Positions 1 to 64,000 of a DNA stretch of 64,000 bases are shown in pieces. The number at the start of each line of letters is the position of its first letter. Position 1 is the first letter of the stretch. The notes under the pieces are model-generated. The model worked only from the letters and a program-made list of their open reading frames with translations, did no database searches and was not told the DNA's origin. The position numbers were made by a program, and so were the translations under genes. Source of the stretch: Porphyrobacter sp. LM 6 (GTDB lineage Bacteria > Pseudomonadota > Alphaproteobacteria > Sphingomonadales > Sphingomonadaceae); contig NZ_CP017113.1 of the NCBI RefSeq assembly GCF_001720465.1, positions 2,356,001-2,420,000 of the forward strand. The letters run 5' to 3'.

Positions 1-52
1 CGGCGGTAAGCTGATCATCGGTCTTGGTGCGAAGGTCCGCGATATCGGCCAT
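1..52 (-). CDS. rpmC: 50S ribosomal protein L29 (partial)
   Basis: Only the first 17 codons are inside the window; the gene continues past the left edge. The visible N-terminus reads [17 protein letters not shown], which fits the short helical L29 protein that sits by the exit tunnel of the large subunit. Its ATG (52-50) shares one base with the TAA stop of rplP (TAATG), so the two are translationally coupled, and rplP-rpmC is the conserved order of the S10 operon. Partial sequence limits the call, but the context leaves little doubt. Confidence 0.85.
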   Translation of the reverse strand, partial: MADIADLRTKTDDQLTA

Positions 53-486
53 TATTCGCCTCCCAGGTGGCTGGTGTCGCCGAGACGGGCAACAACCTTG
101 GTCTTGATCGGCAACTTCATCGCCGCACGCTCGAACGCTTCAGCCGCGAGCGGACCGGCAACGCCGTCGAGTTCGAACAGGATGAGGCCCGGCTTAACCT
201 TGGCTGCCCAATATTCGATCGAGCCCTTGCCCTTACCCTGACGGACTTCGGCAGGCTTCTTCGACACCGGCACATCGGGGAACACGCGGATCCAGAGACG
301 GCCCTGACGCTTGATGTGACGGGTGATCGCACGACGCGCAGCTTCGATCTGGCGGGCGGTGACGCGCTCCGGCTCCAGCGCCTTAAGGCCATAGGAGCCG
401 AAGTTGAGGGTGGTGCCACCCTTGGCTTCGCCCTTGATCCGCCCCTTGAACTGCTTGCGGAACTTGGTTTTCTTCGGTTGCAACAT
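52..486 (-). CDS. rplP: 50S ribosomal protein L16
   Basis: A 144-residue protein of the usual L16 length. The start [15 protein letters not shown] and the central block [17 protein letters not shown] followed by a GKGKG loop (about residues 62-88) are L16 hallmarks; this loop reaches towards the A-site tRNA and organises the large subunit centre. It lies 11 bases downstream of rpsC and overlaps rpmC by one base in the S10 operon. Confidence 0.98.
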
Positions 487-497
487 GATCTGTTACC

Positions 498-1193
498 TCA
501 ACGAGCCGGACGGACGCCGGAAGTTTGCGCTTCCATCATCAGGCGGTCCTGCGCGGTCGGATCGTGAGCGAGGATCTCGCCCTTGAAGATCCACACCTTG
601 ATCCCGATGATCCCGTAGGCGGTGAGCGCCTCGGTCTCGGCGTAATCGATGTTCGCACGCAGCGTGTGGAGCGGCACGCGGCCTTCGCGGTACCATTCGA
701 CGCGGGCGATTTCCGCCCCGCCGAGACGGCCGCCGCACACGATCTTGATGCCTTCGGCACCCAGACGCAGCGCCGACTGCACGGCACGCTTCATCGCCCG
801 GCGGAACGCCACGCGGCGAACCAGCTGATCAGCGATGCCCTGGGCGACGAGCTTGGCATCGATTTCCGGCTTGCGGATTTCGACGATGTTCAGCTTCACT
901 TCGCTCGCGGTCATGGTCGCCAGCTTCGAACGCAGCTTTTCGATGTCTGCGCCCTTCTTGCCGATGATCACGCCGGGACGGGCCGCATAGATCGACACGC
1001 GGCACAGCTTGGCCGGGCGCTCGATCACCACCTTCGAAACCGCCGCCTGGGGCAGGTTCTTCATGATGTACTTGCGGATCGCGACATCTTCCTTGAGCAG
1101 CTGTGCATAGTCACGCCCTTCGGCGTACCAGCGGCTGTCCCAGGTGCGGTTGATCTGCAGGCGCAGACCGATCGGATTGCTCTTCTGGCCCAT
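498..1193 (-). CDS. rpsC: 30S ribosomal protein S3
   Basis: A 231-residue S3 protein starting [22 protein letters not shown], the standard S3 N-terminus. I placed the start at 1193 and not further upstream because residues before MGQKSNP match nothing in S3 and would overlap rplV. A KH type 2 domain follows (the [14 protein letters not shown] loop, near residue 75-90), then the C-terminal S3 domain with [10 protein letters not shown]3 lines the mRNA entry channel. It begins one base after the rplV stop. Confidence 0.98.
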
Positions 1194-1194
1194 C

Positions 1195-1572
1195 TTACGC
1201 CTCTTCTGCTTCGCGAACCACGATCCGCAGCCGGCTGAACGGCTTGAGGATCCGGGTCGACTTGCCGCGACCACGGGTGTGGAACCGCTTCATCGTCACC
1301 GACTTGCCGACCGAGGCTTCCGCCACGATGAGCGCATCGACGTCGAGGTTGTGGTTGTTTTCAGCGTTGGCGATCGCCGAGGCGAGCACCTTGCTCGCAT
1401 CGCGTGCCATCGCCCGCTTCGAGAAGGCGAGGATGTTCATCGCCTCTTCGGCCTTCTTGCCACGGATCAGAGCAGCAACGAGGTTGAGCTTCTGCGCCGA
1501 ACCACGGATGGTGGTGCCGACGGCCAGCGCCTCGTTATCGCCCACGCGGCGGGGTGCCTTTGCCTTGCCCAT
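1195..1572 (-). CDS. rplV: 50S ribosomal protein L22
   Basis: A 125-residue L22 protein. The stretch [33 protein letters not shown] is the conserved globular part, and the C-terminal segment with [15 protein letters not shown] corresponds to the extended hairpin that lines the nascent-peptide tunnel (the macrolide-sensitive region). The start ATG at 1572 overlaps the rpsS TAA stop by one base, so L22 is translationally coupled to S19. Confidence 0.98.
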
Positions 1573-1847
1573 TAGCGCTTGCCCTTCTTGTCGGCAGCGT
1601 GGCCGGGGAAGGTGCGCGTGGGCGCAAATTCGCCAAGCTTGTGGCCGACCATTTCTTCCGAAACCGAAACGGGAATGAACTTGTGCCCGTTGTAGACATT
1701 GAAGGTGAGCCCGACGAACTGCGGCAGAATCGTCGAACGCCGCGACCAGGTCTTGATCGGCTTGGCGTTGCTCGCTTCCTGCGCGCTTTCAGCCTTCTTC
1801 AACAGGCTCAGCTCGACAAACGGACCTTTCCAGACGGAACGTGCCAT
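1572..1847 (-). CDS. rpsS: 30S ribosomal protein S19
   Basis: A 91-residue S19 protein with the typical start [11 protein letters not shown] and the block [21 protein letters not shown] followed by [13 protein letters not shown]19 binds 16S rRNA in the head of the small subunit together with S13. It starts six bases after the rplB stop and overlaps rplV by one base. Confidence 0.98.
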
Positions 1848-1853
1848 CGTCTC

Positions 1854-2690
1854 TTACCTCTTCTTCTTCGCGTGACGCGAACGGATGATCATCTTGTCCG
1901 TCTGCTTGTTATGGCGCGTGCGGGCACCCTTGGTCGGCTTGCCCCACGGGGTCACCGGATGACGGCCACCCGAGGTGCGGCCTTCACCACCACCGTGCGG
2001 GTGGTCGACCGGGTTCTTCGCAACGCCGCGGGTCAGCGGACGCTTGCCCATCCAGCGGCTACGGCCGGCCTTGGCAAAGTTCTGGTTGGCGTTGTCGGGG
2101 TTCGACACCGCACCCACCGTGCCCATGCAATCGGCGCGCAGGTAACGCTGCTCGCCCGAGTTGAGGCGCACGATAACGAAGGTGCGGTCACGACCAACGA
2201 CCTGCACATAGGTGCCGGCCGAACGGGCGATCTGGCCACCCTTGCCCGGCTTCATCTCGACGTTGTGGCAGATCGTGCCTACCGGCATCTGACCCAGCAG
2301 CATCGCGTTGCCCGGCTTGGTGTCGACCTTCTCGCCGGCCACAACCTGATCACCGACAGCCAGACGCTGCGGGGCGAGGATGTAGGCCTGCTCACCGTCT
2401 TCGTACTTCACGAGAGCGATGAACGCGGTGCGGTTCGGGTCATATTCCAGACGCTCGACGGTCGCCGGCATGTCCCACTTACGACGCTTGAAGTCGATGA
2501 AGCGGTACTTCTGCTTGTGACCACCGGCGATGCCACGCGAGGTGACATGACCCTTGTTGTTGCGGCCACCGGTCTTGCGCTTGCCTTCGGTCAGCGCCTT
2601 CACCGGCTTGCCCTTGTAGAGCGCCGACTTGTCGACCAGAATCAGACCGCGGCGAGCGGGACTGGTCGGCTTGTAGTTCTTGAGTGCCAT
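1854..2690 (-). CDS. rplB: 50S ribosomal protein L2
   Basis: A 278-residue L2 protein, the normal length. It starts [16 protein letters not shown], has the [22 protein letters not shown] block near residues 44-62 and the C-terminal [21 protein letters not shown] loop that carries the conserved histidine near the peptidyl transferase centre. L2 is a primary 23S rRNA binding protein. It lies 23 bases after rplW. Confidence 0.98.
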
Positions 2691-2713
2691 TGTTCGTGTC
2701 CTGTCCCTTGGCC

Positions 2714-3022
2714 TCAGATACCGCTGGTGATGTCGATCATTTCACCCTCGGCAAGGGTGACAATGGCCTTCTTCACGTCGGAACGCTGATAGGTCTTGCC
2801 CTTCCAGCGCTTGGTCTTGCCCTTGGCGACCAGGGTATTCACGGCGACGACCTTCTTGTCGTAGATCGCCTCGATCGCTTCCTTGATCTGGGGCTTGGTC
2901 GCATCCTTGGCGACCTTGAAGACCACAGCGTTCTGTTCCGACGCCAGCGTCGACTTTTCAGTGATGTGCGGCGCGAGGATCACGTCATAGTGACGCGCAT
3001 CGACGGTCTGTTTCTTAGCCAT
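2714..3022 (-). CDS. rplW: 50S ribosomal protein L23
   Basis: A 102-residue L23 protein. The motif [18 protein letters not shown] near the N-terminus and the tail [19 protein letters not shown] are L23 signatures. L23 sits at the tunnel exit and docks trigger factor and the signal recognition particle. Its first eight bases overlap the end of rplD, an arrangement that favours coupled translation. Confidence 0.97.
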
Positions 3023-3638
3023 TGAAGCGCGCCTCCAGCTTTTCGACAGCGGCCTTGGTCAGCACCAGCGTGTCGTGGTTGAGGATGTCGTAGACGTTGG
3101 CACCGATCGCCGGGAGCACGTTGATGCCCGGGAGGTTGCCAGCGGCCTTCTTGAAGCCGGCATCGACCTGCTCGCCGTCGATCACCAGCACCTTGCCGGT
3201 CAGACCGGCCTTGGTGAGGTGGCCCTTGAGCGCCTTGGTCTTGGCGTCCTTCAGCTCGAGGCTGTCGACCACGACGAGTCCGGTCTTGGCCTTGGTCGAG
3301 AGCGCCATCTTGAGGCCGAGTGCACGGACCTTCTTGTTGAGCGACTGCTCGAAGTCACGCTTGCGCGCACCGTGAGCCTTACCGCCGCCGATGAAGATCG
3401 GAGCCTTGCGGTCGCCGTGACGGGCAGTGCCGCCACCCTTCTGCTTGCCGAACTTCTTGCCGGTGCGGGCCACGTCCGAACGCTCGCGCGTCGGGCGGGC
3501 GGTGCCGCGGCGATTTTCGAGCTGCCAGGTCACGACCCGGTGCAGGATGTCGGCGCGCGGCTCGATGCCGAACACGTCATCCGACAGTTCGATATCGCCC
3601 GAGGCCTTACCCTCGATGTTCTGAACCTTGATCTTCAT
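3015..3638 (-). CDS. rplD: 50S ribosomal protein L4
   Basis: A 207-residue L4 protein. The region [21 protein letters not shown] and the following basic [19 protein letters not shown] loop (about residues 42-90) form the internal extension that reaches into the exit tunnel. In E. coli L4 is also the autogenous repressor of the S10 operon; the terminator-like leader hairpin at 5075-5124 makes similar control conceivable here, but that is inference. It starts three bases after rplC. Confidence 0.97.
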
Positions 3639-3641
3639 GGC

Positions 3642-4436
3642 TCAGCCTTCCTTGTTTTCTTCGGTGGCCGGCGCGTCGGTTTCGACAGCTTCGGTCACGA
3701 TGACGTCTTCGGCAGCAGCTTCGACCACCGAGGGGGTCTCGTCAGCCACGGGAGCCTTCTTTTCGAGAATGGCACCGGGGAACGGCAGGCCTTCGGGGGC
3801 AGCCAGCTTCACCGCGTCACGAACGAGCAGCCAGCCGTTCTTCGCGCCCGGGACCGAGCCCTTGACGAAGAGAAGACCGCGCTCGGCGTCGGTGCGGACG
3901 ATTTCGAGGTTCTGCTGGGTGCGCTGACGGTCGCCCATGTGGCCGGCCATCTTCTTGCCCTTGAACACGCGGCCCGGATCCTGACGGTTACCCGTCGAAC
4001 CGTGGGCACGGTGCGAGATCGAAACACCGTGGGTGGCGCGCATACCGCCGAAGCCCCAGCGCTTCATAGCGCCGGCAAAGCCCTTACCCTGGGTGTGGCC
4101 GGTGATGTCGACCATCTGGCCGGCAATGAAGTGCTCGGCGCTGATGGTGGCGCCAACCGGGACCAGCGCATCGGCGCTGTCGACACGGAATTCGGCAACC
4201 TGCTTCTTCAGACCGACATCGGCCTTGGCGAAATGTTCACGCTGCGGCTTGGCAACGTTCTTCTGCTTGGCTTCGCCCGCGCCGAGCTGGACAGCGAAAT
4301 AGCCATCGCGTTCAGCGGTGCGGTGCGAAACAACCTGGCAGTCTTCCAGCGCGAGAACGGTCACAGGCACGTGCCGTCCGTCCTCCTGGAAGAGGCGGGT
4401 CATCCCGACTTTCTTTGCGATAACGCCGGTGCGCAT
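3642..4436 (-). CDS. rplC: 50S ribosomal protein L3 with acidic C-terminal tail
   Basis: A 264-residue L3 protein. I set the start at the ATG giving [20 protein letters not shown], the usual L3 N-terminus; a longer reading adds a non-homologous stretch. The central [23 protein letters not shown] loop reaches the peptidyl transferase centre and carries the glutamine methylation site region. After the conserved end near residue 225 an acidic tail of roughly 35-40 residues (APVADETP... ending EENKEG) extends the protein beyond the roughly 210 residues of E. coli L3. It is separated from rpsJ by 272 bases of structured sequence. Confidence 0.97.
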
Positions 4437-4601
4437 CGTCAGTTCACTCCTCAACAGAGGCACCCTACGGACCATCCGCAAGGTGCGTGTGAGACCGCGC
4501 GCAAAAGCCCGCAGCCCCGTTCAGCCCGAATTGTCACGCATCGCCCCGTCCGGGCTGAGTGCTCCGCTGGCCGGGTGGCCGCTGGAGCGAGACGGGGGAC
4601 G

Positions 4602-4708
4602 CAGCCCGGAGAGTTTCTCCGGCGGTATCCACCCTATCGTCAGGCGGGGCATCTTGGTGCCCCAACGATAGAGGCCCCCTGCCGAAGCGGGGGGCATTTC
4701 GGCTGGCC

Positions 4709-4718
<10 letters not shown>
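4602..4718 (-). other. Cluster of inverted repeats between rpsJ and rplC
   Basis: The 272-base gap between rpsJ and rplC holds four successive inverted repeats: CCGGAGA/TCTCCGG at 4606-4622; CTATCGT/ACGATAG at 4634-4671 enclosing GGGGCA/TGCCCC; GCCCCC/GGGGGC at 4674-4695; and GCTGGCC-TTA-GGCCAGC at 4702-4718, whose central TTA is the reverse complement of the rpsJ stop codon. None has a T-run on the minus strand, so they are not classical terminators. They may be RNA processing, stability or pausing elements in the S10 operon mRNA. Confidence 0.6.
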
Positions 4719-5020
<302 letters not shown>

Positions 5021-5074
5021 GTCCTACTACCGATGCGAAAGAGCCAAGGAGCAGCCGGTTGCCCGGCATTTCCC

Positions 5075-5124
5075 AAAAACAAAGGCCGGCCCCGCTGTTT
5101 CCGGTTTCCCGTGAGCGGGCGGCC
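5075..5124 (-). terminator. Terminator-like hairpin in the rpsJ leader (candidate attenuator)
   Basis: On the minus strand GGCCGCCCGC (5124-5115) pairs with GCGGG-GC-CGGCC (5095-5084), a ten-base-pair stem with a two-base bulge, followed at once by TTTGTTTTT (5083-5075). It lies downstream of the predicted promoter at 5176-5204 and about 55 bases before rpsJ, so it would act inside the leader and not as the end of tuf, which has its own terminator at 5280-5314. The position resembles the L4-controlled attenuator of the E. coli S10 operon; homology is not implied. Confidence 0.55.
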
Positions 5125-5175
5125 TTCTTCAAAACTCGTGTCAGACGAAACGCGAATCTCGTCTGCGGATGCGCG

Positions 5176-5204
5176 CCTATACGGAGAGCGCCCCGGTATG
5201 GCAA
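5176..5204 (-). promoter_or_regulatory. Predicted promoter of the S10 operon
   Basis: On the minus strand a -35 box TTGCCA (5204-5199, five of six matches to TTGACA) and a -10 box TATAGG (5181-5176) are separated by 17 bases. It sits between the tuf terminator and rpsJ and predicts a leader of about 150 bases. The leader also holds a hairpin CAGACGA/TCGTCTG (5142-5165) before the terminator-like hairpin. Confidence 0.6.
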
Positions 5205-5279
5205 GGGCCAACTGAAAGGAAATTGCGCGGGAAGGAAATGACCTCGCCGCAGCTCCGATCAGAGCGCCCTGCCCTACAC

Positions 5280-5314
5280 AAAAAGGCCCGGCAGCTCGTG
5301 GGAGCGGCCGGGCC
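5280..5314 (-). terminator. Rho-independent terminator of tuf
   Basis: On the minus strand GGCCCGGC (5314-5307) and GCCGGGCC (5292-5285) form a perfect eight-base-pair stem followed by five T residues (5284-5280). It begins 38 bases after the tuf stop codon and cleanly ends the str operon before the S10 operon promoter. Confidence 0.85.
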
Positions 5315-5352
5315 TCTTCATGTTCAGTCAACCTCCTCGCGGAGGCAAAACC

Positions 5353-6543
5353 TTACTTGGTGATCTTGGCGACGACGCCCGAACCTACGGTGCGGCCACC
5401 TTCGCGGATCGCGAAGCGCAGACCTTCGTCCATGGCGATCGGAGCGATCAGCTTGACGCCGATGGTCACGTTGTCGCCCGGCATCACCATTTCGGTGCCT
5501 TCGGGAAGGATCACTTCGCCGGTCACGTCGGTGGTGCGGAAGTAGAACTGCGGGCGGTAGTTGGCGAAGAACGGCGTGTGACGGCCACCTTCGTCCTTCG
5601 ACAGCACATAGACTTCGGCGCTGAACTCGGTGTGCGGGGTAACCGAACCCGGCTTCGCGAGAACCTGGCCACGCTCCACTTCTTCACGGGCAACGCCGCG
5701 GATCAGGGCGCCGACGTTGTCGCCAGCTTCACCGCGATCGAGCAGCTTGCGGAACATTTCCACGCCGGTGACGGTGGTCTTGCGGGTGTCCTTGATGCCG
5801 ACGATTTCGACTTCGTCGCCAACGTTCACGATGCCGGTTTCGATACGGCCGGTCACCACGGTGCCGCGACCCGAGATCGAGAACACGTCTTCGATCGGCA
5901 TCAGGAACGGCTTGTCGACCGGACGGTCGGGCTGCGGGATGTAGCTGTCGACGGCTTCGATCAGGGCAATGACCGAGTCCTTGCCGATGTTGTCATCGCG
6001 GCCTTCGAGAGCGGCCAGAGCCGAACCCTTGACGATCGGAATGTTGTCGCCGTCGAAGTCGTACGACGAAAGCAGTTCGCGAACTTCCAGTTCGACGAGC
6101 TCGAGGATTTCCTCGTCGTCAACCTGGTCGACCTTGTTCATGTACACGACCAGCGCCGGCACGCCGACCTGACGGGCGAGCAGGATGTGCTCACGGGTCT
6201 GGGGCATCGGGCCGTCAGCAGCGTTCACCACCAGGATCGCGCCGTCCATCTGGGCGGCACCGGTGATCATGTTCTTCACGTAGTCAGCGTGACCCGGGCA
6301 GTCGACGTGCGCGTAGTGACGGGCAGCCGATTCATACTCGACGTGCGCAGTCGAGATGGTGATGCCGCGCTCGCGCTCTTCCGGGGCCTTGTCGATGTTG
6401 GCGAAGTCCACGGCGCTGCCGCCGTAGGTTTCAGCCATCACCTTGGTGATCGCCGCGGTCAGGGTGGTCTTGCCATGGTCAACGTGACCGATGGTGCCGA
6501 TGTTGCAGTGCGGCTTATTCCGCTGGAACTTTTCCTTGGCCAT
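5353..6543 (-). CDS. tuf: Elongation factor Tu
   Basis: A 396-residue EF-Tu. The GTPase motifs are intact: GHVDHGKTT at residues 19-27, DCPGHAD at 81-87 and NKVD at 136-139, followed by domains 2 and 3. It delivers aminoacyl-tRNA to the ribosomal A site as a GTP complex. It follows fusA after 94 bases in the classical rpsL-rpsG-fusA-tuf order and ends with a strong terminator. Only this tuf copy lies in the window. Confidence 0.99.
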
Positions 6544-6637
6544 TTCTCTGGTGTACCTTCTTGGATGAAAATGTGTGTTCGCGGGAGAGTGGCGGCACCC
6601 GCAGAATCAGGCGCCGCCCCTAGACTGCCGAAGCAGC

Positions 6638-8770
<2,133 letters not shown>

Positions 8771-8880
8771 ATCAGGTTCCTTAATCGAGAGAGGGGCCGC
8801 CGGGGTGCGGACTGAGCCCCATATAGGAAGGATTGTGACAGCCGGAAGACTTGAGCCCCCGGCTGCCCCCAATCAGCGAT

Positions 8881-9351
8881 TTACCAACGGTAGTGCGAGA
8901 AGGCGCGGTTCGCGTCCGCCATGCGGTGCGTATCTTCGCGCTTCTTCACGGCATTGCCGCGGTTGTTGGCCGCATCGAGCAGCTCGCCCGACAGACGCGC
9001 CGCCATCGTCGTTTCCGGACGGCCGCGCGCAGCGGTGATCAACCAGCGGATCGCCAGCGCCTGAGCACGCTCGGGGCGGACTTCGACCGGCACCTGGTAG
9101 GTCGCACCACCAACGCGGCGGCTGCGGACTTCGACCTGCGGCTTCACATTGTTCAGCGCATCATGGAACAGCTGGATCGGATCGGCCTTGGCCTTCGCTT
9201 CCACCGTGGCGAGCGCGCCATAGACGATCTTTTCGGCAACAGCCTTCTTACCGTCGAGCATGAGGTTGTTCATGAACTTCGACAGGATCTGATCCCCGTA
9301 CTGGGGATCGGGCAGGATGACCCGCTTTTCGGGACGACGACGACGTGACAT
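8881..9351 (-). CDS. rpsG: 30S ribosomal protein S7
   Basis: A 156-residue S7 protein, starting [21 protein letters not shown]. The block [18 protein letters not shown], then [17 protein letters not shown], and the C-terminal [21 protein letters not shown] end are standard. S7 nucleates the head of the 30S subunit and contacts the E-site tRNA. It is separated from rpsL by 136 bases that hold a long inverted repeat. Confidence 0.98.
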
Positions 9352-9386
9352 CTTCTGAATTCCTTCGGAATGCGGCGAACCCCTCC

Positions 9387-9480
9387 GGGTCCGCCTTGCG
9401 GCTCCGGCCCACTCCCCCTCCCGACCACCCGGATGCTACCCGTAGGGCGCTCGGGAGGGGGAGCGGTCCGGAGCCGGACC
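9387..9480 (-). other. Long extended hairpin between rpsL and rpsG
   Basis: The core is a perfect 13-base-pair stem, CTCCCCCTCCCGA at 9412-9424 with TCGGGAGGGGGAG at 9451-9463. It is extended outward by GGCTCCGG/CCGGAGCC (9400-9407 with 9468-9475) and by a GGTCCG/CGGACC pair at the edges. No T-run follows on the minus strand, so it should be a processing, stability or partial termination element between the rpsL and rpsG cistrons. Confidence 0.65.
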
Positions 9481-9487
9481 TAAACCC

Positions 9488-9859
9488 TTACTTCGGACGC
9501 TTGGCGCCGTACTTCGAACGCGACTGCTTGCGATCCTTCACGCCCTGCGTGTCGAGCACGCCGCGAAGGACGTGGTAACGCACGCCCGGAAGGTCGCGCA
9601 CACGGCCGCCGCGGATGAGCACAACAGAGTGCTCCTGCAGGTTGTGGCCTTCGCCCGGGATGTAGCTGATGACTTCGCGCTGGTTGGTCAGGCGGACCTT
9701 GGCCACCTTGCGCAGCGCCGAGTTCGGCTTCTTCGGGGTCGTCGTATAGACGCGGGTGCAGACGCCGCGCTTCTGCGGGTTCTGCTCCATCGCAGGGACC
9801 TTGGACTTGGCCTTCTGCGGAACGCGGCCCTTGCGGACCAGCTGGTTGATCGTCGGCAT
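9488..9859 (-). CDS. rpsL: 30S ribosomal protein S12
   Basis: A 123-residue S12 protein starting [15 protein letters not shown]; the start gives the exact family length. The decoding-centre loop [16 protein letters not shown] includes the lysine whose changes give streptomycin resistance (here the wild-type K), and [30 protein letters not shown] carries the second conserved loop. It is first in the str operon; 290 bases upstream to the next gene contain no other gene that I can support. Confidence 0.98.
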
Positions 9860-10150
9860 GAGGTACTCTTCACCTTCGTTGTGGCCATGCCAGCGGTGAA
9901 GAGAAAGCGAATCGCGAATGCGCGCGCGGCGGGGATCATGCCCCGTCACAGCCACCAGTCGCGAGCCGAAAACGCTCCACCCGCCTGAAAAGACCGGGTT
10001 ACTTTGACGGCTGCCCCTGCGTGAGAGACGCACCGCCAATGTTCAGCTCAATCCGGGTCAGGCCCGGAAGATGCGCGCCCTTAGGCGGGATCAGCGGGAG
10101 GGTCAAGGGTGGGCAGGCGGGAGCAATACGGGCCGCACCAGTTATGCGCC

Positions 10151-10954
10151 TCAAGCGGCAGTCAAAAACCCCACCAGCGCCCGCACCTTGCGGCTGCGCC
10201 ATTGGGGGCGCGGGGCGAGGAGCCAGTAGCCGCGCAGGGCCGGTTCGGGGCCGTCCAGCACCTCGAGCGCGCCGCGATCAATCGCGCTCTCCGCCAGTGC
10301 CAGCGGCAGGACGGTGCGGCCCATCCCTGCCAGCGCCGAGGCGAGCGCCTGTCCGGGGCTGCCTGCCTTCACGCAGGGCTTGGTGCCATCGGGCAGCGGG
10401 GCGCCCGGCCAGTCGATCCACGCATCGCGGTGCTGCGGCGCGGCGACTGTCACGCGCATCGCGGGGGCAAGCGGGATGCCCTCCAACTCGCCCGGCCCGT
10501 CAACCAGCCGGATCGCGAGATCGAGGTTCGCCTCGGTGAAATCGGCGTGCTCGTCGGCGGAGAGGATGTACTGGATGCCCCCAGAGCCTTTGGGCGTATC
10601 GGCCTGGAAGCGCGCCAGTCGGGGGGCGAACCACTCGGCGAAGAACTCGCGCGGGACGGCAATGGTGTAGCGGTCGGAGGATTGGCCCGCCTGCATCGCG
10701 GCGACGCTCTCCTCGAAGCTGAGGAAGCCTTCGCGCAAGGGATCGAGCCCCGCCTCGCCCTCGGGCGTGAGTTCCAGCCCCTTGGAGGTGCGGCGGAACA
10801 GCACCACGCCGAGCACATCCTCGAGCGCGCGGATCTGCTGGCCGACGGCGGCGGGCGTCACCGCCAGTTCGTCCGCGGCGCGGGTGAACGAGAGGTGGCG
10901 CGCGGCGGCATCGAACACGCGCAAGGCATTGAGAGGCAGATGGGTGCGCTTCAC
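10151..10954 (-). CDS. LysR-family transcriptional regulator, GcvA-like
   Basis: A 267-residue LysR regulator. The helix-turn-helix (about residues 4-62) reads PLNALRVFDAAARHLSFTRAADELAVTPAAVGQQIRALE, very close to the GcvA subgroup, followed by an effector-binding periplasmic-binding-like domain. I prefer the GTG at 10954, giving VKRTHLPLNALRVF; a TTG start at 10990 would add 12 residues with no family support. It follows apaG on the same strand with no divergent partner, so its target is not evident. Confidence 0.85.
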   Translation of the reverse strand: MKRTHLPLNALRVFDAAARHLSFTRAADELAVTPAAVGQQIRALEDVLGVVLFRRTSKGLELTPEGEAGLDPLREGFLSFEESVAAMQAGQSSDRYTIAVPREFFAEWFAPRLARFQADTPKGSGGIQYILSADEHADFTEANLDLAIRLVDGPGELEGIPLAPAMRVTVAAPQHRDAWIDWPGAPLPDGTKPCVKAGSPGQALASALAGMGRTVLPLALAESAIDRGALEVLDGPEPALRGYWLLAPRPQWRSRKVRALVGFLTAA

Positions 10955-10993
10955 GGGCGGTGAATTAGGCGCGCTTGGCCCGGCCCGCAAGTA

Positions 10994-11407
10994 TCAGCGA
11001 GGCGAACGACCTTCGGCGGTCTCTGGCGCGGCAAGCGGGAAGAACGGGATCCGCACCTCGGCCGGTTCCCCGTCTGCGCGTTCGAAGGTGTAGAAGCCTT
11101 CCATCGAGCCGAACGGCGTCGTCAGCGGGCAGCCCGAGACATAGTCGTGGCTCTGCCCGGGGGCGAGCAGCGGCTGTTCGCCCACCACGCCTTCGCCATC
11201 GACATGGCTGACCACGCCGCGCCCGTCCGTAATGCGCCAGTGCCGGGTGCGCAGGCGTAGCGGCTCGTGCGAGGCGTTTTCGATACGGATGTGATAGACC
11301 CAGAACCACTTGCCGGCGTCGGGGTGCGACTGCTCGGGCAGGTAGTTGACTGCGACCCTGACAGTGACCCCGTCGGTGGTGGCGGCGTGCTGGAAGAATT
11401 CTTTCAT
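10994..11407 (-). CDS. apaG: Co2+/Mg2+ efflux protein ApaG
   Basis: A 137-residue ApaG/DUF525 protein of fibronectin-like fold. The block WFWVYHIRIENASHEPLRLRTRHWRITDGRG and GEGVVGEQPLLAPGQSHDYVSGCPL are family signatures. The ATG at 11407 is preceded by GGGGGC, a plausible ribosome binding site, and gives the normal start MKEFFQHA. Its biochemical role is not well settled; the efflux name is traditional. It lies 83 bases after the S9 peptidase gene and before the LysR gene on the same strand. Confidence 0.9.
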   Translation of the reverse strand: MKEFFQHAATTDGVTVRVAVNYLPEQSHPDAGKWFWVYHIRIENASHEPLRLRTRHWRITDGRGVVSHVDGEGVVGEQPLLAPGQSHDYVSGCPLTTPFGSMEGFYTFERADGEPAEVRIPFFPLAAPETAEGRSPR

Positions 11408-11490
11408 GTCGCCCCCAAAGTTAGCGATTCTTCGCCGGGTCACAAGTGGTCAACGCGCGTAATCCACGCCGTATCCCGAAAGAGCGCGAT

Positions 11491-13635
11491 TCACTTGCCT
11501 CCCGCAGCGCCGGGGAGATCGATCGGCACCCCGTTCCCTGCCTTGGCCGGATCGCGCGGGGGTGTGAAGCTGCCATCGGCTGCGACCTGATCGGCGGGGT
11601 TGTGCTTGGCGAGGAAGGTATCGAGCGCATCGTACCATTTCTGTTCGGACTCGGCCGAGGAGAAGGAGTGCCCTTCCCCCTCGATCACCAGCGTCGTCAG
11701 CGGCACCGGCGCCGGCTTGGCAGCAGCGACCATCAGCTCGTATTGCCGCATCGGCACATTGTCGTCCGCTGTGCCCTGCGCCAGCAGCACCGGGCGCGAG
11801 AGCCGCGCGGCAAAGCGATAGGGGGAGACCGCATCGAGATCGAAGGTCTGTTCGCCGCGGATGCGCTCCTGCCACGATTTGCTCGCCTTGCTGGTGAGAT
11901 AGCGCTTGTCGTAGGCAAGCATCTTGTCCCAATCGGTCACCCCGGCCCAGCTGGCCGCGCAGCGGTAGCGTTCGGGATTGCGCAGCACCGCCCACAGCGC
12001 GGCATACCCGCCATAGGAGCCGCCGACCACGCAGACCCGCGCGGGATCGGCGATGCCCTCGCTCACCGCCCAGTCCATCGCATCGTCGACATCGTCCTGC
12101 ATCCCGCGCCCGACCTGGCCGATGCCGGCCTCGTAAAAGGCATCGCCATAACCGCCCGAGCCGCGGAAATTGGGTTGCAGCACGGCGTAACCGCGGTTGG
12201 CGAGGAATTGCACCTCGTCATCATAGCGAAGCTTGTCGCGCACCCCGAACGGGCCGCCGTGGGGCATGATGATCAGCGGCAGGCCTCGCGCCGTGCGCCC
12301 GCGCGGCAGGGTGAGATAGGCGGTGATTTCCAGCCCGTCGCGTGCGCGGTAACGGATCGGTTGCGGCTTCACCAATTGCCGGAAATCGAGCTCTGGCCGG
12401 GCATTGGCGAGCAGATCGAGCTGGCGCGCCTTGGGGGTGAAGACAAACAGCGCGCCCGGATCGGCCTCGCTGCCGCCCCAGATCACCATCCGCTCATCCT
12501 GACGCGACCGCGCGAGGATCGACACATCTTCCAACTGCATCGCCTTGGCGAGACTGTCATTCAACCGCGCACGCGCCGGATCGAACCATGTGATCCGGTC
12601 ACGATCATCTGTGTAGAGCGCGGCGAGCGGGGTGCCGTCGTCCTTGAGCCACAGCTCCTCGACGTCACGCTCGGGATGTTCGTAGAAGGTTTCGAGCGGG
12701 GTGCCGGTGGCATAATCGAACAGGCGCACGCCGACGCGCCCGCTCTCGCCCTCTTCGAGCACATAGCCCTTGTCCGATCCGGAGACGATCTGCACCACGC
12801 TCCAGTAGCGGCTCTTCTCGTCATCGGCCTTGAGCTTGCCGACCAGCGCGAATTCGCTCGCCTCGTCCTTGCGGTACCACACCTTCAGCCGCCGGTTGTC
12901 CCAGCCCATGCCGATCCGCACGACCCCGGCATCATCGGCATACCAGTTCCACGCCCCGGCTCTGGGCTTGACGATCTTTTCCTTCACCCCGCCCGCGCGC
13001 AGCTCGTAGCGATAGACCGAAGGGTAATCGCGCCAGTCGTCCTGCACCGAAATCAGCGCCGAGGAGCCGTCTTCGGCAAGATGCACCAGATCCCCGCCCC
13101 ACAGCGCGTATTTCGGCACGGGCAGTTCGAACATCGTGCCCGCGGCAAGATCGCGTACCATCAGGCGGTTGAGCCGGATCGGGATGTCGTAAACGGTCGC
13201 GGGGAAGCTGACCGAGATCAGCAGCTTGTCGTTTCCGGCCCAGCGCAGCCAATCGAGCCCCTGCCCTTCGCGCAGGCTAAACAGCTTGAGCGGATCGCGG
13301 GTGACCGCGTCGAGCAGCATGATCTCGGTCTTGCCGGCATTGTCGCGCACCATCGCGAGCTGCGCGCCGTTGGGCGACATCTGGAACATCCGGAAGGCGC
13401 TGCGCCCGGCGAAATGCTCGGCCGGGATCAGCTCGGGGCGGGCGGCGTCGGGTTCGGTCACCAGTTCGGCAGCGCGGGTGATGCGGGCGGGTGCCGGCGC
13501 GGGCATGGCCGCCGCAGGCGTGACGGCAGGTTGTTCCGGCGCGGCGGTGGCATCCTGCGCGGCAAGCTGGGCCGCACCAAGCCCTGCGCCCATCACCAGC
13601 GCCAATCCGGCTGCGCTCCGGATAATCCCCATCAT
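11491..13635 (-). CDS. Secreted S9-family (prolyl oligopeptidase type) peptidase
   Basis: A 714-residue protein with an N-terminal signal peptide (GIIRSAAGLALVMGAGLGAAQLAAQ) followed by an Ala/Pro-rich linker. Residues to about 440 fit the beta-propeller, and the C-terminal alpha/beta hydrolase domain has the nucleophile in GGSYGGYAAL (Ser540), the acid in GTADDNVP (Asp624) and the base in EGEGHSF (His656). The family cleaves acyl-aminoacyl or dipeptidyl units from peptides in the periplasm. The oxyanion segment MPHGGPFG is present. It is divergent from the D-Ala-D-Ala dipeptidase gene; substrate is unknown. Confidence 0.92.
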   Translation of the reverse strand: MMGIIRSAAGLALVMGAGLGAAQLAAQDATAAPEQPAVTPAAAMPAPAPARITRAAELVTEPDAARPELIPAEHFAGRSAFRMFQMSPNGAQLAMVRDNAGKTEIMLLDAVTRDPLKLFSLREGQGLDWLRWAGNDKLLISVSFPATVYDIPIRLNRLMVRDLAAGTMFELPVPKYALWGGDLVHLAEDGSSALISVQDDWRDYPSVYRYELRAGGVKEKIVKPRAGAWNWYADDAGVVRIGMGWDNRRLKVWYRKDEASEFALVGKLKADDEKSRYWSVVQIVSGSDKGYVLEEGESGRVGVRLFDYATGTPLETFYEHPERDVEELWLKDDGTPLAALYTDDRDRITWFDPARARLNDSLAKAMQLEDVSILARSRQDERMVIWGGSEADPGALFVFTPKARQLDLLANARPELDFRQLVKPQPIRYRARDGLEITAYLTLPRGRTARGLPLIIMPHGGPFGVRDKLRYDDEVQFLANRGYAVLQPNFRGSGGYGDAFYEAGIGQVGRGMQDDVDDAMDWAVSEGIADPARVCVVGGSYGGYAALWAVLRNPERYRCAASWAGVTDWDKMLAYDKRYLTSKASKSWQERIRGEQTFDLDAVSPYRFAARLSRPVLLAQGTADDNVPMRQYELMVAAAKPAPVPLTTLVIEGEGHSFSSAESEQKWYDALDTFLAKHNPADQVAADGSFTPPRDPAKAGNGVPIDLPGAAGGK

Positions 13636-13764
13636 GACCTTCGCCCCATGATCCCCTGCGATTCGCCAAGCCTATGATTTGGCGATTGAATAGCAAGCGG
13701 AATTGCGGTGGGGCGCGAAGGGCTCTGGCACGGCGGCGCGGATGTGATACGCCTCGGCGCAAGG

Positions 13765-14493
13765 ATGACAGACGCGATGATCCCGATGCCCCCCGGCCCC
13801 ACACTGCCGCCCGCCATGACCCGCCGCAGCTTGCTGGCCGGGCTTGGCGCGCTGGGTGCGGCGGCGATTGCCGGAGGCTGCGCGGCGCGCCAGCCACCCG
13901 CGCTCGTCATGCCGGTCGATCCTGCCGCGAGCGCCGCGCCCGATCTGGTTGACCTCGCCCGCTTCGATCCGCGCCTCAGGCTCGAAATCCGCTATGCCAC
14001 GAGCGCCAACTTCATGGGCCGGGTGCTCTATCCGGTGGCGCGCGCGGTGGCGCAAAGGCCGGTCGCCGAGGCGCTTTCGCGGGTGCAGACGCGGGCCGAG
14101 GCAGCGGGCTATGGCCTGCTTATCTTCGATGCCTATCGTCCCTGGCGCATCACGAAGGACATGTGGGACGAAACGCCGCCCGAGAAGCGCGAATTCGTCG
14201 CCGATCCGGCGGCGGGATCGCGCCACAACCGCGGGTGTTCGATCGACCTCACGCTGCACCGCAATGGCACCGAAGTGGCGATGCCCAGCCCCTATGACGA
14301 TTTCACCCCCGCCGCCTATCGCAGCTTCACCGCCGCACCTGCCGAGGCGCTGGCGCTCAGCCGGATGCTGGAAGGCTGGATGGTCGCCGAGGGCTTTATC
14401 GGCCTCGCCAACGAGTGGTGGCACTATGACTGGGCCGAGTGGCGCAGCTACCCGATCATGGACGTGCCGCTGGAGGATGTGACGGCGGGCTAG
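13765..14493 (+). CDS. D-alanyl-D-alanine dipeptidase (VanX/DdpX family), Tat-type lipoprotein
   Basis: A 242-residue M15D-type peptidase. An RRSLLAGLGALGAAAIAGGC stretch near residues 20-40 combines a twin-arginine pattern with a lipobox, so the enzyme is probably a lipoprotein. The zinc site is visible: SRHNRGCSID gives His154 and Asp161, and EWWHYDW gives Glu217 and His220. VanX-type enzymes hydrolyse D-Ala-D-Ala in peptidoglycan turnover. The start is uncertain: ATG at 13765 is used, but the ATG at 13816 would begin directly at the signal MTRRSLLAG. No vanA/vanH partners are nearby, so a resistance role is not suggested. Confidence 0.88.
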   Translation: MTDAMIPMPPGPTLPPAMTRRSLLAGLGALGAAAIAGGCAARQPPALVMPVDPAASAAPDLVDLARFDPRLRLEIRYATSANFMGRVLYPVARAVAQRPVAEALSRVQTRAEAAGYGLLIFDAYRPWRITKDMWDETPPEKREFVADPAAGSRHNRGCSIDLTLHRNGTEVAMPSPYDDFTPAAYRSFTAAPAEALALSRMLEGWMVAEGFIGLANEWWHYDWAEWRSYPIMDVPLEDVTAG

Positions 14494-14511
14494 GTCACCC
14501 CCTCATTATCT

Positions 14512-14600
14512 CGTCGCCCCGTGCCTGACACGGGGCTTGGCTACCTTTGGGCTAAGGTCGGAAAAGGGGAGCCGAACCCCGTGTCAGGCACGGGGTGACG
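14512..14600. repeat. Intergenic palindromic repeat, copy 1
   Basis: Two 24-base arms (14512-14535 and 14577-14600) are near-perfect inverted repeats built on CCCCGTGCCTGACACGGGG, separated by about 41 bases that themselves contain inverted CTTGGCT/AGCCGAA. A second copy with the same architecture is at 29610-29693. They lie in intergenic spaces and resemble the REP/BIME-like elements common in sphingomonad genomes. Confidence 0.85.
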
Positions 14601-14630
14601 GAACCGGGGTTGTCAGCTGTCCAACCACCC

Positions 14631-15239
14631 TCACCCCTTGGCGAGCAGTTCCTCGATCTGGCCCAAGCGTTCCTTGCCGAAGAACATCTCGGTGCCGTCT
14701 ACCCACATGGTCGGGATGCCGAAGGCGCCGCGCGCCACTGCGGCGTCGGTGTTGGCGACCAGACCCTGCTTCACCTCGTCACTTTGCGCGCGGGCGAACA
14801 GGTCGGCGGCGTCAAACCCGGCCGCGCTCACCACCGCGCCGATCGCCTCGGGCGAGGAAATGTCGAGCCCCTCTTCCCAGATCGGGCGCAGCAGGCTTTC
14901 GGCGAATTGCACCCCGCGTCCGTCCTGATCGGCGGCCAGCAGCATCCGCTGGAGCAGGATCGAATTGAACGGGAACTGCGGGTGCAGGCGATACTTGGTG
15001 AGGCCGTGCTTGGTAATGAAGCGCTGCATCTCCAGCATCGCGTATTCGTTCTTGCCCTTCACCTCGGCGTCGCGGATCATCGGCGGGGCATTGCCGGTGA
15101 GCTTGTGCATCCCGCCGAGGAACACCGGCACCACATCGAGGCTCGCCTCGTAGCGGTTGACCAGTTCGCGCAGCGGCCACCACACCAGATAGGCGTTGGG
15201 GCTGACGAAATCGAACAGCAGTTCCACACGGTGCGCCAT
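14631..15239 (-). CDS. 2-hydroxychromene-2-carboxylate isomerase / DsbA-family thiol transferase
   Basis: A 202-residue protein with the kappa-class GST / DsbA-like fold. The N-terminal LLFDFVSPNAYLVWWPL carries the SPN motif whose serine replaces the thioredoxin cysteine in HCCA isomerases, and GAFGIPTMWVDGTEMFFGKERL is the conserved end with the cis-proline. Members isomerise hydroxychromene carboxylates with glutathione, but many are of unknown substrate. It starts 12 bases after fkbM and is the last gene of the tetR-metZ-fkbM unit. No naphthalene pathway genes are near, so the substrate is open. Confidence 0.85.
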   Translation of the reverse strand: MAHRVELLFDFVSPNAYLVWWPLRELVNRYEASLDVVPVFLGGMHKLTGNAPPMIRDAEVKGKNEYAMLEMQRFITKHGLTKYRLHPQFPFNSILLQRMLLAADQDGRGVQFAESLLRPIWEEGLDISSPEAIGAVVSAAGFDAADLFARAQSDEVKQGLVANTDAAVARGAFGIPTMWVDGTEMFFGKERLGQIEELLAKG

Positions 15240-15251
15240 TATTCCTCCACC

Positions 15252-16439
15252 TTATCCGGCCGGTTCGGCGACGAGATCGGAATGGCCGAGCGCCATCAGA
15301 TCGTCGAACGTTACCGGACGGGTTGTTCCATCGCCCTCGATCCGGTGCAAGCGGTAACCGAGTTCGCCGGTCAACAGATCATGCAGCGACCGCGCAGCAT
15401 CGTCCCGTCCGGCGAAGAAACCGGTGTGCCATTCGAGGATCAGCGTCGGACGGAAACGCGCCAGTGTGTCGCGCGCGCCGGTGAGCACGGCGTGCTCGAA
15501 CCCCTCGACGTCGATCTTGACCAGATCGATGCGCTCCGGCGTCAAATCGGCCACGATCGCATCGAGCGTGCGGCAGGGAACCTCGCGCGCGGTGATTGTC
15601 TCGCCGTAATCGGCGTGCGCGGCATCCGCGATGGCGGGCAGCAACGTGTTGCTACCCTGCCGCGTAGCGAATTCGTGCAAGGTGGCCGTGCCATTGTCCG
15701 CCCCCACCGCACAGCGCAGCAGATCGGTGCGCGCGGCAAAGCCGTTCATGGTGATGCTTTCAAACAGCAGCGCGGCAATCGCGGGCGCCGGCTCGATTGC
15801 GATCACCCGCCCCTGTTCGCCCACAAGCCCCGCACCGATCAGCGTATATGTGCCGAAATTGGCGCCGATATCCACGAAGGTCATGCCGGGTTTGAGGCGG
15901 GCGCTGATTGCGGTGGTCAGATTGCGGTCGAACCAGCCGTCACGGATCAGGTGCGGGACAATCGCCGTGTCGCGCCCGTCGACCAGCATCAGATGGCCGA
16001 ACGCGGTTTCCAGCAGCACCCGGCCCTGCCCTATATAGGTCGCCGGCATGCGCGCAGAGCGGTTCTGCGCAGGTGCGGAGGCCGTGCGCTTGCTGGCGCG
16101 CAGGGCCTCCGCCAGCACGGCCTCGCGAGGCATCACATGGGGATTGTCACGCGCGCCGTCATCGCCCCCGCGCGACAGGACAAGGAACACCTCGTTGGCG
16201 AAGCTGACCGGCATCGCACCAAGCGCCCCGATCAACAGATCGGCCGGCACCTCGCCCAGCCTGCCCTTGTGCAGGATGACGACGTTACAATCCGCAATTG
16301 CGGGCGGGTTGTCGAGGTTGCGGCAGCCGGGAAGCAACGGCTCGAACCCGATCGGGGCAAAGATACTCGCAGCGGGCGCGCCCAAGGCGGCGGCATGATC
16401 GGCAGCAGCCTGCCAGAACGGATCGAACCCTTCGGCCAT
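15252..16439 (-). CDS. FkbM-family methyltransferase with long N-terminal region
   Basis: A 395-residue protein. The SAM-binding motif FVDIGANFGTYTLIGAG (near residue 188-204) and the later IDLVKIDVEGFEHAVL are the FkbM signatures. About 150 residues precede the catalytic domain and match nothing I recognise. FkbM enzymes O-methylate sugars, lipids or polyketides; the acceptor is not evident. It lies 16 bases after metZ and 12 before the isomerase-like gene, so it is co-transcribed with sulfur amino acid synthesis, possibly to link it with SAM use. Confidence 0.87.
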   Translation of the reverse strand: MAEGFDPFWQAAADHAAALGAPAASIFAPIGFEPLLPGCRNLDNPPAIADCNVVILHKGRLGEVPADLLIGALGAMPVSFANEVFLVLSRGGDDGARDNPHVMPREAVLAEALRASKRTASAPAQNRSARMPATYIGQGRVLLETAFGHLMLVDGRDTAIVPHLIRDGWFDRNLTTAISARLKPGMTFVDIGANFGTYTLIGAGLVGEQGRVIAIEPAPAIAALLFESITMNGFAARTDLLRCAVGADNGTATLHEFATRQGSNTLLPAIADAAHADYGETITAREVPCRTLDAIVADLTPERIDLVKIDVEGFEHAVLTGARDTLARFRPTLILEWHTGFFAGRDDAARSLHDLLTGELGYRLHRIEGDGTTRPVTFDDLMALGHSDLVAEPAG

Positions 16440-16455
16440 CGCGCGGCGCTCCGGA

Positions 16456-17673
16456 CTAGATCCCCGCCGCCGCGAGCGCCTGGTCCATGTCCTCGGTCAG
16501 ATCGGCGATATCCTCGAGGCCCACGTTGATCCGCAGCAGCCCTTCGGTAACGCCCATGGCGGCGCGCGCCTCGTCCGTAAGACCGGCATGGGTGGTCGAG
16601 GCCGGGTGGCACATCAGGCTGCGCGCATCGCCGATATTGTTCGAGATATCGACGAGCTTGAGCGCATCGAGGATCGCGAAGGCGCGCGCGCGGGTGCCGA
16701 CATCGAGCGCGAAGATCGGCCCGGTCGCGTCCATCTGCGACATCGCCAGATTGTGCTGCGGGTGGCTCGGCAGGCCCGGATGGAGCAGATGCCCCCCGGC
16801 GGCGGTCACGCGCGGTTCGAGGAACTGGCCCAGCGCCACCGCCTGTTCGGACTGCTTGAAGGCGCGCAAGGGCAGCGTTTCCAGCCCCTTCAGCACCACC
16901 CAGGCGTTGAAGGCGGAGAGCGTCGGGCCGGTGTTGCGCTGGAACGGCATCAGCACTTCGTCGATCCACTGCTTCGACGCGCAGATCGCGCCCGCCAGCA
17001 CGCGGCCCTGCCCGTCCATCAGCTTGGTGGCGGAATAGGCGACCACATCCGCGCCAAATTCCATCGGACGCTGAAGCACCGGCGAGGCAAAGGCATTGTC
17101 GACCACGCTGGTGATCCCGTGCGCCTTGGCCAGTCCGCAGACATAGGCGAGATCGACGATGTCGAGCGTCGGGTTGGCGGGGGTCTCGAAGAAGAACACC
17201 TTGGTGTTGGGCCGGATCGCGGCCTCCCACGCGGCGTTGTCGGCGCTGTCGATGACGGTGGTTTCGATCCCGAACTTGGGCAGCAGCGTATCGACCAGCC
17301 AGCGGCACGAACCGAAGGCGGCGCGCGCGGCGACCACGTGATCGCCTGCCGAAAGCTGGCACAGCAGCGCTGCCGTCATCGCCGCCATCCCGCTCGCCTG
17401 CGCGCGGCAAGCCTCGGCCCCCTCCATAAGTGCAATGCGTTCTTCGAGCATCGCGACGGTGGGGTTCTGGAGGCGCGAATAGGTCATACCCTGCGCAGTG
17501 CCGGCAAAGCGATCGGCGACAGTCTGCGCGTCGTCATAGGTATAGCCCGACGAGAGGAACAGCGCCTCGCTGGTCTCGCCGTGTTCCGAACGCCATGTGC
17601 CGCCGCGCAGCGCACGGGTTGCAGGGCGCCAATTGGCCGTGGCGGCGCGGTCCATTCCGGTGGTCTTCTTCAT
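16456..17673 (-). CDS. metZ: O-succinylhomoserine sulfhydrylase
   Basis: A 405-residue Cys/Met-metabolism PLP enzyme. MTYSRLQNPTVAMLEERIA and the lysine motif VAYSATKLMDGQGRV (Schiff-base lysine) define the family; the LMDGQGRVLAGA form is typical of MetZ in alphaproteobacteria. It makes homocysteine from O-succinylhomoserine and sulfide. The ATG at 17673 follows the tetR stop by 11 bases, so there is no room for a SAM riboswitch, and control probably depends on the upstream TetR promoter. An internal ATG six codons later is an alternative start. Confidence 0.92.
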   Translation of the reverse strand: MKKTTGMDRAATANWRPATRALRGGTWRSEHGETSEALFLSSGYTYDDAQTVADRFAGTAQGMTYSRLQNPTVAMLEERIALMEGAEACRAQASGMAAMTAALLCQLSAGDHVVAARAAFGSCRWLVDTLLPKFGIETTVIDSADNAAWEAAIRPNTKVFFFETPANPTLDIVDLAYVCGLAKAHGITSVVDNAFASPVLQRPMEFGADVVAYSATKLMDGQGRVLAGAICASKQWIDEVLMPFQRNTGPTLSAFNAWVVLKGLETLPLRAFKQSEQAVALGQFLEPRVTAAGGHLLHPGLPSHPQHNLAMSQMDATGPIFALDVGTRARAFAILDALKLVDISNNIGDARSLMCHPASTTHAGLTDEARAAMGVTEGLLRINVGLEDIADLTEDMDQALAAAGI

Positions 17674-17684
17674 GGGGCGCGTCT

Positions 17685-18245
17685 CTAGGACGCGATCAGC
17701 CCGCCCGCAAGCAGACCTTCACGCGCGGTATCGCCATGCCCCAGCGCGCCGAGCATCGCCGCGCCTTCGATCACGGTCAGCAAATGGCGTGCCCCGCCCG
17801 CAGGATCGGAATCGCCCGCCGGCATCTGCCCTTCGAGCCAGCCGAGTAATTGTTCGACCATCCCGCGCGCCGCATCGCGGTATCCCGGCAGATCGCGCGC
17901 CGCACCGGCGACAATATCCCACCACAGCACCATGAACGGCTGCATCGCGGGGTTATCGTTCTGCGCGAGGATCCGCATCAGCACTTCGCTGCGTGTCGCC
18001 GGTCGGTCAGCAGGAAGCGCCGCATCGAGCATCGCCGCATAGACCCCGGCGATATAGCCGAGCAGATCGGCGATCAGCGCCTCCTTGCTGCCGAAGTGGT
18101 AAAGCAGCATCCGGTCGGACGTGCCCGCTGCCTTGGCGAGCGGACGAAGGCTCGCCTGCCCGATTCCCTCGGCCAGCACATGCGCGGCGAGCAGCGGCAG
18201 CAGGCTCTGCTTTGACATCGGGAGCTTTTTCACACCGCTGGCCAT
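17685..18245 (-). CDS. TetR-family transcriptional regulator
   Basis: A 186-residue regulator. The helix-turn-helix lies at about residues 15-60 (LLAAHVLAEGIGQASLRPLAKAAGTSDRMLLYHFGSKEALIADLL), with the usual YHFGSKE recognition helix end. The ATG at 18245 gives MASGVKKLPMSK; an ATG nine codons later is possible. It heads the tetR-metZ-fkbM-isomerase unit and faces a small membrane protein gene across 75 bases that contain two TGTAGC-N4-GCTACA palindromes, so it very likely represses both directions. Confidence 0.9.
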   Translation of the reverse strand: MASGVKKLPMSKQSLLPLLAAHVLAEGIGQASLRPLAKAAGTSDRMLLYHFGSKEALIADLLGYIAGVYAAMLDAALPADRPATRSEVLMRILAQNDNPAMQPFMVLWWDIVAGAARDLPGYRDAARGMVEQLLGWLEGQMPAGDSDPAGGARHLLTVIEGAAMLGALGHGDTAREGLLAGGLIAS

Positions 18246-18253
18246 GGCAGGCT

Positions 18254-18300
18254 TGTAGCGCCTGCTACACCTTGCTACAAGCCGACGTAGCAACTGCTAC
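18254..18300. promoter_or_regulatory. Two palindromic operators between tetR and a membrane protein gene
   Basis: TGTAGC-GCCT-GCTACA at 18254-18269 is a perfect inverted repeat. A second site, GTAGC-AACT-GCTAC at 18287-18300, has the same six-base arm and four-base spacer except at its left outer base. Their centres are about 32 bases apart, three helical turns, and an extra half-site GCTACA lies between them at 18274-18279. The first site ends eight bases before the tetR start codon. Confidence 0.8.
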
Positions 18301-18320
18301 ATAACGGGAGACACAGTGCC

Positions 18321-18728
18321 ATGCCAACCGAGCTCACCCCCTTTCTTGCCCTCGCCGGTGGCGGGCTGGTGGTTGGCGTCATCGCCATCATCGCGATCCT
18401 GATGCGCCCGGGCGCGGCGGGCAATTCCGTGCTGGCGGCGACGCTTTCAGCGGGCTTCATGGCATTCACCGCCGTCACCATCGCCAGCGAGGGGGTGTTT
18501 CCGGTGATCCTAAACCACACTTCGAATCTCTGGGGCGTGCAGGTGTGGTGGGATCTGCTGTTCTCGCTCGGGGTCGCCTTCTTCCTGATCGCCCCGCGCG
18601 CCCGGGCGCAGGGGATGAACCTGCTGCCCTGGACGCTGTTCATCCTCGCCACCGCCAGCATCGGCCTCCTCGCGATGTGCGCGCGGCTGTTCTGGCTGGA
18701 GCAGCAAGCCGCCGCGAAGCCTGCATAA
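18321..18728 (+). CDS. Small four-helix membrane protein, TetR-controlled
   Basis: A 135-residue protein with four predicted membrane segments (about residues 8-28, 38-58, 75-92 and 100-122) and almost no soluble part. I do not recognise the family. It is divergent from tetR across a shared operator region, so it is the most likely direct target of that regulator. The start ATG is preceded by GGGAGACACAG, a fair ribosome binding site. Small TetR-controlled membrane proteins are often efflux or stress related, but nothing in the sequence fixes that. Confidence 0.85.
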   Translation: MPTELTPFLALAGGGLVVGVIAIIAILMRPGAAGNSVLAATLSAGFMAFTAVTIASEGVFPVILNHTSNLWGVQVWWDLLFSLGVAFFLIAPRARAQGMNLLPWTLFILATASIGLLAMCARLFWLEQQAAAKPA

Positions 18729-18771
18729 TCCTTCTTGCGCGGGGAGCGGGCGCTGCCTAATCGCTTGGCCG

Positions 18772-20106
18772 ATGGCCGAGGCGCCCGTGTCCCTTCCGCT
18801 CGACAATGTCCCCCGGCCGCGCCCGCGCGATCCGCTGGTGTGGGTTGCTGCACTGACCGCCGCTTTCGCGGCGCTCGCTGCAATCAATCTCGGCACGCCC
18901 TCGCAGCCATTTTTCGACGAGGTGCATTACCTCCCCGCCGCGCGCGCGCTGGTGAGCCTGCTGACAACCGGCACCGGCCCGCTGCTCAATCCCGAGCACC
19001 CGATGCTGGGCAAGGAGCTGATCGCGCTCGGTATCTGGTGGCTGGGGGACAATCCGCTCGGCTGGCGGATCATGCCACTGCTGGCCGGCACATTGGCGCT
19101 CTTCGCGGCGATGCGCGCGCTGTGGCACGCGGGCGAGGACCGCTTCGCCACACTCGCCTTCGGGCTGCTGCTCGCCACTGGATTTCACCTCTTCATCCAG
19201 TCGCGCATCGCGATGCTCGATGTGTTCATGGTCGCGGGGCTTGCGGTTTCCGCATGGCAATTCGCCGCGAGCATCCGCCAGCCCGAAACGGGCCGCTGGC
19301 GGCTGGCGCTGACAGGCGTGGCGCTGGGCTGCGCGATGGCGGCCAAGTGGAACGCCATTTCCCTCGCGGTGCTGCCCGGCCTTGCCTTCTTCGCCGCGCG
19401 GCTATCTGCCGGTCGCCGCCGCCTGTTCCTTTCGCGCCGGGGTGCGCCGGTGCCGGGGATCACGCTGGTCGAGGCCTTCGTTTGGCTCGGGATCGTGCCG
19501 CTCGCGGTCTATGCGCTGACCTTCGTTCCGGGCTACTGGTTGGGCGAGTACTTGCGTCCCTCGCCGCTCGCCGAAAAGGGCCTGATCGGCTTTCACGGCG
19601 AGATTCTCGCATTGCAAAAACAGATACTTGCCCCCCATTCCTACCAGAGCACATGGAGCCAATGGGTGCTCAACACGCGCGGCATCTGGTATCTCTACGA
19701 GGTGGTCGACGGAGCCCAGCGCGGGGTTCTCTTGATCGGCAATCCGCTCACCATGCTGATCGGCCTGCCCGCGCTGGCGTGGTGCCTCGCTACCGGCCTG
19801 CGGCGCTGGGACTGGGCGAAGCTCGCGGCGGTGATCGGTTACGGCGCGAGCCTCGGCCTATGGCTGATCGCGCCCAAATCGGTGCAGTTCTATTACCACT
19901 ATTTCGTGCCGAGCTTCTTCCTGCTCGCAGCTCTGGCGCTGGCCCTTTCGGACCTCAAAAACACCGCACGCGGGCGCTGGTTCGCCTGGGGCACGCTGAC
20001 AGTATCGGCCGGCCTGTTCGCGCTATTCTACAAGGTCGTCGCCGCCGCCCCGCTCGAAGGCGCGATGAGCTTTGCGAACTGGACGTGGATTGCCGGGTGG
20101 AGATGA
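18772..20106 (+). CDS. Phospholipid carrier-dependent glycosyltransferase (PMT/GT39-like)
   Basis: A 444-residue polytopic membrane protein. The first external loop carries FFDEVHYLPAAR with the Asp-Glu pair that is catalytic in protein O-mannosyltransferases, then NPEHPMLGKELI, another PMT motif. About ten hydrophobic helices follow, with PYQ-like loop HSYQSTWSQW and FYYHYFVPSFF near the end. Such enzymes move a sugar from a polyprenyl-phosphate donor to protein or lipid outside the cytoplasmic membrane. It converges with a GT2-GtrA gene that could make or flip the donor. Confidence 0.88.
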   Translation: MAEAPVSLPLDNVPRPRPRDPLVWVAALTAAFAALAAINLGTPSQPFFDEVHYLPAARALVSLLTTGTGPLLNPEHPMLGKELIALGIWWLGDNPLGWRIMPLLAGTLALFAAMRALWHAGEDRFATLAFGLLLATGFHLFIQSRIAMLDVFMVAGLAVSAWQFAASIRQPETGRWRLALTGVALGCAMAAKWNAISLAVLPGLAFFAARLSAGRRRLFLSRRGAPVPGITLVEAFVWLGIVPLAVYALTFVPGYWLGEYLRPSPLAEKGLIGFHGEILALQKQILAPHSYQSTWSQWVLNTRGIWYLYEVVDGAQRGVLLIGNPLTMLIGLPALAWCLATGLRRWDWAKLAAVIGYGASLGLWLIAPKSVQFYYHYFVPSFFLLAALALALSDLKNTARGRWFAWGTLTVSAGLFALFYKVVAAAPLEGAMSFANWTWIAGWR

Positions 20107-20113
20107 TGGGATA

Positions 20114-21208
20114 TCAAAACCGTCCCCACACAAAGCGGCTCGACAGGGCGTAGTTCCAGACGGAACCGACCACGATCCCCGCCAGCGCGGCGAGCGCCCA
20201 GAATATGCCTTCGCCTTCAAGGAAGGTCGCAATCGCCACGTTGGCAAAGGCGCCGACCGAGCAGGTCGCGATAAAGCCCAACCAACCGCGCAGCAGAGCG
20301 CCTACTCCCACCAGCCGCTTGTCACGGTAGGTCAGCCAGTTGTTGAGCCAGAAGTTGAAGCTCATCGCCACCAGCACCGCCGCAGTCTGCGCCTGTGCGA
20401 AGCCCTCGCCGAACAGGAACAACAGCGCCGACAGCACCGCGAAGTGCACCACGACGCCCAGCGCGCCAACCGTGCCGAAAAGCGCAAAGCGCGTGGGGAT
20501 CACCCGCCCGAGGGTCTTGTCATAAAGCCCGGCGAGGAAATCGAACAGAATGGCGCGGTCCAGCTTGCTTTCTCCTGTCCGGCGGGCGGCGAATTGCAGG
20601 GGGAACTCCTTGACCCGCATCGGCGTGTCAGACGTGGCGAGCAGATCGAGCAGGATCTTGAACCCGATCCCCGACAGGCGCGGCACCAGTGCGCGGGCAG
20701 TGGCGGCGGGCAGCATGAAATAGCCGCTCATCGGATCGGTCAGCTCGACTCCAGTCAGCTTGCGCGCAAGGGCATTGGCGTAGGTCGAGAGCTTCTCGCG
20801 CCCGGGCTCGGCCCAGTCGGCGGTGCTTGCCCCTTCGGCAAAACGGCTGGCAACGCAGATCTCCGCCTCGCCCGCCTTGAGGCTCGCCAGCATCCCCGGG
20901 AGCAGCGCGGGATCGTGCTGGTGGTCGGCGTCCATCACCGCGACGAAGGGCGCAGGGGTCGCGCAGAAGCCTTCGATCGCCGCACTGGCAAGGCCGCGCC
21001 GCCCGATGCGCTGGATCACGCGGACGCGCGGGTCGACCAGCGCCAGTGCGCGCGCTTCGTCTGCGGTGCCGTCGCGGCTGTCATCATCGACGATGATCAC
21101 TTCCCAGCCGAAGCCGGCGCCGATCGCCGCATCGATCCGCGCAATCAGCGGCGCGAGATTGCCGCGTTCGTTGAGCGTCGGCAGGATGATCGCAAGATCG
21201 AGCGGCAC
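20114..21208 (-). CDS. Polyprenyl-phosphate glycosyltransferase with GtrA domain
   Basis: A 364-residue two-domain protein. Residues 1-230 are a GT2 domain: LAIILPTLNERGNL, VIIVDDDSRDGT and MDADHQHDP (the metal-binding region). Residues from about 240 form a GtrA-like domain with four membrane helices. The pair resembles dolichol-phosphate mannose synthase fused to its flippase. I use the GTG at 21208, four bases after the leuB stop; earlier starts would run through leuB. It converges with the PMT-like gene and is the last of a tspO-ubiK-recO-leuB run. Confidence 0.9.
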   Translation of the reverse strand: MPLDLAIILPTLNERGNLAPLIARIDAAIGAGFGWEVIIVDDDSRDGTADEARALALVDPRVRVIQRIGRRGLASAAIEGFCATPAPFVAVMDADHQHDPALLPGMLASLKAGEAEICVASRFAEGASTADWAEPGREKLSTYANALARKLTGVELTDPMSGYFMLPAATARALVPRLSGIGFKILLDLLATSDTPMRVKEFPLQFAARRTGESKLDRAILFDFLAGLYDKTLGRVIPTRFALFGTVGALGVVVHFAVLSALLFLFGEGFAQAQTAAVLVAMSFNFWLNNWLTYRDKRLVGVGALLRGWLGFIATCSVGAFANVAIATFLEGEGIFWALAALAGIVVGSVWNYALSSRFVWGRF

Positions 21209-21212
21209 GGTG

Positions 21213-22271
21213 TTACAGGCGCGCGCGCACCGCTTCGCCGATCGCTGCGGTGCCGTGGCTGCCGCCCAGATCGCCGCCGAGGAACCCGTCAGCCAGCGCT
21301 GCGGCCACCGCGCTCTCGATCCGCGCAGCCTCTGCATCCAGCCCGAAGGAGTGCCGCAGCATCATCGCCGCAGACAGGATCGTCGCCATCGGGTTGGCCT
21401 TGCCCTGCCCGGCGATATCGGGCGCGCTGCCGTGGATCGGTTCGTAAAGGCCGAAAGTGCCGAACGCGGTCTCCCGCTCGCCCAGCGAGGCGCTCGGCAG
21501 CAGGCCGATCGAGCCGACCGCCGCGCTCGCCAGATCGGACAGGATATCGCCGAACAGGTTGCCGGTCAGGATGACGCCGAAGCGGTCCGGATGACTCACC
21601 ACCTGCATCGCGGCATTATCGACATACATGTGATCGAACGTGACATCGGGATACTCGGCCGCCACTTCGATCACCACGTCGCGCCACAGCTGGCTGGTTT
21701 CGAGCACATTGGCCTTGTCGACGCTGGTGAGCGGAAGGCCCGCTGCCTCCGCCGCGCGGAAGGCAACATGGGCGATACGGCGCACTTCGTGTTCGGCATA
21801 GGACATCGCGTCCCACCCCTCGTGCTCGCCCGCCTCGCTCACCCGGCGGCCCTTGGCGCCGAAATAGACGTCGCCGGTCAGCTCGCGCACGATCAGCATG
21901 TCGAGGCTGGCCGCGATATCGGCGCGCAGCGGCGAGAGATGTTCCAGCCCCGCAAACACCCGCGCCGGACGCAGGTTGGCAAACAGGCCCAGCTCCTTGC
22001 GCAGGGCGAGGATCGCCTGTTCGGGGCGCAGATGCCGCTCAAGACTGTCGCACGAGGGATCGCCCACCGCGCCGAACAGCACCGCATCGGCCTCGCGCGC
22101 CATCGCCAGCGTTTCGGGCGGCAGGGGGTGGCCGTGGCGCTTGTAGGCAATGCCGCCCACGTCGCCCTCGAACAGGGTGAGGCCGGGGAGCGCCAGCGCG
22201 TTCAGCACGGCGACCGCCGCTGCGGTCACTTCCGGGCCGATCCCGTCGCCGGGCAGGACTGCGATTTTCAT
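21213..22271 (-). CDS. leuB: 3-isopropylmalate dehydrogenase
   Basis: A 352-residue isopropylmalate dehydrogenase. It starts MKIAVLPGDGIGPEVTAAAV and has the FGAVGDP segment, the substrate-binding RELTGDVYFG, the metal-binding DNAAMQV and GNLFGDILSDLAS, and the NAD-specific GSAPDIAGQGKANP. It oxidises and decarboxylates 3-isopropylmalate in leucine synthesis. leuC/leuD are not in the window; it lies 13 bases after recO. Confidence 0.96.
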   Translation of the reverse strand: MKIAVLPGDGIGPEVTAAAVAVLNALALPGLTLFEGDVGGIAYKRHGHPLPPETLAMAREADAVLFGAVGDPSCDSLERHLRPEQAILALRKELGLFANLRPARVFAGLEHLSPLRADIAASLDMLIVRELTGDVYFGAKGRRVSEAGEHEGWDAMSYAEHEVRRIAHVAFRAAEAAGLPLTSVDKANVLETSQLWRDVVIEVAAEYPDVTFDHMYVDNAAMQVVSHPDRFGVILTGNLFGDILSDLASAAVGSIGLLPSASLGERETAFGTFGLYEPIHGSAPDIAGQGKANPMATILSAAMMLRHSFGLDAEAARIESAVAAALADGFLGGDLGGSHGTAAIGEAVRARL

Positions 22272-22284
22272 GCTTGTGTTACTC

Positions 22285-22884
22285 TCAGACCATTCGTGCG
22301 AGCCGCTCGGTCAGCAGCTTTCGCGCGGCCATAACATCGCCGCGCCGCCCCGCAAGCAGGTAGTGCGCGAGTTGCCCTTCCAGCCGGCCGAGCGCCGCGA
22401 TCTGGGCGGGCAGGTCTGGCGCATCAGGGGGCAGTCCGCCCCCATAGCCAAGCTCGCGCAGCAGCATCGTCTCGTAGGCGATCAGACCGCTCACCCAGCC
22501 GCGCGCCGAGGGGGCAAAGGCAATCGCCGCGAGCAGCGCGTCGAGCGCCTCGTAAAGCCCGGGATAGGGATTGCGTTCGGGCAGCGCAGTGGCGGTCAGC
22601 GCGCAGGCCCACTGGATCGCGGCGGCGGGCAGCGGCTCGGTCATCAAGGCGGCGCGTGAATGCTCGATTTCGAGCCGGGCGAAAGGCAGCTGGCTGGCGG
22701 ATCGGGTTGTGAGTTCGAGCGCGACGCGGTTGCCCGGCACCATCACCGCCCTCATCTGCCGCCCCCGCCCGCCCGCGACATAGCCGGCGACCAGACCGTG
22801 ATCAGGCGTGAGCAGCCGCGCAATCGCCCCGGTCTCACCCTGCGCGCGCGCGGAAAGCAGAATGGCGGCGCTGCGCAGGTTCAT
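22285..22884 (-). CDS. recO: DNA repair protein RecO
   Basis: A 199-residue RecO protein, somewhat shorter than the common 230-250. The start MNLRSAAILLSARAQGETGAIARLLTPDHG contains the OB-fold beginning and GLVAGYVAGGRGR follows; later YETMLLRELGYG fits the helical domain. I see no four-cysteine zinc motif, consistent with many alphaproteobacterial RecO proteins. RecO loads RecA with RecR during gap repair. The ATG at 22884 follows ubiK by 14 bases. Confidence 0.9.
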   Translation of the reverse strand: MNLRSAAILLSARAQGETGAIARLLTPDHGLVAGYVAGGRGRQMRAVMVPGNRVALELTTRSASQLPFARLEIEHSRAALMTEPLPAAAIQWACALTATALPERNPYPGLYEALDALLAAIAFAPSARGWVSGLIAYETMLLRELGYGGGLPPDAPDLPAQIAALGRLEGQLAHYLLAGRRGDVMAARKLLTERLARMV

Positions 22885-22898
22885 GCCTGCGGCCCGCG

Positions 22899-23150
22899 TT
22901 ACTTCTTGGAGAGCTTGGCTTCCAGCGCCGCGACCTTGGCTTCGAGCGCATCGGCCTGTTCGCGGGCCTTCTGGGCCATCGCCTTGACCGTCTCGAACTC
23001 TTCGCGGCTGACGAAATCGATGCCGCCAAAGGCTTCGCGCATCCGCTCGCGCGCGCTCTGGCGGGCTTCGCGGCTCATGCCTGCCATGGTGCCAGCAGCA
23101 CTGTTGGCGAGTTTGACGAGGTCGGCGATGATCGGGTTCTGGCTTTGCAT
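22899..23150 (-). CDS. ubiK: Ubiquinone biosynthesis accessory factor UbiK (BMFP domain)
   Basis: An 83-residue protein. The N-terminal half MQSQNPIIADLVKLANSA.. contains the amphipathic region, the middle reads FVSREEFETVKAMAQKARE, and the end is a heptad-patterned coiled coil ADALEAKVAALEAKLSKK. This is the BMFP/YqiC architecture; UbiK helps the Ubi complex in aerobic ubiquinone synthesis and forms trimers. It lies upstream of recO on the same strand. Confidence 0.87.
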   Translation of the reverse strand: MQSQNPIIADLVKLANSAAGTMAGMSREARQSARERMREAFGGIDFVSREEFETVKAMAQKAREQADALEAKVAALEAKLSKK

Positions 23151-23197
23151 AAGCGGCTATGTGGCGATTGCCGTCCGCCTTGTCCAGTATGCGCGCG

Positions 23198-23746
23198 CTA
23201 GAGCTGCACCCGCGTGGCCGCGCCATCACCGCCGCTCTGGCCGCCGTCAGGGTTGGCGATCATGAACTGGTAATTGAGCACTGCGGCAAAGCACAGCCAC
23301 GCCAGATAGGGCAGTAGCAGCATCGCGGCGCCGCGGCGCACCCGCCAGATCAGCGCCAGCGCGATCAGCAGCGTGGCGATGCCGTAGCCGAGCACCATCA
23401 GCCCGCCGAGCATGTCCTGCATTCCGAAGAAGACCGCCGACCAGGCCTGCGTACCGAGGAAATGGACCGCGAATACCACCAGCGCCATGACCCGGCCCGG
23501 CGCACCCCAGGCGCTGGCCACCATTGCCAGCGACAGGCCGATCAGCGTGAAGAGGATCGTCCACACGATCCCGAAAGCGGCGGGCGGCGGATAGATGGCC
23601 GGCTTTTCGAGGCCCGCGAACCACGCCGTGTTGGGCCCGCCAAGCTGGCCCGCAGCAAAACCGATGAGCAGCACCAGCGGCACCATGAACAGGGCCCAAC
23701 GCAGGAAACTGGCGCGCAATTGCGCTTTGGAAGCAATGACGTTCAT
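23198..23746 (-). CDS. tspO: TspO/MBR family tryptophan-rich sensory protein
   Basis: A 182-residue membrane protein with five predicted helices. The segment FAGLEKPAIYPPPAAFGIVWTILF is the TspO signature, followed by SAVFFGMQ and AWLCFAAVLNYQFMIANP. TspO proteins bind porphyrins and sterols and influence photosynthetic and stress gene expression in alphaproteobacteria. I chose the ATG giving MNVIASKAQL; longer readings lack family support. It may share a transcript with ubiK, 47 bases downstream. Confidence 0.92.
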   Translation of the reverse strand: MNVIASKAQLRASFLRWALFMVPLVLLIGFAAGQLGGPNTAWFAGLEKPAIYPPPAAFGIVWTILFTLIGLSLAMVASAWGAPGRVMALVVFAVHFLGTQAWSAVFFGMQDMLGGLMVLGYGIATLLIALALIWRVRRGAAMLLLPYLAWLCFAAVLNYQFMIANPDGGQSGGDGAATRVQL

Positions 23747-24065
23747 CGTGACTCCGGCTCTCGGGCGCGGCGCAGCGATTCTGCCGGCCCCCAACGGCGG
23801 GGTCGATAACAGAGCAGCGCGCCCGCGCCAAATCGCAACGCAACGCTTGGCCTGTGAGGGGGCATATCCGGCGCAGCATTCCTATTCGGAGGCACTTTTC
23901 CAACGAAATTTCACGAAAGGCTTGGGGTCTGGCAAAACTCTCTGCTACACGCTGCCACATTCCTGCCGTGATTCGAGAAGCGCGGTTGTGGCAGGATATA
24001 AAGCCCATCGCGCTTCACGCTCATCACGGGTCGGCTTTTTGCCGGTCCCTAGGGGAATTGAAACC
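23747..24065. other. Divergent intergenic region between tspO and a lipoprotein gene
   Basis: No gene is supported here. A TATAAA box at 23997-24002 may serve the lipoprotein gene, though the -35 is weak. A leader hairpin GGG-T-CGGC-TTTTT-GCCG-GT-CCC at 24028-24049 precedes the ribosome binding site AGGGGAAT of that gene. The rest looks like plain divergent regulatory sequence. Confidence 0.5.
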
Positions 24066-24293
24066 ATGAAGAAGATCGCTCTCGTCGCCGTCGCCGGCCT
24101 CGCCCTCGCCACCGTCGCTTGCTCGAAGCCGGCTGAAGAAGCTGCCACCGAAGCCGACACCACCGCCGTTGCTGAAGAGCCGATGGCTGCCGAAACCCCG
24201 GCTGCTGACGCTGCTGCGACCGAAGAAGCTGCTCCGGCCGACGCCGCTGCTGCTGAAGCCGCTCCGGCTGAAGAAGCTCCGGCTGCCGAGTAA
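24066..24293 (+). CDS. Small Ala/Glu-rich lipoprotein
   Basis: A 75-residue protein with a short signal peptide and lipobox ending LATVAC (Cys19), then a low-complexity tail made almost only of Ala, Glu, Pro, Thr and Asp, with repeating AAxxEEAAP units. It has AGGGGAATTGAAACC before the ATG and is followed by a hairpin at the stop and a strong terminator, so it is an independent, probably well expressed gene. I do not know a function; length-variable acidic lipoproteins like this are likely periplasmic or outer-membrane anchored. Confidence 0.85.
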   Translation: MKKIALVAVAGLALATVACSKPAEEAATEADTTAVAEEPMAAETPAADAAATEEAAPADAAAAEAAPAEEAPAAE

Positions 24294-24344
24294 GCCTTAC
24301 GGCTTGCCGGCCCTGACCTAAGGGTTGGGGAACGGAAAGAATTG

Positions 24345-24385
24345 GGCCGGTGGTAACCGCAAGGTTGCTGCCGGCCTTTTCTTTT
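24345..24385 (+). terminator. Terminator of the small lipoprotein gene
   Basis: GGCCGG (24345-24350) pairs with CCGGCC (24371-24376), with an inner GGTAACC/GGTT hairpin in the loop, and TTTTCTTTT follows. A smaller hairpin AAGCC-TTAC-GGCTT overlaps the stop codon at 24292-24305. Confidence 0.8.
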
Positions 24386-24390
24386 GCGGT

Positions 24391-25155
24391 TTACGAACGA
24401 TAGGCCGCGATCAGAAATTCGACATTGCCCTGCGGGCCGGTGATCGGGCTTTCGGTGATGCCCTGCACCTGCCAGCCGAGCCCCTCGACCCAGCTACGCA
24501 CTTCCTCGCACACCCGCGCGTGCAGCGCCGGATCGCGCACCACCCCGCCCTTGCCGACCTCCTCGCGCCCCACTTCGAACTGCGGCTTGATGAGCGCCAC
24601 CAGCTGGCAAGGGGTTGCGGCGAGTTGCAGGGGCACGTCGAGCACCTTGGCAAGGCTGATGAAGCTCGCATCGCACACCACCCAGTTGCAGGGCCGGTCG
24701 ATGTGATCGCGGGTGAGCAGGCGCGCCGAGAGCTGTTCGAGCACAGTGACGCGCGGATCTTCGCGCAGCTTCCATGCGAGCTGGTTCGTCCCGCTGTCGA
24801 CGCAGAACACGTGGCTCCCGCCCTTCTGGAGCAGCACATCGGTAAAGCCGCCGGTCGACGAACCGATATCCATCGCCACCGCACCCTCGGGCGAGAGGCC
24901 GAAGTGTTCGATCGCGTGCGCCAGCTTGATGCCGCCGCGGCTCACCCAGGGATGATCGCGCCCGCGCACATCCAGCGCCGCATCCTCGGGCAACTGGTGC
25001 CCCGGCTTGTCGATCTTGGTCTCGCCCGCAAACACCAGCCCCGCCATCACCAGCGCCTGCGCCCGCGCGCGGCTCTCCGCCAGCCCGCGATCGACCAGCA
25101 GCTGATCGACACGGCGCTTTTGCGGCTTGGGTGTGGGAGGCGGGCGTTCAGGCAT
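24391..25155 (-). CDS. tlyA: TlyA-family rRNA (cytidine-2'-O)-methyltransferase
   Basis: A 254-residue protein with an S4 RNA-binding domain (KRRVDQLLVDRGLAESRARAQALVMAG, residues 12-60) followed by an FtsJ-like methyltransferase domain. MDIGSSTGGFTDVLLQKG is the SAM motif, and VCDASFISL and LIKPQFEVGRE carry the conserved catalytic region. TlyA methylates 16S/23S rRNA and affects capreomycin sensitivity. The ATG at 25155 is used. The gene converges with the small lipoprotein gene and diverges from the next lipoprotein. Confidence 0.92.
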   Translation of the reverse strand: MPERPPPTPKPQKRRVDQLLVDRGLAESRARAQALVMAGLVFAGETKIDKPGHQLPEDAALDVRGRDHPWVSRGGIKLAHAIEHFGLSPEGAVAMDIGSSTGGFTDVLLQKGGSHVFCVDSGTNQLAWKLREDPRVTVLEQLSARLLTRDHIDRPCNWVVCDASFISLAKVLDVPLQLAATPCQLVALIKPQFEVGREEVGKGGVVRDPALHARVCEEVRSWVEGLGWQVQGITESPITGPQGNVEFLIAAYRS

Positions 25156-25190
25156 GGACAAGAGCGGCTCCTAGCGCGCAATGTGGCCGC

Positions 25191-25742
25191 ATGAAAGCTG
25201 GTCTACCCCTTCTGGCGCTCGCGGTGCTGGCGGCCTGTGCCCCTGCGGCCAAGGCGCCTGTCTCGGCCCCCACCCCCGCCGCGCGTCCGGCCCCTGAAGC
25301 CCCCAAGCCGCTCCCGCCGCCACCTGCGCCGCCATCGTCGGACTGGATGGATGCCAATGATACGGCCGGCGCATGGATCTATCAGAACTTCGGCCCCGGC
25401 GCGGGCAGGCGCAGCCTGTTTTCCGATCCGGACGATACCTTCTACTTCAGCCTCTCCTGTGCGAAGGGGTTGGACGGAATGAAAGTGCTGCTCAGCCGCA
25501 CCGGCAGGCCGGCCAAGCGCTATCTGGCGATGACGATCCGCACCGAAACTACCCAGCGCACCCTGACTGCCGAGCAGTTGGGGACGCAGATGGTCGCGGC
25601 AAGCGTTCCGGCCTCCGACCCGCTGCTCGATGCGATGGCGCTCTCCAAGGGGCGGTTTGCGGTCGAGGTGGAAGGCGAAAAAACGCTGATCCTTCCCAGT
25701 CACGCCGAAGTCAGCCGGTTGGTGGAGGATTGTAGAGCCTAG
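25191..25742 (+). CDS. Hypothetical lipoprotein
   Basis: A 183-residue protein with a signal peptide and lipobox LAVLAAC (Cys16), a Pro/Ala-rich linker to about residue 45, then a domain beginning SSDWMDANDTAGAWIYQNFGPGAGRR. I do not recognise the domain; it has one cysteine in the mature part near SCAKG and one near the C-terminus (EDCRA), which could form a disulfide. It diverges from tlyA with 35 bases between starts and is followed directly by hairpin repeat copy A. Confidence 0.82.
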   Translation: MKAGLPLLALAVLAACAPAAKAPVSAPTPAARPAPEAPKPLPPPPAPPSSDWMDANDTAGAWIYQNFGPGAGRRSLFSDPDDTFYFSLSCAKGLDGMKVLLSRTGRPAKRYLAMTIRTETTQRTLTAEQLGTQMVAASVPASDPLLDAMALSKGRFAVEVEGEKTLILPSHAEVSRLVEDCRA

Positions 25743-25747
25743 GTTTG

Positions 25748-25847
25748 CGAACCCGCCTCCGCGGGTTCGTCCTCGGCGCTGTTTCTGCCGCTGTGCGGCA
25801 GAGCGCCTGCGGGGCGGCCGCGTGGCCTTGCGGACCCTGCGGGTCCG
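25748..25847 (+). repeat. Covarying hairpin repeat, copy A
   Basis: About 100 bases with four elements in order: stem CGAACCCGC/GCGGGTTCG with loop CTCC (25748-25769); the constant block TCCTCGGCGCTGTTT; stem GGCC/GGCC with loop GCGT (25816-25827); and stem CGGACCC/GGGTCCG with loop TGC (25831-25847). Copies B and C share the loops and the constant block but have different stem sequences that still pair. Confidence 0.8.
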
Positions 25848-25874
25848 ATCCTACTACTGATGGTCAAGGGCCTT

Positions 25875-25972
25875 CGGGCCACAGGCCCGCGAGCGCACGC
25901 GCGCGAGCCGCAGGCGCTCCGGAGCGCAGCGAAGGAAACAGCGCCGAGGACGCTCGCCCGGAGGGGCGAGCG
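25875..25972 (-). repeat. Covarying hairpin repeat, copy B (inverted)
   Basis: Read on the minus strand: stem CGCTCGCCC/GGGCGAGCG with loop CTCC (25972-25951), constant block TCCTCGGCGCTGTTT, stem GCGC/GCGC with loop GCGT (25904-25893), and stem CGGGCC/GGCCCG with loop TGT (25889-25875). It is tail to tail with copy A. Confidence 0.8.
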
Positions 25973-26062
25973 AAACACCAAGACTCCACCGATTCTATAC
26001 ATTAATATCCACAGGCCCATGCACAGGGCATCCCCAGCCTGTCCACACCCGCCCCCGAAACG

Positions 26063-26089
26063 AAAAACGCCCGAGGTTCCCCTCAGGCG
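26063..26089 (-). terminator. Minus-strand intrinsic terminator in a gene-poor region
   Basis: On the minus strand CGCCTGAGG-GGAA-CCTCGGGCG (26089-26068) is a nine-base-pair stem with one G-T pair and a GNRA-type loop, followed by TTTTT. No convincing minus-strand gene precedes it within the window, so it may end a small RNA or an unrecognised small gene transcribed from about 26250 downward. Confidence 0.65.
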
Positions 26090-26124
26090 CGCCAGCTTGC
26101 GGTATTACGCAGCGAGCGAAGATT

Positions 26125-26190
26125 ATGACGCGGGAAAAGAAATATACAAGTCTTGTGGAAGCCCCCGCGATGAATCACATTGTGCCTTGA
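26125..26190 (+). CDS. Possible 21-residue small protein
   Basis: An ATG-to-TGA frame encoding MTREKKYTSLVEAPAMNHIVP lies in the gene-poor region. There is only a weak purine-rich stretch (GCGAGCGAAG) upstream. The frame contains the inverted repeat ACAAG-T-CTTGT (26146-26156). This is a low-confidence small ORF listed because the region otherwise has no gene explanation. Confidence 0.2.
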   Translation: MTREKKYTSLVEAPAMNHIVP

Positions 26191-26266
26191 GGCCAGCGGC
26201 GAACGCGGCTCTCGGCCCCCGGTGATGCGGCGGGTCTGGCTCACAAGCGCGAAAGGAGGTGATCCG

Positions 26267-26323
26267 ATGTCTCATGGTTCAGTAGCGAGGTCGGTGAAGA
26301 TCCCTACGGAGCATACTCGGTAA
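26267..26323 (+). CDS. 18-codon small ORF with exceptionally long ribosome binding site
   Basis: The ATG at 26267 is preceded by GAAAGGAGGTGATCC (26251-26265), which is complementary over 15 bases to the 3' end of bacterial 16S rRNA (GGATCACCTCCTTTC). The frame encodes MSHGSVARSVKIPTEHTR and stops at TAA 26321-26323. It is followed by hairpins ACTCGG/CTGAGT (26315-26338) and AGCGGC/GCCGCT (26350-26368) and a strong terminator. It may be a real small protein, a leader peptide, or a ribosome-binding small RNA. Residue content does not suggest classical branched-chain attenuation of ilvE. Confidence 0.5.
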   Translation: MSHGSVARSVKIPTEHTR

Positions 26324-26378
26324 TCCTCTTGTCTGAGTAAGGCTTCGTGAGCGGCACTTCCGGCCGCTGACCATGTCA

Positions 26379-26415
26379 AGGGCAGCTTCCCGACGGGCGA
26401 AGCTGCCCTTTTCAT
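26379..26415 (+). terminator. Strong plus-strand terminator after the 18-codon ORF
   Basis: AGGGCAGCTTC (26379-26389) pairs perfectly with GAAGCTGCCCT (26399-26409) across a nine-base loop, followed by TTTTCATTT. It closes a transcript of roughly 150-200 bases that carries the 18-codon ORF and separates it from ilvE. Confidence 0.85.
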
Positions 26416-26430
26416 TTGCGCTCTTGTTTG

Positions 26431-26528
26431 TGTGCCCGCCTCCGCGGGCACATCCTCGGTGCTGTTTCCTTCGCTGCGCTCCGGAGCACCTGCGGCTCGG
26501 CCGCGTGGCCTCGCGGGCCTACGGCCCG
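26431..26528 (+). repeat. Covarying hairpin repeat, copy C
   Basis: Stem TGTGCCCGC/GCGGGCACA with loop CTCC (26431-26452), block TCCTCGGTGCTGTTT, stem GGCC/GGCC with loop GCGT (26499-26510), and stem CGGGCC/GGCCCG with loop TAC (26514-26528). It follows the small-ORF terminator and ends 57 bases before the ilvE start. Confidence 0.8.
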
Positions 26529-26584
26529 AAATCCCGCCAAAGAGTGATCTTGCCCTGAGAGGCGCGCAGGATTAGGCGCATTCC

Positions 26585-27661
26585 ATGCAATTCACCCGCC
26601 TCCCCCACCCCTCGCCCACGCCTGATGCCACCCGTGAGCAGCTGATCGCCGATCCGGGCTTCGGCACCGTGTTCACCGATCACATGGTGGTGATCGATTA
26701 TGACGAGGCGCTGGGCGGCTGGCAGACCCCTACTGTCGGCCCGCGCCAGCCCATCCCGCTCGATCCGGCGGCGAGCGTGCTGCATTACGCGCAGGAAATC
26801 TTCGAAGGCCTCAAGGCCTATCGTCACCCCGATGGCAGCCTCGGCCTGTTCCGGCCCGAAGCCAATGCCGCGCGCTTCAACGCCTCGGCTGACCGGCTCG
26901 CCATGCCGCACGTACCGCCCGAGCTGTTCATCGCCGCAATCCGCGCGCTGCTGGACGTGGACGGCAACTGGTATCCGGCGGTCGAAGGCGGATCGCTCTA
27001 CCTGCGCCCCTTCATGATCGCGACCGAGGCCTTCCTCGGCGTGCGTCCGGCCAGGCAGTACAAGTTCATCGTCATCGCCTCGCCGGCCGGCAATTACTTC
27101 AAGTCGGGCGCCAAGGCGGTGAGCATCTGGATTTCCGACTACACCCGCGCCGCCCCCGGCGGGACGGGTGCGGCCAAGTGCGGGGGCAACTACGCCGCCA
27201 GCCTCGTGCCCACCGGACAGGCCTTTGCGATGGGCCACGATCAGGTGCTGTTCCTCGATGCGGTCGAACGCAAGTGGGTCGAGGAACTGGGCGGCATGAA
27301 CCTGTTCTTCGTCTTTGCCGACGGCACGGTGATCACCCCGCCGCTGACCGGCACGATCCTGCCCGGCATCACCCGCAACAGCCTGATGGAGCTGCTGCGC
27401 GAACAGGGCCTCAAGGTTTCCGAAGCCCCCTACTCGATCGACCAGTGGCGCGAGGACGCGGCGAGCGGCCGCCTCGTCGAGGTGATGGCCTGCGGCACCG
27501 CAGCGGTCGTCACCGCAGTCGGCAAGGTCGCGGGGCCGGATGGCGAGTTCACCATCGGTGCAGGCGGCATCGGGCAGACGACTGCCAAACTGCGAGAGAC
27601 GCTGGTGGGCATCCAGACCGGCCGGATTGCTGACACCCACGGCTGGGTGATGCGGGTTTGA
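26585..27661 (+). CDS. ilvE: Branched-chain amino acid aminotransferase
   Basis: A 358-residue class IV PLP aminotransferase of the longer (BCAT type II) subfamily. The Schiff-base lysine is K198 in GTGAAKCGGNYAAS, with YAQEIFEGLKAY near residue 68-79 and the conserved GTAAVVTAVG near the end. It makes Leu, Ile and Val from their keto acids with glutamate. The upstream space contains repeat C and the small-ORF terminator; whether that terminator influences ilvE is unknown. Confidence 0.95.
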   Translation: MQFTRLPHPSPTPDATREQLIADPGFGTVFTDHMVVIDYDEALGGWQTPTVGPRQPIPLDPAASVLHYAQEIFEGLKAYRHPDGSLGLFRPEANAARFNASADRLAMPHVPPELFIAAIRALLDVDGNWYPAVEGGSLYLRPFMIATEAFLGVRPARQYKFIVIASPAGNYFKSGAKAVSIWISDYTRAAPGGTGAAKCGGNYAASLVPTGQAFAMGHDQVLFLDAVERKWVEELGGMNLFFVFADGTVITPPLTGTILPGITRNSLMELLREQGLKVSEAPYSIDQWREDAASGRLVEVMACGTAAVVTAVGKVAGPDGEFTIGAGGIGQTTAKLRETLVGIQTGRIADTHGWVMRV

Positions 27662-27664
27662 GCG

Positions 27665-28021
27665 GTGGATGATCCGTTCCGGCCAAAGCTCGCCCCCTTT
27701 CGTAAGGCAGGTCGCTATCCGCTGAGGGCCGTCCTTCCGTTCTACCTTGCAATGCTGGCACTAACGGCTTTGACTGCTTGGTTTTTCTATTCTGAGTGGA
27801 TAGCAAGCCAGTTCCAACCTGTTCATGAGGAAGGGCAGCTAACCAGCTTCGGATCAGACGGGAAAATGGGCCTCGGCGCTTGGGTCAGAACAGCAGATGG
27901 CAAGGTTCACCGCTTACAGGCGGGTAGGGAACAACTTTTCGGCTGTCGCATCGGAGGCGCCGTGCAGATTGAACGGCGCGGAAAAAAACTGACCTTCGCT
28001 CAAGTCCCCTGCCCCCGCTAG
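27665..28021 (+). CDS. Hypothetical single-pass membrane protein
   Basis: A 118-residue protein starting with GTG, three bases after the ilvE stop. One membrane helix lies at about residues 22-44 ([24 protein letters not shown]), followed by a small domain with [41 protein letters not shown] that resembles a small beta-rich domain. I do not recognise it. Its codon use looks less GC-biased than its neighbours (for instance GGTTTTTCTATTCTGAGTGG), which may point to acquisition or weak expression. Confidence 0.75.
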
Positions 28022-28031
28022 AGCCGCCGCG

Positions 28032-28970
28032 ATGGACAAACAACCAATCCAAGTCGCCGCGCTCTACCAGTTCACGCGGTTCGATGATCCCGAGGCTCTG
28101 AAGGAACCGCTGCTTGGCGTCTGCGAAGCGCAGGGCATCAAGGGCACGCTGCTGCTCGCGCGCGAGGGGATCAACGGGACGATTGCGGGCTCGTCAGAGG
28201 GGCTGGAGGCGGTGCTCGGCCACATCCGCGCGCTGCCGGGGTGCGCTGACCTTGATGTCAAATACTCCGCCGCGCCCGCAATGCCGTTCCACCGCATGAA
28301 GGTGCGCGTGAAGCGCGAGATCGTCACCATGGGCGAGCCCGATATCGACCCCACCCTGTCAGCGGGACACTATGTCGACCCGCATGACTGGAACGCGCTG
28401 ATCGCGGACCCTGACACCATCGTGATCGATACCCGCAACGATTACGAAGTCGCCGTCGGCACATTTGCGGGCGCGGTCGATCCGCAGACGCCCTCCTTCC
28501 GCGATTTCCCCGCCTGGTTCCGCGAACACCGCGAGGAACTGCTCGCGGGGAAAAAGAAGGTCGCGATGTTCTGCACCGGCGGCATCCGCTGCGAGAAATC
28601 GACCAGCTTCCTGCGCGCCGAGGGGATCGAGGAGGTCTATCACCTCAAGGGCGGCATTCTGAAGTATCTTGAACAAGTGCCTGAAGAACAAAGCCTGTGG
28701 CAGGGCGAATGCTTCGTGTTCGATGAACGCGTGACGGTGCGCCACGGGCTTGAACAGGGCACATTCCAGCTCTGCCGCGCCTGCCGCCGTCCGCTCGACG
28801 AAGCCGCGCTCGCCCATCCGGATTATGAGGACGGCGTGAGCTGTCCTGCCTGCATCCACGAACGCACGCCCGAGCAGCGCGCCGGCTACGCCGAACGCCA
28901 GCGGCAGGAAGCGCTCGCCAAGGCGCGGGGGCAATTGCACGTCGGCGCGGTGCGCCCGCCCAAACCGTGA
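28032..28970 (+). CDS. trhO: tRNA uridine(34) hydroxylase (rhodanese-like)
   Basis: A 312-residue YceA/TrhO protein. An N-terminal RRM-like region ([14 protein letters not shown] at 41-53) precedes a rhodanese domain with [14 protein letters not shown] and the active-site loop [11 protein letters not shown] (Cys181). The C-terminus has a CRACRRPLD ... CPACIHE cysteine pair set that may bind zinc. TrhO installs 5-hydroxyuridine at tRNA position 34 in an oxygen-dependent way. The next gene overlaps by four bases. Confidence 0.93.
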
Positions 28971-29602
28971 GCCCGCCGCCGATCCTCTATTCCTTCCGCC
29001 GCTGCCCCTATGCGATGCGGGCGCGCATGGCGCTGTGGGTGGCGGGGATCGCGGCGGAATTGCGCGAGGTGAAGCTCGCCGCCAAGCCGCCCGAACTCCT
29101 CGCCGTTTCGCCCAAGGCGACCGTGCCGGTACTGGTGCTGGCGGACGGACGCGTAATCGACCAGAGCCTCGACATCATGCGCTGGGCTTTGGCGCAGCGC
29201 GATCCCGAAGGCTGGCTCGGCGGTGATCATCCGGCGCTGATCGCGGTGAATGACGGGCCGTTCAAACATCATCTCGACCGCGCCAAGTATCCCGGCCGCT
29301 ACGGCGATGACGACGGCACCGATCACCGCGCCGAAGCCCTCGCGCTGCTCGAACCGCTGGAGGAACAGCTGGAGGCCGCGCCGTTCCTGACCGGCAAGCG
29401 GCGTGCTTTGGCCGATATCGCGCTGTTCCCCTTCGTCCGCCAGTTTGCCGCGATCGATCCGGCATGGTTTGCCGCGCAGCCTCTGCCACGTTTGCAGGGA
29501 TGGCTGGATGCACTCCTCGGTTCCGATCTGTTCGCGGCGGTGATGCCCAAATTCGCGCCGTGGCAGGCGGGCGATCCGCCGGTGCTGTTCGAACCTCGCT
29601 AA
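28967..29602 (+). CDS. Glutathione S-transferase family protein
   Basis: A 211-residue protein starting with GTG inside the trhO stop (GTGA overlap). The thioredoxin-like N-terminal domain begins [22 protein letters not shown], with a glutaredoxin-like CPYA motif, then [22 protein letters not shown] as the glutathione-binding cis-Pro and Asp/Ser region. A helical domain follows. The substrate is unknown; translational coupling to trhO suggests a stress or redox link. Confidence 0.9.
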
Positions 29603-29609
29603 ATTCCAA

Positions 29610-29693
29610 CGTCGCCCCGTGCTTGACACGGGGTTCGGCTATTTCTGGCGAGCCGCGAAGTGAGCCAAGCCCCGTGTCAAGCACGGGGTGACG
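29610..29693. repeat. Intergenic palindromic repeat, copy 2
   Basis: Arms 29610-29633 and 29670-29693 are a 24-base inverted repeat with the core CCCCGTGCTTGACACGGGG, enclosing TTCGGCT and AGCCAAG. It matches copy 1 at 14512-14600 except for one compensating C/T-G/A position in each arm (GCCTGAC versus GCTTGAC), so the pairing is kept. It sits between convergent genes. Confidence 0.85.
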
Positions 29694-29704
29694 AGCGCAA
29701 CCAA

Positions 29705-30622
29705 TCAAGTCCGAAGCGGTGCATCCGGACACGCCGCCAACCCTTCCTTGAACGCATCGACCAGCCAGCTCGCCGCCGGGCCCAGCCGCGTGTCGCGCCG
29801 CCACAGCGCGTTGAGGGGATAATGCGCGCCGGGCTTTTCGGGCAGATCGAGCTCCACCAGCGCACCGCTCGCCAGATCATCCGCCACCATCGCGCGCGGC
29901 ATATTGCCCCAGCCCAGCCCCTCCTTGAGCAGCGAGTGCTTCGCGCCCAAGTCCCCCAGCCGCCAGGTCAACGGGCTGAGGACGGAGAACTCCAGCCCCT
30001 CGGTCAGCGGCGAACGGTCGGTCAGCACCAGTTGCAGGTGGCGGCGGCTCTCGCCCGGCACGATGGCCGGCTGTGCGAGGGGATGCGTGGGCGCGGCGAC
30101 CGGGATCAGCTCGATCTCGCCCACCGCCTGCCGTTCGAGTGTGGGGCTGTCGCCGATCACCGGCCCGCCGATGGCAAGATCAGATCCGCCGTTGATCACG
30201 CACGCCGCCACCGCGCCCAGCCCTTCGATCCGCAAGGTGAGCGCGCAGGTCGGGAACATCCGACGGAATTCGCCGAGCACATGCGCGGTGATCTCGCCCG
30301 GCACCATCACGTCGACCACGAGCGTCAGCGAAGGCTCCTGCCCCGCGTGGAGCGAGCGCGTCTTCGCCAGCAGCGCATCGACCCCGTCAGCCACCCCGCG
30401 CGCTTCGGCGAGCAGCCCCTCGCCCGCCGCGGTCAGCACCGGACGGCGCGAGCCTTCTCGATCAAACAGGCTGAGCGCGAGCTGCGCCTCAAGCTGGGCG
30501 ATCCCGTAAGACACAGCCGAAACCGCGCGCCCCATCGCCTTGGCCGCGCCGCCAAAGCTGCCGTGTTCGGCCACGGCGATGAAGATGCGCAATTGATCGA
30601 GCGTGGGTTCGCCGAGTTTCAT
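29705..30622 (-). CDS. LysR-family regulator of the divergent pirin operon
   Basis: A 305-residue LysR protein. The helix-turn-helix is at residues 6-65 (LDQLRIFIAVAEHGSFGGAAKAMGRAVSAVSYGIAQLEAQL). The ATG at 30622 gives MKLGEPTLDQL, the normal spacing to the helix-turn-helix. It is divergent from the pirin-azoR-doxX genes across 108 bases that hold a 21-base palindrome (30630-30650), so it probably controls that operon and itself in response to an electrophile or quinone. Confidence 0.9.
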   Translation of the reverse strand: MKLGEPTLDQLRIFIAVAEHGSFGGAAKAMGRAVSAVSYGIAQLEAQLALSLFDREGSRRPVLTAAGEGLLAEARGVADGVDALLAKTRSLHAGQEPSLTLVVDVMVPGEITAHVLGEFRRMFPTCALTLRIEGLGAVAACVINGGSDLAIGGPVIGDSPTLERQAVGEIELIPVAAPTHPLAQPAIVPGESRRHLQLVLTDRSPLTEGLEFSVLSPLTWRLGDLGAKHSLLKEGLGWGNMPRAMVADDLASGALVELDLPEKPGAHYPLNALWRRDTRLGPAASWLVDAFKEGLAACPDAPLRT

Positions 30623-30629
30623 TAGGCAT

Positions 30630-30650
30630 ATGTTCAGATAATCCGAACAT
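30630..30650. promoter_or_regulatory. LysR operator in the lysR-pirin divergent region
   Basis: ATGTTCAGAT-A-ATCCGAACAT is a 21-base palindrome centred on A30640 with a single mismatched pair. It begins eight bases upstream of the lysR start codon, as expected for an autorepressing LysR site. Confidence 0.8.
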
Positions 30651-30730
30651 CTTTGCAAGTTTTATCGCACTTATCCGGATGACCCACCCGGCCTATCTCC
30701 GCCTCAACAACGAACCCAAGGAGACACGCC

Positions 30731-31432
30731 ATGATCGAACTGCGTCCCTTCAACACACTCGGCGCCGCCAACCACGGCTGGCTTGACGCGCATCACCACT
30801 TCTCGTTTTCGAACTACCACGATCCGGCCCGCGTCCACTGGGGCGCGCTGCGGGTGTGGAACGATGACAAGATTGCCCCCGGCACCGGCTTTCCCACCCA
30901 TCCGCACAGCGACATGGAGATCATCACCTATGTCCGCACCGGCGCGATCACGCACACGGACTCGATGGGCAACAAGGGCCGCACCGAAGCGGGCGACGTG
31001 CAGGTGATGAGCGCCGGCAACGGCGTGCGCCATTCGGAATACAACCTCGAAACCGAGGAAACCACGCTGTTCCAGATCTGGATCATCCCCGACGAGCGCG
31101 GCGGCGATCCGAGCTGGGGTGCGCGCCAGTTCCCCAAGGATGAACGCTCGGGCGCCTTCGTGCCGCTCGCCAGCGGCGTGGCGAACGACAATGACGCGCT
31201 GACGATCCGCGCCGATGCCCGCGTGCTCGGCGCGACGATCAAGGCCGGCACCAGCGTGACCTACACGCCGCGCAGCGCCGATCGCCACCTCTACCTCGTC
31301 CCCGCGACGGGCAAGATCCGGATCGACACCGTGGAAGCCAACGCCCGTGACGGCGTGGCGATCACCAACCTTGCCGAAGTCACCATAACCGCGCTGGAAG
31401 ACAGCGAAGTCGTGCTGGTCGACGCAGCGTAA
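30731..31432 (+). CDS. Pirin family protein (quercetinase-like)
   Basis: A 233-residue bicupin of the YhhW type. The N-terminal cupin has the metal ligands His57 and His59 in THPHSDME, His101 and Glu103 in GVRHSEYN. The C-terminal cupin is degenerate. Pirins act as quercetin 2,3-dioxygenases or redox sensors. It is preceded by GGAGACACGCC, a clear ribosome binding site, and heads an operon with azoR and doxX genes under the divergent LysR. Confidence 0.93.
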   Translation: MIELRPFNTLGAANHGWLDAHHHFSFSNYHDPARVHWGALRVWNDDKIAPGTGFPTHPHSDMEIITYVRTGAITHTDSMGNKGRTEAGDVQVMSAGNGVRHSEYNLETEETTLFQIWIIPDERGGDPSWGARQFPKDERSGAFVPLASGVANDNDALTIRADARVLGATIKAGTSVTYTPRSADRHLYLVPATGKIRIDTVEANARDGVAITNLAEVTITALEDSEVVLVDAA

Positions 31433-31444
31433 GCCTTACCCCCA

Positions 31445-31500
31445 GGAGCCGGCCGGCTCTCTCTCCCTCTCCCCCGCGCCGGCCGGCTCCCCCCCTTTTT
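31445..31500 (+). terminator. Terminator between pirin and azoreductase genes
   Basis: GGAGCCGGCCGGC (31445-31457) pairs perfectly with GCCGGCCGGCTCC (31478-31490), 13 base pairs, around a pyrimidine-only loop, then CCCCC and TTTTT. It lies between two genes of the same functional unit, so it probably lowers expression of the downstream genes and does not end the operon fully. Confidence 0.8.
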
Positions 31501-31520
31501 CAAGCCGAAGGAATACCCTG

Positions 31521-32117
31521 ATGAGCAACATCCTCTATGTCACCGCCAGCATCCGTTCCGACGCCGAAAGCGTGACGCGCGGGCTCGGCCAGCGCATTGT
31601 CGATGGCCTTGCCGCCAAGACCGGCGCGGCTGTCACCACCTGCGATCTGGCGGCCAATGATCTGCCCTATGTGAGCGCCGAACGCTTCGACGCGAACCTC
31701 ACCCCGGCCGAAGCGCGCACCCCTGAACAGACCGAACTCGCCGCCATCGCCGATACGCTGATCGCTGAACTGCTGGCCGCCGACACCATCGTGATCGCCG
31801 CACCGGTCTACAATTTCGGCCCGCCCGCCAGCCTCAAGGCCTGGGCCGATCTGGTCGCGCGTGCCGGAACCACCTTCCAGTACACCGCCACCGGCCCCGA
31901 GGGGCTTCTGAAGGGCAAGAAGGCCTATCTCGCCATCGCCAGCGGCGGCACGCCGGTGGGCAGCGATGTCGATTTCATGAGCCGCTGGCTGACCTTCTTC
32001 CTCGGCTTCCTCGGCATCAGCGACGTGCAGATCGTCGCGGCTGACGGAATCATGGGGATCGATGGCGAGGCCAAGATTGCCGCCGCCAACGACGCCGCGC
32101 TGAAACTCACCGCGTGA
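31521..32117 (+). CDS. azoR: FMN-dependent NADH-azoreductase
   Basis: A 198-residue flavodoxin-fold protein. It starts MSNILYVTASIRSDAES with the phosphate-binding S-R-S region, then APVYNFGPPASLKAWADLVARAGTTFQYT, the classic AzoR/NQO-like FMN site, and KKAYLAIASGGTP. These enzymes reduce quinones and azo compounds with NADH. The gene lies 88 bases after pirin and 35 before doxX. Confidence 0.94.
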   Translation: MSNILYVTASIRSDAESVTRGLGQRIVDGLAAKTGAAVTTCDLAANDLPYVSAERFDANLTPAEARTPEQTELAAIADTLIAELLAADTIVIAAPVYNFGPPASLKAWADLVARAGTTFQYTATGPEGLLKGKKAYLAIASGGTPVGSDVDFMSRWLTFFLGFLGISDVQIVAADGIMGIDGEAKIAAANDAALKLTA

Positions 32118-32152
32118 TCGTCCGCAAACCGATTGCAACAGGAGGACCCGAT

Positions 32153-32572
32153 ATGACCACCACCACTCTCGATACAACCGCCGCCACCGCGATCCTGCCC
32201 AAGGATTGGACCGCCCTTGTCGCCCGCGTGTTGCTCGCGGTGCTGTTCCTGCTCGCCGGGCTCGGCAAGCTTGCCGCGATCGAGGCAACCACCGGCTACA
32301 TCGCCAGCGTCGGCCTGCCGATGGCCGCGGCGGTGTGCTATGCCACCATCGCGCTCGAGATTGTCGGCGGGGTGCTGCTGATCGCAGGCTATCGCACTCG
32401 GCTGGTGGCGATCGGCTTGGGACTGTTCACTATTCTCGCCGGAATTATCTTCCATGCCGATTTTGCCGATCAGGCGCAGATGACAAGCTTCCTCAAGAAC
32501 CTCGCGATTGCCGGCGGGATGTTCCAGGTCGCCGCCTTCGGCCCGGGCCGCTTCTCGCTCGACCGCGGCTGA
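32153..32572 (+). CDS. DoxX family membrane protein
   Basis: A 139-residue protein with four membrane helices. LLAVLFLLAGLGKLAAIEATTGYIASVGLPMAAAVCYATIALEIVGGVLLIAGYRTR is the DoxX core. The ATG at 32153 has a strong AGGAGGACCCG ribosome binding site. DoxX-like proteins often accompany quinone or thiol redox enzymes; here it closes the pirin-azoR-doxX unit. Confidence 0.9.
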   Translation: MTTTTLDTTAATAILPKDWTALVARVLLAVLFLLAGLGKLAAIEATTGYIASVGLPMAAAVCYATIALEIVGGVLLIAGYRTRLVAIGLGLFTILAGIIFHADFADQAQMTSFLKNLAIAGGMFQVAAFGPGRFSLDRG

Positions 32573-32590
32573 AGCGCGCTCAGGCGATCA

Positions 32591-33967
32591 TCACACTATC
32601 GGGGCGCCGGGGGCCAGTTTGGACACCCCGGCGCCGTCCATCACCAGCGCAGCTTGTGTCTGCTTGGCATAGAATTCCGGACGGCGGGGAAACTTCACCG
32701 TCAACAGCAACAGCAACGCCACCACATAGCCCGCGCCGACAACCGCGAAGATCGACGACAATCCGCCCATCGTCGTCGTCTTGCCGAGCATGAAGGCGCC
32801 GAACGCGACCCCGAAGTTCGCAACCGCCATGTAGATCGTGAATTGTGTGGCAGCGACCTTGGGATCACACAGGCGCATCGGGATCGGCAGCGATGCGACG
32901 GTAATCAGCATGTCGAGCGTGATCCAGCCCAGCACGAAGGCGGTGAATAGGCGCGGGTCGCTCCAGTAGGGCTCAGCCCAATACATCACGGCGAACATGG
33001 CAAGGCCGGTCACCAGCCACATGATCGCAATCCGCTTGGCACCGAAACGGTCGCCCAGCCATCCACCCAGTGTCATGCACAGCACCCCGGCAACCAGACC
33101 GCCCATGGCCGTGTGCGACGCGATTTCAGCCGTGCCGAGTCCCACATAATTGGCCCCGATCAGCGGGGTCGCCCCGGCAAACCCGCCATAGGCCACCCTG
33201 CTGCCGAACAGCACCGGCAGGAACAGCAGGCTGGCGGGCCGTGTGAGCGAGATAAAGGTCGCCTTCAGCAGCGGCCACCACGCCTCGATCTGGATACCGA
33301 GATTGCGCGGATTGGCGCTGCCCGCGCTCCACGGCAAAAGCCGCTCGCCCGCGCGTTCGCGCAGCGTGGCGACATAGGTTGAAAGCGCCAGCAAGATCGC
33401 GGCGACGGTAAGGTAGGCGGCGGGCGCACCAAAGTCCTCGATCACAAAGCCGCACAGCGCGGTTGCCGAAGCGATGCCAATCGATTGCCCGCCGAACATC
33501 ATGCCGGAACCACGCGCGCGCTCGTCCTCGGTCATGATGTCGACCGCGAGGCCATCGACCCCGACATCCTGGAAGGTGGTGGCAAGGTTCACAGTGAAGC
33601 CGATCGCTCCGAGGATCGCGACATCGGTGACGGAGGGGTTGATGAGCGCGGCCGTCACCAGACAGACAATCATCACGCCCTGCGCGCCGATGATCCACGC
33701 GCGGCGGCGGCCCATCGCAAGGAAGGTGTAGCGATCCATGATGAAGCCGTTCACCAGTTTCAGTGACCACGGCAGCGCGGTGAGTGCGGCGACCGAGCCG
33801 ACATCGGCCGCGCTCGCGCCATGGACGGCCATCCATGCCGGTATCGCGAACCAGAACAGCCCGATCGGCATCCCCTGCCCGACATAGAGGATAAACAGGG
33901 TAAAGAGCCGCAGCTTGCGGCTGCGCTCGAGCACAAGCGGCTCCCGGCTGTCTGCCGCATGATCCAT
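32591..33967 (-). CDS. MFS transporter, AmpG-like (PAT family)
   Basis: A 458-residue protein with about twelve membrane helices. LYVGQGMPIGLFWFAIPAWM and LPWSLKLVNGFIMDRYTF match the AmpG/acetyl-CoA transporter type, including the D-R/K motif after helix 2, and TFQDVGVDGLAVDIMTEDERARGSG is a conserved loop of this group. AmpG imports cell-wall muropeptides, but the family also carries other substrates. The ATG at 33967 is used. It is convergent with doxX and downstream of the parS-like palindrome. Confidence 0.85.
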   Translation of the reverse strand: MDHAADSREPLVLERSRKLRLFTLFILYVGQGMPIGLFWFAIPAWMAVHGASAADVGSVAALTALPWSLKLVNGFIMDRYTFLAMGRRRAWIIGAQGVMIVCLVTAALINPSVTDVAILGAIGFTVNLATTFQDVGVDGLAVDIMTEDERARGSGMMFGGQSIGIASATALCGFVIEDFGAPAAYLTVAAILLALSTYVATLRERAGERLLPWSAGSANPRNLGIQIEAWWPLLKATFISLTRPASLLFLPVLFGSRVAYGGFAGATPLIGANYVGLGTAEIASHTAMGGLVAGVLCMTLGGWLGDRFGAKRIAIMWLVTGLAMFAVMYWAEPYWSDPRLFTAFVLGWITLDMLITVASLPIPMRLCDPKVAATQFTIYMAVANFGVAFGAFMLGKTTTMGGLSSIFAVVGAGYVVALLLLLTVKFPRRPEFYAKQTQAALVMDGAGVSKLAPGAPIV

Positions 33968-34084
33968 GTCTGAAGCCCCCCCGGGCTCGCCAGCAAGTCC
34001 CCCCAATGGCTTGGCCGGCGGGGTCCAAGTCTACAGCATCGCGCTGGGCTGGCAAGCATAGGGGCCGATCGAGGCCTCGCTAGC

Positions 34085-34117
34085 CCCCCCTTAGACCCCC
34101 TCTAGACCCCCCTTAGG
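34085..34117. repeat. Three tandem 11-base imperfect repeats
   Basis: CCCCCCTTAGA, CCCCCTCTAGA and CCCCCCTTAGG follow each other directly at 34085-34117, just beside the parS-like palindrome and between two transporter genes. No function is evident. Confidence 0.7.
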
Positions 34118-34132
34118 CCTGCCGGACGGCGA

Positions 34133-34148
34133 TGTTCCACGTGGAACA
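34133..34148. other. parS-like centromere site
   Basis: TGTTCCACGTGGAACA is a perfect 16-base palindrome that differs from the ParB binding consensus TGTTTCACGTGAAACA only by a symmetric T/C, A/G pair, a variant allowed in alphaproteobacterial parS sites. It is nested in a larger 38-base palindrome (34122-34159) with one mismatched pair. Being intergenic and symmetric it could also act as a hairpin after the DMT gene, but there is no T-run. Confidence 0.65.
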
Positions 34149-34159
34149 TGGCCGTCCGG

Positions 34160-35056
34160 TCAGTTCTCGCGGACCAGCCAGGGTTTGAAGATTGTGCGGC
34201 TCGGGCGGATGACGATGATCGCCACACCCACCAGCGCAAGGCTTCCGCCAACGATCAGCGACCAGCCGATGTGGTCCCCCGTCAGCCATGTCCCGAAGGC
34301 AATCGTGAGCAGCGGAGTGAGCAGGGTGAGCGGCACGATCAGGTTCGCGTCATACTGCTGGAACAGCCGGAAATAGGCCGAATGCGCGCCGACCGAAACG
34401 ATCACGCCGGAAAACAGCACGCACCCCGCCACCGCCAGAGGTGCCGCCTCAACCGCTTCAAATTGCCCGCTTTCCAGCAGCATCGTGCCCGGCAGCATCA
34501 CCGCCAGCGTCGCCAGTGCGGCCCACGCCTGAAGCGCGACCGCGCCCACCTCCAGCCGCTTGACGAAGACCGAGGCAAAGGCGCCGATGAACACGCCCGC
34601 AAAGGCAAAGCCGAGCCCCACTGGATCGTTCGACCCCGAAGGCGCACCGATCGCAAGGCCCACGCCGCCCAGCGCCAGCGCCATCCCGATCCGGCGCCGC
34701 CAGCGCACCTCCTCGCCAAGGAAAAGCACCGCGAACAGCACCGTGAGCGGCGCGCCCGAGAGGTTGACGATCCCCACCGCCGAGGGGCTGGCGCTCTGCA
34801 AGCCTTCAAATTGCAAGCCGAAGCTGCCGCCCGTCACCGCGAACCCGATCAGCAGCACCAGCGGCAGACGCGCGGGCAAATGGCGCAGCAGCGGGAACAG
34901 CACCGCCAGCACCATCGCCGAGCGCAGCACGGTGTAGAACAGCGGTGGCAAGCCAAGGCTCGACACCGCGATCTTGGAGACCACGACGTTCATCGCCCAG
35001 GCGACATTGCAGAACAGCATGATCCCGAGTGCGGAGAGAGGTATCCCGCCGCGCAT
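34160..35056 (-). CDS. EamA/DMT family transporter
   Basis: A 298-residue protein with ten predicted helices and the two EamA repeats, for example NLSGAPLTVLFAVLFLGEEVRWRRRIGMALALGGVGL and PLLTIAFGTWLTGDHIGWSLIVGGSLALVGVAII. These transporters export amino acids or related metabolites. The ATG overlaps the nadE stop (TGATG), so it is translationally coupled to NAD synthetase. Substrate is unknown. Confidence 0.9.
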   Translation of the reverse strand: MRGGIPLSALGIMLFCNVAWAMNVVVSKIAVSSLGLPPLFYTVLRSAMVLAVLFPLLRHLPARLPLVLLIGFAVTGGSFGLQFEGLQSASPSAVGIVNLSGAPLTVLFAVLFLGEEVRWRRRIGMALALGGVGLAIGAPSGSNDPVGLGFAFAGVFIGAFASVFVKRLEVGAVALQAWAALATLAVMLPGTMLLESGQFEAVEAAPLAVAGCVLFSGVIVSVGAHSAYFRLFQQYDANLIVPLTLLTPLLTIAFGTWLTGDHIGWSLIVGGSLALVGVAIIVIRPSRTIFKPWLVREN

Positions 35057-37137
35057 CAGACAGACAGATCGCGCACAACCTCGTCAGGCAGGCTTTCGCG
35101 CAGTTCCTCGCGCCAAACGGTCGCCACCGCATCGGAGGGCGCGCGCCAATCACCTCTCGGCGAGAGCGCGCCTGCCGAGGAGACCTTTGGCCCGTTGGGC
35201 AGCGCCGAGCGCTTGAACTGCGAGAAGCCGAAGAACCGCGCGCAGAACTTGTCGAGCCAGCCTGCGATTGTCGCCAGCGTGTAGGCGTTCTTCTTCGCCT
35301 CGGGGAAGCCTGCGGGCCACAGCCCTGCCGAGGCTTCCTTCCATGCGTGCCACGCCAGAAACGCGACCTTGGAAGGGCGCTGTCCGTAGCGGATCACGTG
35401 GTGGAGGAAGAAGTCGTTGAGCTCGTAAGGGCCGACGAGGCTCTCCGTCGATTGCATCTGCCCGTCGGCGCCCGGCGGCACCAGCTCGGGCGAAATCTCG
35501 GTATCGAGGATTGCCCCCAGCACCTCGGCGCAAGCCTCGTCGAACTGGCCGGTCGCGATGGTCCAGCGGATCAGATACTGGATCAGCGTCTTGGGAACGC
35601 CTGCATTGACCCCGTAATGGCTCATGTGGTCGCCCACGCCATAGGTGCACCAGCCGAGCGCCAGCTCGGAAAGGTCGCCCGTGCCGACCACAAAGCCCGA
35701 ATGCTGGCCGGCGAGGCGGAACAGGTAATCGGTTCTGAGGCCGGCCTGCACGTTCTCGAAGGTCACATCATGCACCGGCTCGCCCGCAGCGAAGGCATGG
35801 CCGATATCCTCGAGCATCTTTTGCGCGGCGGGACGAATGTCGATCTCGCCGGCGGTAATGCCCATGGCGGCCATCAGCTTGTGCGCGTTGCTCTTCGTGC
35901 CGTCCGAAGTGCCGAAACCGGGCATGGTGTAGCCGCGGATGGTGGTGCGCGGCAGGCCGAGCCGGTCGCAGGCCTTGGCCGCAACGATCAGCGCATGGGT
36001 GCTGTCGAGTCCTCCCGAAATGCCGATCACGAGGCTCTTGGCCCGCGTCGATTCGATCCGGCGCATCAGCGCATCGACCTGGATGTTGAACGCTTCGTAG
36101 CAATCCTCGTCGAGCTTCTCGGGCCGGTCAGGCACGAAGGGGAAGCGCGCGACCGGGCGGACGAGGCCAATGTCGCCTTCTGCGTAGGCGTGTTCGAACA
36201 CCACCTTGCGGTAGCTGTCTTCCGGCCGCCCTGCCCACTCGGCGGCATCAGCGAAGGTCTGGTTTCGCTGGCGCTCGGCAGCGAGGCGTTCGGTATCGAT
36301 ATCGACCACGCACAGCTCGCCCGTACGGTCGAACCGCGCCGATTGGGCCATCAGATCGCCGATCTCGTAGATCACGCCCTGCCCGTCCCATGCGAGATCG
36401 GTGGTGCTCTCCCCGTGCCCGCTGGCCGAATAGACGTAAGCCGCAATCGCCCGCGCCGCAGATGAGCGGCAATGGAGGTGGCGATCATCCGCGCGGCCGA
36501 TGGTGACGGGCGAGGCGGAAAGGTTACACAGGATCAGCGCACCGGCGAGCGCGGCAGTCATCCCCGGCGGGATCGGCGCCCAGAAATCCTCGCAGAGTTC
36601 GACCCCGAAGCGGAAGCCGGGCAGGTTCGCAGCGGCAAAGACGAGATCGGTGCCGAACGGCGCTTCCTCGCCCGCCACGCCGATCCACAGATCGGTGCAC
36701 CCGCGCCCATGGGCGAAGTGGCGCTTCTCGTAGAACTCGCGGTAATTGGGCAGGAAGCTCTTGGGAACGACGCCCAGAATCTGCCCATGCGCGATCACCA
36801 CCGCGCAATTGTAAAGCTTGTCCGCACGGCGCAGCGGGGCCCCGACAACCAGCACCGGATGAAGCTCTGCCGAAGCAGCCACGACTTCGGCGAGCGCCTG
36901 CTCGACCCGCTCGATCAGCGCGTTCTGGAGCAGCAGATCGTCGATCGCATAGGAGGACAGCGTCAGTTCGGGGAAGACCACCAGATCGACGTTTGCCGCG
37001 TGCGCCTTGTGCGCCTCGGCCAGCACGCCTGCGGTGTTGAAGGCGACATCGGCCGGGCGGCTCGCGGGTGTCGCGGTCGCCACGCGCACGAAGCCGTGTT
37101 CGTGCATGTCGTAGAAGGGATGCGATGTCTCGCTCAT
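35056..37137 (-). CDS. nadE: Glutamine-dependent NAD+ synthetase
   Basis: A 693-residue two-domain enzyme. The N-terminal nitrilase-type glutaminase has the triad Glu57 (FPELTLS), Lys126 (VVPKSFLP) and Cys182 (GVELCEDFW). The synthetase domain has the SGGLDST pyrophosphate loop at 374-380. It converts deamido-NAD to NAD with glutamine-derived ammonia and ATP, the long bacterial form. The downstream DMT gene overlaps its stop by one base. Confidence 0.96.
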   Translation of the reverse strand: MSETSHPFYDMHEHGFVRVATATPASRPADVAFNTAGVLAEAHKAHAANVDLVVFPELTLSSYAIDDLLLQNALIERVEQALAEVVAASAELHPVLVVGAPLRRADKLYNCAVVIAHGQILGVVPKSFLPNYREFYEKRHFAHGRGCTDLWIGVAGEEAPFGTDLVFAAANLPGFRFGVELCEDFWAPIPPGMTAALAGALILCNLSASPVTIGRADDRHLHCRSSAARAIAAYVYSASGHGESTTDLAWDGQGVIYEIGDLMAQSARFDRTGELCVVDIDTERLAAERQRNQTFADAAEWAGRPEDSYRKVVFEHAYAEGDIGLVRPVARFPFVPDRPEKLDEDCYEAFNIQVDALMRRIESTRAKSLVIGISGGLDSTHALIVAAKACDRLGLPRTTIRGYTMPGFGTSDGTKSNAHKLMAAMGITAGEIDIRPAAQKMLEDIGHAFAAGEPVHDVTFENVQAGLRTDYLFRLAGQHSGFVVGTGDLSELALGWCTYGVGDHMSHYGVNAGVPKTLIQYLIRWTIATGQFDEACAEVLGAILDTEISPELVPPGADGQMQSTESLVGPYELNDFFLHHVIRYGQRPSKVAFLAWHAWKEASAGLWPAGFPEAKKNAYTLATIAGWLDKFCARFFGFSQFKRSALPNGPKVSSAGALSPRGDWRAPSDAVATVWREELRESLPDEVVRDLSV

Positions 37138-37318
37138 GGTGCTTGCTACGCGCTCCGGGATGCTCTGGCATTGCCTCTAGCGGCTAATCCTTTCCGTTCC
37201 TAGCAGTGCCCGAAAAAGTCCTGCTTGGCGGGGGCCTAGCCATTCCATCCCGCGCGGCGCTTGCGCGGGCGCTGGCAAGGCTCCAATTGATGACAGTACC
37301 ACACACGGAGCTGCACCA

Positions 37319-38176
37319 ATGGCCGATGCCCCCTATACGCCCCCGAAGGTCTGGAGCGCCGACACCGTTTCGGGCGGGCGCTTTGCCACCATCAACCGTC
37401 CGACCGCAGGCGCGCGCGAGGAGAAGGCGCTGCCGGTGGGCGCAAATCCCTTCCAGCTCTATTCGCTCGCCACGCCCAACGGGGTGAAGGTGACGATCAT
37501 GCTCGAGGAACTGATCGAAGCCGGGCACACGGGCGCGGAGTATGATGCCTGGACAATCAACATCGGCGCGGGCGAGCAGTTCACCAGCGGCTTTGTGGAT
37601 GTGAACCCCAATTCGAAGATCCCCGCCCTGCTCGACCAGAGCGGCCTGGCGCCCTTCCGCGTGTTCGAAAGCGGCGCGATCCTTGTCCATCTGGCGGAAA
37701 AGTTCGGGATGTTCCTGCCCACCGATCCAGCCGCGCGCGCAGAGGTGCTGAGCTGGGTGTTCTGGCAGGTCGCGAGCGGCCCCTTCATCGGCGGCGGGTT
37801 CGGCCATTTCTACGCCTATGCGCCCGAGAAATACGAATATGCGATCAACCGCTATGCGATGGAAACCAAGCGCATTTTCGATGTTGCCGACCAGCGCCTC
37901 GCGCAGTCACGCTTCCTCGCAGGCGACGAATACACTTTGGCCGATATCGCCAACTTCCCCTGGCTTGCGCCCTTTACCGAAGGGAACATCTACAACGATG
38001 CCAAGACCTTCCTCAGCATCGACGAATACCAGAACGTCGCGCGCTGGGTCGCGGAAATCAACGCGCGCCCGGCGGTGCAGCGCGGACGGATCGTCAACAA
38101 GGTGTGGGGCGATGAAGACACCCAGCTGAAAGAGCGCCACTCGGCCGCGGACTTCGCTGGCAAGCGGCTCGGCTGA
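37319..38176 (+). CDS. yghU: Glutathione-dependent disulfide-bond oxidoreductase, YghU-like
   Basis: A 285-residue Nu-class GST. LYSLATPNGVKVTIMLEELIEAG, then NIGAGEQFTSGFVDVNPNSKIPALLDQ and FESGAILVHLAEKFGMFLP are typical of YghU/YfcG, which lack the usual Ser/Tyr/Cys nucleophile and bind two glutathiones. ASGPFIGGGFGHFYAYAPEKYEYAINRY is the helical domain. It is divergent from nadE with a 181-base gap that holds no other gene that I can support. Confidence 0.92.
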   Translation: MADAPYTPPKVWSADTVSGGRFATINRPTAGAREEKALPVGANPFQLYSLATPNGVKVTIMLEELIEAGHTGAEYDAWTINIGAGEQFTSGFVDVNPNSKIPALLDQSGLAPFRVFESGAILVHLAEKFGMFLPTDPAARAEVLSWVFWQVASGPFIGGGFGHFYAYAPEKYEYAINRYAMETKRIFDVADQRLAQSRFLAGDEYTLADIANFPWLAPFTEGNIYNDAKTFLSIDEYQNVARWVAEINARPAVQRGRIVNKVWGDEDTQLKERHSAADFAGKRLG

Positions 38177-38188
38177 GGAGACAAAAAA

Positions 38189-38216
38189 GGGGCGCGGACG
38201 GCGCGTTCGCCCCCTT
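38189..38216 (+). terminator. Weak terminator after the yghU-like gene
   Basis: GGGGCG (38189-38194) pairs with CGCCCC (38208-38213) after the stop codon, followed by CTT only. An A6 run precedes it, so on the other strand it has a T-run. It touches the -35 box of the tRNA promoter. Confidence 0.45.
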
Positions 38217-38242
38217 CACAAGGTGGAATCAGCCGCTATAGA
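38215..38242 (+). promoter_or_regulatory. Predicted promoter of tRNA-Gln
   Basis: TTCACA (38215-38220; five of six to TTGACA) and TATAGA (38237-38242) are 16 bases apart, placing transcription start about six bases before the tRNA at 38256. Confidence 0.55.
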
Positions 38243-38255
38243 GCGCGGCTCTTGC

Positions 38256-38330
38256 TGGGGCGTAGCCAAGCGGTAAGGCAGCGGTTTTTGGTACCGCCAT
38301 GCGAAGGTTCGAATCCTTCCGCCCCAGCCA
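38256..38330 (+). tRNA. tRNA-Gln (anticodon TTG)
   Basis: A 75-base cloverleaf with encoded CCA. The acceptor stem is TGGGGCG/CGCCCCA (38256-38262 with 38320-38326), the D-arm GCCAAGCGGTAAGGC, the anticodon stem GCGGT/ACCGC with loop TTTTGGT giving anticodon TTG, and the T-arm GAAGG-TTCGAAT-CCTTC. The discriminator base is G, as in glutamine tRNAs. Confidence 0.97.
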
Positions 38331-38375
38331 GATTTCTTCCGACATCCGCAAAATGCCCACGTCTGGCTGCCCCCG

Positions 38376-39641
38376 TCAGGTGGCGAGCTTGTAGCTCGAC
38401 AGGAACACCAGATCGCGCAGGTGATCGGGCTCGGGCAGGTTATACCCCGTCAAATCGGCAATCCCCATGATCGTCTCGCGTTCGCCCGCGTGCGCGAGCT
38501 CGATCCGTTGCGGCTTGATCCGCTCGCCGGTGATCGTCGAGAAGAACGCCTGCACAACCGGCTTGTCGGGATGGTGCGGGTCCTCATCGATGACCATCGC
38601 GATCTTGCCGCTGCGTAACTCGACGAATGAGCCAACCGGGAAGAGCCCCACCGCTTCAATGAAGGCGCGCAGGATCTCGGGATCGAATGCACCCTCCATC
38701 TGCTTCATCCGCTGCACCGCACGCGCCGGATCGAGAGCCTCGGTGGTGCCGCTTCGGGTGAGCATGAAGTCGAAGGTATCGGAGATCGCCGCCATGCGCC
38801 CCATTGTCGACAATTCCGCGCCTGTCAGGCCGCTCGGAAAACCTCCGCCGTCGATCCGCTCGTGATGTTCGAGGCAGGCCCGGACCACGGCATCGGACAA
38901 GGTGCCGTCATTGTAGAGCGCGCGGTAACCCAGCACCACGTGCTGCTGCCAGACATGCGGTTCGAGGGTACGATAATCGCCCCCAACCGTCTCGAGATGC
39001 TGGGGCAGGTAGCTGGTGCCGATATCGAGCAGCAAGCCCGCAAGCCCTGCATCCATTACCTCGGCGTGCGGCAGCTTCATCTGCCTGGCAAGCGCGACCA
39101 TCAACGCGCTGACCGCGAGTGCGTGCTGGTAGATCAGCTCGTTCCTGAGCTTGCAGCGCATCAAGCCGCTGAAGGCCTGCGGATTGCGGCGCACCGAATC
39201 GAGAATGTCGGCCACCACAGGTTGCACCGCCCGCACATTGATCGCCTTGCCTAGTCGCATAGCGACAAAGGTGTTCTGCAGCACCTTGCCTGCCCGCGCG
39301 GCGATAGCCTGGGCAGCGGGCACTTCGACGTCGGCGGTGACCGGATCACACTGGCTTGCAACGCGTTCGGCGATCTTGCGGATACGCGCATCGCCCTCGC
39401 CTGTGCCTTGATCGTCTGAATGTGTTTCGCGCTGTGCTGGCTTGCGCGGTGCGGCAACGTCGGCGCCCTTCGACACATCGATCACCACGCCATCGAGCGC
39501 GCTTGAACGCAGCGCCACAAGCCGTTCGTGATCCTCGATCAGGAACCGCGCCTTCCAGAACGGATGCGAAAACCAGTTACCCTCCATCTTGTGCACGAAC
39601 ATGCCGATCTGGAGGTCAGACACTGCGACGCGCTTCAACAT
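38376..39641 (-). CDS. DUF3391 / degenerate HD-GYP domain protein
   Basis: A 420-residue protein. The N-terminal DUF3391 region (MLKRVAVSDLQIGMFVHKMEGNWFSHPF) is followed by an HD-GYP domain at about 165-390. The canonical HDIGK is replaced by LDIGT at 205-209 (LLLDIGTSYLP), losing the metal-binding His and catalytic Lys, while His173, His259-His260 (HHERIDGGGFP) remain. It may therefore be a c-di-GMP or protein binding module without phosphodiesterase activity. The ATG at 39641 is preceded by TTGGGGA. It follows the arsR-like gene by 115 bases. Confidence 0.88.
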   Translation of the reverse strand: MLKRVAVSDLQIGMFVHKMEGNWFSHPFWKARFLIEDHERLVALRSSALDGVVIDVSKGADVAAPRKPAQRETHSDDQGTGEGDARIRKIAERVASQCDPVTADVEVPAAQAIAARAGKVLQNTFVAMRLGKAINVRAVQPVVADILDSVRRNPQAFSGLMRCKLRNELIYQHALAVSALMVALARQMKLPHAEVMDAGLAGLLLDIGTSYLPQHLETVGGDYRTLEPHVWQQHVVLGYRALYNDGTLSDAVVRACLEHHERIDGGGFPSGLTGAELSTMGRMAAISDTFDFMLTRSGTTEALDPARAVQRMKQMEGAFDPEILRAFIEAVGLFPVGSFVELRSGKIAMVIDEDPHHPDKPVVQAFFSTITGERIKPQRIELAHAGERETIMGIADLTGYNLPEPDHLRDLVFLSSYKLAT

Positions 39642-39756
39642 TCCCCAACGTGCTCTCGTCACCACTGCAATGGCAGTGCTGATCGCACGGCGGAGGCGAG
39701 AAACTCTTTCGACGAGGCCTAAGGAAAATCCCTTATCAGGGCAGCTAAATTCCGGC

Positions 39757-40122
39757 TCAGATGGCCGGTTCGGCCCCTTCGGCAACCCACAGGCGCTTGG
39801 CCTGTTCGATATCGACCGCGCTTGCCCGGCTGAGACGATGGGCGATGAAATCGATCCCTTCGATCAGCCATATCGCCAGTTCAGGCTGTGCAAGGCGGTA
39901 GACGCGCTTTTGTCCGAGGGTGCGGGTCTCCACCAGCGCGATTGCGCGAAGCACGCCAAGGTGTTGCGAGACGCGGGTGGGAGAGATCTCAAGCATGTCG
40001 CCAAGCTCGTTCACCGTCTGCTCGCCCGCCTGCAGCTTGAGCAACAGCCGGATGCGATCAGGGTGCGAAATCTGGCGCAGTACATGGGCCAGTTCGTTCG
40101 CGACGATCTTGCGACTTGGCAT
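39757..40122 (-). CDS. ArsR-family (winged helix) transcriptional regulator
   Basis: A 121-residue regulator. The helix-turn-helix reads GEQTVNELGDMLEISPTRVSQHLGVLRAIALVETRTLGQKRVYRL. There are no cysteines, so the classic metal-sensing ELCVCDL site is absent and the signal must be different. The ATG at 40122 is preceded by AAAGGGTCGAT. It is divergent from the alkylsulfatase-like gene and may control it or the HD-GYP gene. Confidence 0.87.
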   Translation of the reverse strand: MPSRKIVANELAHVLRQISHPDRIRLLLKLQAGEQTVNELGDMLEISPTRVSQHLGVLRAIALVETRTLGQKRVYRLAQPELAIWLIEGIDFIAHRLSRASAVDIEQAKRLWVAEGAEPAI

Positions 40123-40440
40123 ATATCGACCCTTTCTGACCGACCGGAAGCGGTCGCATTTATCACCACAACGCGCAAAAACACCAAAAGGCTCCCGAGC
40201 TTTGCGTTTTTCGCAAATCACATTGCAAGCGTTAATGGCGGCGTGCTCTGCCTCTGGCCTGCTTGCTTGGCAAGCTGGACCATGATTTCAAGAAGCGAAC
40301 GACCCGCCTCCCGACTGCGGAGGGCCATTTGCACCGGGTGAGATCCAGACAATTTTGCCACGTCAGTTCGCATGCCCGTGCTTGCAACCTTGCACCTCGC
40401 GAGGCATCACTTGCCTTGGGAGACGGAGGGAAGAGACATC
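40123..40440. other. Divergent regulatory region between arsR-like and alkylsulfatase-like genes
   Basis: No gene is supported. An inverted repeat TTTGCG-TTTTT-CGCAAA at 40201-40217 lies about 80 bases before the arsR-like start and is a possible operator for it. The alkylsulfatase-like gene has a good ribosome binding site GGAGGGAAGAG just before 40441. Confidence 0.5.
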
Positions 40441-42390
40441 ATGAAATTGGCCCGATGGAGTGCCAGCGCCGCGCTGGCTGTGATCAGTGCTGCTGCCCTT
40501 GCGCAGGATCCGGCGAGCGCGCCAACCCGGTTCGAACAGCTCGTCACCTCACGCAATCTGCCCCAAGAAGGCACCCGCGATGCGGCCGATTCGGCGCGCG
40601 GCTTTCTCGCCACCCGCAAAGACCCGATGATCAAGGACACCAACGGCAAGCCGGTCTGGAACCTCGATGCCTATGCCTTCGTCACTGGCCCTGCGCCCGA
40701 TACGGTGAATCCCAGTCTGTGGCGGCACATGACCCACCTGAAGCGCCACGGGTTGTTCGAGGTGACGAAGAACGTCTGGCAGGTGCGCGGCTTTGACGTG
40801 TCGAACATGACGGTGATCCGCGGCGCGACGGGCTGGATCGTGATCGACCCGCTCACCAGTGTCGAGGCAGCCAAGGCGGCGATGGATCTCGTCAACACCA
40901 CGCTCGGCACCCGTCCGGTCAGCGCGGTAATCTATTCGCACAGCCACGGCGACCATTTCGGCGGCGTGAAGGGCGTGACCGATGAAGAGGCGGTCAAGAC
41001 CGGCAAGGTCGCAGTGATCGCACCAGAAGGCTTCATGGAAGAAGCGACATCGGAAAACGTGATGGCGGGCGGCGCGATGATGCGGCGTGCCGCCTACCAG
41101 TTCGGCACCGGTCTTACCCCGGGGGTAACCGGACAGATGGGCAGCGGCATTGGCATGGGGCTTTCTGCCGGCTCGCTGTCACTGATCCCGCCCACAGACA
41201 CTATCGCTGCCACGGGCGAGACGCGCCTCGTGGACGGTGTGACACTCGAATTCCAGATCGTCTCTGGCACCGAGGCCCCGGCCGAATTCAATGTCTTCGT
41301 TCAGCCGGAAAGGACCTTCCTCGCCGCCGAGATCGCGACCTGTAGCTTGCACAACATCCTCACCCCGCGCGGGGCCAAGGTGCGCGATGCGCGGGCCTGG
41401 GCGCATTATCTCGATGAAGCAGCACTCCGCTATGCCCCGCAGAGCGACGCGGTGATCTCGAGCCATTGCTGGCCGGTGTTCGGGCGCGAAGCGGGGACCG
41501 CGTGGCTCACCGCCCAGCGCGACAATTACCGCTGGCTGCACGACCAAACCGTGCGGCGCATGAACCGCGGCGAGACGATGGCGGAGATTGCCGAGGCGCT
41601 CGAAAAGTCACCCCCTCCGGGCAACTTCGAAGAATGGTCGACGCGCGGATATTACGGGACGATCAGCCACAACGCCAAGGCGATCTACCAGTTCTATCTC
41701 GGCTGGTATGATGCCGTGCCGGCGAATCTTCACGCCTATCCGCCAGTCGAGCGCGCGACCAAACTGGTCGAGGCGATGGGTGGTACCGAACGCACCCTCG
41801 CGCTGGCGGAGAATGCGTTGAGCCGGGGCGACTATCGCTGGTCGTCCGACCTGTTGCAGATGCTGGTCTTTGCCGAACCCGGCAACGCCAAGGCCAAAGC
41901 GATGCTCGCCCAGTCCTACGAACAGCAGGGCTATCAGTCCGAAAGCGCGATCTGGCGCAATCAGTTCCTTGCCGCGGCCTACGAGCTGCGCAACGGGCGG
42001 GTGGACCGCAACGCAGCGCAGAGCAACGACATGATCGCCGCGCTATCGACACAGGAACTGCTCGATTCCGCCGCGACCCGCTTCGCACCCGAACGCGCCA
42101 GCGCGCGCAATTTCAGCATCGCCATCGATTTGCCCGACCGAGGCGAGACTGCAACGCTCGAAGTCGGTGAACAGGTCATGATCGGGCGGGCGGGTGTGCT
42201 GCCCGCCAAGCCCGCCGTCTCGATCCGCGGTCCGCGCCGTGCGCTGCTCGCGCTGCTGTTCGTCAAGCTGCCGGTCGATACCGTGGCGAAGATGCCGGGC
42301 GTCACGATCGAGGGCGATCTGGTCGCCCTGCAAACGCTGGTCGATAACCTCGATCCGCTGCCGCACGGCTTCGATATCGTCACGCCTTAG
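40441..42390 (+). CDS. Secreted metallo-beta-lactamase fold alkylsulfatase (SdsA/BDS1-like)
   Basis: A 649-residue protein with a signal peptide (MKLARWSASAALAVISAAALAQD) and a metallo-beta-lactamase domain with HSHGDH at 167-172, the di-zinc motif. Downstream segments AEIATCSLHNILTPRGAKVRDARAW, VISSHCWPVFG and FEEWSTRGYYGTISHNAKAIYQFYLGWYD match the class III linear alkylsulfatase family, followed by an SCP2-like C-terminal domain. SdsA cleaves primary alkyl sulfates such as SDS. Substrate is inferred from family only. Confidence 0.9.
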   Translation: MKLARWSASAALAVISAAALAQDPASAPTRFEQLVTSRNLPQEGTRDAADSARGFLATRKDPMIKDTNGKPVWNLDAYAFVTGPAPDTVNPSLWRHMTHLKRHGLFEVTKNVWQVRGFDVSNMTVIRGATGWIVIDPLTSVEAAKAAMDLVNTTLGTRPVSAVIYSHSHGDHFGGVKGVTDEEAVKTGKVAVIAPEGFMEEATSENVMAGGAMMRRAAYQFGTGLTPGVTGQMGSGIGMGLSAGSLSLIPPTDTIAATGETRLVDGVTLEFQIVSGTEAPAEFNVFVQPERTFLAAEIATCSLHNILTPRGAKVRDARAWAHYLDEAALRYAPQSDAVISSHCWPVFGREAGTAWLTAQRDNYRWLHDQTVRRMNRGETMAEIAEALEKSPPPGNFEEWSTRGYYGTISHNAKAIYQFYLGWYDAVPANLHAYPPVERATKLVEAMGGTERTLALAENALSRGDYRWSSDLLQMLVFAEPGNAKAKAMLAQSYEQQGYQSESAIWRNQFLAAAYELRNGRVDRNAAQSNDMIAALSTQELLDSAATRFAPERASARNFSIAIDLPDRGETATLEVGEQVMIGRAGVLPAKPAVSIRGPRRALLALLFVKLPVDTVAKMPGVTIEGDLVALQTLVDNLDPLPHGFDIVTP

Positions 42391-44768
42391 AAGGAGCACT
42401 CCGCGCTCGCCGCGGCTTCGTCGCGGGTGATCTCGCTGATCTGAAAGGCGAAGGGTGCGGTCGAAGCAAAGGTCAGCTTGCCGCCTGCGCTGCCAAGGCA
42501 CGCGGGCGTGAGCACCATTTCGCGCCAGCCCTTGCCCTCGGCGACCGAGAGGCCCAGCGTGATGTCGACCGCCTTGCCGCCTGCCGTCACGGAGACGGGG
42601 CCTGCGGGCCGCGCATTGACCTGATAGGCGATCCGCCAAGCGGCACCGCTTTCCGGGCCGCTCAGGGTGATCTTGGCGCCGGGACCAAAGGCAATCCGAC
42701 GCGCGTCTTCCTGTGCCTTGCGGTCAACGCCGGTGACAACGATGCCGTTGCCGTTGCCACGCAGATCGGGGAGCAGCGCGTTGTCCGCCACCGCCTGCAC
42801 TCGCGCGCCGAGCTTGCCGCTGGCAAACCACACCGCGCCGGTATCGTGGGTCAGCGCCGCGCAGGTTTCGTCGAGCGGCGGGAGGGCGATGCGGGGCGCG
42901 GCAAAGCCGAGGCCGTATCCGAGCGGGAACAGCGCCCCGTCCGGCCCATTGAGCGGCGCGCCCTCGCAGGTCTTGGGCCAGCTGAAGGACAGGCGCCCGG
43001 TCGGCTGCGCCGCGCCGAACAGCACGTCGGCCACCCCTGCCCCCTCGCTCCCCGGCAGCCATGAGGCGACAAAGGCATCGGCAGCGTTGAGCTCGCGGTT
43101 GACCCATAGCGGGCGGCCCGAAAGGAACACCGCCACAGTCGGCACCCCGCGCGCGCGGTAGGATTTGAGGAGGTTCAGCCCCTCTTCGTCACGGAAGGCG
43201 AGATCCTTCCGGTCGCCGACGAATTCGGCATAGGGCTGCTCGCCGAAGACAACGATCGCGACATCAGGCTTGCTCGTTGCATTACCCTCGGGCGCAAGCA
43301 CGGCTTCGCTGCCCGCTGCCTTGGCGGCCGCAGCAATGCCGCTCCAGATCGAGGTTGCGCCGGGGAAATCGGCCGCAGTCAGATCGCCGCCGCCCTGCCA
43401 GGTAACCGACCAACCGCCGGCCTGCTGCGGAATGTTGTCGGCAGCACGCCCCGCCACCTCGATCCGCGCGCCCGCCTTCAGCGGGAGGATGCCAGCGTTC
43501 TTGAGGATGACCTGCGATTTCGCCACCGCCTCGCGGGCGAGCGCGCGGTGTTCGGGCGAGCCGAGCAGGTTCCACTTGCCACCATTGGCGCGGGCCGAGG
43601 GCTTCACCTCGCCATCGAGGATGCCCAGCGCCTGCTTCATCCGCAGCACGCGCAGCACCGCTTCGTCGAGGCGGGCCATCGGGATCGTGCCGTCCTTCAC
43701 CTGGCGTACCAGCGAGGCGTAGAGCGCCTTCCAGTCCTCGGGCACCATGTAGATATCGAGCCCCGCCATCAGCGCTTGCGGGCAATCGCCATTGCTGCAC
43801 CCGGGGATCTGGCCATGCGCGTTCCAGTCGCCCACGACCACGCCCTTGAAGCCGAGGTTGCCGCGCAGCTCGTCGGTCAGCAGCGGCTTGTTGCCGTGCA
43901 TCTTGACCCCGTTGATCGAATTGAAGCTCGCCATCACGCTCACCACCCCGGCGTCGATCGCGGCCGGATAGGGTGCTGCGTGAATGGACATCAGCTCCTT
44001 GATGTCGCCGTTTACGTCGCCCTGATCAACGCCCTGCGCCGTGCCGCCGTCGCCGAAATAGTGCTTGGCGGTGGCGGCCACCTTACCGGGGCCGAGATAG
44101 CCGGGTTCGCCCGGCCGGCCTTGCAGCCCCTCGATCATGGCCGCGCCGAGCTTGGTCACCAGCGCGGGGTTTTCCGAATAGCTCTCGTAGGTGCGGCCCC
44201 AGCGGTCGTCGCGGGCGACAGCAACGGTCGGGGCGAAGGTCCAATCAAGGCCGGTCACCTCGATCTCGACCGCGGTGGCCACGCCGATACGGCGGATGAG
44301 ATCGGCATCCCCCGTCGCGCCGAGCGCGATGTTGTGCGGGAAGACAGTCGCGCCCGGCACATTGGCATGGCCGTGGACCGCATCGGTCGCCCAGATCGCG
44401 GGGATCACCGGCTCACCATCGGCGAGCGGCGTAGTCGAGGCTTCCCAGTATTCGTCCGCCAGCTTGAGCCAGTCGGTTGCCGGGCCCTTGTCATTGCCGA
44501 AGGGGCCGGAATTGCCGCCGTTGAGGATCGTACCGAACCGGTATTCACGCACGTCCGCCGGGGTGATCGAACCGATATCGGGCTGGATGATCTGCGCGAC
44601 CTTGCGCTCGACGCTCATGCGCGCAAGCAGCGCCTCAGGCGAATTTGCCGTTGGAGAGACAAGCGGCGCGGCACTTCCCGATTGCACTGGAGGCGTAGCG
44701 GCGCATCCCGCCAGCAACGCAGCCAATCCAGCACCACAGGCCAGCCGCCCGAGCCATTGTCGCTTCAT
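42387..44768 (-). CDS. GH3 beta-glucosidase / exo-beta-glucanase, lipoprotein
   Basis: A 793-residue GH3 enzyme. The start MKRQWLGRLACGAGLAALLAGC gives a lipobox (Cys22) and follows a GGGAGGGAC ribosome binding site; the open frame upstream is not part of it. VAATAKHYFGDGGTAQGVDQGDVN and the nucleophile region GFKGVVVGDWN are GH3 motifs, and a C-terminal jelly-roll domain follows, as in ExoP/CelD-type exo-1,3/1,4-beta-glucanases. It is controlled by a LacI-type operator at 44806-44821 and convergent with the alkylsulfatase-like gene (overlap of four bases). Confidence 0.93.
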   Translation of the reverse strand: MKRQWLGRLACGAGLAALLAGCAATPPVQSGSAAPLVSPTANSPEALLARMSVERKVAQIIQPDIGSITPADVREYRFGTILNGGNSGPFGNDKGPATDWLKLADEYWEASTTPLADGEPVIPAIWATDAVHGHANVPGATVFPHNIALGATGDADLIRRIGVATAVEIEVTGLDWTFAPTVAVARDDRWGRTYESYSENPALVTKLGAAMIEGLQGRPGEPGYLGPGKVAATAKHYFGDGGTAQGVDQGDVNGDIKELMSIHAAPYPAAIDAGVVSVMASFNSINGVKMHGNKPLLTDELRGNLGFKGVVVGDWNAHGQIPGCSNGDCPQALMAGLDIYMVPEDWKALYASLVRQVKDGTIPMARLDEAVLRVLRMKQALGILDGEVKPSARANGGKWNLLGSPEHRALAREAVAKSQVILKNAGILPLKAGARIEVAGRAADNIPQQAGGWSVTWQGGGDLTAADFPGATSIWSGIAAAAKAAGSEAVLAPEGNATSKPDVAIVVFGEQPYAEFVGDRKDLAFRDEEGLNLLKSYRARGVPTVAVFLSGRPLWVNRELNAADAFVASWLPGSEGAGVADVLFGAAQPTGRLSFSWPKTCEGAPLNGPDGALFPLGYGLGFAAPRIALPPLDETCAALTHDTGAVWFASGKLGARVQAVADNALLPDLRGNGNGIVVTGVDRKAQEDARRIAFGPGAKITLSGPESGAAWRIAYQVNARPAGPVSVTAGGKAVDITLGLSVAEGKGWREMVLTPACLGSAGGKLTFASTAPFAFQISEITRDEAAASAECSF

Positions 44769-44805
44769 CAGGTCAGTCCCTCCCAAGACCATCGCTGCTG
44801 TATTA

Positions 44806-44821
44806 TTGAGAACGTTATCAA
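44806..44821. promoter_or_regulatory. LacI-family operator upstream of GH3
   Basis: TTGAGAACGTTATCAA is a 16-base near-perfect palindrome with the central CG typical of LacI-family operators. It lies 37 bases before the GH3 start and matches the operator at 50747-50762. Confidence 0.8.
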
Positions 44822-44863
44822 CTATGCCGTTCCCCGCCCGCTTTGGCAAGCGCCTAGCAGAGT

Positions 44864-46060
44864 TCAAACGCGGCGCCCGGAACTTGCCAGCAAACCCGCG
44901 CTGGCAATCGACAGCGCGGCGAACAGCACGAACAGTGCGGCATAGCCGAACGTGGGCACAAGCATAACCGTCAGCCATGGCATCACCATGCCCGGCACGG
45001 TGTTGGTGAGGTTGAACACGCCAAGATCGCGCCCGCGGTGTTGCGGCGCGGGCAGGACGCGCAGGGTCTGGCCGGAATGGAGCGACAGGAAGATCGCGGC
45101 TGCGCTTGCAAACAGGACATAGCCGGCAATCGCCCAGCCGAGCGAGCCCGCCGCCGCCATCGTCAGCAAGCCCGCCGCACATAGCAGCGCCGCACCGGTC
45201 AACGGCTGCACGGGACGACCATGCCGGTCCGACCAACGCCCCAGCAGCAGCGAAAGCGGCACCGCGCAGACCAGCACCGCGCTAAAGATATTGGCTGCGC
45301 CGTTTTCCGGGTAACCCGGTTCCAGCGAGCGCAGCCAGTAGAGCAGGAAGGCAAACATGCCCCCCTCGGCCACCTGAACCAGCAGGCGCGCCGCCCACAT
45401 CCGCATCACCACCCGGTCCTGGCGTGCCACCGGAGTTGCAGCGCGATCGGTGGCCTGCATCAGCGCCGGGCGTATGCGCCCTCCACCGAACACAACCGCA
45501 GGCAGCACCAGCGCGCACACCAGCAGCGCCACCAGCCCTAGCCGCGCTTGCGGACTGACTAGCCCCGCGAAGGTCACAAGCGAGCCCGCCAGCGCCCCCA
45601 GCGCCGGTGCCAGCGCCAAAGCCCCGCCCAGCACGCCCTTCTGGCTATCGGGGAAGCAATCTCCTGCCCATGCCATCAGCGGCGAGAGCATCAGGTTGAG
45701 CGCCACTTGCCAAGCCATGATCAGCAGCACCAATTCGCTCACCGACCGTGCCTCGCCCACGGCCAGCAGCAGAAGGCACGACGCAATCAGGCCCGCCACG
45801 ATCCACGGACGGCGGCGCTTGCTGCGATCACTGAGTATGCCGGCAGCGATATTGGCGAGGCTCGCGGCGACGGCACCGAGGAAGGTGACCTGCGCCAAGG
45901 CTGCGACATCCTCGCCGCCCTGTAGCTGGACGATCCGCTGGGGCATCAGCACTGTCAGCAGGGGCACATAGGCGACCGCGCCCCCGGCGGCGGCCAGTGC
46001 GAAAAGCACCAAGAACCAGACCGGCTGAGGCTCCGCCGGTGCGGCCGCGTCCCCGTTCAA
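44864..46060 (-). CDS. MFS sugar transporter
   Basis: A 398-residue permease with twelve predicted helices, GPH/SLC45-like. GILSDRSKRRRPWIVAGLI is the MFS cytoplasmic loop between helices 2 and 3. The likely start is a TTG at 46060 that overlaps the lacI stop (TTGA), since the next in-frame methionine would cut off helix 1. In this locus it probably imports beta-glucan oligosaccharides or glucose. Confidence 0.87.
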   Translation of the reverse strand: MNGDAAAPAEPQPVWFLVLFALAAAGGAVAYVPLLTVLMPQRIVQLQGGEDVAALAQVTFLGAVAASLANIAAGILSDRSKRRRPWIVAGLIASCLLLLAVGEARSVSELVLLIMAWQVALNLMLSPLMAWAGDCFPDSQKGVLGGALALAPALGALAGSLVTFAGLVSPQARLGLVALLVCALVLPAVVFGGGRIRPALMQATDRAATPVARQDRVVMRMWAARLLVQVAEGGMFAFLLYWLRSLEPGYPENGAANIFSAVLVCAVPLSLLLGRWSDRHGRPVQPLTGAALLCAAGLLTMAAAGSLGWAIAGYVLFASAAAIFLSLHSGQTLRVLPAPQHRGRDLGVFNLTNTVPGMVMPWLTVMLVPTFGYAALFVLFAALSIASAGLLASSGRRV

Positions 46061-47118
46061 GCCGCGCCCGATGCCGGTGCAGGTGCCGTGGAGGCGCGTT
46101 CGACCAGGCCAGCGGACACCTCGATTACCGCCTGCCCCTTATCGTCTTCGGCGCGCGCAATCAGATGCTCGACCGCACGCGAGACGGTTTCGGCAATCGG
46201 CTGGTCTATCGCGGTCAGCGGCGGCTGCGAGAAGCGCACGATCGGCGTGTTATCGAACGAGATCAGCGAGAGATCCTCGGGCACCCTCAAACCGCGCTCG
46301 CGTGCCACCTCGAGCGCCGCGAGCGTCATCTGGTCGCTGCTGGCGATAATCGCGGTGCATTTCGGATGGAGATCCAGCAGTGCGCGTGCGGCCTTAGCAC
46401 CTGAATCGTAACCGAAATCTCCGTTTTCGAGCAGTCCTTCGGTGGGCAGGCCATGTTCGGCCATCGCGCGCTTCCAGCCCTCGATCCGCCAGCCGCTCAG
46501 GCTGTATTGGTCCGGCCCGGCAATCATCCCGATCCGCCGGTGGCCAAGCGCGATCAGATGGTTGGTGGCCAAGTGCGCCGCGCCCTCGTCACCCATCGTG
46601 AGCGGGATCCCCGGCCCCGGCGCGTTCGATCCGATCCGCGCGAAGGGAATGCCCCGGTCGGCCAGCAGCTGCGTGATCAGGCGGTTTTCCGAGTGCGGCG
46701 GGGTCAGGATAACCCCATCGGGCTGGAGTGCCGAAATCGCGGCACCTAATTCACGCTCGACGTGATCGGAGTGGGTATCAACCAATTCGACCATCATGCG
46801 ATAGCCGTGCTTGTTGCAGGTTAGGATCCCGCCGAGCAGCATCTGGTCGACCCAGTCTGTGCCGCGCCGCTCACGCCAGTCTTCGAGCGTGCGTTCGCGG
46901 TCGTTGATGGCGAGGATGATATAGGAGCGCGATCCGCTCATCCGTTGCGCGGCGAGCGAGGGAACATAGCCCAGCCGTTCGATCGACGCGCGCACCTTGT
47001 CGCGCACCTGCGGGCGCACGTTGGGGCCGCCGTTCACCACCCGGCTTACCGTCTGGAGGGAAACCCCCGCGTCATCTGCCACGTCCCTGATCGTGACTGT
47101 CTTGCGCACCCGCGCCAT
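46057..47118 (-). CDS. LacI-family transcriptional regulator
   Basis: A 353-residue regulator. The helix-turn-helix and hinge (VTIRDVADDAGVSLQTVSRVVNGGPNVRPQVRDKVRASIERLGYVPSLAAQRM, residues 8-60) precede a periplasmic-binding-like effector domain. It lies between the permease and the TonB receptor genes and is the obvious candidate to bind the two TTGAGARCGTTMTCAA sites, giving carbohydrate-induced expression of GH3, receptor and halogenase. Confidence 0.94.
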   Translation of the reverse strand: MARVRKTVTIRDVADDAGVSLQTVSRVVNGGPNVRPQVRDKVRASIERLGYVPSLAAQRMSGSRSYIILAINDRERTLEDWRERRGTDWVDQMLLGGILTCNKHGYRMMVELVDTHSDHVERELGAAISALQPDGVILTPPHSENRLITQLLADRGIPFARIGSNAPGPGIPLTMGDEGAAHLATNHLIALGHRRIGMIAGPDQYSLSGWRIEGWKRAMAEHGLPTEGLLENGDFGYDSGAKAARALLDLHPKCTAIIASSDQMTLAALEVARERGLRVPEDLSLISFDNTPIVRFSQPPLTAIDQPIAETVSRAVEHLIARAEDDKGQAVIEVSAGLVERASTAPAPASGAA

Positions 47119-47139
47119 TGCCCGTCCATTCCGTCCCGT

Positions 47140-47331
47140 TCAGCGCATGCAAGCGCGACCCTTTTCCGGATCGCTCCCGCAGCGATAAACCCTCATCCAG
47201 TCAATTGCGAATTGCGCGGGAAAATTTGCCGCGGCAAGCCCCTTGGTGCTGTTTTCTTGCGACAGCCGCCCGCCATAAAGCAGCAGGGCCGCTGTCAGCG
47301 TTTCCGCCCACAGCAGCCCTGCCATTGTCAT
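47140..47331 (-). pseudogene. Fragment resembling the C-terminus of a GH16 beta-glucanase
   Basis: A 63-codon frame follows the TonB receptor stop by 12 bases, with AGAGGG as a ribosome binding site. Its second half, GLAAANFPAQFAIDWMRVYR followed by CGSDPEKGRACMR, closely resembles the last strand of GH16 laminarinases (the xxFxIDWVRVYR motif). The first half has no catalytic ExDxxE motif, so this is either a deletion remnant of a GH16 gene or a small protein whose start is fortuitous. The position in a beta-glucan locus supports the remnant reading. Confidence 0.55.
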
Positions 47332-47343
47332 GTTGTTGCCCTC

Positions 47344-50300
47344 TTAGAAAGCGAAGCGGGCAATGAAGGTGTAGCGGCGATCGTTGCGGAACACCGCGCT
47401 GATCGGGCGCGTCCCCTCGTAGTCCACCACCGTCGACAGCTGGGTAGTTTCGTCGAGCAGGTTCACGCCCTGCACGCCCAGCTTGATGTTGGGGGTCACG
47501 TTGTAGAAGATCGTCCCGTCAAGCTGACCACCGGCTTCCTGGAAGATCGGCGAGAACGGGAACAGGTCGTCCCGCTGCGTCACGAGGAAGGCGCTGCGCC
47601 AGTTGTAGGCTGCACGTACCGACAGCGGACCCTTTTCATAGAACAGGGTCGCATTGAGCGTGTGCTTTGACGTGCCCTGGAGCGGCAGCTGACCGGCGAA
47701 CGGACCGTTATTGAGCGGCCGGCCGGTCGAATTGACCGACGGCGAACCGATGCCCGAGATGTTCGGGTTCGGGAAACCACCGGCATCAATGTAGGTGTAG
47801 GTGACCGCAGTACCGAGCCCGCTGAGCATGCCCGGCAGGAAGTCATAGGTCTGCTGATAACCGAACTCGAGGCCCTTGAGCGTGCCCGAGAGGTCGTTGG
47901 CCGGACCATTGATGATCACATCCTGCGAGGTGCCGCCGGGCGTGGTGTAATTAACCAAGCCGGTCCCGTTGGTAATTCTCCCCGAGATATCCTTGGCAAA
48001 CAGCGCGAGGCTGAGCTGGCCAACGTTGGCGAAATACCATTCGAAGCTGAGATCGTAGTTCCACGCTTCGACGGGCTTGAGGTTGCGATTGCCAGTGGCG
48101 ATCGACAACAGCGGCCCATCGGTCACGCGGCCGCTGAAGCCCAGCACCCCGCCTGCGTTGAACAGGTTCAGGTCGGGACGGCTGATCCCCTTCGACACCG
48201 CACCGCGAATAACGATCCCGCTACCATTGTCGTAACGGACGTTGAAGGACGGCAGGAAGTGATCGAAGTTGATGTCGCGCCGGTCGTTGATGAGCTCGCC
48301 GGTGTGCAAAGCCGCAAATTCGGCAAGACGCGCACCGGTAAGGTCGCAGAAGACCTGTTGCGGGACGCCCGGAGCTTGGCAGACAGCCGTGATTTCCGAC
48401 ACCTGCACCACGCCATCGCCGTTACCACCGTTGGTCGTCGCGTCGAACCGTGCCGGGTCAGGGTACGCCACCAGCGAATTGTTGCTGACAGTCGTCCGGA
48501 CGTAACGCAGGCCGATGTTCCCCGCGAGCGAGGCACCACCACCGAAGTCGGTACCGAAATCGAGACGCGCATAGGCGGCCGAAGTCACCTCGGTAACGTC
48601 CGAAATTTCTCCCGGGCAGAACGGATCGCACTGCACGGTCGTACCGTCGAGCAGGGTGCGGGTGCGGCCGTTGACGCCGAGGTTGAAGCGTTCCGGCGAC
48701 AGGCCCAAGCCCGTGATCTGGTCCCACTGCTGATCGGTCACGCCGGACAGGTATTCCTGAAGGAAGTCATCGCCGCCGTAGAACCAAGCACCACCACCCG
48801 CGATCGGGGTGCCCGCTTCGCCGCGCTGGAAGTTGTCGGCAAACGGTGTGCGATAGGCAGACGCACCCGGAACTTCATCGGTGAACACCCCGCCTGCGAT
48901 CGCGAATTCCTGACCCGGCAGACCGGTGTAGAACCGGCCGGGGGTGAAACCCGACCAATCGGGAACATAAGGCCCCGGCCCCTGGAAACAGCCCGGACCT
49001 TCGCCCCAGGGCAAGCACCCTGCACGGCCCGCCCACGGCGCCGAAAGGTTGCCCCAGGTGCTGAAGTTGGTGTTGCGGTTGACGCGGTCGCGATTTGCCC
49101 AGCGGCCACCGATTTCCACCTTGCGGAAGAAGCCCTCGTCGCTGAGGTCGTATTCGAGGTTGCCGGAGAAGCTGAACAGCTCACCGTCGTTCTTCTCGCG
49201 GCTGTCGAGGCCGAACCAGTAATAGGTGCTAAACCCGCTGGAGAAGTAATCGGCAGGCGCGCCGACCGGAGCCAGAAACTCGATGTCCGGCGTATTGCCC
49301 GACAGGTCGATGGCGATGTCGGCCCAGGTGCTCATGGCACCGAACACCGAATCGCGGCTCAGGTTGGAGTTGAGGCTCTGCACCTCGATCTTGCCGCGGA
49401 AGCGATCGGTGAAGTTCATCTGCGCGTCGAACGAGATGTCTTCCGTGACGGAATTGGCTTCGCGCAGGAAGCGCAGCGTATCCATCGGGATACCGCCGCG
49501 ACCGAACGGGTTGGCGTAGGCATTGCCAACGCTTTGCGTCAGAATGCCGCTCACGAAGTTGCCGTTCTCGTCGAACTCGTAGCTCGTGCCCGGGCGCGGC
49601 TGGTTGGTCGAAACGCCATCGTCGATACGGCCGAGCAGCGCGAACTCTTCGGTGGCGAACGTCGTTTCCGAACGCAGATATTCGACCGTCATCAAAAGGT
49701 TGCCATCGAGCGTCTCGAACTGACCGACGGCCGAGAAGGCCTCGCGATCACGATCGAGCGTGGTCGAACGCACGTTGGCGAATTGCGGCACAAGGACCGA
49801 GTTCGGCGGCGGGAAGTTCTCCGGCGTGAAGTTGGGCACATCGCCGAACCCGCCCGAGTTAAGGTTGAAAATACGCGCGCAACCGGCGCTCAGATCAGCC
49901 GGACGATAGCAATAGTCGACCAGCTGCGAGGCATCGGTGCGGCTCTTCAGCTTCGACTTCGAATAGCTCAGCTGCAGGCCAAAAGTGCCCTGCCCCGTTT
50001 CAAAGGTATCCGACGCGAGGATGTTATAGGTAGGCGACCATTCCTGACGCAGATCGCCATAGTTCGCTTCGACCGAACCCGCGATGCGGAAACCGCGGCG
50101 GTCGAGCGGCTTGCGCGTGACCAGGTTGACGAGACCAGCGATGTGGCCTTCGATCTGGTCGGCGGTGATGTTCTTGTAGGTCTCGACGCGGCCGACGAGT
50201 TCGGGCGACACGTCTTCGAAGCTCAGCGCACGACCACCATTGGCCGAGAAGATGTCGCGCCCGTTAAGCTGCGAGCTGACATAGTCCAAACCGCGGATGA

Positions 50301-50670
50301 TGACACCCGTGCCCTCGACCGAGAAGCGGGTCGGGTCAGAGGTCTTTTCGAAGCGCCCGATGTTGACGCCGGGGATACGCTGGAGCGTCTCGGCAACCGA
50401 ACGATCGGGCAGCGCGCCGATATCTTCAGCGGTCACCACGTCGACGACGGTGTCCGCCCGGCGCTTGATGCTCTGCGCCGTCTGCAGCGAGGCGCGGAAG
50501 CCGGTGACGACGATTTCCTCTTCGGCCGAAGCAGGCGCAGCAGCCTGATCCTCGTCCGCCTGCGCGTCCTGCGCGAAGGCGGGCGCCGCGGTGGCCGCCG
50601 AAATGGCGATCGCCGAAGCGGTACCGAGAGCGAACAGCCGCCGACGCGGCGCAACGCTTGCGTATTTCAT
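47344..50670 (-). CDS. TonB-dependent receptor (carbohydrate type)
   Basis: A 1108-residue outer membrane receptor. The signal peptide ends at AAPAFAQ, and the TonB box region EEIVVTGFRASLQTAQSIKRRADTVVDVV is followed by the plug (ALPDRSVAETLQRIPGVNIGRFE ... VIIRGLDYVSSQLNGRDIF) and a long beta-barrel ending in RRYTFIARFAF with terminal Phe. This is the large subfamily found with glycan utilisation genes in sphingomonads and Caulobacter. It is read from a promoter region with a LacI-type operator, divergent from the halogenase-like gene. Confidence 0.95.
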   Translation of the reverse strand: MKYASVAPRRRLFALGTASAIAISAATAAPAFAQDAQADEDQAAAPASAEEEIVVTGFRASLQTAQSIKRRADTVVDVVTAEDIGALPDRSVAETLQRIPGVNIGRFEKTSDPTRFSVEGTGVIIRGLDYVSSQLNGRDIFSANGGRALSFEDVSPELVGRVETYKNITADQIEGHIAGLVNLVTRKPLDRRGFRIAGSVEANYGDLRQEWSPTYNILASDTFETGQGTFGLQLSYSKSKLKSRTDASQLVDYCYRPADLSAGCARIFNLNSGGFGDVPNFTPENFPPPNSVLVPQFANVRSTTLDRDREAFSAVGQFETLDGNLLMTVEYLRSETTFATEEFALLGRIDDGVSTNQPRPGTSYEFDENGNFVSGILTQSVGNAYANPFGRGGIPMDTLRFLREANSVTEDISFDAQMNFTDRFRGKIEVQSLNSNLSRDSVFGAMSTWADIAIDLSGNTPDIEFLAPVGAPADYFSSGFSTYYWFGLDSREKNDGELFSFSGNLEYDLSDEGFFRKVEIGGRWANRDRVNRNTNFSTWGNLSAPWAGRAGCLPWGEGPGCFQGPGPYVPDWSGFTPGRFYTGLPGQEFAIAGGVFTDEVPGASAYRTPFADNFQRGEAGTPIAGGGAWFYGGDDFLQEYLSGVTDQQWDQITGLGLSPERFNLGVNGRTRTLLDGTTVQCDPFCPGEISDVTEVTSAAYARLDFGTDFGGGASLAGNIGLRYVRTTVSNNSLVAYPDPARFDATTNGGNGDGVVQVSEITAVCQAPGVPQQVFCDLTGARLAEFAALHTGELINDRRDINFDHFLPSFNVRYDNGSGIVIRGAVSKGISRPDLNLFNAGGVLGFSGRVTDGPLLSIATGNRNLKPVEAWNYDLSFEWYFANVGQLSLALFAKDISGRITNGTGLVNYTTPGGTSQDVIINGPANDLSGTLKGLEFGYQQTYDFLPGMLSGLGTAVTYTYIDAGGFPNPNISGIGSPSVNSTGRPLNNGPFAGQLPLQGTSKHTLNATLFYEKGPLSVRAAYNWRSAFLVTQRDDLFPFSPIFQEAGGQLDGTIFYNVTPNIKLGVQGVNLLDETTQLSTVVDYEGTRPISAVFRNDRRYTFIARFAF

Positions 50671-50746
50671 GATGTTTCAAACCTCCCCTGACCCCATGGC
50701 ACTTTGTTACCGTCCACTAGGGGTGCCAGCAGGGTTGTAACTCATC

Positions 50747-50762
50747 TTGAGAGCGTTCTCAA
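50747..50762. promoter_or_regulatory. LacI-family operator between receptor and halogenase-like genes
   Basis: TTGAGAGCGTTCTCAA is a 16-base near-perfect palindrome (extended to 18 by flanking C and G). It matches the GH3 operator in 14 of 16 bases and lies between the two divergent start codons (50670 and 50865), so one site can regulate both. Confidence 0.82.
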
Positions 50763-50864
50763 GACTTGTAATCTGCGGTTCATATTGCATTCTGGCAACA
50801 CTCGGCGGGACTGGAAAATCCCGCTTACGACGCCGCAACAGGCGCAGCAGGGATCGAGGAAAAC

Positions 50865-52376
50865 GTGGCAATTCAACGCATAGTAATCGTCGGCGGCGGT
50901 ACGGCCGGGTGGATGGCGGGAGCGGCATTGTCGCGCCTCAAGACCGGCAGGCCTGTGGAAATCATCCTGATCGAATCCGAAGCGATCGGAACGGTCGGGG
51001 TCGGCGAAGCGACGATTCCCCCCTTCATCGGCTTCAACCAACTGCTCGGGATCAACGAGCGCGAGATGCTTGCCGAGGTCGGCGGCACCTTCAAGCTCGG
51101 CATCCAGTTCGAAAACTGGGGCAAGATCGGCGACAGCTACATCCACCCCTTCGGCGCCTATGGCTACACGATGGGCGGCATTTCCTTCCACCACATCTGG
51201 CATGCGATGGCACGCGCGGGCGACAAGCGTCCGATCCAGGTGTTCAACGTCGAGACGATGGCCGCTTATTTCGGCAAGTTCGCCCGCACCGAAGATTACA
51301 AGGGCGCCGATCTGCCGCCGGTCAACTATGCCTACCATCTCGATGCCGGGCGCTATGCCGCCTATCTGCGGCGCTATGCCGAAACGCGCGGCGTGGTGCG
51401 CCACGAAGGCAAGGTGCAGGACGTCGCGCTCGATGGCGAGAGCGGCTTCGTCACCGGGGTAACGCTTGACGACGGGCGCGAGTTCTCGGGCGATCTGTTT
51501 ATCGATTGCTCGGGCTTCCGCGGCCTCTTGATCGAACAGGCGCTCAAGACCGGCTATGACGACTGGAGCAACTATCTGCCGTGCAACCGCGCGGTCGCCT
51601 TGCCGTGCCAGCGCGAGGATGGCAGCCCGCCCCCGCCTTTCACCCGCGCCACTGCGCACCGTGCCGGCTGGCAGTGGCAGGTGCCGCTGCAACACCGGAA
51701 TGGCAACGGCCACGTCTACTGCTCAAGCTTCATGGAAGATCAGGAAGCGCTCGATATTCTGCTCGGCAACATCGCCGGCAAGCCGCAGGCCGAGCCCAAT
51801 TTCCTGCGCTTCGTGACCGGGCGCCGCAAGAAGTTTTGGAACAAGAACGTCGTCGCGCTAGGCCTTGCCGCCGGGTTCATGGAGCCGCTCGAATCGACCT
51901 CGATCCACCTCATCAACACCGGGATCGACAAGCTCGTGTCGCTGCTGTCGCTGGACGGGATCACGCAGGCGCAGGAAGATGCCTTCAACCGCCTGACGGG
52001 CCGCGAATATGCGCGCATCCGCGACTTCCTGATCCTGCACTACAACGCCACACAGCGCACGGATTCCGATTTCTGGAATTACGTGCGCACGATGGAAGTG
52101 CCGGTGACGCTGACCGAGAAGATCGAGATCTTCAAAGCCAACGGCCAGATCTTCCGCGAGGAGGACGAGCTCTTTACCGAGACCAGCTGGGCGGCAGTGA
52201 TGATGGGTCAGGGCATCCACATGGATGGCCACAACCCGATGGCCGACACGCTGGAGCCGGGCAAGACGCGGCAGGAGATCGACGAGATGGAAAAGTCGAT
52301 CCGCTTCATGGTGCAGAACATGCCGGGTCACGGCGATTACCTGAAGCACTATTGCCCCGCGCCGATGGCCGCGTAA
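50865..52376 (+). CDS. Tryptophan halogenase-like flavoprotein
   Basis: A 503-residue FAD-dependent protein of the tryptophan 7-halogenase family. GGGTAGW at 10-16 binds FAD, the catalytic lysine is Lys77 in TFKLGIQFENW, and W269-Q-W-Q-V-P274 matches the WxWxIP motif. In sphingomonads and marine bacteria such genes sit beside TonB receptors in glycan loci, where their substrate is not known. It starts with GTG after GAGGAAAAC and shares its promoter region and operator with the receptor. Confidence 0.92.
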   Translation: MAIQRIVIVGGGTAGWMAGAALSRLKTGRPVEIILIESEAIGTVGVGEATIPPFIGFNQLLGINEREMLAEVGGTFKLGIQFENWGKIGDSYIHPFGAYGYTMGGISFHHIWHAMARAGDKRPIQVFNVETMAAYFGKFARTEDYKGADLPPVNYAYHLDAGRYAAYLRRYAETRGVVRHEGKVQDVALDGESGFVTGVTLDDGREFSGDLFIDCSGFRGLLIEQALKTGYDDWSNYLPCNRAVALPCQREDGSPPPPFTRATAHRAGWQWQVPLQHRNGNGHVYCSSFMEDQEALDILLGNIAGKPQAEPNFLRFVTGRRKKFWNKNVVALGLAAGFMEPLESTSIHLINTGIDKLVSLLSLDGITQAQEDAFNRLTGREYARIRDFLILHYNATQRTDSDFWNYVRTMEVPVTLTEKIEIFKANGQIFREEDELFTETSWAAVMMGQGIHMDGHNPMADTLEPGKTRQEIDEMEKSIRFMVQNMPGHGDYLKHYCPAPMAA

Positions 52377-52467
52377 CCGCGTCAGGGCTTTCTTGACAAA
52401 CGGGGGCGGCATGGGGACAGAGGGCGCCCCGCCCTCCCCGTCCCGCCCTGCGAGGTTTCGCTCCGCA

Positions 52468-53262
52468 ATGACCAATGTTCCGCCCGGCTGGACCGCGCTG
52501 GTGCTGGCCGGTCAGCGCCCCGGCGTTGACCGGCTCGCAGCGCACTTCGGGCGCGAGGCCAAGGCGCTGATCCCGGTCGCAGGCACCCCGATGCTGGGCC
52601 GCGTGCTGCGCGCGCTGGCCGATACACCGGAAATCGCACGAATCATCGTGCTGGCGCAGGATGCCCCCGCACTGCTGGCCGATCCCGCGCTGGCATGGAC
52701 CACCGCAGACCCGCGGATCATCGCGCGGGTTTCCGGGCGCACCATCAGCGGATCGGTGCTTGATGCCGTCAACGATCCGGCGGTCGGCCTGCCGGTGCTG
52801 GTGACGACCGCCGACAATGTGATGCTCACCCCCGCAACGATCCGCGAATTCATCGCCGGAACGGGTGCCAGCGATGTCAGCGTCGCGTTGGTCGAACGCG
52901 GGCGGCTGGAAGCGGCCGTCGGCCCCAATCGCCGCACTTGGCTGACCTTCCGCGACGGTGCCTTCACCGGAGCCAACCTCTTCGCCCTCACCGGCCCGGC
53001 CGCCGCCAATGCGCTCAAGTTTTGGGAGCGGGTCGAGCAAGACCGCAAATCGGTGTTTCGCCTCGCCGCGCATTTTGGCCCGGTGCTGATGGTCAAGCTG
53101 CTGCTGAAGCGGATGAGCGTTCGTGCAGCGCTCGCCGCCGCCGGGGCAAAGCTCGGGGCGGGCGTCGCGCCGGTGCTGCTGTCGGACGGGCGCATGGGTG
53201 TCGATGTCGACAAGCCCGAGGATCATACGCTGGCCGAACGGCTGCTGGCGGAACGAGGCTGA
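52468..53262 (+). CDS. MobA-like nucleotidyltransferase
   Basis: A 264-residue protein. The N-terminus WTALVLAGQRPGVDRLAAHFGREAKALIPVAGTPMLGRVL carries the LAGxR...K nucleotide-binding motif of NTP transferases, then VLVTTADNVML with the metal-binding Asp. These enzymes activate small phosphorylated molecules with CTP or GTP. I use the ATG at 52468; earlier TTG/ATG starts add a low-complexity stretch. It heads a four-gene overlapping operon with HAD phosphatase and CDP-glycerol-transferase-like genes, so CTP activation of a polyol phosphate is the likely role. Confidence 0.85.
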   Translation: MTNVPPGWTALVLAGQRPGVDRLAAHFGREAKALIPVAGTPMLGRVLRALADTPEIARIIVLAQDAPALLADPALAWTTADPRIIARVSGRTISGSVLDAVNDPAVGLPVLVTTADNVMLTPATIREFIAGTGASDVSVALVERGRLEAAVGPNRRTWLTFRDGAFTGANLFALTGPAAANALKFWERVEQDRKSVFRLAAHFGPVLMVKLLLKRMSVRAALAAAGAKLGAGVAPVLLSDGRMGVDVDKPEDHTLAERLLAERG

Positions 53263-53267
53263 GCCAC

Positions 53268-53930
53268 GTGCGGCGCATCGCCCTCTACGATCTCGACCGG
53301 ACGGTGACCCGCGCGCCGACCTTCACGCCGTTCCTCGTCCACATGGCGGCGAGCGGCAATCCGCTGCGATTGCTGGGCGTGCCGCTGTGGATCCTCGCCA
53401 TGCTCGGCTACAAGGCGAAGCTCTATGGGCGCAAACCGCTCAAGCAGTTCGGCCTTACCCTGCTGGTGGGCCGCGTGGTCCGCAGCCCCGCGCTGCAACC
53501 GCGGATCGACCGCTTCCTCGCCCGCCAGCTTGTCCGCAACATCCAGCCGGGCGCACGCGCGCAGATCGCGGCCGACCGCGAGGCCGGAGTGACACTGGTG
53601 CTGGTGACCGCCGCGCCCGAAATCTATGCCGAAGCGATGGCAGAGGCGCTCGGCCTTCACGCCTGCATCGCCACCCGCCACCAGCGTAGCGCAGAGGGCC
53701 ACCTGCTCAGCGCGATCGACGGCGAGAACAACTACGGCAGCATCAAAGTGGGCCGGATCGAAGCGTGGCTTGCCGCCGAGGGCCTAGCCCGCGCCGACGT
53801 TCACCTCACCGCCTATACCGACCACGCGAGCGACGCGCCGATCCTGAACTTTGCCGATACCGGCGTGCTGGTGGGCCGCTATGCAAAGCCCGATCCACGC
53901 TGGTCGCAGGTCGATTGGAGCGCGGCATGA
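53268..53930 (+). CDS. HAD-IB family phosphatase
   Basis: A 220-residue HAD hydrolase. DLDRT at 8-12 has the nucleophile and acid aspartates, LVTAAPEIYAEAMAEALGL is the motif II region, and DHASDAPIL is motif IV. The HAD-IB type includes phosphoserine phosphatase and phospholipid head-group phosphatases. I use the GTG at 53268, five bases after the previous stop. Its end overlaps the next gene by four bases (ATGA). Confidence 0.87.
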   Translation: MRRIALYDLDRTVTRAPTFTPFLVHMAASGNPLRLLGVPLWILAMLGYKAKLYGRKPLKQFGLTLLVGRVVRSPALQPRIDRFLARQLVRNIQPGARAQIAADREAGVTLVLVTAAPEIYAEAMAEALGLHACIATRHQRSAEGHLLSAIDGENNYGSIKVGRIEAWLAAEGLARADVHLTAYTDHASDAPILNFADTGVLVGRYAKPDPRWSQVDWSAA

Positions 53931-55099
53931 AGCGCATCTGCTTCCTGTTTAATCACGACCAGACGCACCAGCTGGCACACTCGCTGCCGATCGCGCTGGC
54001 GCTGGCGGAGCGCGGGGAGCACCGCATCGTGCTCGCCTACGCCAAGGACGCGATCCGCGCCGAGATCGAGCGGCAGGCCAAGCCTGCGCAGCTGGCGAAG
54101 GTGGAACTGGTCAAACTCGGCCTCAAAAGCGGCCTCTCGCAGATGCTGGCGGGCACGCTCGAGGCACTGGTGCCGGCCTCCAAGCTGCTGCTCTACCGCG
54201 ACAACCTCGATTTCTTCCGCGGGTTCGATGCCGTGGTGGTTTCGGAAAAGACCACGCTGCTGCTCAAGAGCCGTTATGGCCTCGACAATCTCAAGCTGAT
54301 CCACACCCGCCACGGCGCGGGCGACCGGGCGATCGGATTCAATCCCGAAAGTGCCTTGTTCGATCTGGTGCTCGTTTCCGGCCCCAAGATCCGCGATCGG
54401 CTGATCGCCGAGGCCGGTCTCAAGCCCGATCAGATCGCGTTGGTGGGCTATCCGAAGTTCGATCTATGCGCCGACAACCGCTTTGACGACCGCTTCCCCG
54501 CGCCCGAACGGCCGACGGTAATCTACAACCCCCACCCCTCGCCCAAGCTGTCGAGCTGGTTCAAGCACGGTGCGGCGGTGCTGGAGGCGTTCCGTCAGCA
54601 GGATCGCTACAACCTGATCTTCGCGCCGCACGTGATGCTGTTTGAACGCAAATGGGTGGTGACACTCGATCCGCCGAGCCTCGCGCGGGTCACGCCGCCG
54701 GGGCCGGAATTCGCGGGCGAGCCGCGCATCCATTTCGATACCGGCAGCGGTGCCAGCAGCGACATGAGCTACACCAACCGCGCCGATATCTATCTCGGCG
54801 ATGTCAGCAGCCAGATCTACGAATTCCTTCGCGCGCCGCGCCCGTGCCTGTTCCTCAACAGCCACGGCGTCGAATGGCAGGACGATCCCAACTACCTGCA
54901 CTGGCGCGCCGGCCCTGTGCTGACCAGCGCCGACGGGCTGCTCGATGCGATTGATGCTGCCATCGCCGCACATTCCGACTATGCGCCCACACAGCAGGCG
55001 CTGATCGATGCCACCTTCTCGATTTCGGACCGTCCCTCGGCCGAGCGGGCGGCCGATGCGATCAGCGCGTTTCTCGAAGGAAGGGCCACCCTTGGCTAG
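53927..55099 (+). CDS. CDP-glycerol glycerophosphotransferase-like protein
   Basis: A 390-residue soluble protein. LIHTRHGAGDRAIGFNPESALFDLVLVSGPKIRDRLIAEAGLKPDQIALVGYPKFD followed by YNPHPSPKLSSW and DVSSQIYEFLRAPRPCLFLN resembles the TagB/TagF CDP-glycerol transferase fold (GT-B), with the conserved HG and D-SS motifs. Such enzymes add glycerol-phosphate units to polymers or lipids. It overlaps both neighbours in the operon. Gram-negative use would be in capsule, O-antigen or a glycolipid; this is inference. Confidence 0.78.
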   Translation: MKRICFLFNHDQTHQLAHSLPIALALAERGEHRIVLAYAKDAIRAEIERQAKPAQLAKVELVKLGLKSGLSQMLAGTLEALVPASKLLLYRDNLDFFRGFDAVVVSEKTTLLLKSRYGLDNLKLIHTRHGAGDRAIGFNPESALFDLVLVSGPKIRDRLIAEAGLKPDQIALVGYPKFDLCADNRFDDRFPAPERPTVIYNPHPSPKLSSWFKHGAAVLEAFRQQDRYNLIFAPHVMLFERKWVVTLDPPSLARVTPPGPEFAGEPRIHFDTGSGASSDMSYTNRADIYLGDVSSQIYEFLRAPRPCLFLNSHGVEWQDDPNYLHWRAGPVLTSADGLLDAIDAAIAAHSDYAPTQQALIDATFSISDRPSAERAADAISAFLEGRATLG

Positions 55100-55871
55100 T
55101 CTTGCAGATTTCTGGCGTTACGGCGTGGTGAAGACCGCGCGCAAGCTCAAGGCGGCAGCGCTTTCGCCGGTCTATGCAGGCCGCGGCGAGGCGGCGGTGC
55201 GATCGGCCTATGGCGTGCTGATGGTGCCCAACTGGCAGGACACCACCTTCCGCTATTGCATCTTCGGCACCTATGGCCGCGATCTGTCCGATCTGCTGCT
55301 GCGGCGGCGTGACGACTTTGTGTTCGTCGATATCGGCGCCAATCAGGGGCTCTATAGCCTGATCGCGGCGCAGAACCCGCACTGCCGCCAGATCATCGCG
55401 TTCGAGCCCGTACCCACTACCCATGCGCGGCTGGCAGCCAACGTGGCGCTGAATGGCGGGGCGGCGCGCACTGCGCTCCACCTGCTCGCTATCGCCGACA
55501 GCGTGGGCGAAGTGACGATCAACGTCGCTGCCGATCACACCGGCACCGCGACCCTCGCCGGACGCGAGGGCGGCAAGGCGGCAAGCGGCGGGGTGACGAT
55601 CCACACGATCGACGCGCCCGTGCTCGATCCGCTGCTGGCGGGCGAACTTCCAATGTTCGTCAAGATCGATGTCGAGGGGCTTGAGGCGGTGGTGATCGCC
55701 GAACTCGCCAAGACGGCGAACTTCGCGCGGGTCGAAGCGATCTTCTACGAGGTCGACGACCGCTGGGCGAGCGCAGCGGAAATCGAGGCGCTGCTCCGCG
55801 GCGCAGGTTTCACCTGCTTCACCAAATACGGGCGCGGACACCACTACGACGTGCTGGCAAGCCGCTCCTGA
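55092..55871 (+). CDS. FkbM-family methyltransferase
   Basis: A 259-residue methyltransferase. FVFVDIGANQGLYSLIAAQNP and MFVKIDVEGLEAVVIAEL are the SAM and FkbM motifs. The best start is a TTG at 55092 preceded by GAAGGAAGGG and overlapping the previous gene's stop by eight bases. It probably methylates a sugar or polyol of the polymer made by the operon. Its last 28 bases overlap the convergent FAD oxidoreductase gene. Confidence 0.85.
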   Translation: MASLADFWRYGVVKTARKLKAAALSPVYAGRGEAAVRSAYGVLMVPNWQDTTFRYCIFGTYGRDLSDLLLRRRDDFVFVDIGANQGLYSLIAAQNPHCRQIIAFEPVPTTHARLAANVALNGGAARTALHLLAIADSVGEVTINVAADHTGTATLAGREGGKAASGGVTIHTIDAPVLDPLLAGELPMFVKIDVEGLEAVVIAELAKTANFARVEAIFYEVDDRWASAAEIEALLRGAGFTCFTKYGRGHHYDVLASRS

Positions 55872-56809
55872 AGCACGGCCTGAGCAAGCGCTTGACCTGA
55901 GAGCCACGCGCCCTCGACCCGCGGGCTGTGGAGGTAATCACCCGCGATCCCGATACCGAGCGCCGCATCAAACCGCGCGCCCTCGCCCCTGTGGGCGACA
56001 GGCTGGGCATAGAGCCAGCGGTGCGCATCGAGGTGCACAGGCGTTGCGGGCGCAGCGCCGGTAGCACCAAAGAAATCGGCCAGCAGCACCTGCGCGGCTT
56101 CTTCCTTGGGCAGGTCGATCAATTCGCGGCTGCGCGCCGGACTGGCGTGGATCACCCAGGTCTCCGTGCCGCTACGCCCCGGCTTGGCCGAATTGCGCGC
56201 CGCCCAGCTGACGGGGCCGCTCTCGGGGCGGAAGGTGTCTGCAATCGGCAGGCGTGCGGCAAAGCCCGCCATCACCGCCCAGCACGGCGCGGATTGGATA
56301 CTCCCCGCAAGCGAAGCGAGATCAGGCGCGGCATCGGCCAGCAGCACGGCAGCCTGCTCGGCAGGGACTGCGACCAGCACGGTGCTGGCGGTGAAGCTCT
56401 CTTCGCCCGTTTCAATGCGCCAGCGCCCGCTTTCGCGCACCAACCGCTCGGCGCGCAGGCCCCAGCGCACGTCTAGGCCCCCGGCCATCGCCTTGACGCA
56501 GGCGTTCATCCCGGGCGTGCCGACCCATGCATCATCGCCCGCCGCCGACCAGCGCGATGCAACGCCCGCCGATTCCCATCGCGCAACCTCCGCCCAGAAG
56601 GCGGGATCGCGCGCGGTGAAGTATTGCGCGCCGTGATCGAAGCTCACCTGCTGTCCTGCGATCTCCACCCGCCTTGCGGCCATGCGCCCGCCGGGACCGC
56701 GGCCCTTGTCGAGCACGATAATGCGCTGTCCGGTGGGGGCGAGAGCAGTCGCTGCGGAGAGCCCCGCCATGCCGCCGCCGATAATGCAAATGTCGTATTG
56801 TCCGTCCAT
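55844..56809 (-). CDS. FAD-dependent oxidoreductase (renalase/amine oxidase-like)
   Basis: A 321-residue flavoprotein. YDICIIGGGMAGLSAATALAPTGQRIIVLDKGRGPGGRMAARR is the Rossmann FAD-binding start with the GGR arginine motif, FDHGAQYFTARDP follows, and GIAGDYLHSPRVEGAWLSGQALA is the C-terminal FAD signature. This matches renalase-like NAD(P)/FAD proteins, which oxidise wrongly isomerised NADH forms. It lies 31 bases after egtD on the same strand, so it may be co-transcribed with ergothioneine genes. Confidence 0.9.
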   Translation of the reverse strand: MDGQYDICIIGGGMAGLSAATALAPTGQRIIVLDKGRGPGGRMAARRVEIAGQQVSFDHGAQYFTARDPAFWAEVARWESAGVASRWSAAGDDAWVGTPGMNACVKAMAGGLDVRWGLRAERLVRESGRWRIETGEESFTASTVLVAVPAEQAAVLLADAAPDLASLAGSIQSAPCWAVMAGFAARLPIADTFRPESGPVSWAARNSAKPGRSGTETWVIHASPARSRELIDLPKEEAAQVLLADFFGATGAAPATPVHLDAHRWLYAQPVAHRGEGARFDAALGIGIAGDYLHSPRVEGAWLSGQALAQAVLQERLASTS

Positions 56810-56840
56810 CCCGCGCCAACGCACGGGGCAAGCAGAGGTT

Positions 56841-57827
56841 TCAAGGCGCCGAGCGCACAGGCGCCGCTTCGGCGAGATAGACCGCGAACTGGCGCGCCTC
56901 ATCGGTCCAGCGGGCGCGTGGCTCCCATCCGCCTGCCGCCAGCAGCAGCTGGGCGGAGCGCTTGGTGAACTTGTGGCTGTTCTCGGTGTGGATGCTCTCG
57001 CCGGCACGCATCGCAAAGCGCGCGCCGCCGACGCTGAAGGCGATGTCCTCACGCGCGACGAGATGCATCTCGATCCGCGCAAAGGCATCGTTCCAGCGCG
57101 CCTCGTGGGCGAAGGCGGCAAGCGGAATGTCGCCATCAAGCTCGCGGTTGATACGCGCCAGCAAGTTGAGGTTGAACTGCGCCGTCACGCCTTCGGCATC
57201 GTCATAGGCGGCGAGCAGCATGCCCTCGTCCTTGACCTGATCCATCCCGATCAGCAGCAGCGCGCCCTCGCCCAGCGTGGCGCGCATCGAGCGCAGCAGA
57301 TCGGTTGCGGTGCCGGCGATCATGTTGCCGATGGTCGAGCCGGGGAAGAAGCCGAGCTTGGGCAGGTCGGCGACATCTCCAGGCAATTCGACCCGCCGCA
57401 TGAAATCAGCCTCGACCGGATGGACAGGCAGGCCGGGAAACTTTGCCGCCAGCGCTGCCGAGGAGGCGCGCAGGAAATCGCCCGCGATATCGAGCGGAAC
57501 GTAGGCCGAGGGCGCAATGGCCGAGAGCAGCAGCGGGGTCTTGACCGACGATCCCGAACCGAACTCCACCACCGCGCGCCCCCGTCCGATCAGATCGGCG
57601 ATTTCGGCGGAGCGGCTGCTGAGGATCTCGGTCTCGGCGCGGGTCAGATAGTATTCGGGGAGCCGGGTAATATCCTCGAACAGCCGCGATCCGGCATCAT
57701 CGTAGAACCAGCGCGCAGGCACCGCCTTTTGGATTTGCGAAAGGCCCAACAGCACATCAGCGCGAAATGCGAGGTCGACCCCGCTAGCGTCCCTCTCGAC
57801 CAGCCTTAGACCCGGGTTAGACGGCAT
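56841..57827 (-). CDS. egtD: L-histidine N-alpha-methyltransferase EgtD
   Basis: A 328-residue EgtD protein. KAVPARWFYDDAGSRLFEDITRLPEYYLTRAETEIL is the conserved N-terminal region, VVEFGSGSSVKTPLLL is the SAM motif, and FFPGSTIGNM and the C-terminal MRAGESIHTENSHKFT complete the histidine site. It trimethylates histidine to hercynine, the first step of ergothioneine synthesis. It starts one base after the egtB stop. Confidence 0.95.
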   Translation of the reverse strand: MPSNPGLRLVERDASGVDLAFRADVLLGLSQIQKAVPARWFYDDAGSRLFEDITRLPEYYLTRAETEILSSRSAEIADLIGRGRAVVEFGSGSSVKTPLLLSAIAPSAYVPLDIAGDFLRASSAALAAKFPGLPVHPVEADFMRRVELPGDVADLPKLGFFPGSTIGNMIAGTATDLLRSMRATLGEGALLLIGMDQVKDEGMLLAAYDDAEGVTAQFNLNLLARINRELDGDIPLAAFAHEARWNDAFARIEMHLVAREDIAFSVGGARFAMRAGESIHTENSHKFTKRSAQLLLAAGGWEPRARWTDEARQFAVYLAEAAPVRSAP

Positions 57828-57828
57828 T

Positions 57829-59070
57829 TCAGGCGTCCTTGGCCAGCCGCAGGCCGGTGAATTGCCAGCGCTGGTTGGGATAGAAGAAGTTCCTATAGGA
57901 GGGGCGTGAGTGGCCTCTCACGGTCGCGCAGGACGCGCCGCGCAGCACCACCTGACCGCTCATGAACTTGCCATTATATTCGCCCACCGCGCCCTCGGCG
58001 ACGCGGAAACCGGGGTAGGGAAGATAGGCCGAGCGGGTGAATTGCCAGCAATCACCGAATAGGTCCGTCCCGCCGTGCGGAAGCGGCGGCGCAGCGCCAT
58101 CAAGCTGATTGCCAGCCGCAGGATCATGGCTCGCCGCAATCGCTTCCCACTCGAATTCGGTCGGTAGGCGCGCGCCAGCCCATGTCGCGTAAGCATCGGC
58201 TTCGTAATAGGAAATATGGGCCACAGGAACGTTCGGATCGCGCGCCTGCCAACCCTGGTGAGTGAAATGCTCGCCCTCCCGCCAGTAAAGCGGCGCGTCG
58301 ATCCCCTCGCGCTGCACCCAGGCCCAGCCATCGGCAAGCCACAGGCGCGGATTGCGATACCCGCCATCGGCGATGAAAGCCTCCCACTCGCCATTGGTCA
58401 CCAGCCGGTCTGCCAGCGCAAAGGGTTCGAGCAATACGCGGTGGCGCGGACCTTCATTGTCGAAGGCGAAACCGGTGCTGTCATGCCCGATCAGCGCAAT
58501 CCCGCCGGGATGCGCGTGCCAGCCCATCGCTGCCGGAGCGGTCCGGGCAGGCGCACGCCCCTCCCACATCGCCGGACCGAGCGGATTGCAGAACAGCGCG
58601 TGCTTGATATCGGTCAGCAGCAATTCGATGTGCTGCTGCTCATGCGCGACGCCGAGCGCGACGAGACCCGCCAGCGCCGGATCATCGAGCAACGGCGTCA
58701 TGGCGTCATCGACCGCCGCACGCCATTCGAGCACCTCTTCCAGCTTTGGGCGCGACAGCACACCCCGCGACGCTCTGGCGATGCGTGCACCCTCGGCCTC
58801 GTAATAGGAATTGAACAGGAACGGCCAGCGGTCATCATGCAGCCGGTAGCCGTGCAGGTGTTCGCGCAGCAGGAAGGTTTCCCAGAACCACGTGGTGTGC
58901 GCCAGATGCCACTTGGCGGGACTCGCGTCCTCCATCGATTGCAGCGTGGCGTCCGCATCGCTGAGAGGGGCGACGAGCGCTTCGGTCAGCGCACGGGTGC
59001 TGCGAAAGTTATCCGCCAAGCCGCCGGCACTGCGAGGGCGTTCCGGCTCGTATTGTTCGCTGCGATGCAT
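57829..59070 (-). CDS. egtB: Ergothioneine biosynthesis sulfoxide synthase EgtB
   Basis: A 413-residue protein with a DinB-like N-terminal domain carrying the iron ligands His55, His143 and His147 (KWHLAHTTWFWE; HEQQHIEL) and a C-terminal FGE-sulfatase (C-type lectin) domain with LPTEFEWEAIA, GDCWQFTRSAYLPYPGF and RGASCATVRGHSRPSYRNFF. It joins hercynine to cysteine or gamma-glutamylcysteine. egtC and egtE are not in the window, as in many alphaproteobacteria that use other C-S lyases. It is the first gene of egtB-egtD. Confidence 0.95.
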   Translation of the reverse strand: MHRSEQYEPERPRSAGGLADNFRSTRALTEALVAPLSDADATLQSMEDASPAKWHLAHTTWFWETFLLREHLHGYRLHDDRWPFLFNSYYEAEGARIARASRGVLSRPKLEEVLEWRAAVDDAMTPLLDDPALAGLVALGVAHEQQHIELLLTDIKHALFCNPLGPAMWEGRAPARTAPAAMGWHAHPGGIALIGHDSTGFAFDNEGPRHRVLLEPFALADRLVTNGEWEAFIADGGYRNPRLWLADGWAWVQREGIDAPLYWREGEHFTHQGWQARDPNVPVAHISYYEADAYATWAGARLPTEFEWEAIAASHDPAAGNQLDGAAPPLPHGGTDLFGDCWQFTRSAYLPYPGFRVAEGAVGEYNGKFMSGQVVLRGASCATVRGHSRPSYRNFFYPNQRWQFTGLRLAKDA

Positions 59071-59195
59071 GTTCGCCCTCCCTCGCCGCCACGGACGGAC
59101 ATTCGCACAATGCCCGCCTGGCGTTACACAGGAAAGACGTTTGCTGCGCGCCCCGCTTTCGAAAAATCAACCGGCTGGAACGCGAGTCGCGCCAT

Positions 59196-60587
59196 TCACG
59201 CGGCGTTGGCTTTGACCTCGTCGGCGCGGACACCAGCCGCCTCGTTGAGCATTTCCGCCACGAGGAACGCCAGCTCGAGCGACTGTTCGGCATTGAGGCG
59301 CGGGTCGCAATGGGTGTGATAGCGGTCGCCAAGACGCTCCTCGGTAATCGCCACAGCCCCGCCGACGCACTCGGTCACGTCCTGCCCGGTCATCTCGATA
59401 TGGATGCCGCCGGGATGCGAGCCTTCGGCGCGGTGGACCGCAAAGAAGCCCTTCACCTCGCGCAGGATGCGGTCGAACGGCCGCGTCTTGAAGCCGGTAT
59501 CGGACTTCACGACGTTGCCGTGCATCGGGTCGCAGCTCCACACCACCGGATGCCCTTCGCGCTGCACCGCGCGCACCAGCTTGGGCAGGCCGTCCTCGAC
59601 CTTGTCATGGCCGTAGCGGCTGATGAGCGTGATGCGCCCGGCCTCGCGATTCGGGTTGAGGTCGTCGAGCAGCCGCAGCAGCGCGTCCGGCTCGAGGCTC
59701 GGCCCGCACTTCATGCCGAGCGGATTGCCGATCCCGCGCGCGAATTCGATATGCGCGCTGCCGAGGAAGCGGGTGCGATCGCCGATCCACAGCATGTGGG
59801 CGCTGGTCGCATACCAATCGCCGGTGAGCGAATCCCGACGGGTCATCGCCTGCTCGTAGGGCAGGAGCAGGCTCTCGTGGCTGGTGTAGAAGCTGGTGCC
59901 CTTCAACTGCGGCACGGTGCCGGGATCGACCCCGCAGGCCTCCATGAAATCGAGCGCTTCGCCGATGCGGTCGGCCATCTCGCTGAACTTCTCGGCCCAC
60001 GGGGTACGGCCCATGAAGTCGAGCGTCCACTGATGCACCTGCCGCAGGTTGGCATAGCCGCCGCCGGCAAAGGCGCGCAGCAGGTTGAGCGTCGCGGCAG
60101 CCTGCGAATAGGCGCGCACCATCCGCGCCGGATCATTGCGACGGCTGACCGGATCGAACTCGATCCCGTTGATATTGTCGCCCAGGTAGCTCGGCAGGGT
60201 GACATCGCCGATGGTCTCGGTCGGCGAGGAGCGCGGCTTGGCGAACTGGCCGGCCATCCGCCCGACCTTCACAACCGGACGCTTGCTGGCAAAGGTCATC
60301 ACGACCGCCATCTGCAGGATCACGCGGAAGGTATCGCGGATGTTATTGGGGTGGAATTCGGCAAAGCTTTCCGCGCAATCCCCGCCCTGGAGCAGGAAGC
60401 CGTGGCCGTTCGCGACATCCGCCAGATCAGCCTTAAGCGCCCGCGCCTCGCCCGCGAACACGAGCGGCGGATAGGAGGACAGGGTCTTTTCGGCATCGGC
60501 CAGCTCGGCCGCATCCTCGTAATGCGGCAGGTGGCGCGCTTCGAAGGCCTTCCAGCTTTCCGGGGTCCAGGTCTCAGCCACGATCAC
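59196..60587 (-). CDS. aroG: Class II 3-deoxy-7-phosphoheptulonate synthase
   Basis: A 463-residue type II DAHP synthase. [21 protein letters not shown] is the metal and PEP-binding start, [16 protein letters not shown] and [21 protein letters not shown] are further signatures, and TECVGGA lies near the end. It condenses PEP and erythrose-4-phosphate at the entry to aromatic amino acid synthesis. The start is GTG; a second GTG two codons later is possible. The plant/microbial type II form is usual in this order. Confidence 0.95.
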
Positions 60588-60731
60588 ACTCTTTCATTCC
60601 ACGATCCGCGCGCGAAAGGCGCGGGGGCGCCCGCTACAGGAGGCGCGATTGAATTGTAAAGCGGCAATGCCGCGCAGCACAACTTTATTTCCCGGCCACT
60701 CTCAGCGGCCGCGCCGATCAGTCCGTCGCGT

Positions 60732-63728
60732 TCACCGCCCTGCGCCAAGCATGGAGGCTGCCCCTCCGCTGGGCAACTGCGCGAGGGTCTGGCCTTCAGG
60801 AATGACCGCCAGACGGAACGGCGCGCTCTTGGCGAAATAGCGATCGGCAAGAAGCTGCATCGCCTGCGGGCTGGTCTGCGAATAGTCCGCGAGCAGAGTT
60901 CGCAGCAGCGCCACACGCTGCGGATCGCTGGTCGCGCCTTCGAGGTTATAGAGCCAGAACTGGTTGCCGGTCGATGCGCGGCGGATCATCTGCGCCAATG
61001 GCTCGGTCACCCGCGCCAACTCGTCTGCCGTCGGCGGATTGGCCGCGAGATCCTTTGCGATGCGGTCCGCCTCGGCAAAGAAGACCGGCACGAATTCCGG
61101 CTCGAGCTGCGCGAGGGCCGTGATGCGCCCGCCGCTGGCAAGATCGGTCGGCCAGCTCGAGAAGACCTGCGGCGAATAGCTTGCCCCGGCCCGCTCGCGC
61201 AGGGCATCGAGAAGGCGGTTGTTGAACAGCTGCGTGAGGATTTCGAGTTGGCGGCTCTCCCGCAGGCTCGCGACCCCGCCCCCGCTCGGCCAGGCGACCA
61301 CGGCGGCGGCCTGGTTGGCATCGCCGCGGTGGGTCACCACCGCAGGCTTGTCAGCAGCAGGCGCAAAGCCGGGCACGCGCGCGGCGATCTTCGAGGGGAT
61401 CGGCTCGCGCGGGGCAAGCGCGCCGAAGGTCAGGCGCAGCTGTTCGGCCACGGCTGCCTTGTCGAATTCGCCGAACACCAGAACCTCGACCGGCCCTTGC
61501 TTGAGCAGCGGTTCCCATGCCTGGCGGAAGCCTTCGGGCGTCGCTGCGGCCAGCGCAGCCGGATCAGGCGTGGCAAAGCGCTGCTCGCCGCCGGTCACGA
61601 GATATTCGAGATCGCGGTTGAGTACCCCGCCGGGGCTGGTCGAATAGGTCTTGTAGGCCAGTTCGGCTGCGGCCTTGGCGCGCAGCACCGGATCCTTGTC
61701 CCAGCGCGGCATCCCGAGCTTGGCGGCGAACAGGTAGAGCTGATCGTTGACGTCTTCCGACCGTGTCTGCGCGGTGAGCGTGAACACCGCATCATCGATC
61801 CCGAAGTCGAAGCCGAGCTTGCGCCCGGTCGCCAGCCGGTCGATCTCGTTCTGGCCAAGTTCGCCAATGCCCGAGCCGACCAGTGCCGCCTCGCCCAACT
61901 GGGCGTAGACCGCATTGTCCTTGTCGAACGCGCGGTGGCCGGCGCCGAAGCGCACGCGCACGGTGACACGGCCGGGCTCGGCGTCATTGGCCCACAGCAG
62001 CGCCTTCACCCCGTTGGCGAATTCGATCTGCTCGACTTCGAGCACGCCGATCGGCCGCGCCGCTGCAACAGTGCCGGGCGCACCGACGGGCGGAAGATCG
62101 GCAAAGGAAATGCTCTGCGCGGCAAGCCGGGCGCTGCCATCGACCACGGCCTCCTTGGTCAGCGCCATCCGCAGCGCCGGCACATCGGCCTCGCCCGCCG
62201 TCGGCGTGACATAGACCGCGCGCGTCACCGTGCCTTCGAACAGGACCTGAGTGCGGGCCAGCACTTCCTTCGGATTGAGCCGTCCCTTCATGCCCCGGAA
62301 CACCCCGAGCACCACATCGGGCGCGGCAACAGTCTCGCGGATATCGACCGCATTGACGAGGTTGTCGGCAAGGGTCGGGCCGGCCTGAACGCTTTCCTGT
62401 TCGACCTGATTGGCGAAGACGACATCGAACTCGGCCACCTCGCGGTCGATTTCCTCCTGCGTCGGCGGGTTGGCGAGCGCATCGGCAATCACTGCGCGGA
62501 CATCGGCCAGCGCGGCCTGCCAGTCGCCGGTGAGCGGCGCAAAGGTAACGAAGGTTGCATCGGTCGAGCGCGAGACATCATCCTGCTGGACCTGCGCGTA
62601 GAGGAAGCTGCCGCCGCCGCGGGCGCGGGATTCGAGCCGCCGGTTGATGATCGCCTGCGCCACCGCATCGATCAGCAAGCCCTCGTTATAGGCAATCGTA
62701 TCATTGACCGGCCGCCATGGGCGCATCACCGCATAGGTCAGGCTGCGCGGCAGATCGGTTTCGACCCCTACCGCCAACTCGCCAATCGGTGCGGCAGGGC
62801 CAGCCGAAACAGGCGCGCCAGCGGGGGCGACGGGATCGCCGAAGCCGGGCGCAACGCCGGGCTTGCCGGTGCCCTTCCAGTCGCCGAACCACTGTTCGAC
62901 AAGGCCGGCCAGCACCATCGGATCGGCATCGCCTGCGACGACAATCACGGTGTTTTCCGGACGATACCAGCGATCGTAAAACGCCTTGACCGCCTTGCCG
63001 CTCGCTGCCTTGAGCGTCTCGTCGGTGCCGATCGGATTGCGCACGGCAAGGCGCTGACCGGCAAAGAAGGTCTTGCGGGTCAGATCCGCCATGCGCTCGC
63101 CCGCGCCGCCGCGCTCACGCTTTTCAGCGAGCACGATCGGGCGTTCGGCAGCGACATTGGAATCATTGATCACCGGCTCGCGGATCATGCCTGAAAGCAG
63201 CTTGAAGCTCTCCGACAGCTTGGCGCGGTCGATATTGGGAATGTCGAGCTTGTAGACGGTGTGGGTCGGGCTGGTCTCGGCATTGGCATCGCTACCGAAC
63301 GTGGCGCCGAGCCGCTGCCACGCGGAAATCGCTTCGGCCTGCCCGAGATACTTGCTCTCGCGGAACAGCATATGTTCGAGCAGGTGCGCGTAGCCCTGTT
63401 CGCTGTCGGTTTCGTACATCGATCCGGCATCGATCCGCACCCGGATCGCCACCTGACGCGGCGGCACACCGTTGCGACGCACGGCGTAGCGCAGGCCGTT
63501 CTTCATCTGACCGAACAACCATTGCTCATCGACCGGAACATCCGAGCCGCGATAGAGCCAGGCCTCTTCCTTGCTTTGCAGCGCACGCGGTGTCGGGATC
63601 GGTGCCTCTGCCGGTGCGGCAGCCGCTGGCCTCGGCGTTGTCGCCTGCTGGGCGAGCACCGGCTGCAGCAGCACAGCAGGGGCGAGAAGGACTACGAGCG
63701 TGCGGCCAGCGCGGGAGAACAACGTCAT
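60732..63728 (-). CDS. Periplasmic M16-family metallopeptidase with duplicated domains
   Basis: A 998-residue zinc peptidase of the pitrilysin type. A signal peptide (SRAGRTLVVLLAPAVLLQPVLAQ) is followed by the first M16 domain with HLLEH at 115-119 and the downstream acidic ligand in NVAAERPIVLAEKRE. A second, catalytically inactive M16-like half follows, as in insulinase-type enzymes. It degrades peptides in the periplasm. It diverges from the NifU-type gene across 101 bases. Confidence 0.93.
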   Translation of the reverse strand: MTLFSRAGRTLVVLLAPAVLLQPVLAQQATTPRPAAAAPAEAPIPTPRALQSKEEAWLYRGSDVPVDEQWLFGQMKNGLRYAVRRNGVPPRQVAIRVRIDAGSMYETDSEQGYAHLLEHMLFRESKYLGQAEAISAWQRLGATFGSDANAETSPTHTVYKLDIPNIDRAKLSESFKLLSGMIREPVINDSNVAAERPIVLAEKRERGGAGERMADLTRKTFFAGQRLAVRNPIGTDETLKAASGKAVKAFYDRWYRPENTVIVVAGDADPMVLAGLVEQWFGDWKGTGKPGVAPGFGDPVAPAGAPVSAGPAAPIGELAVGVETDLPRSLTYAVMRPWRPVNDTIAYNEGLLIDAVAQAIINRRLESRARGGGSFLYAQVQQDDVSRSTDATFVTFAPLTGDWQAALADVRAVIADALANPPTQEEIDREVAEFDVVFANQVEQESVQAGPTLADNLVNAVDIRETVAAPDVVLGVFRGMKGRLNPKEVLARTQVLFEGTVTRAVYVTPTAGEADVPALRMALTKEAVVDGSARLAAQSISFADLPPVGAPGTVAAARPIGVLEVEQIEFANGVKALLWANDAEPGRVTVRVRFGAGHRAFDKDNAVYAQLGEAALVGSGIGELGQNEIDRLATGRKLGFDFGIDDAVFTLTAQTRSEDVNDQLYLFAAKLGMPRWDKDPVLRAKAAAELAYKTYSTSPGGVLNRDLEYLVTGGEQRFATPDPAALAAATPEGFRQAWEPLLKQGPVEVLVFGEFDKAAVAEQLRLTFGALAPREPIPSKIAARVPGFAPAADKPAVVTHRGDANQAAAVVAWPSGGGVASLRESRQLEILTQLFNNRLLDALRERAGASYSPQVFSSWPTDLASGGRITALAQLEPEFVPVFFAEADRIAKDLAANPPTADELARVTEPLAQMIRRASTGNQFWLYNLEGATSDPQRVALLRTLLADYSQTSPQAMQLLADRYFAKSAPFRLAVIPEGQTLAQLPSGGAASMLGAGR

Positions 63729-63829
63729 AACGCGGCTTATAGGGCGGCTAAGTCTGAAGCGATAGTGAATGGTTGGGCGCAGGCATTGCGCCCTTGTCGC
63801 TTGCGTCCCCGACCCCTAGATGGACTGTC

Positions 63830-64000
63830 ATGTTCATCGAAACCGAAACCACGCCCAATCCTGCGGCGCTCAAGTTCCTGCCGGGCCAGACCGTGATGGC
63901 CGCCGGCACCCGCGAATTCGCCACCCCCGAGGCAGCCGAAGCGAGCCCGCTCGCGCAGGCGATCTTCGACACGGGCGAGGTCGTGAACGTGTTCTTCGGC
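63830..64000 (+). CDS. NifU-family Fe-S scaffold protein (partial)
   Basis: The first 57 codons are inside the window; the gene runs off the right edge. The N-terminus MFIETETTPNPAALKFLPGQ and SPLAQAIFDTGEVVNVFFG match the Nfu N-terminal (Scaffold_NFU_N) domain; the CxxC cluster site would lie beyond the edge. Nfu proteins carry Fe-S clusters to target enzymes. Confidence 0.9.
   Translation, partial: MFIETETTPNPAALKFLPGQTVMAAGTREFATPEAAEASPLAQAIFDTGEVVNVFFG

Follow-up and report, generated by a model that had tools for sequence, protein, structure and literature searches.

A small stand-alone gene in the stretch of DNA analysed here (64,000 nucleotides from Porphyrobacter sp. LM 6, referred to as the window) carries, directly ahead of a tiny open reading frame (ORF), a sequence exactly complementary to the free 3′ tail of 16S rRNA. 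The gene is related to Rfam family RF01867 (CC2171). This family, filed as a Caulobacter sRNA, has homologues in many Alphaproteobacteria, with an antisense copy of the 16S tail. Tentatively, and with a confidence that falls somewhat short of even, we read the product as a ribosome-engaged regulatory RNA in which translation is conserved and the peptide is not. The features on which this reading is based are the following.

26146-26156, + strand: palindrome ACAAGTCTTGT with a -35-like CTTGT, in the putative promoter region (alignment consensus)
26172-26176, + strand: GAATC, a GANTC (CcrM-type) site in the promoter region (enrichment against an upstream control)
26251-26265, + strand: GAAAGGAGGTGATCC, 15-nt exact complement of the 16S rRNA 3′ free tail, an extended Shine–Dalgarno sequence (sequence, whole-genome count, duplex energy)
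26267-26323, + strand: 18-codon ORF MSHGSVARSVKIPTEHTR with stop codon TAA at 26321-26323 (conserved start and stop, amino acid sequence not conserved)
26273-26279, + strand: 5′ strand of helix P1, within codons 3-5 (partner-permutation test)
26305-26349, + strand: hairpin P2, over the ORF end and the stop codon (six double-change pairs in 18 sequences)
26350-26368, + strand: hairpin P3, AGCGGC...GCCGCT (in the consensus; nearly invariant and so uninformative)
26369-26375, + strand: 3′ strand of helix P1, directly before the terminator (partner-permutation test)
26378-26416, + strand: intrinsic terminator with a 12-bp stem (26378-26389 with 26399-26410) and a T-rich tail (eight double-change pairs)

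Complementarity to the 16S rRNA Tail

The 16S rRNA of the source genome ends in ...GGATCACCTCCTTTCTAAGGATA. If its mature 3′ end lies where we take it to be from general knowledge, the 15-nt complement spans the free tail bar the last base or so. The exact 15-mer is found at two sites in the whole genome, i.e., at 26251-26265 and on the antisense strand of the 16S 3′ end, and it is unique in the 64-kb window, which bears out the perfect match claimed in a sequence-only reading of this DNA. When up to three mismatches are allowed, the window holds four matches against 1.42 expected, a number reached by 2 of 100 shuffles. The predicted duplex with the tail at 26251-26265 (-29.9 kcal/mol) ranks first among the 5,176 ATG, GTG and TTG triplets of the window. 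The runner-up among these triplets (-25.7) lies a few bases inside the same 18-codon ORF, and for the 47 long ORFs of the window the best value is -14.1 and the median -8.4. According to folding, the binding site is unpaired about half (0.54-0.57). In a check for covariation between the element and 16S rRNA, the 16S tail was retrieved by the search pattern in 2 of 27 genomes and read CCTCCTTTCTAAGG in both; in one of these two, the element matches 14 of the 15 bases, with no corresponding change in the 16S rRNA.

Two origins of the match were considered and rejected. A chance match is ruled out by the genome-wide uniqueness, the shuffles and the reversed-pattern controls described below. An antisense remnant of an rRNA gene is ruled out because the match ends at the tail, the window holds no rRNA and the frame of the ORF is kept.

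Start and Stop of the Tiny ORF

The ATG of the 18-codon ORF begins one base after the tail match, in line with the correct spacing noted in the sequence-only reading, and the frame closes with the TAA at 26321-26323. With the first base of the start codon left free, the 119 matches listed have ATG in 60 cases, GTG in 56, TTG in three and CTG in none; in an 80-locus subset of the matches listed, the counts are 43 for GTG, 36 for ATG, one for TTG and none for CTG. Reading frames were compared in 195 unique elements out of 212 found, whose sequences are related so that the counts represent non-independent events. Frame 0 has no stop before codon 14 and closes in all 195, with an ORF length of 14-36 codons in 194 and of 59 codons in L188. 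Frames 1 and 2 run into a stop before codon 14 in 96 and 71 of the 195 elements and are unclosed within the stretch in 15 and 22, respectively. The element with the 59-codon ORF comes from Azospirillum and may be a different kind of gene. A stop stands at codon 19 in 57 of 60 Sphingomonadales-type sequences (TAA 38, TGA 18, TAG 1) and in 19 of 19 Rhodobacterales-type sequences (TGA 8, TAG 8, TAA 3), and TGG is absent from this position in both sets.

The amino acids follow another pattern. The pN/pS ratio is 1.32 for 39 distinct 18-codon ORFs and 0.90 for another 19, compared with 0.73 and 0.54, and 0.67 and 0.84, in the shifted-frame controls; these ratios are a rough guide only, because they are influenced by RNA pairing. 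No purifying selection on the amino acids is seen by pN/pS in these two sets. Little besides Met-Ser recurs among peptides of different types. The Ser was partly forced by the search patterns; where these left the position free, it is present in 31 of 33 distinct ORFs. A type I toxin mRNA would encode a hydrophobic peptide and be accompanied by an antisense RNA; by eye, the peptides among the matches listed are not strongly hydrophobic. Several SS-type peptides (L083, L086, L087, L102, L207 and others) share an (E/G)QP(S/L) motif near their ends. Altogether, start and stop of the ORF are conserved and the peptide sequence is not; the conserved start and stop suggest that the candidate ORF is translated. 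Of what the sequence-only reading had expected to find conserved in relatives, the binding site, together with start and stop, is so and the peptide is not.

Fold of the RNA

The RNAalifold consensus of 18 relatives contains the two hairpins and the terminator that had been noticed in the single sequence. Double changes occur in 15 of its 46 pairs: six in P2, eight in the terminator, one in a local pairing of the binding site and none in P3. In this Sphingomonadales-type alignment P1 is invariant, and RNAalifold favors the local pairing, which takes in the start codon and part of the binding site. P1 and this local pairing may be alternative states.

P1 was judged by comparison across types, with a focused test on 77 distinct versions of the 5′ strand. 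These came from 197 elements with a terminator hairpin out of 211; the 14 elements left out had no detected terminator hairpin or too little preceding sequence. The score of 11.36 for own partners, compared with 8.25 for swapped partners, is reached in none of 20,000 permutations, at a site that was picked after earlier results had been seen. This test was relied on over an earlier scan of a wide region, which had given a modest excess (16.4 vs 14.8). Compensated pairs include TCATTGTC/GACAATGG, CATGGTC/GACCATG, CATGAAT/ATTCATG, ATGAGATT/AATCTCAT and CGAGATC/GATCTCG, and in 30 of the 77 types the helix at that place has at most 4 bp.

A possible local hairpin at the start codon, P0, was examined as well. 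CTGGAT is found in 18 of 65 AG-type ORFs against 0.8 expected from mononucleotide shuffling. GTCGG is found in 37 of 55 GA-type ORFs against 6.1 expected, yet TCGG also occurs in 47 of 65 AG-type ORFs against 23.1 expected. One sequence has a compensating pair, and swapping partners between types leaves the pairing score undiminished. As a guess, pairing of CTGGAT to the binding site could explain the Trp shared by some of the peptides.

Relation to RF01867 and Spread Across Genomes

At Rfam gathering thresholds, a single tRNA is all that is reported in the window. With permissive filters, 26244-26409 aligns to RF01867 model positions 1-159 with 42.8 bits (E 1.1e-7). The copy in the window is best regarded as a divergent homologue of RF01867 and not as a member, since its score lies below the gathering cut-off of 75 bits. 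This cut-off is passed by 7 of 15 related loci examined; none of 18 loci of other types has a passing match at the element. A reciprocal model, R1, was built from the 18 Sphingomonadales-type copies. It matches all seven loci that pass the RF01867 cut-off, with E-values from 4.5e-10 to 2.3e-4 on a rough calibration, and gives a full-length match in 33 of 37 element loci. At L045, L083 and L086 R1 finds nothing, at L188 it finds a piece of the terminator only, and in the 16S-bearing L002 and L293 it has no match. RF01867 and the window copy have in common GAAAGGAGGUGAUCC, the start region UGUCUCAU, the long-range helix and the terminator; the window copy differs in its interior and in its 18-codon ORF of other sequence. 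RF01867 is on file as 'Gene; sRNA', whereas a kept ORF start and stop are seen here.

The pattern AAGGAGGTGRTCBNDTGTC, which describes a 13-base near form of the site and the start of the ORF, occurs in 77 of 318 genomes of the class (reversed control 0 of 318), at a single place in 76 of them and at two in one (G052); the other 241 sampled class genomes have no match to it. G052 holds one copy of the Sphingomonadales type and another that is CC2171-like, with 68.9 bits, far apart (L094, L114). The shorter AAGGAGGTGRTCBNDTG was found in 40 of 63 same-class genomes (reversed control 1 of 63) vs 6 of 136 other Pseudomonadota (reversed control 4 of 136), so that in Pseudomonadota outside the class the element is near background. 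A strict pattern with a CAY codon occurs in 16 of 289 class genomes. At E 0.01 the RF01867 model has matches in 79 of 318 class genomes, 11 of them above the cut-off and some without the motif, and in 2 of 14 named controls, i.e., Caulobacter vibrioides and Deinobacterium chartae. The match in D. chartae was taken as chance, as were the weak matches without the motif (L099, L101, L106, L110-L113, L115); a second site in the source genome is among these, and none of them enters the motif-based counts.

The named pattern scan gave at least 119 stretches, 80 of which are listed with titles. The titles among these matches listed include Sphingomonadales, Rhodobacterales, Rhizobiales, Acetobacterales, Caulobacterales, Azospirillum, Inquilinus and several metagenome-assembled genomes (MAGs). 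One MAG among the matches listed is labelled Gemmatimonadetes. DNA similarity reaches less far: 25 of 41 genomes match, namely the own genome and 24 of the same genus, and not one of the 16 further genomes from the order. One same-genus relative out of the 24 (G007; L026/L028), whose assembly is fragmented into about 230 contigs, lacks the binding site and almost the whole ORF as far as the stop codon but retains promoter, hairpins, terminator and flanks; this deletion may be real or an assembly error.

Promoter and Neighboring Genes

A CAAG.CTTG consensus stands out in the putative promoter region of the Sphingomonadales-type alignment (42 sequences among the matches listed). The palindrome followed at a set spacing by GANTCA has one site in five of six genomes, and two in the sixth (G021), where one reversed-control match occurs as well. 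A regulon sharing the promoter palindrome was rejected, as the combination is found only at this gene in five of the six genomes. GANTC is present in the promoter region, compared with an upstream control, in 48 vs 20 of 56 Sphingomonadales-type sequences, in 20 vs 1 of 55 of the SHC/SHR types, in 9 vs 3 of 45 of the SS type, in 2 vs 0 of 19 of the SR type and in 17 vs 5 of 33 others. GANTC methylation may have a role at these promoters and, given the part that such sites play in the CcrM/GcrA system, their presence hints at cell-cycle control. In types other than the Sphingomonadales one, a CTTGAC-like -35 element is often located close upstream, and the leader is often CAACAA.

Downstream, an Aminotran_4 (ilvE-type) gene begins 169 bases beyond the terminator region. 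A survey of neighboring genes, using mechanical ORFs from 189 contexts, gave 73 clusters of at least two members. Fifty of these are confined to one element type, including the four largest, which are all of the Sphingomonadales type and two of which represent the ilvE side; the 23 clusters that span element types have at most eight members each. A phage or plasmid origin was rejected, as blastn gave no match in either collection. GC-rich palindromic stretches that resemble each other lie on both sides of the gene, at about 25745-25990 and 26430-26530 (CCCGCCTCCGCGGG, nearby GCTGTTTC), and similar pieces follow the terminator in several relatives.

Proposed Function and Alternatives

Comparison between genomes supports the tail match, the start, the stop, P1, the spread, the single copy and the independence from ilvE. 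In the reading that we tentatively favor, the gene would be transcribed in the source organism from its own promoter to its own terminator, giving a short RNA of about 165-230 nt as estimated from the sequence. A 30S subunit would dock on the antisense copy of its tail, with tighter binding than all other start sites of the window offer, and would begin the ORF one base downstream of the match. The peptide would be a by-product; what is kept is the dock, the start, the reading of a short ORF (18 codons here) and the stop. Since P1 ties codons 3-5 to the terminator base, it would have to be opened by a ribosome that docks or moves there. Ribosome engagement would thus be the input of this RNA. 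Its output would be how the remaining RNA folds, how stable it is or how it pairs, and through this a downstream effect would be exerted. Extended pairing near a start codon is compatible with initiation in Staphylococcus aureus, according to the available text of PMC13009471. A more specific version of the proposal, possible though more doubtful, is that of a dedicated, mostly single-copy ribosome-sensing RNA common to Alphaproteobacteria, which captures the 30S subunit via the whole tail, and in which translation of a short ORF of no fixed sequence opens P1, reads out free-ribosome or initiation capacity and switches the stability or pairing of the RNA itself.

Among the alternatives, a 30S decoy comes first, although we consider it unlikely. 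Here, the RNA would sequester or buffer free 30S subunits via their tail and the ORF would be incidental. Such a role, named earlier as a ribosome-sequestering RNA, fits a widespread 15-nt match that covers the free tail far past the usual core, and a stand-alone terminator; P1, lying inside the region occupied by the 30S subunit, could even hinder initiation. It leaves the kept start and stop unexplained: a pure decoy has no need of ATG, GTG or TTG starts, with CTG never seen, nor of a stop at a set codon for which all three stop codons are used. Ribosome profiling in Caulobacter describes intergenic ncRNA regions as not translated, in a text whose accessible part does not name CC2171 (PMC4117421); if this is valid for the present RNA, the decoy would be favored.

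The ORF may also encode a functional, fast-evolving small protein produced at a high level, which seems a good deal less probable. The suggestion of a highly translated small protein gains support as far as translation goes, as start, frame and stop are kept. In the accessible text of PMC10117765, the 23-aa SEP1 of Sinorhizobium meliloti has the top translation efficiency among new small ORFs; it is not tied to this family. Function at the level of the protein is unlikely because of the pN/pS ratios of 1.32 and 0.90, and between types little but Met-Ser recurs, of which the Ser is partly forced by the search patterns.

A role as a sponge, by which sRNAs with loops of the CCUCCU type would be bound, is improbable. 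Such sRNAs exist in alphaproteobacteria, to judge from the parts of two papers that were available (PMC3927594; PMC12559287), and would pair with AGGAGG, but the conserved match reaches over TGATCC and GAAA, an extent that fits the 16S tail but no CCUCCU loop, and a sponge would have no use for a start or stop codon. Even less credit can be given to a guide or shield for maturation of the 16S 3′ end, which would pair with the mature tail and leave the precursor bases single-stranded for a single-strand-specific nuclease such as YbeY. The match does stop roughly one base before the expected mature end, and S. meliloti YbeY is single-strand specific in the part of PMC6943124 that was available, but the ORF would be superfluous and no genetic link is seen. 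The Aminotran_4 gene 169 bases past the terminator region would fit a leader, as had been proposed, or attenuator of ilvE, but this can practically be dismissed: transcription would end at the gene's own terminator, the ilvE-side clusters adjoin Sphingomonadales-type copies only and the MSHGSVARSVKIPTEHTR peptide has no run of Ile, Leu or Val codons.

Comparison with Known Systems

The element had been put forward as undescribed. This may hold for the tail match, the ORF and the spread of the CC2171 family, of which no description was found in the literature searched, partial texts included and with the original report (Landt 2008) and supplements outside its scope; it does not hold for the RNA as such, given the homology to RF01867. 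This homology, the spread, helix P1 and the contrast between a conserved start and stop and an unconserved peptide go beyond what the sequence-only reading had noticed. A search for CC2171 together with Caulobacter returned no paper. In the portions of the sources available, the Rfam 15 paper mentions RF01867, to which R-scape contributed one additional covarying pair (PMC11701678), and the family appears in a list of Mesorhizobium sRNAs (PMC5596092). CC2171 is absent from the main text, as far as available, of a survey of coding sRNAs that was restricted to AUG starts (PMC5521070).

Three known systems resemble the element in part. In S. aureus, extended Shine–Dalgarno sites likewise pair beyond the core close to the start codon (PMC13009471, available text). 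There, extended pairing is found on many ordinary mRNAs, whereas here the whole tail is matched by one stand-alone small RNA. The dual-function sRNA and leader peptide rnTrpL/peTrpL is alike in having a short ORF on a small RNA (PMC10117765, text available in part). According to the same partial text, rnTrpL is leaderless, encodes a functional peptide and derives from the trpE 5′-UTR, whereas the present RNA combines a maximal binding site with an unconserved peptide. Lastly, α-r8/SisA-D and SmelA075 are widespread small RNAs built around the Shine–Dalgarno/anti-Shine–Dalgarno pair as well (PMC12559287; PMC3927594, in the parts available). They carry the anti-Shine–Dalgarno sequence, whereas the polarity is opposite here, with a Shine–Dalgarno sequence that matches the 16S tail; the conserved segment is GGAGG, the complement of the CCUCC motif by which anti-Shine–Dalgarno sRNAs are recognized. 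In Caulobacter, Shine–Dalgarno sites are present at only 24.6% of genes, as stated in the accessible text of PMC4117421. The element would be a candidate for an RNA by which ribosomes are measured or buffered, in a class of which one member, Caulobacter, seldom uses Shine–Dalgarno sites.
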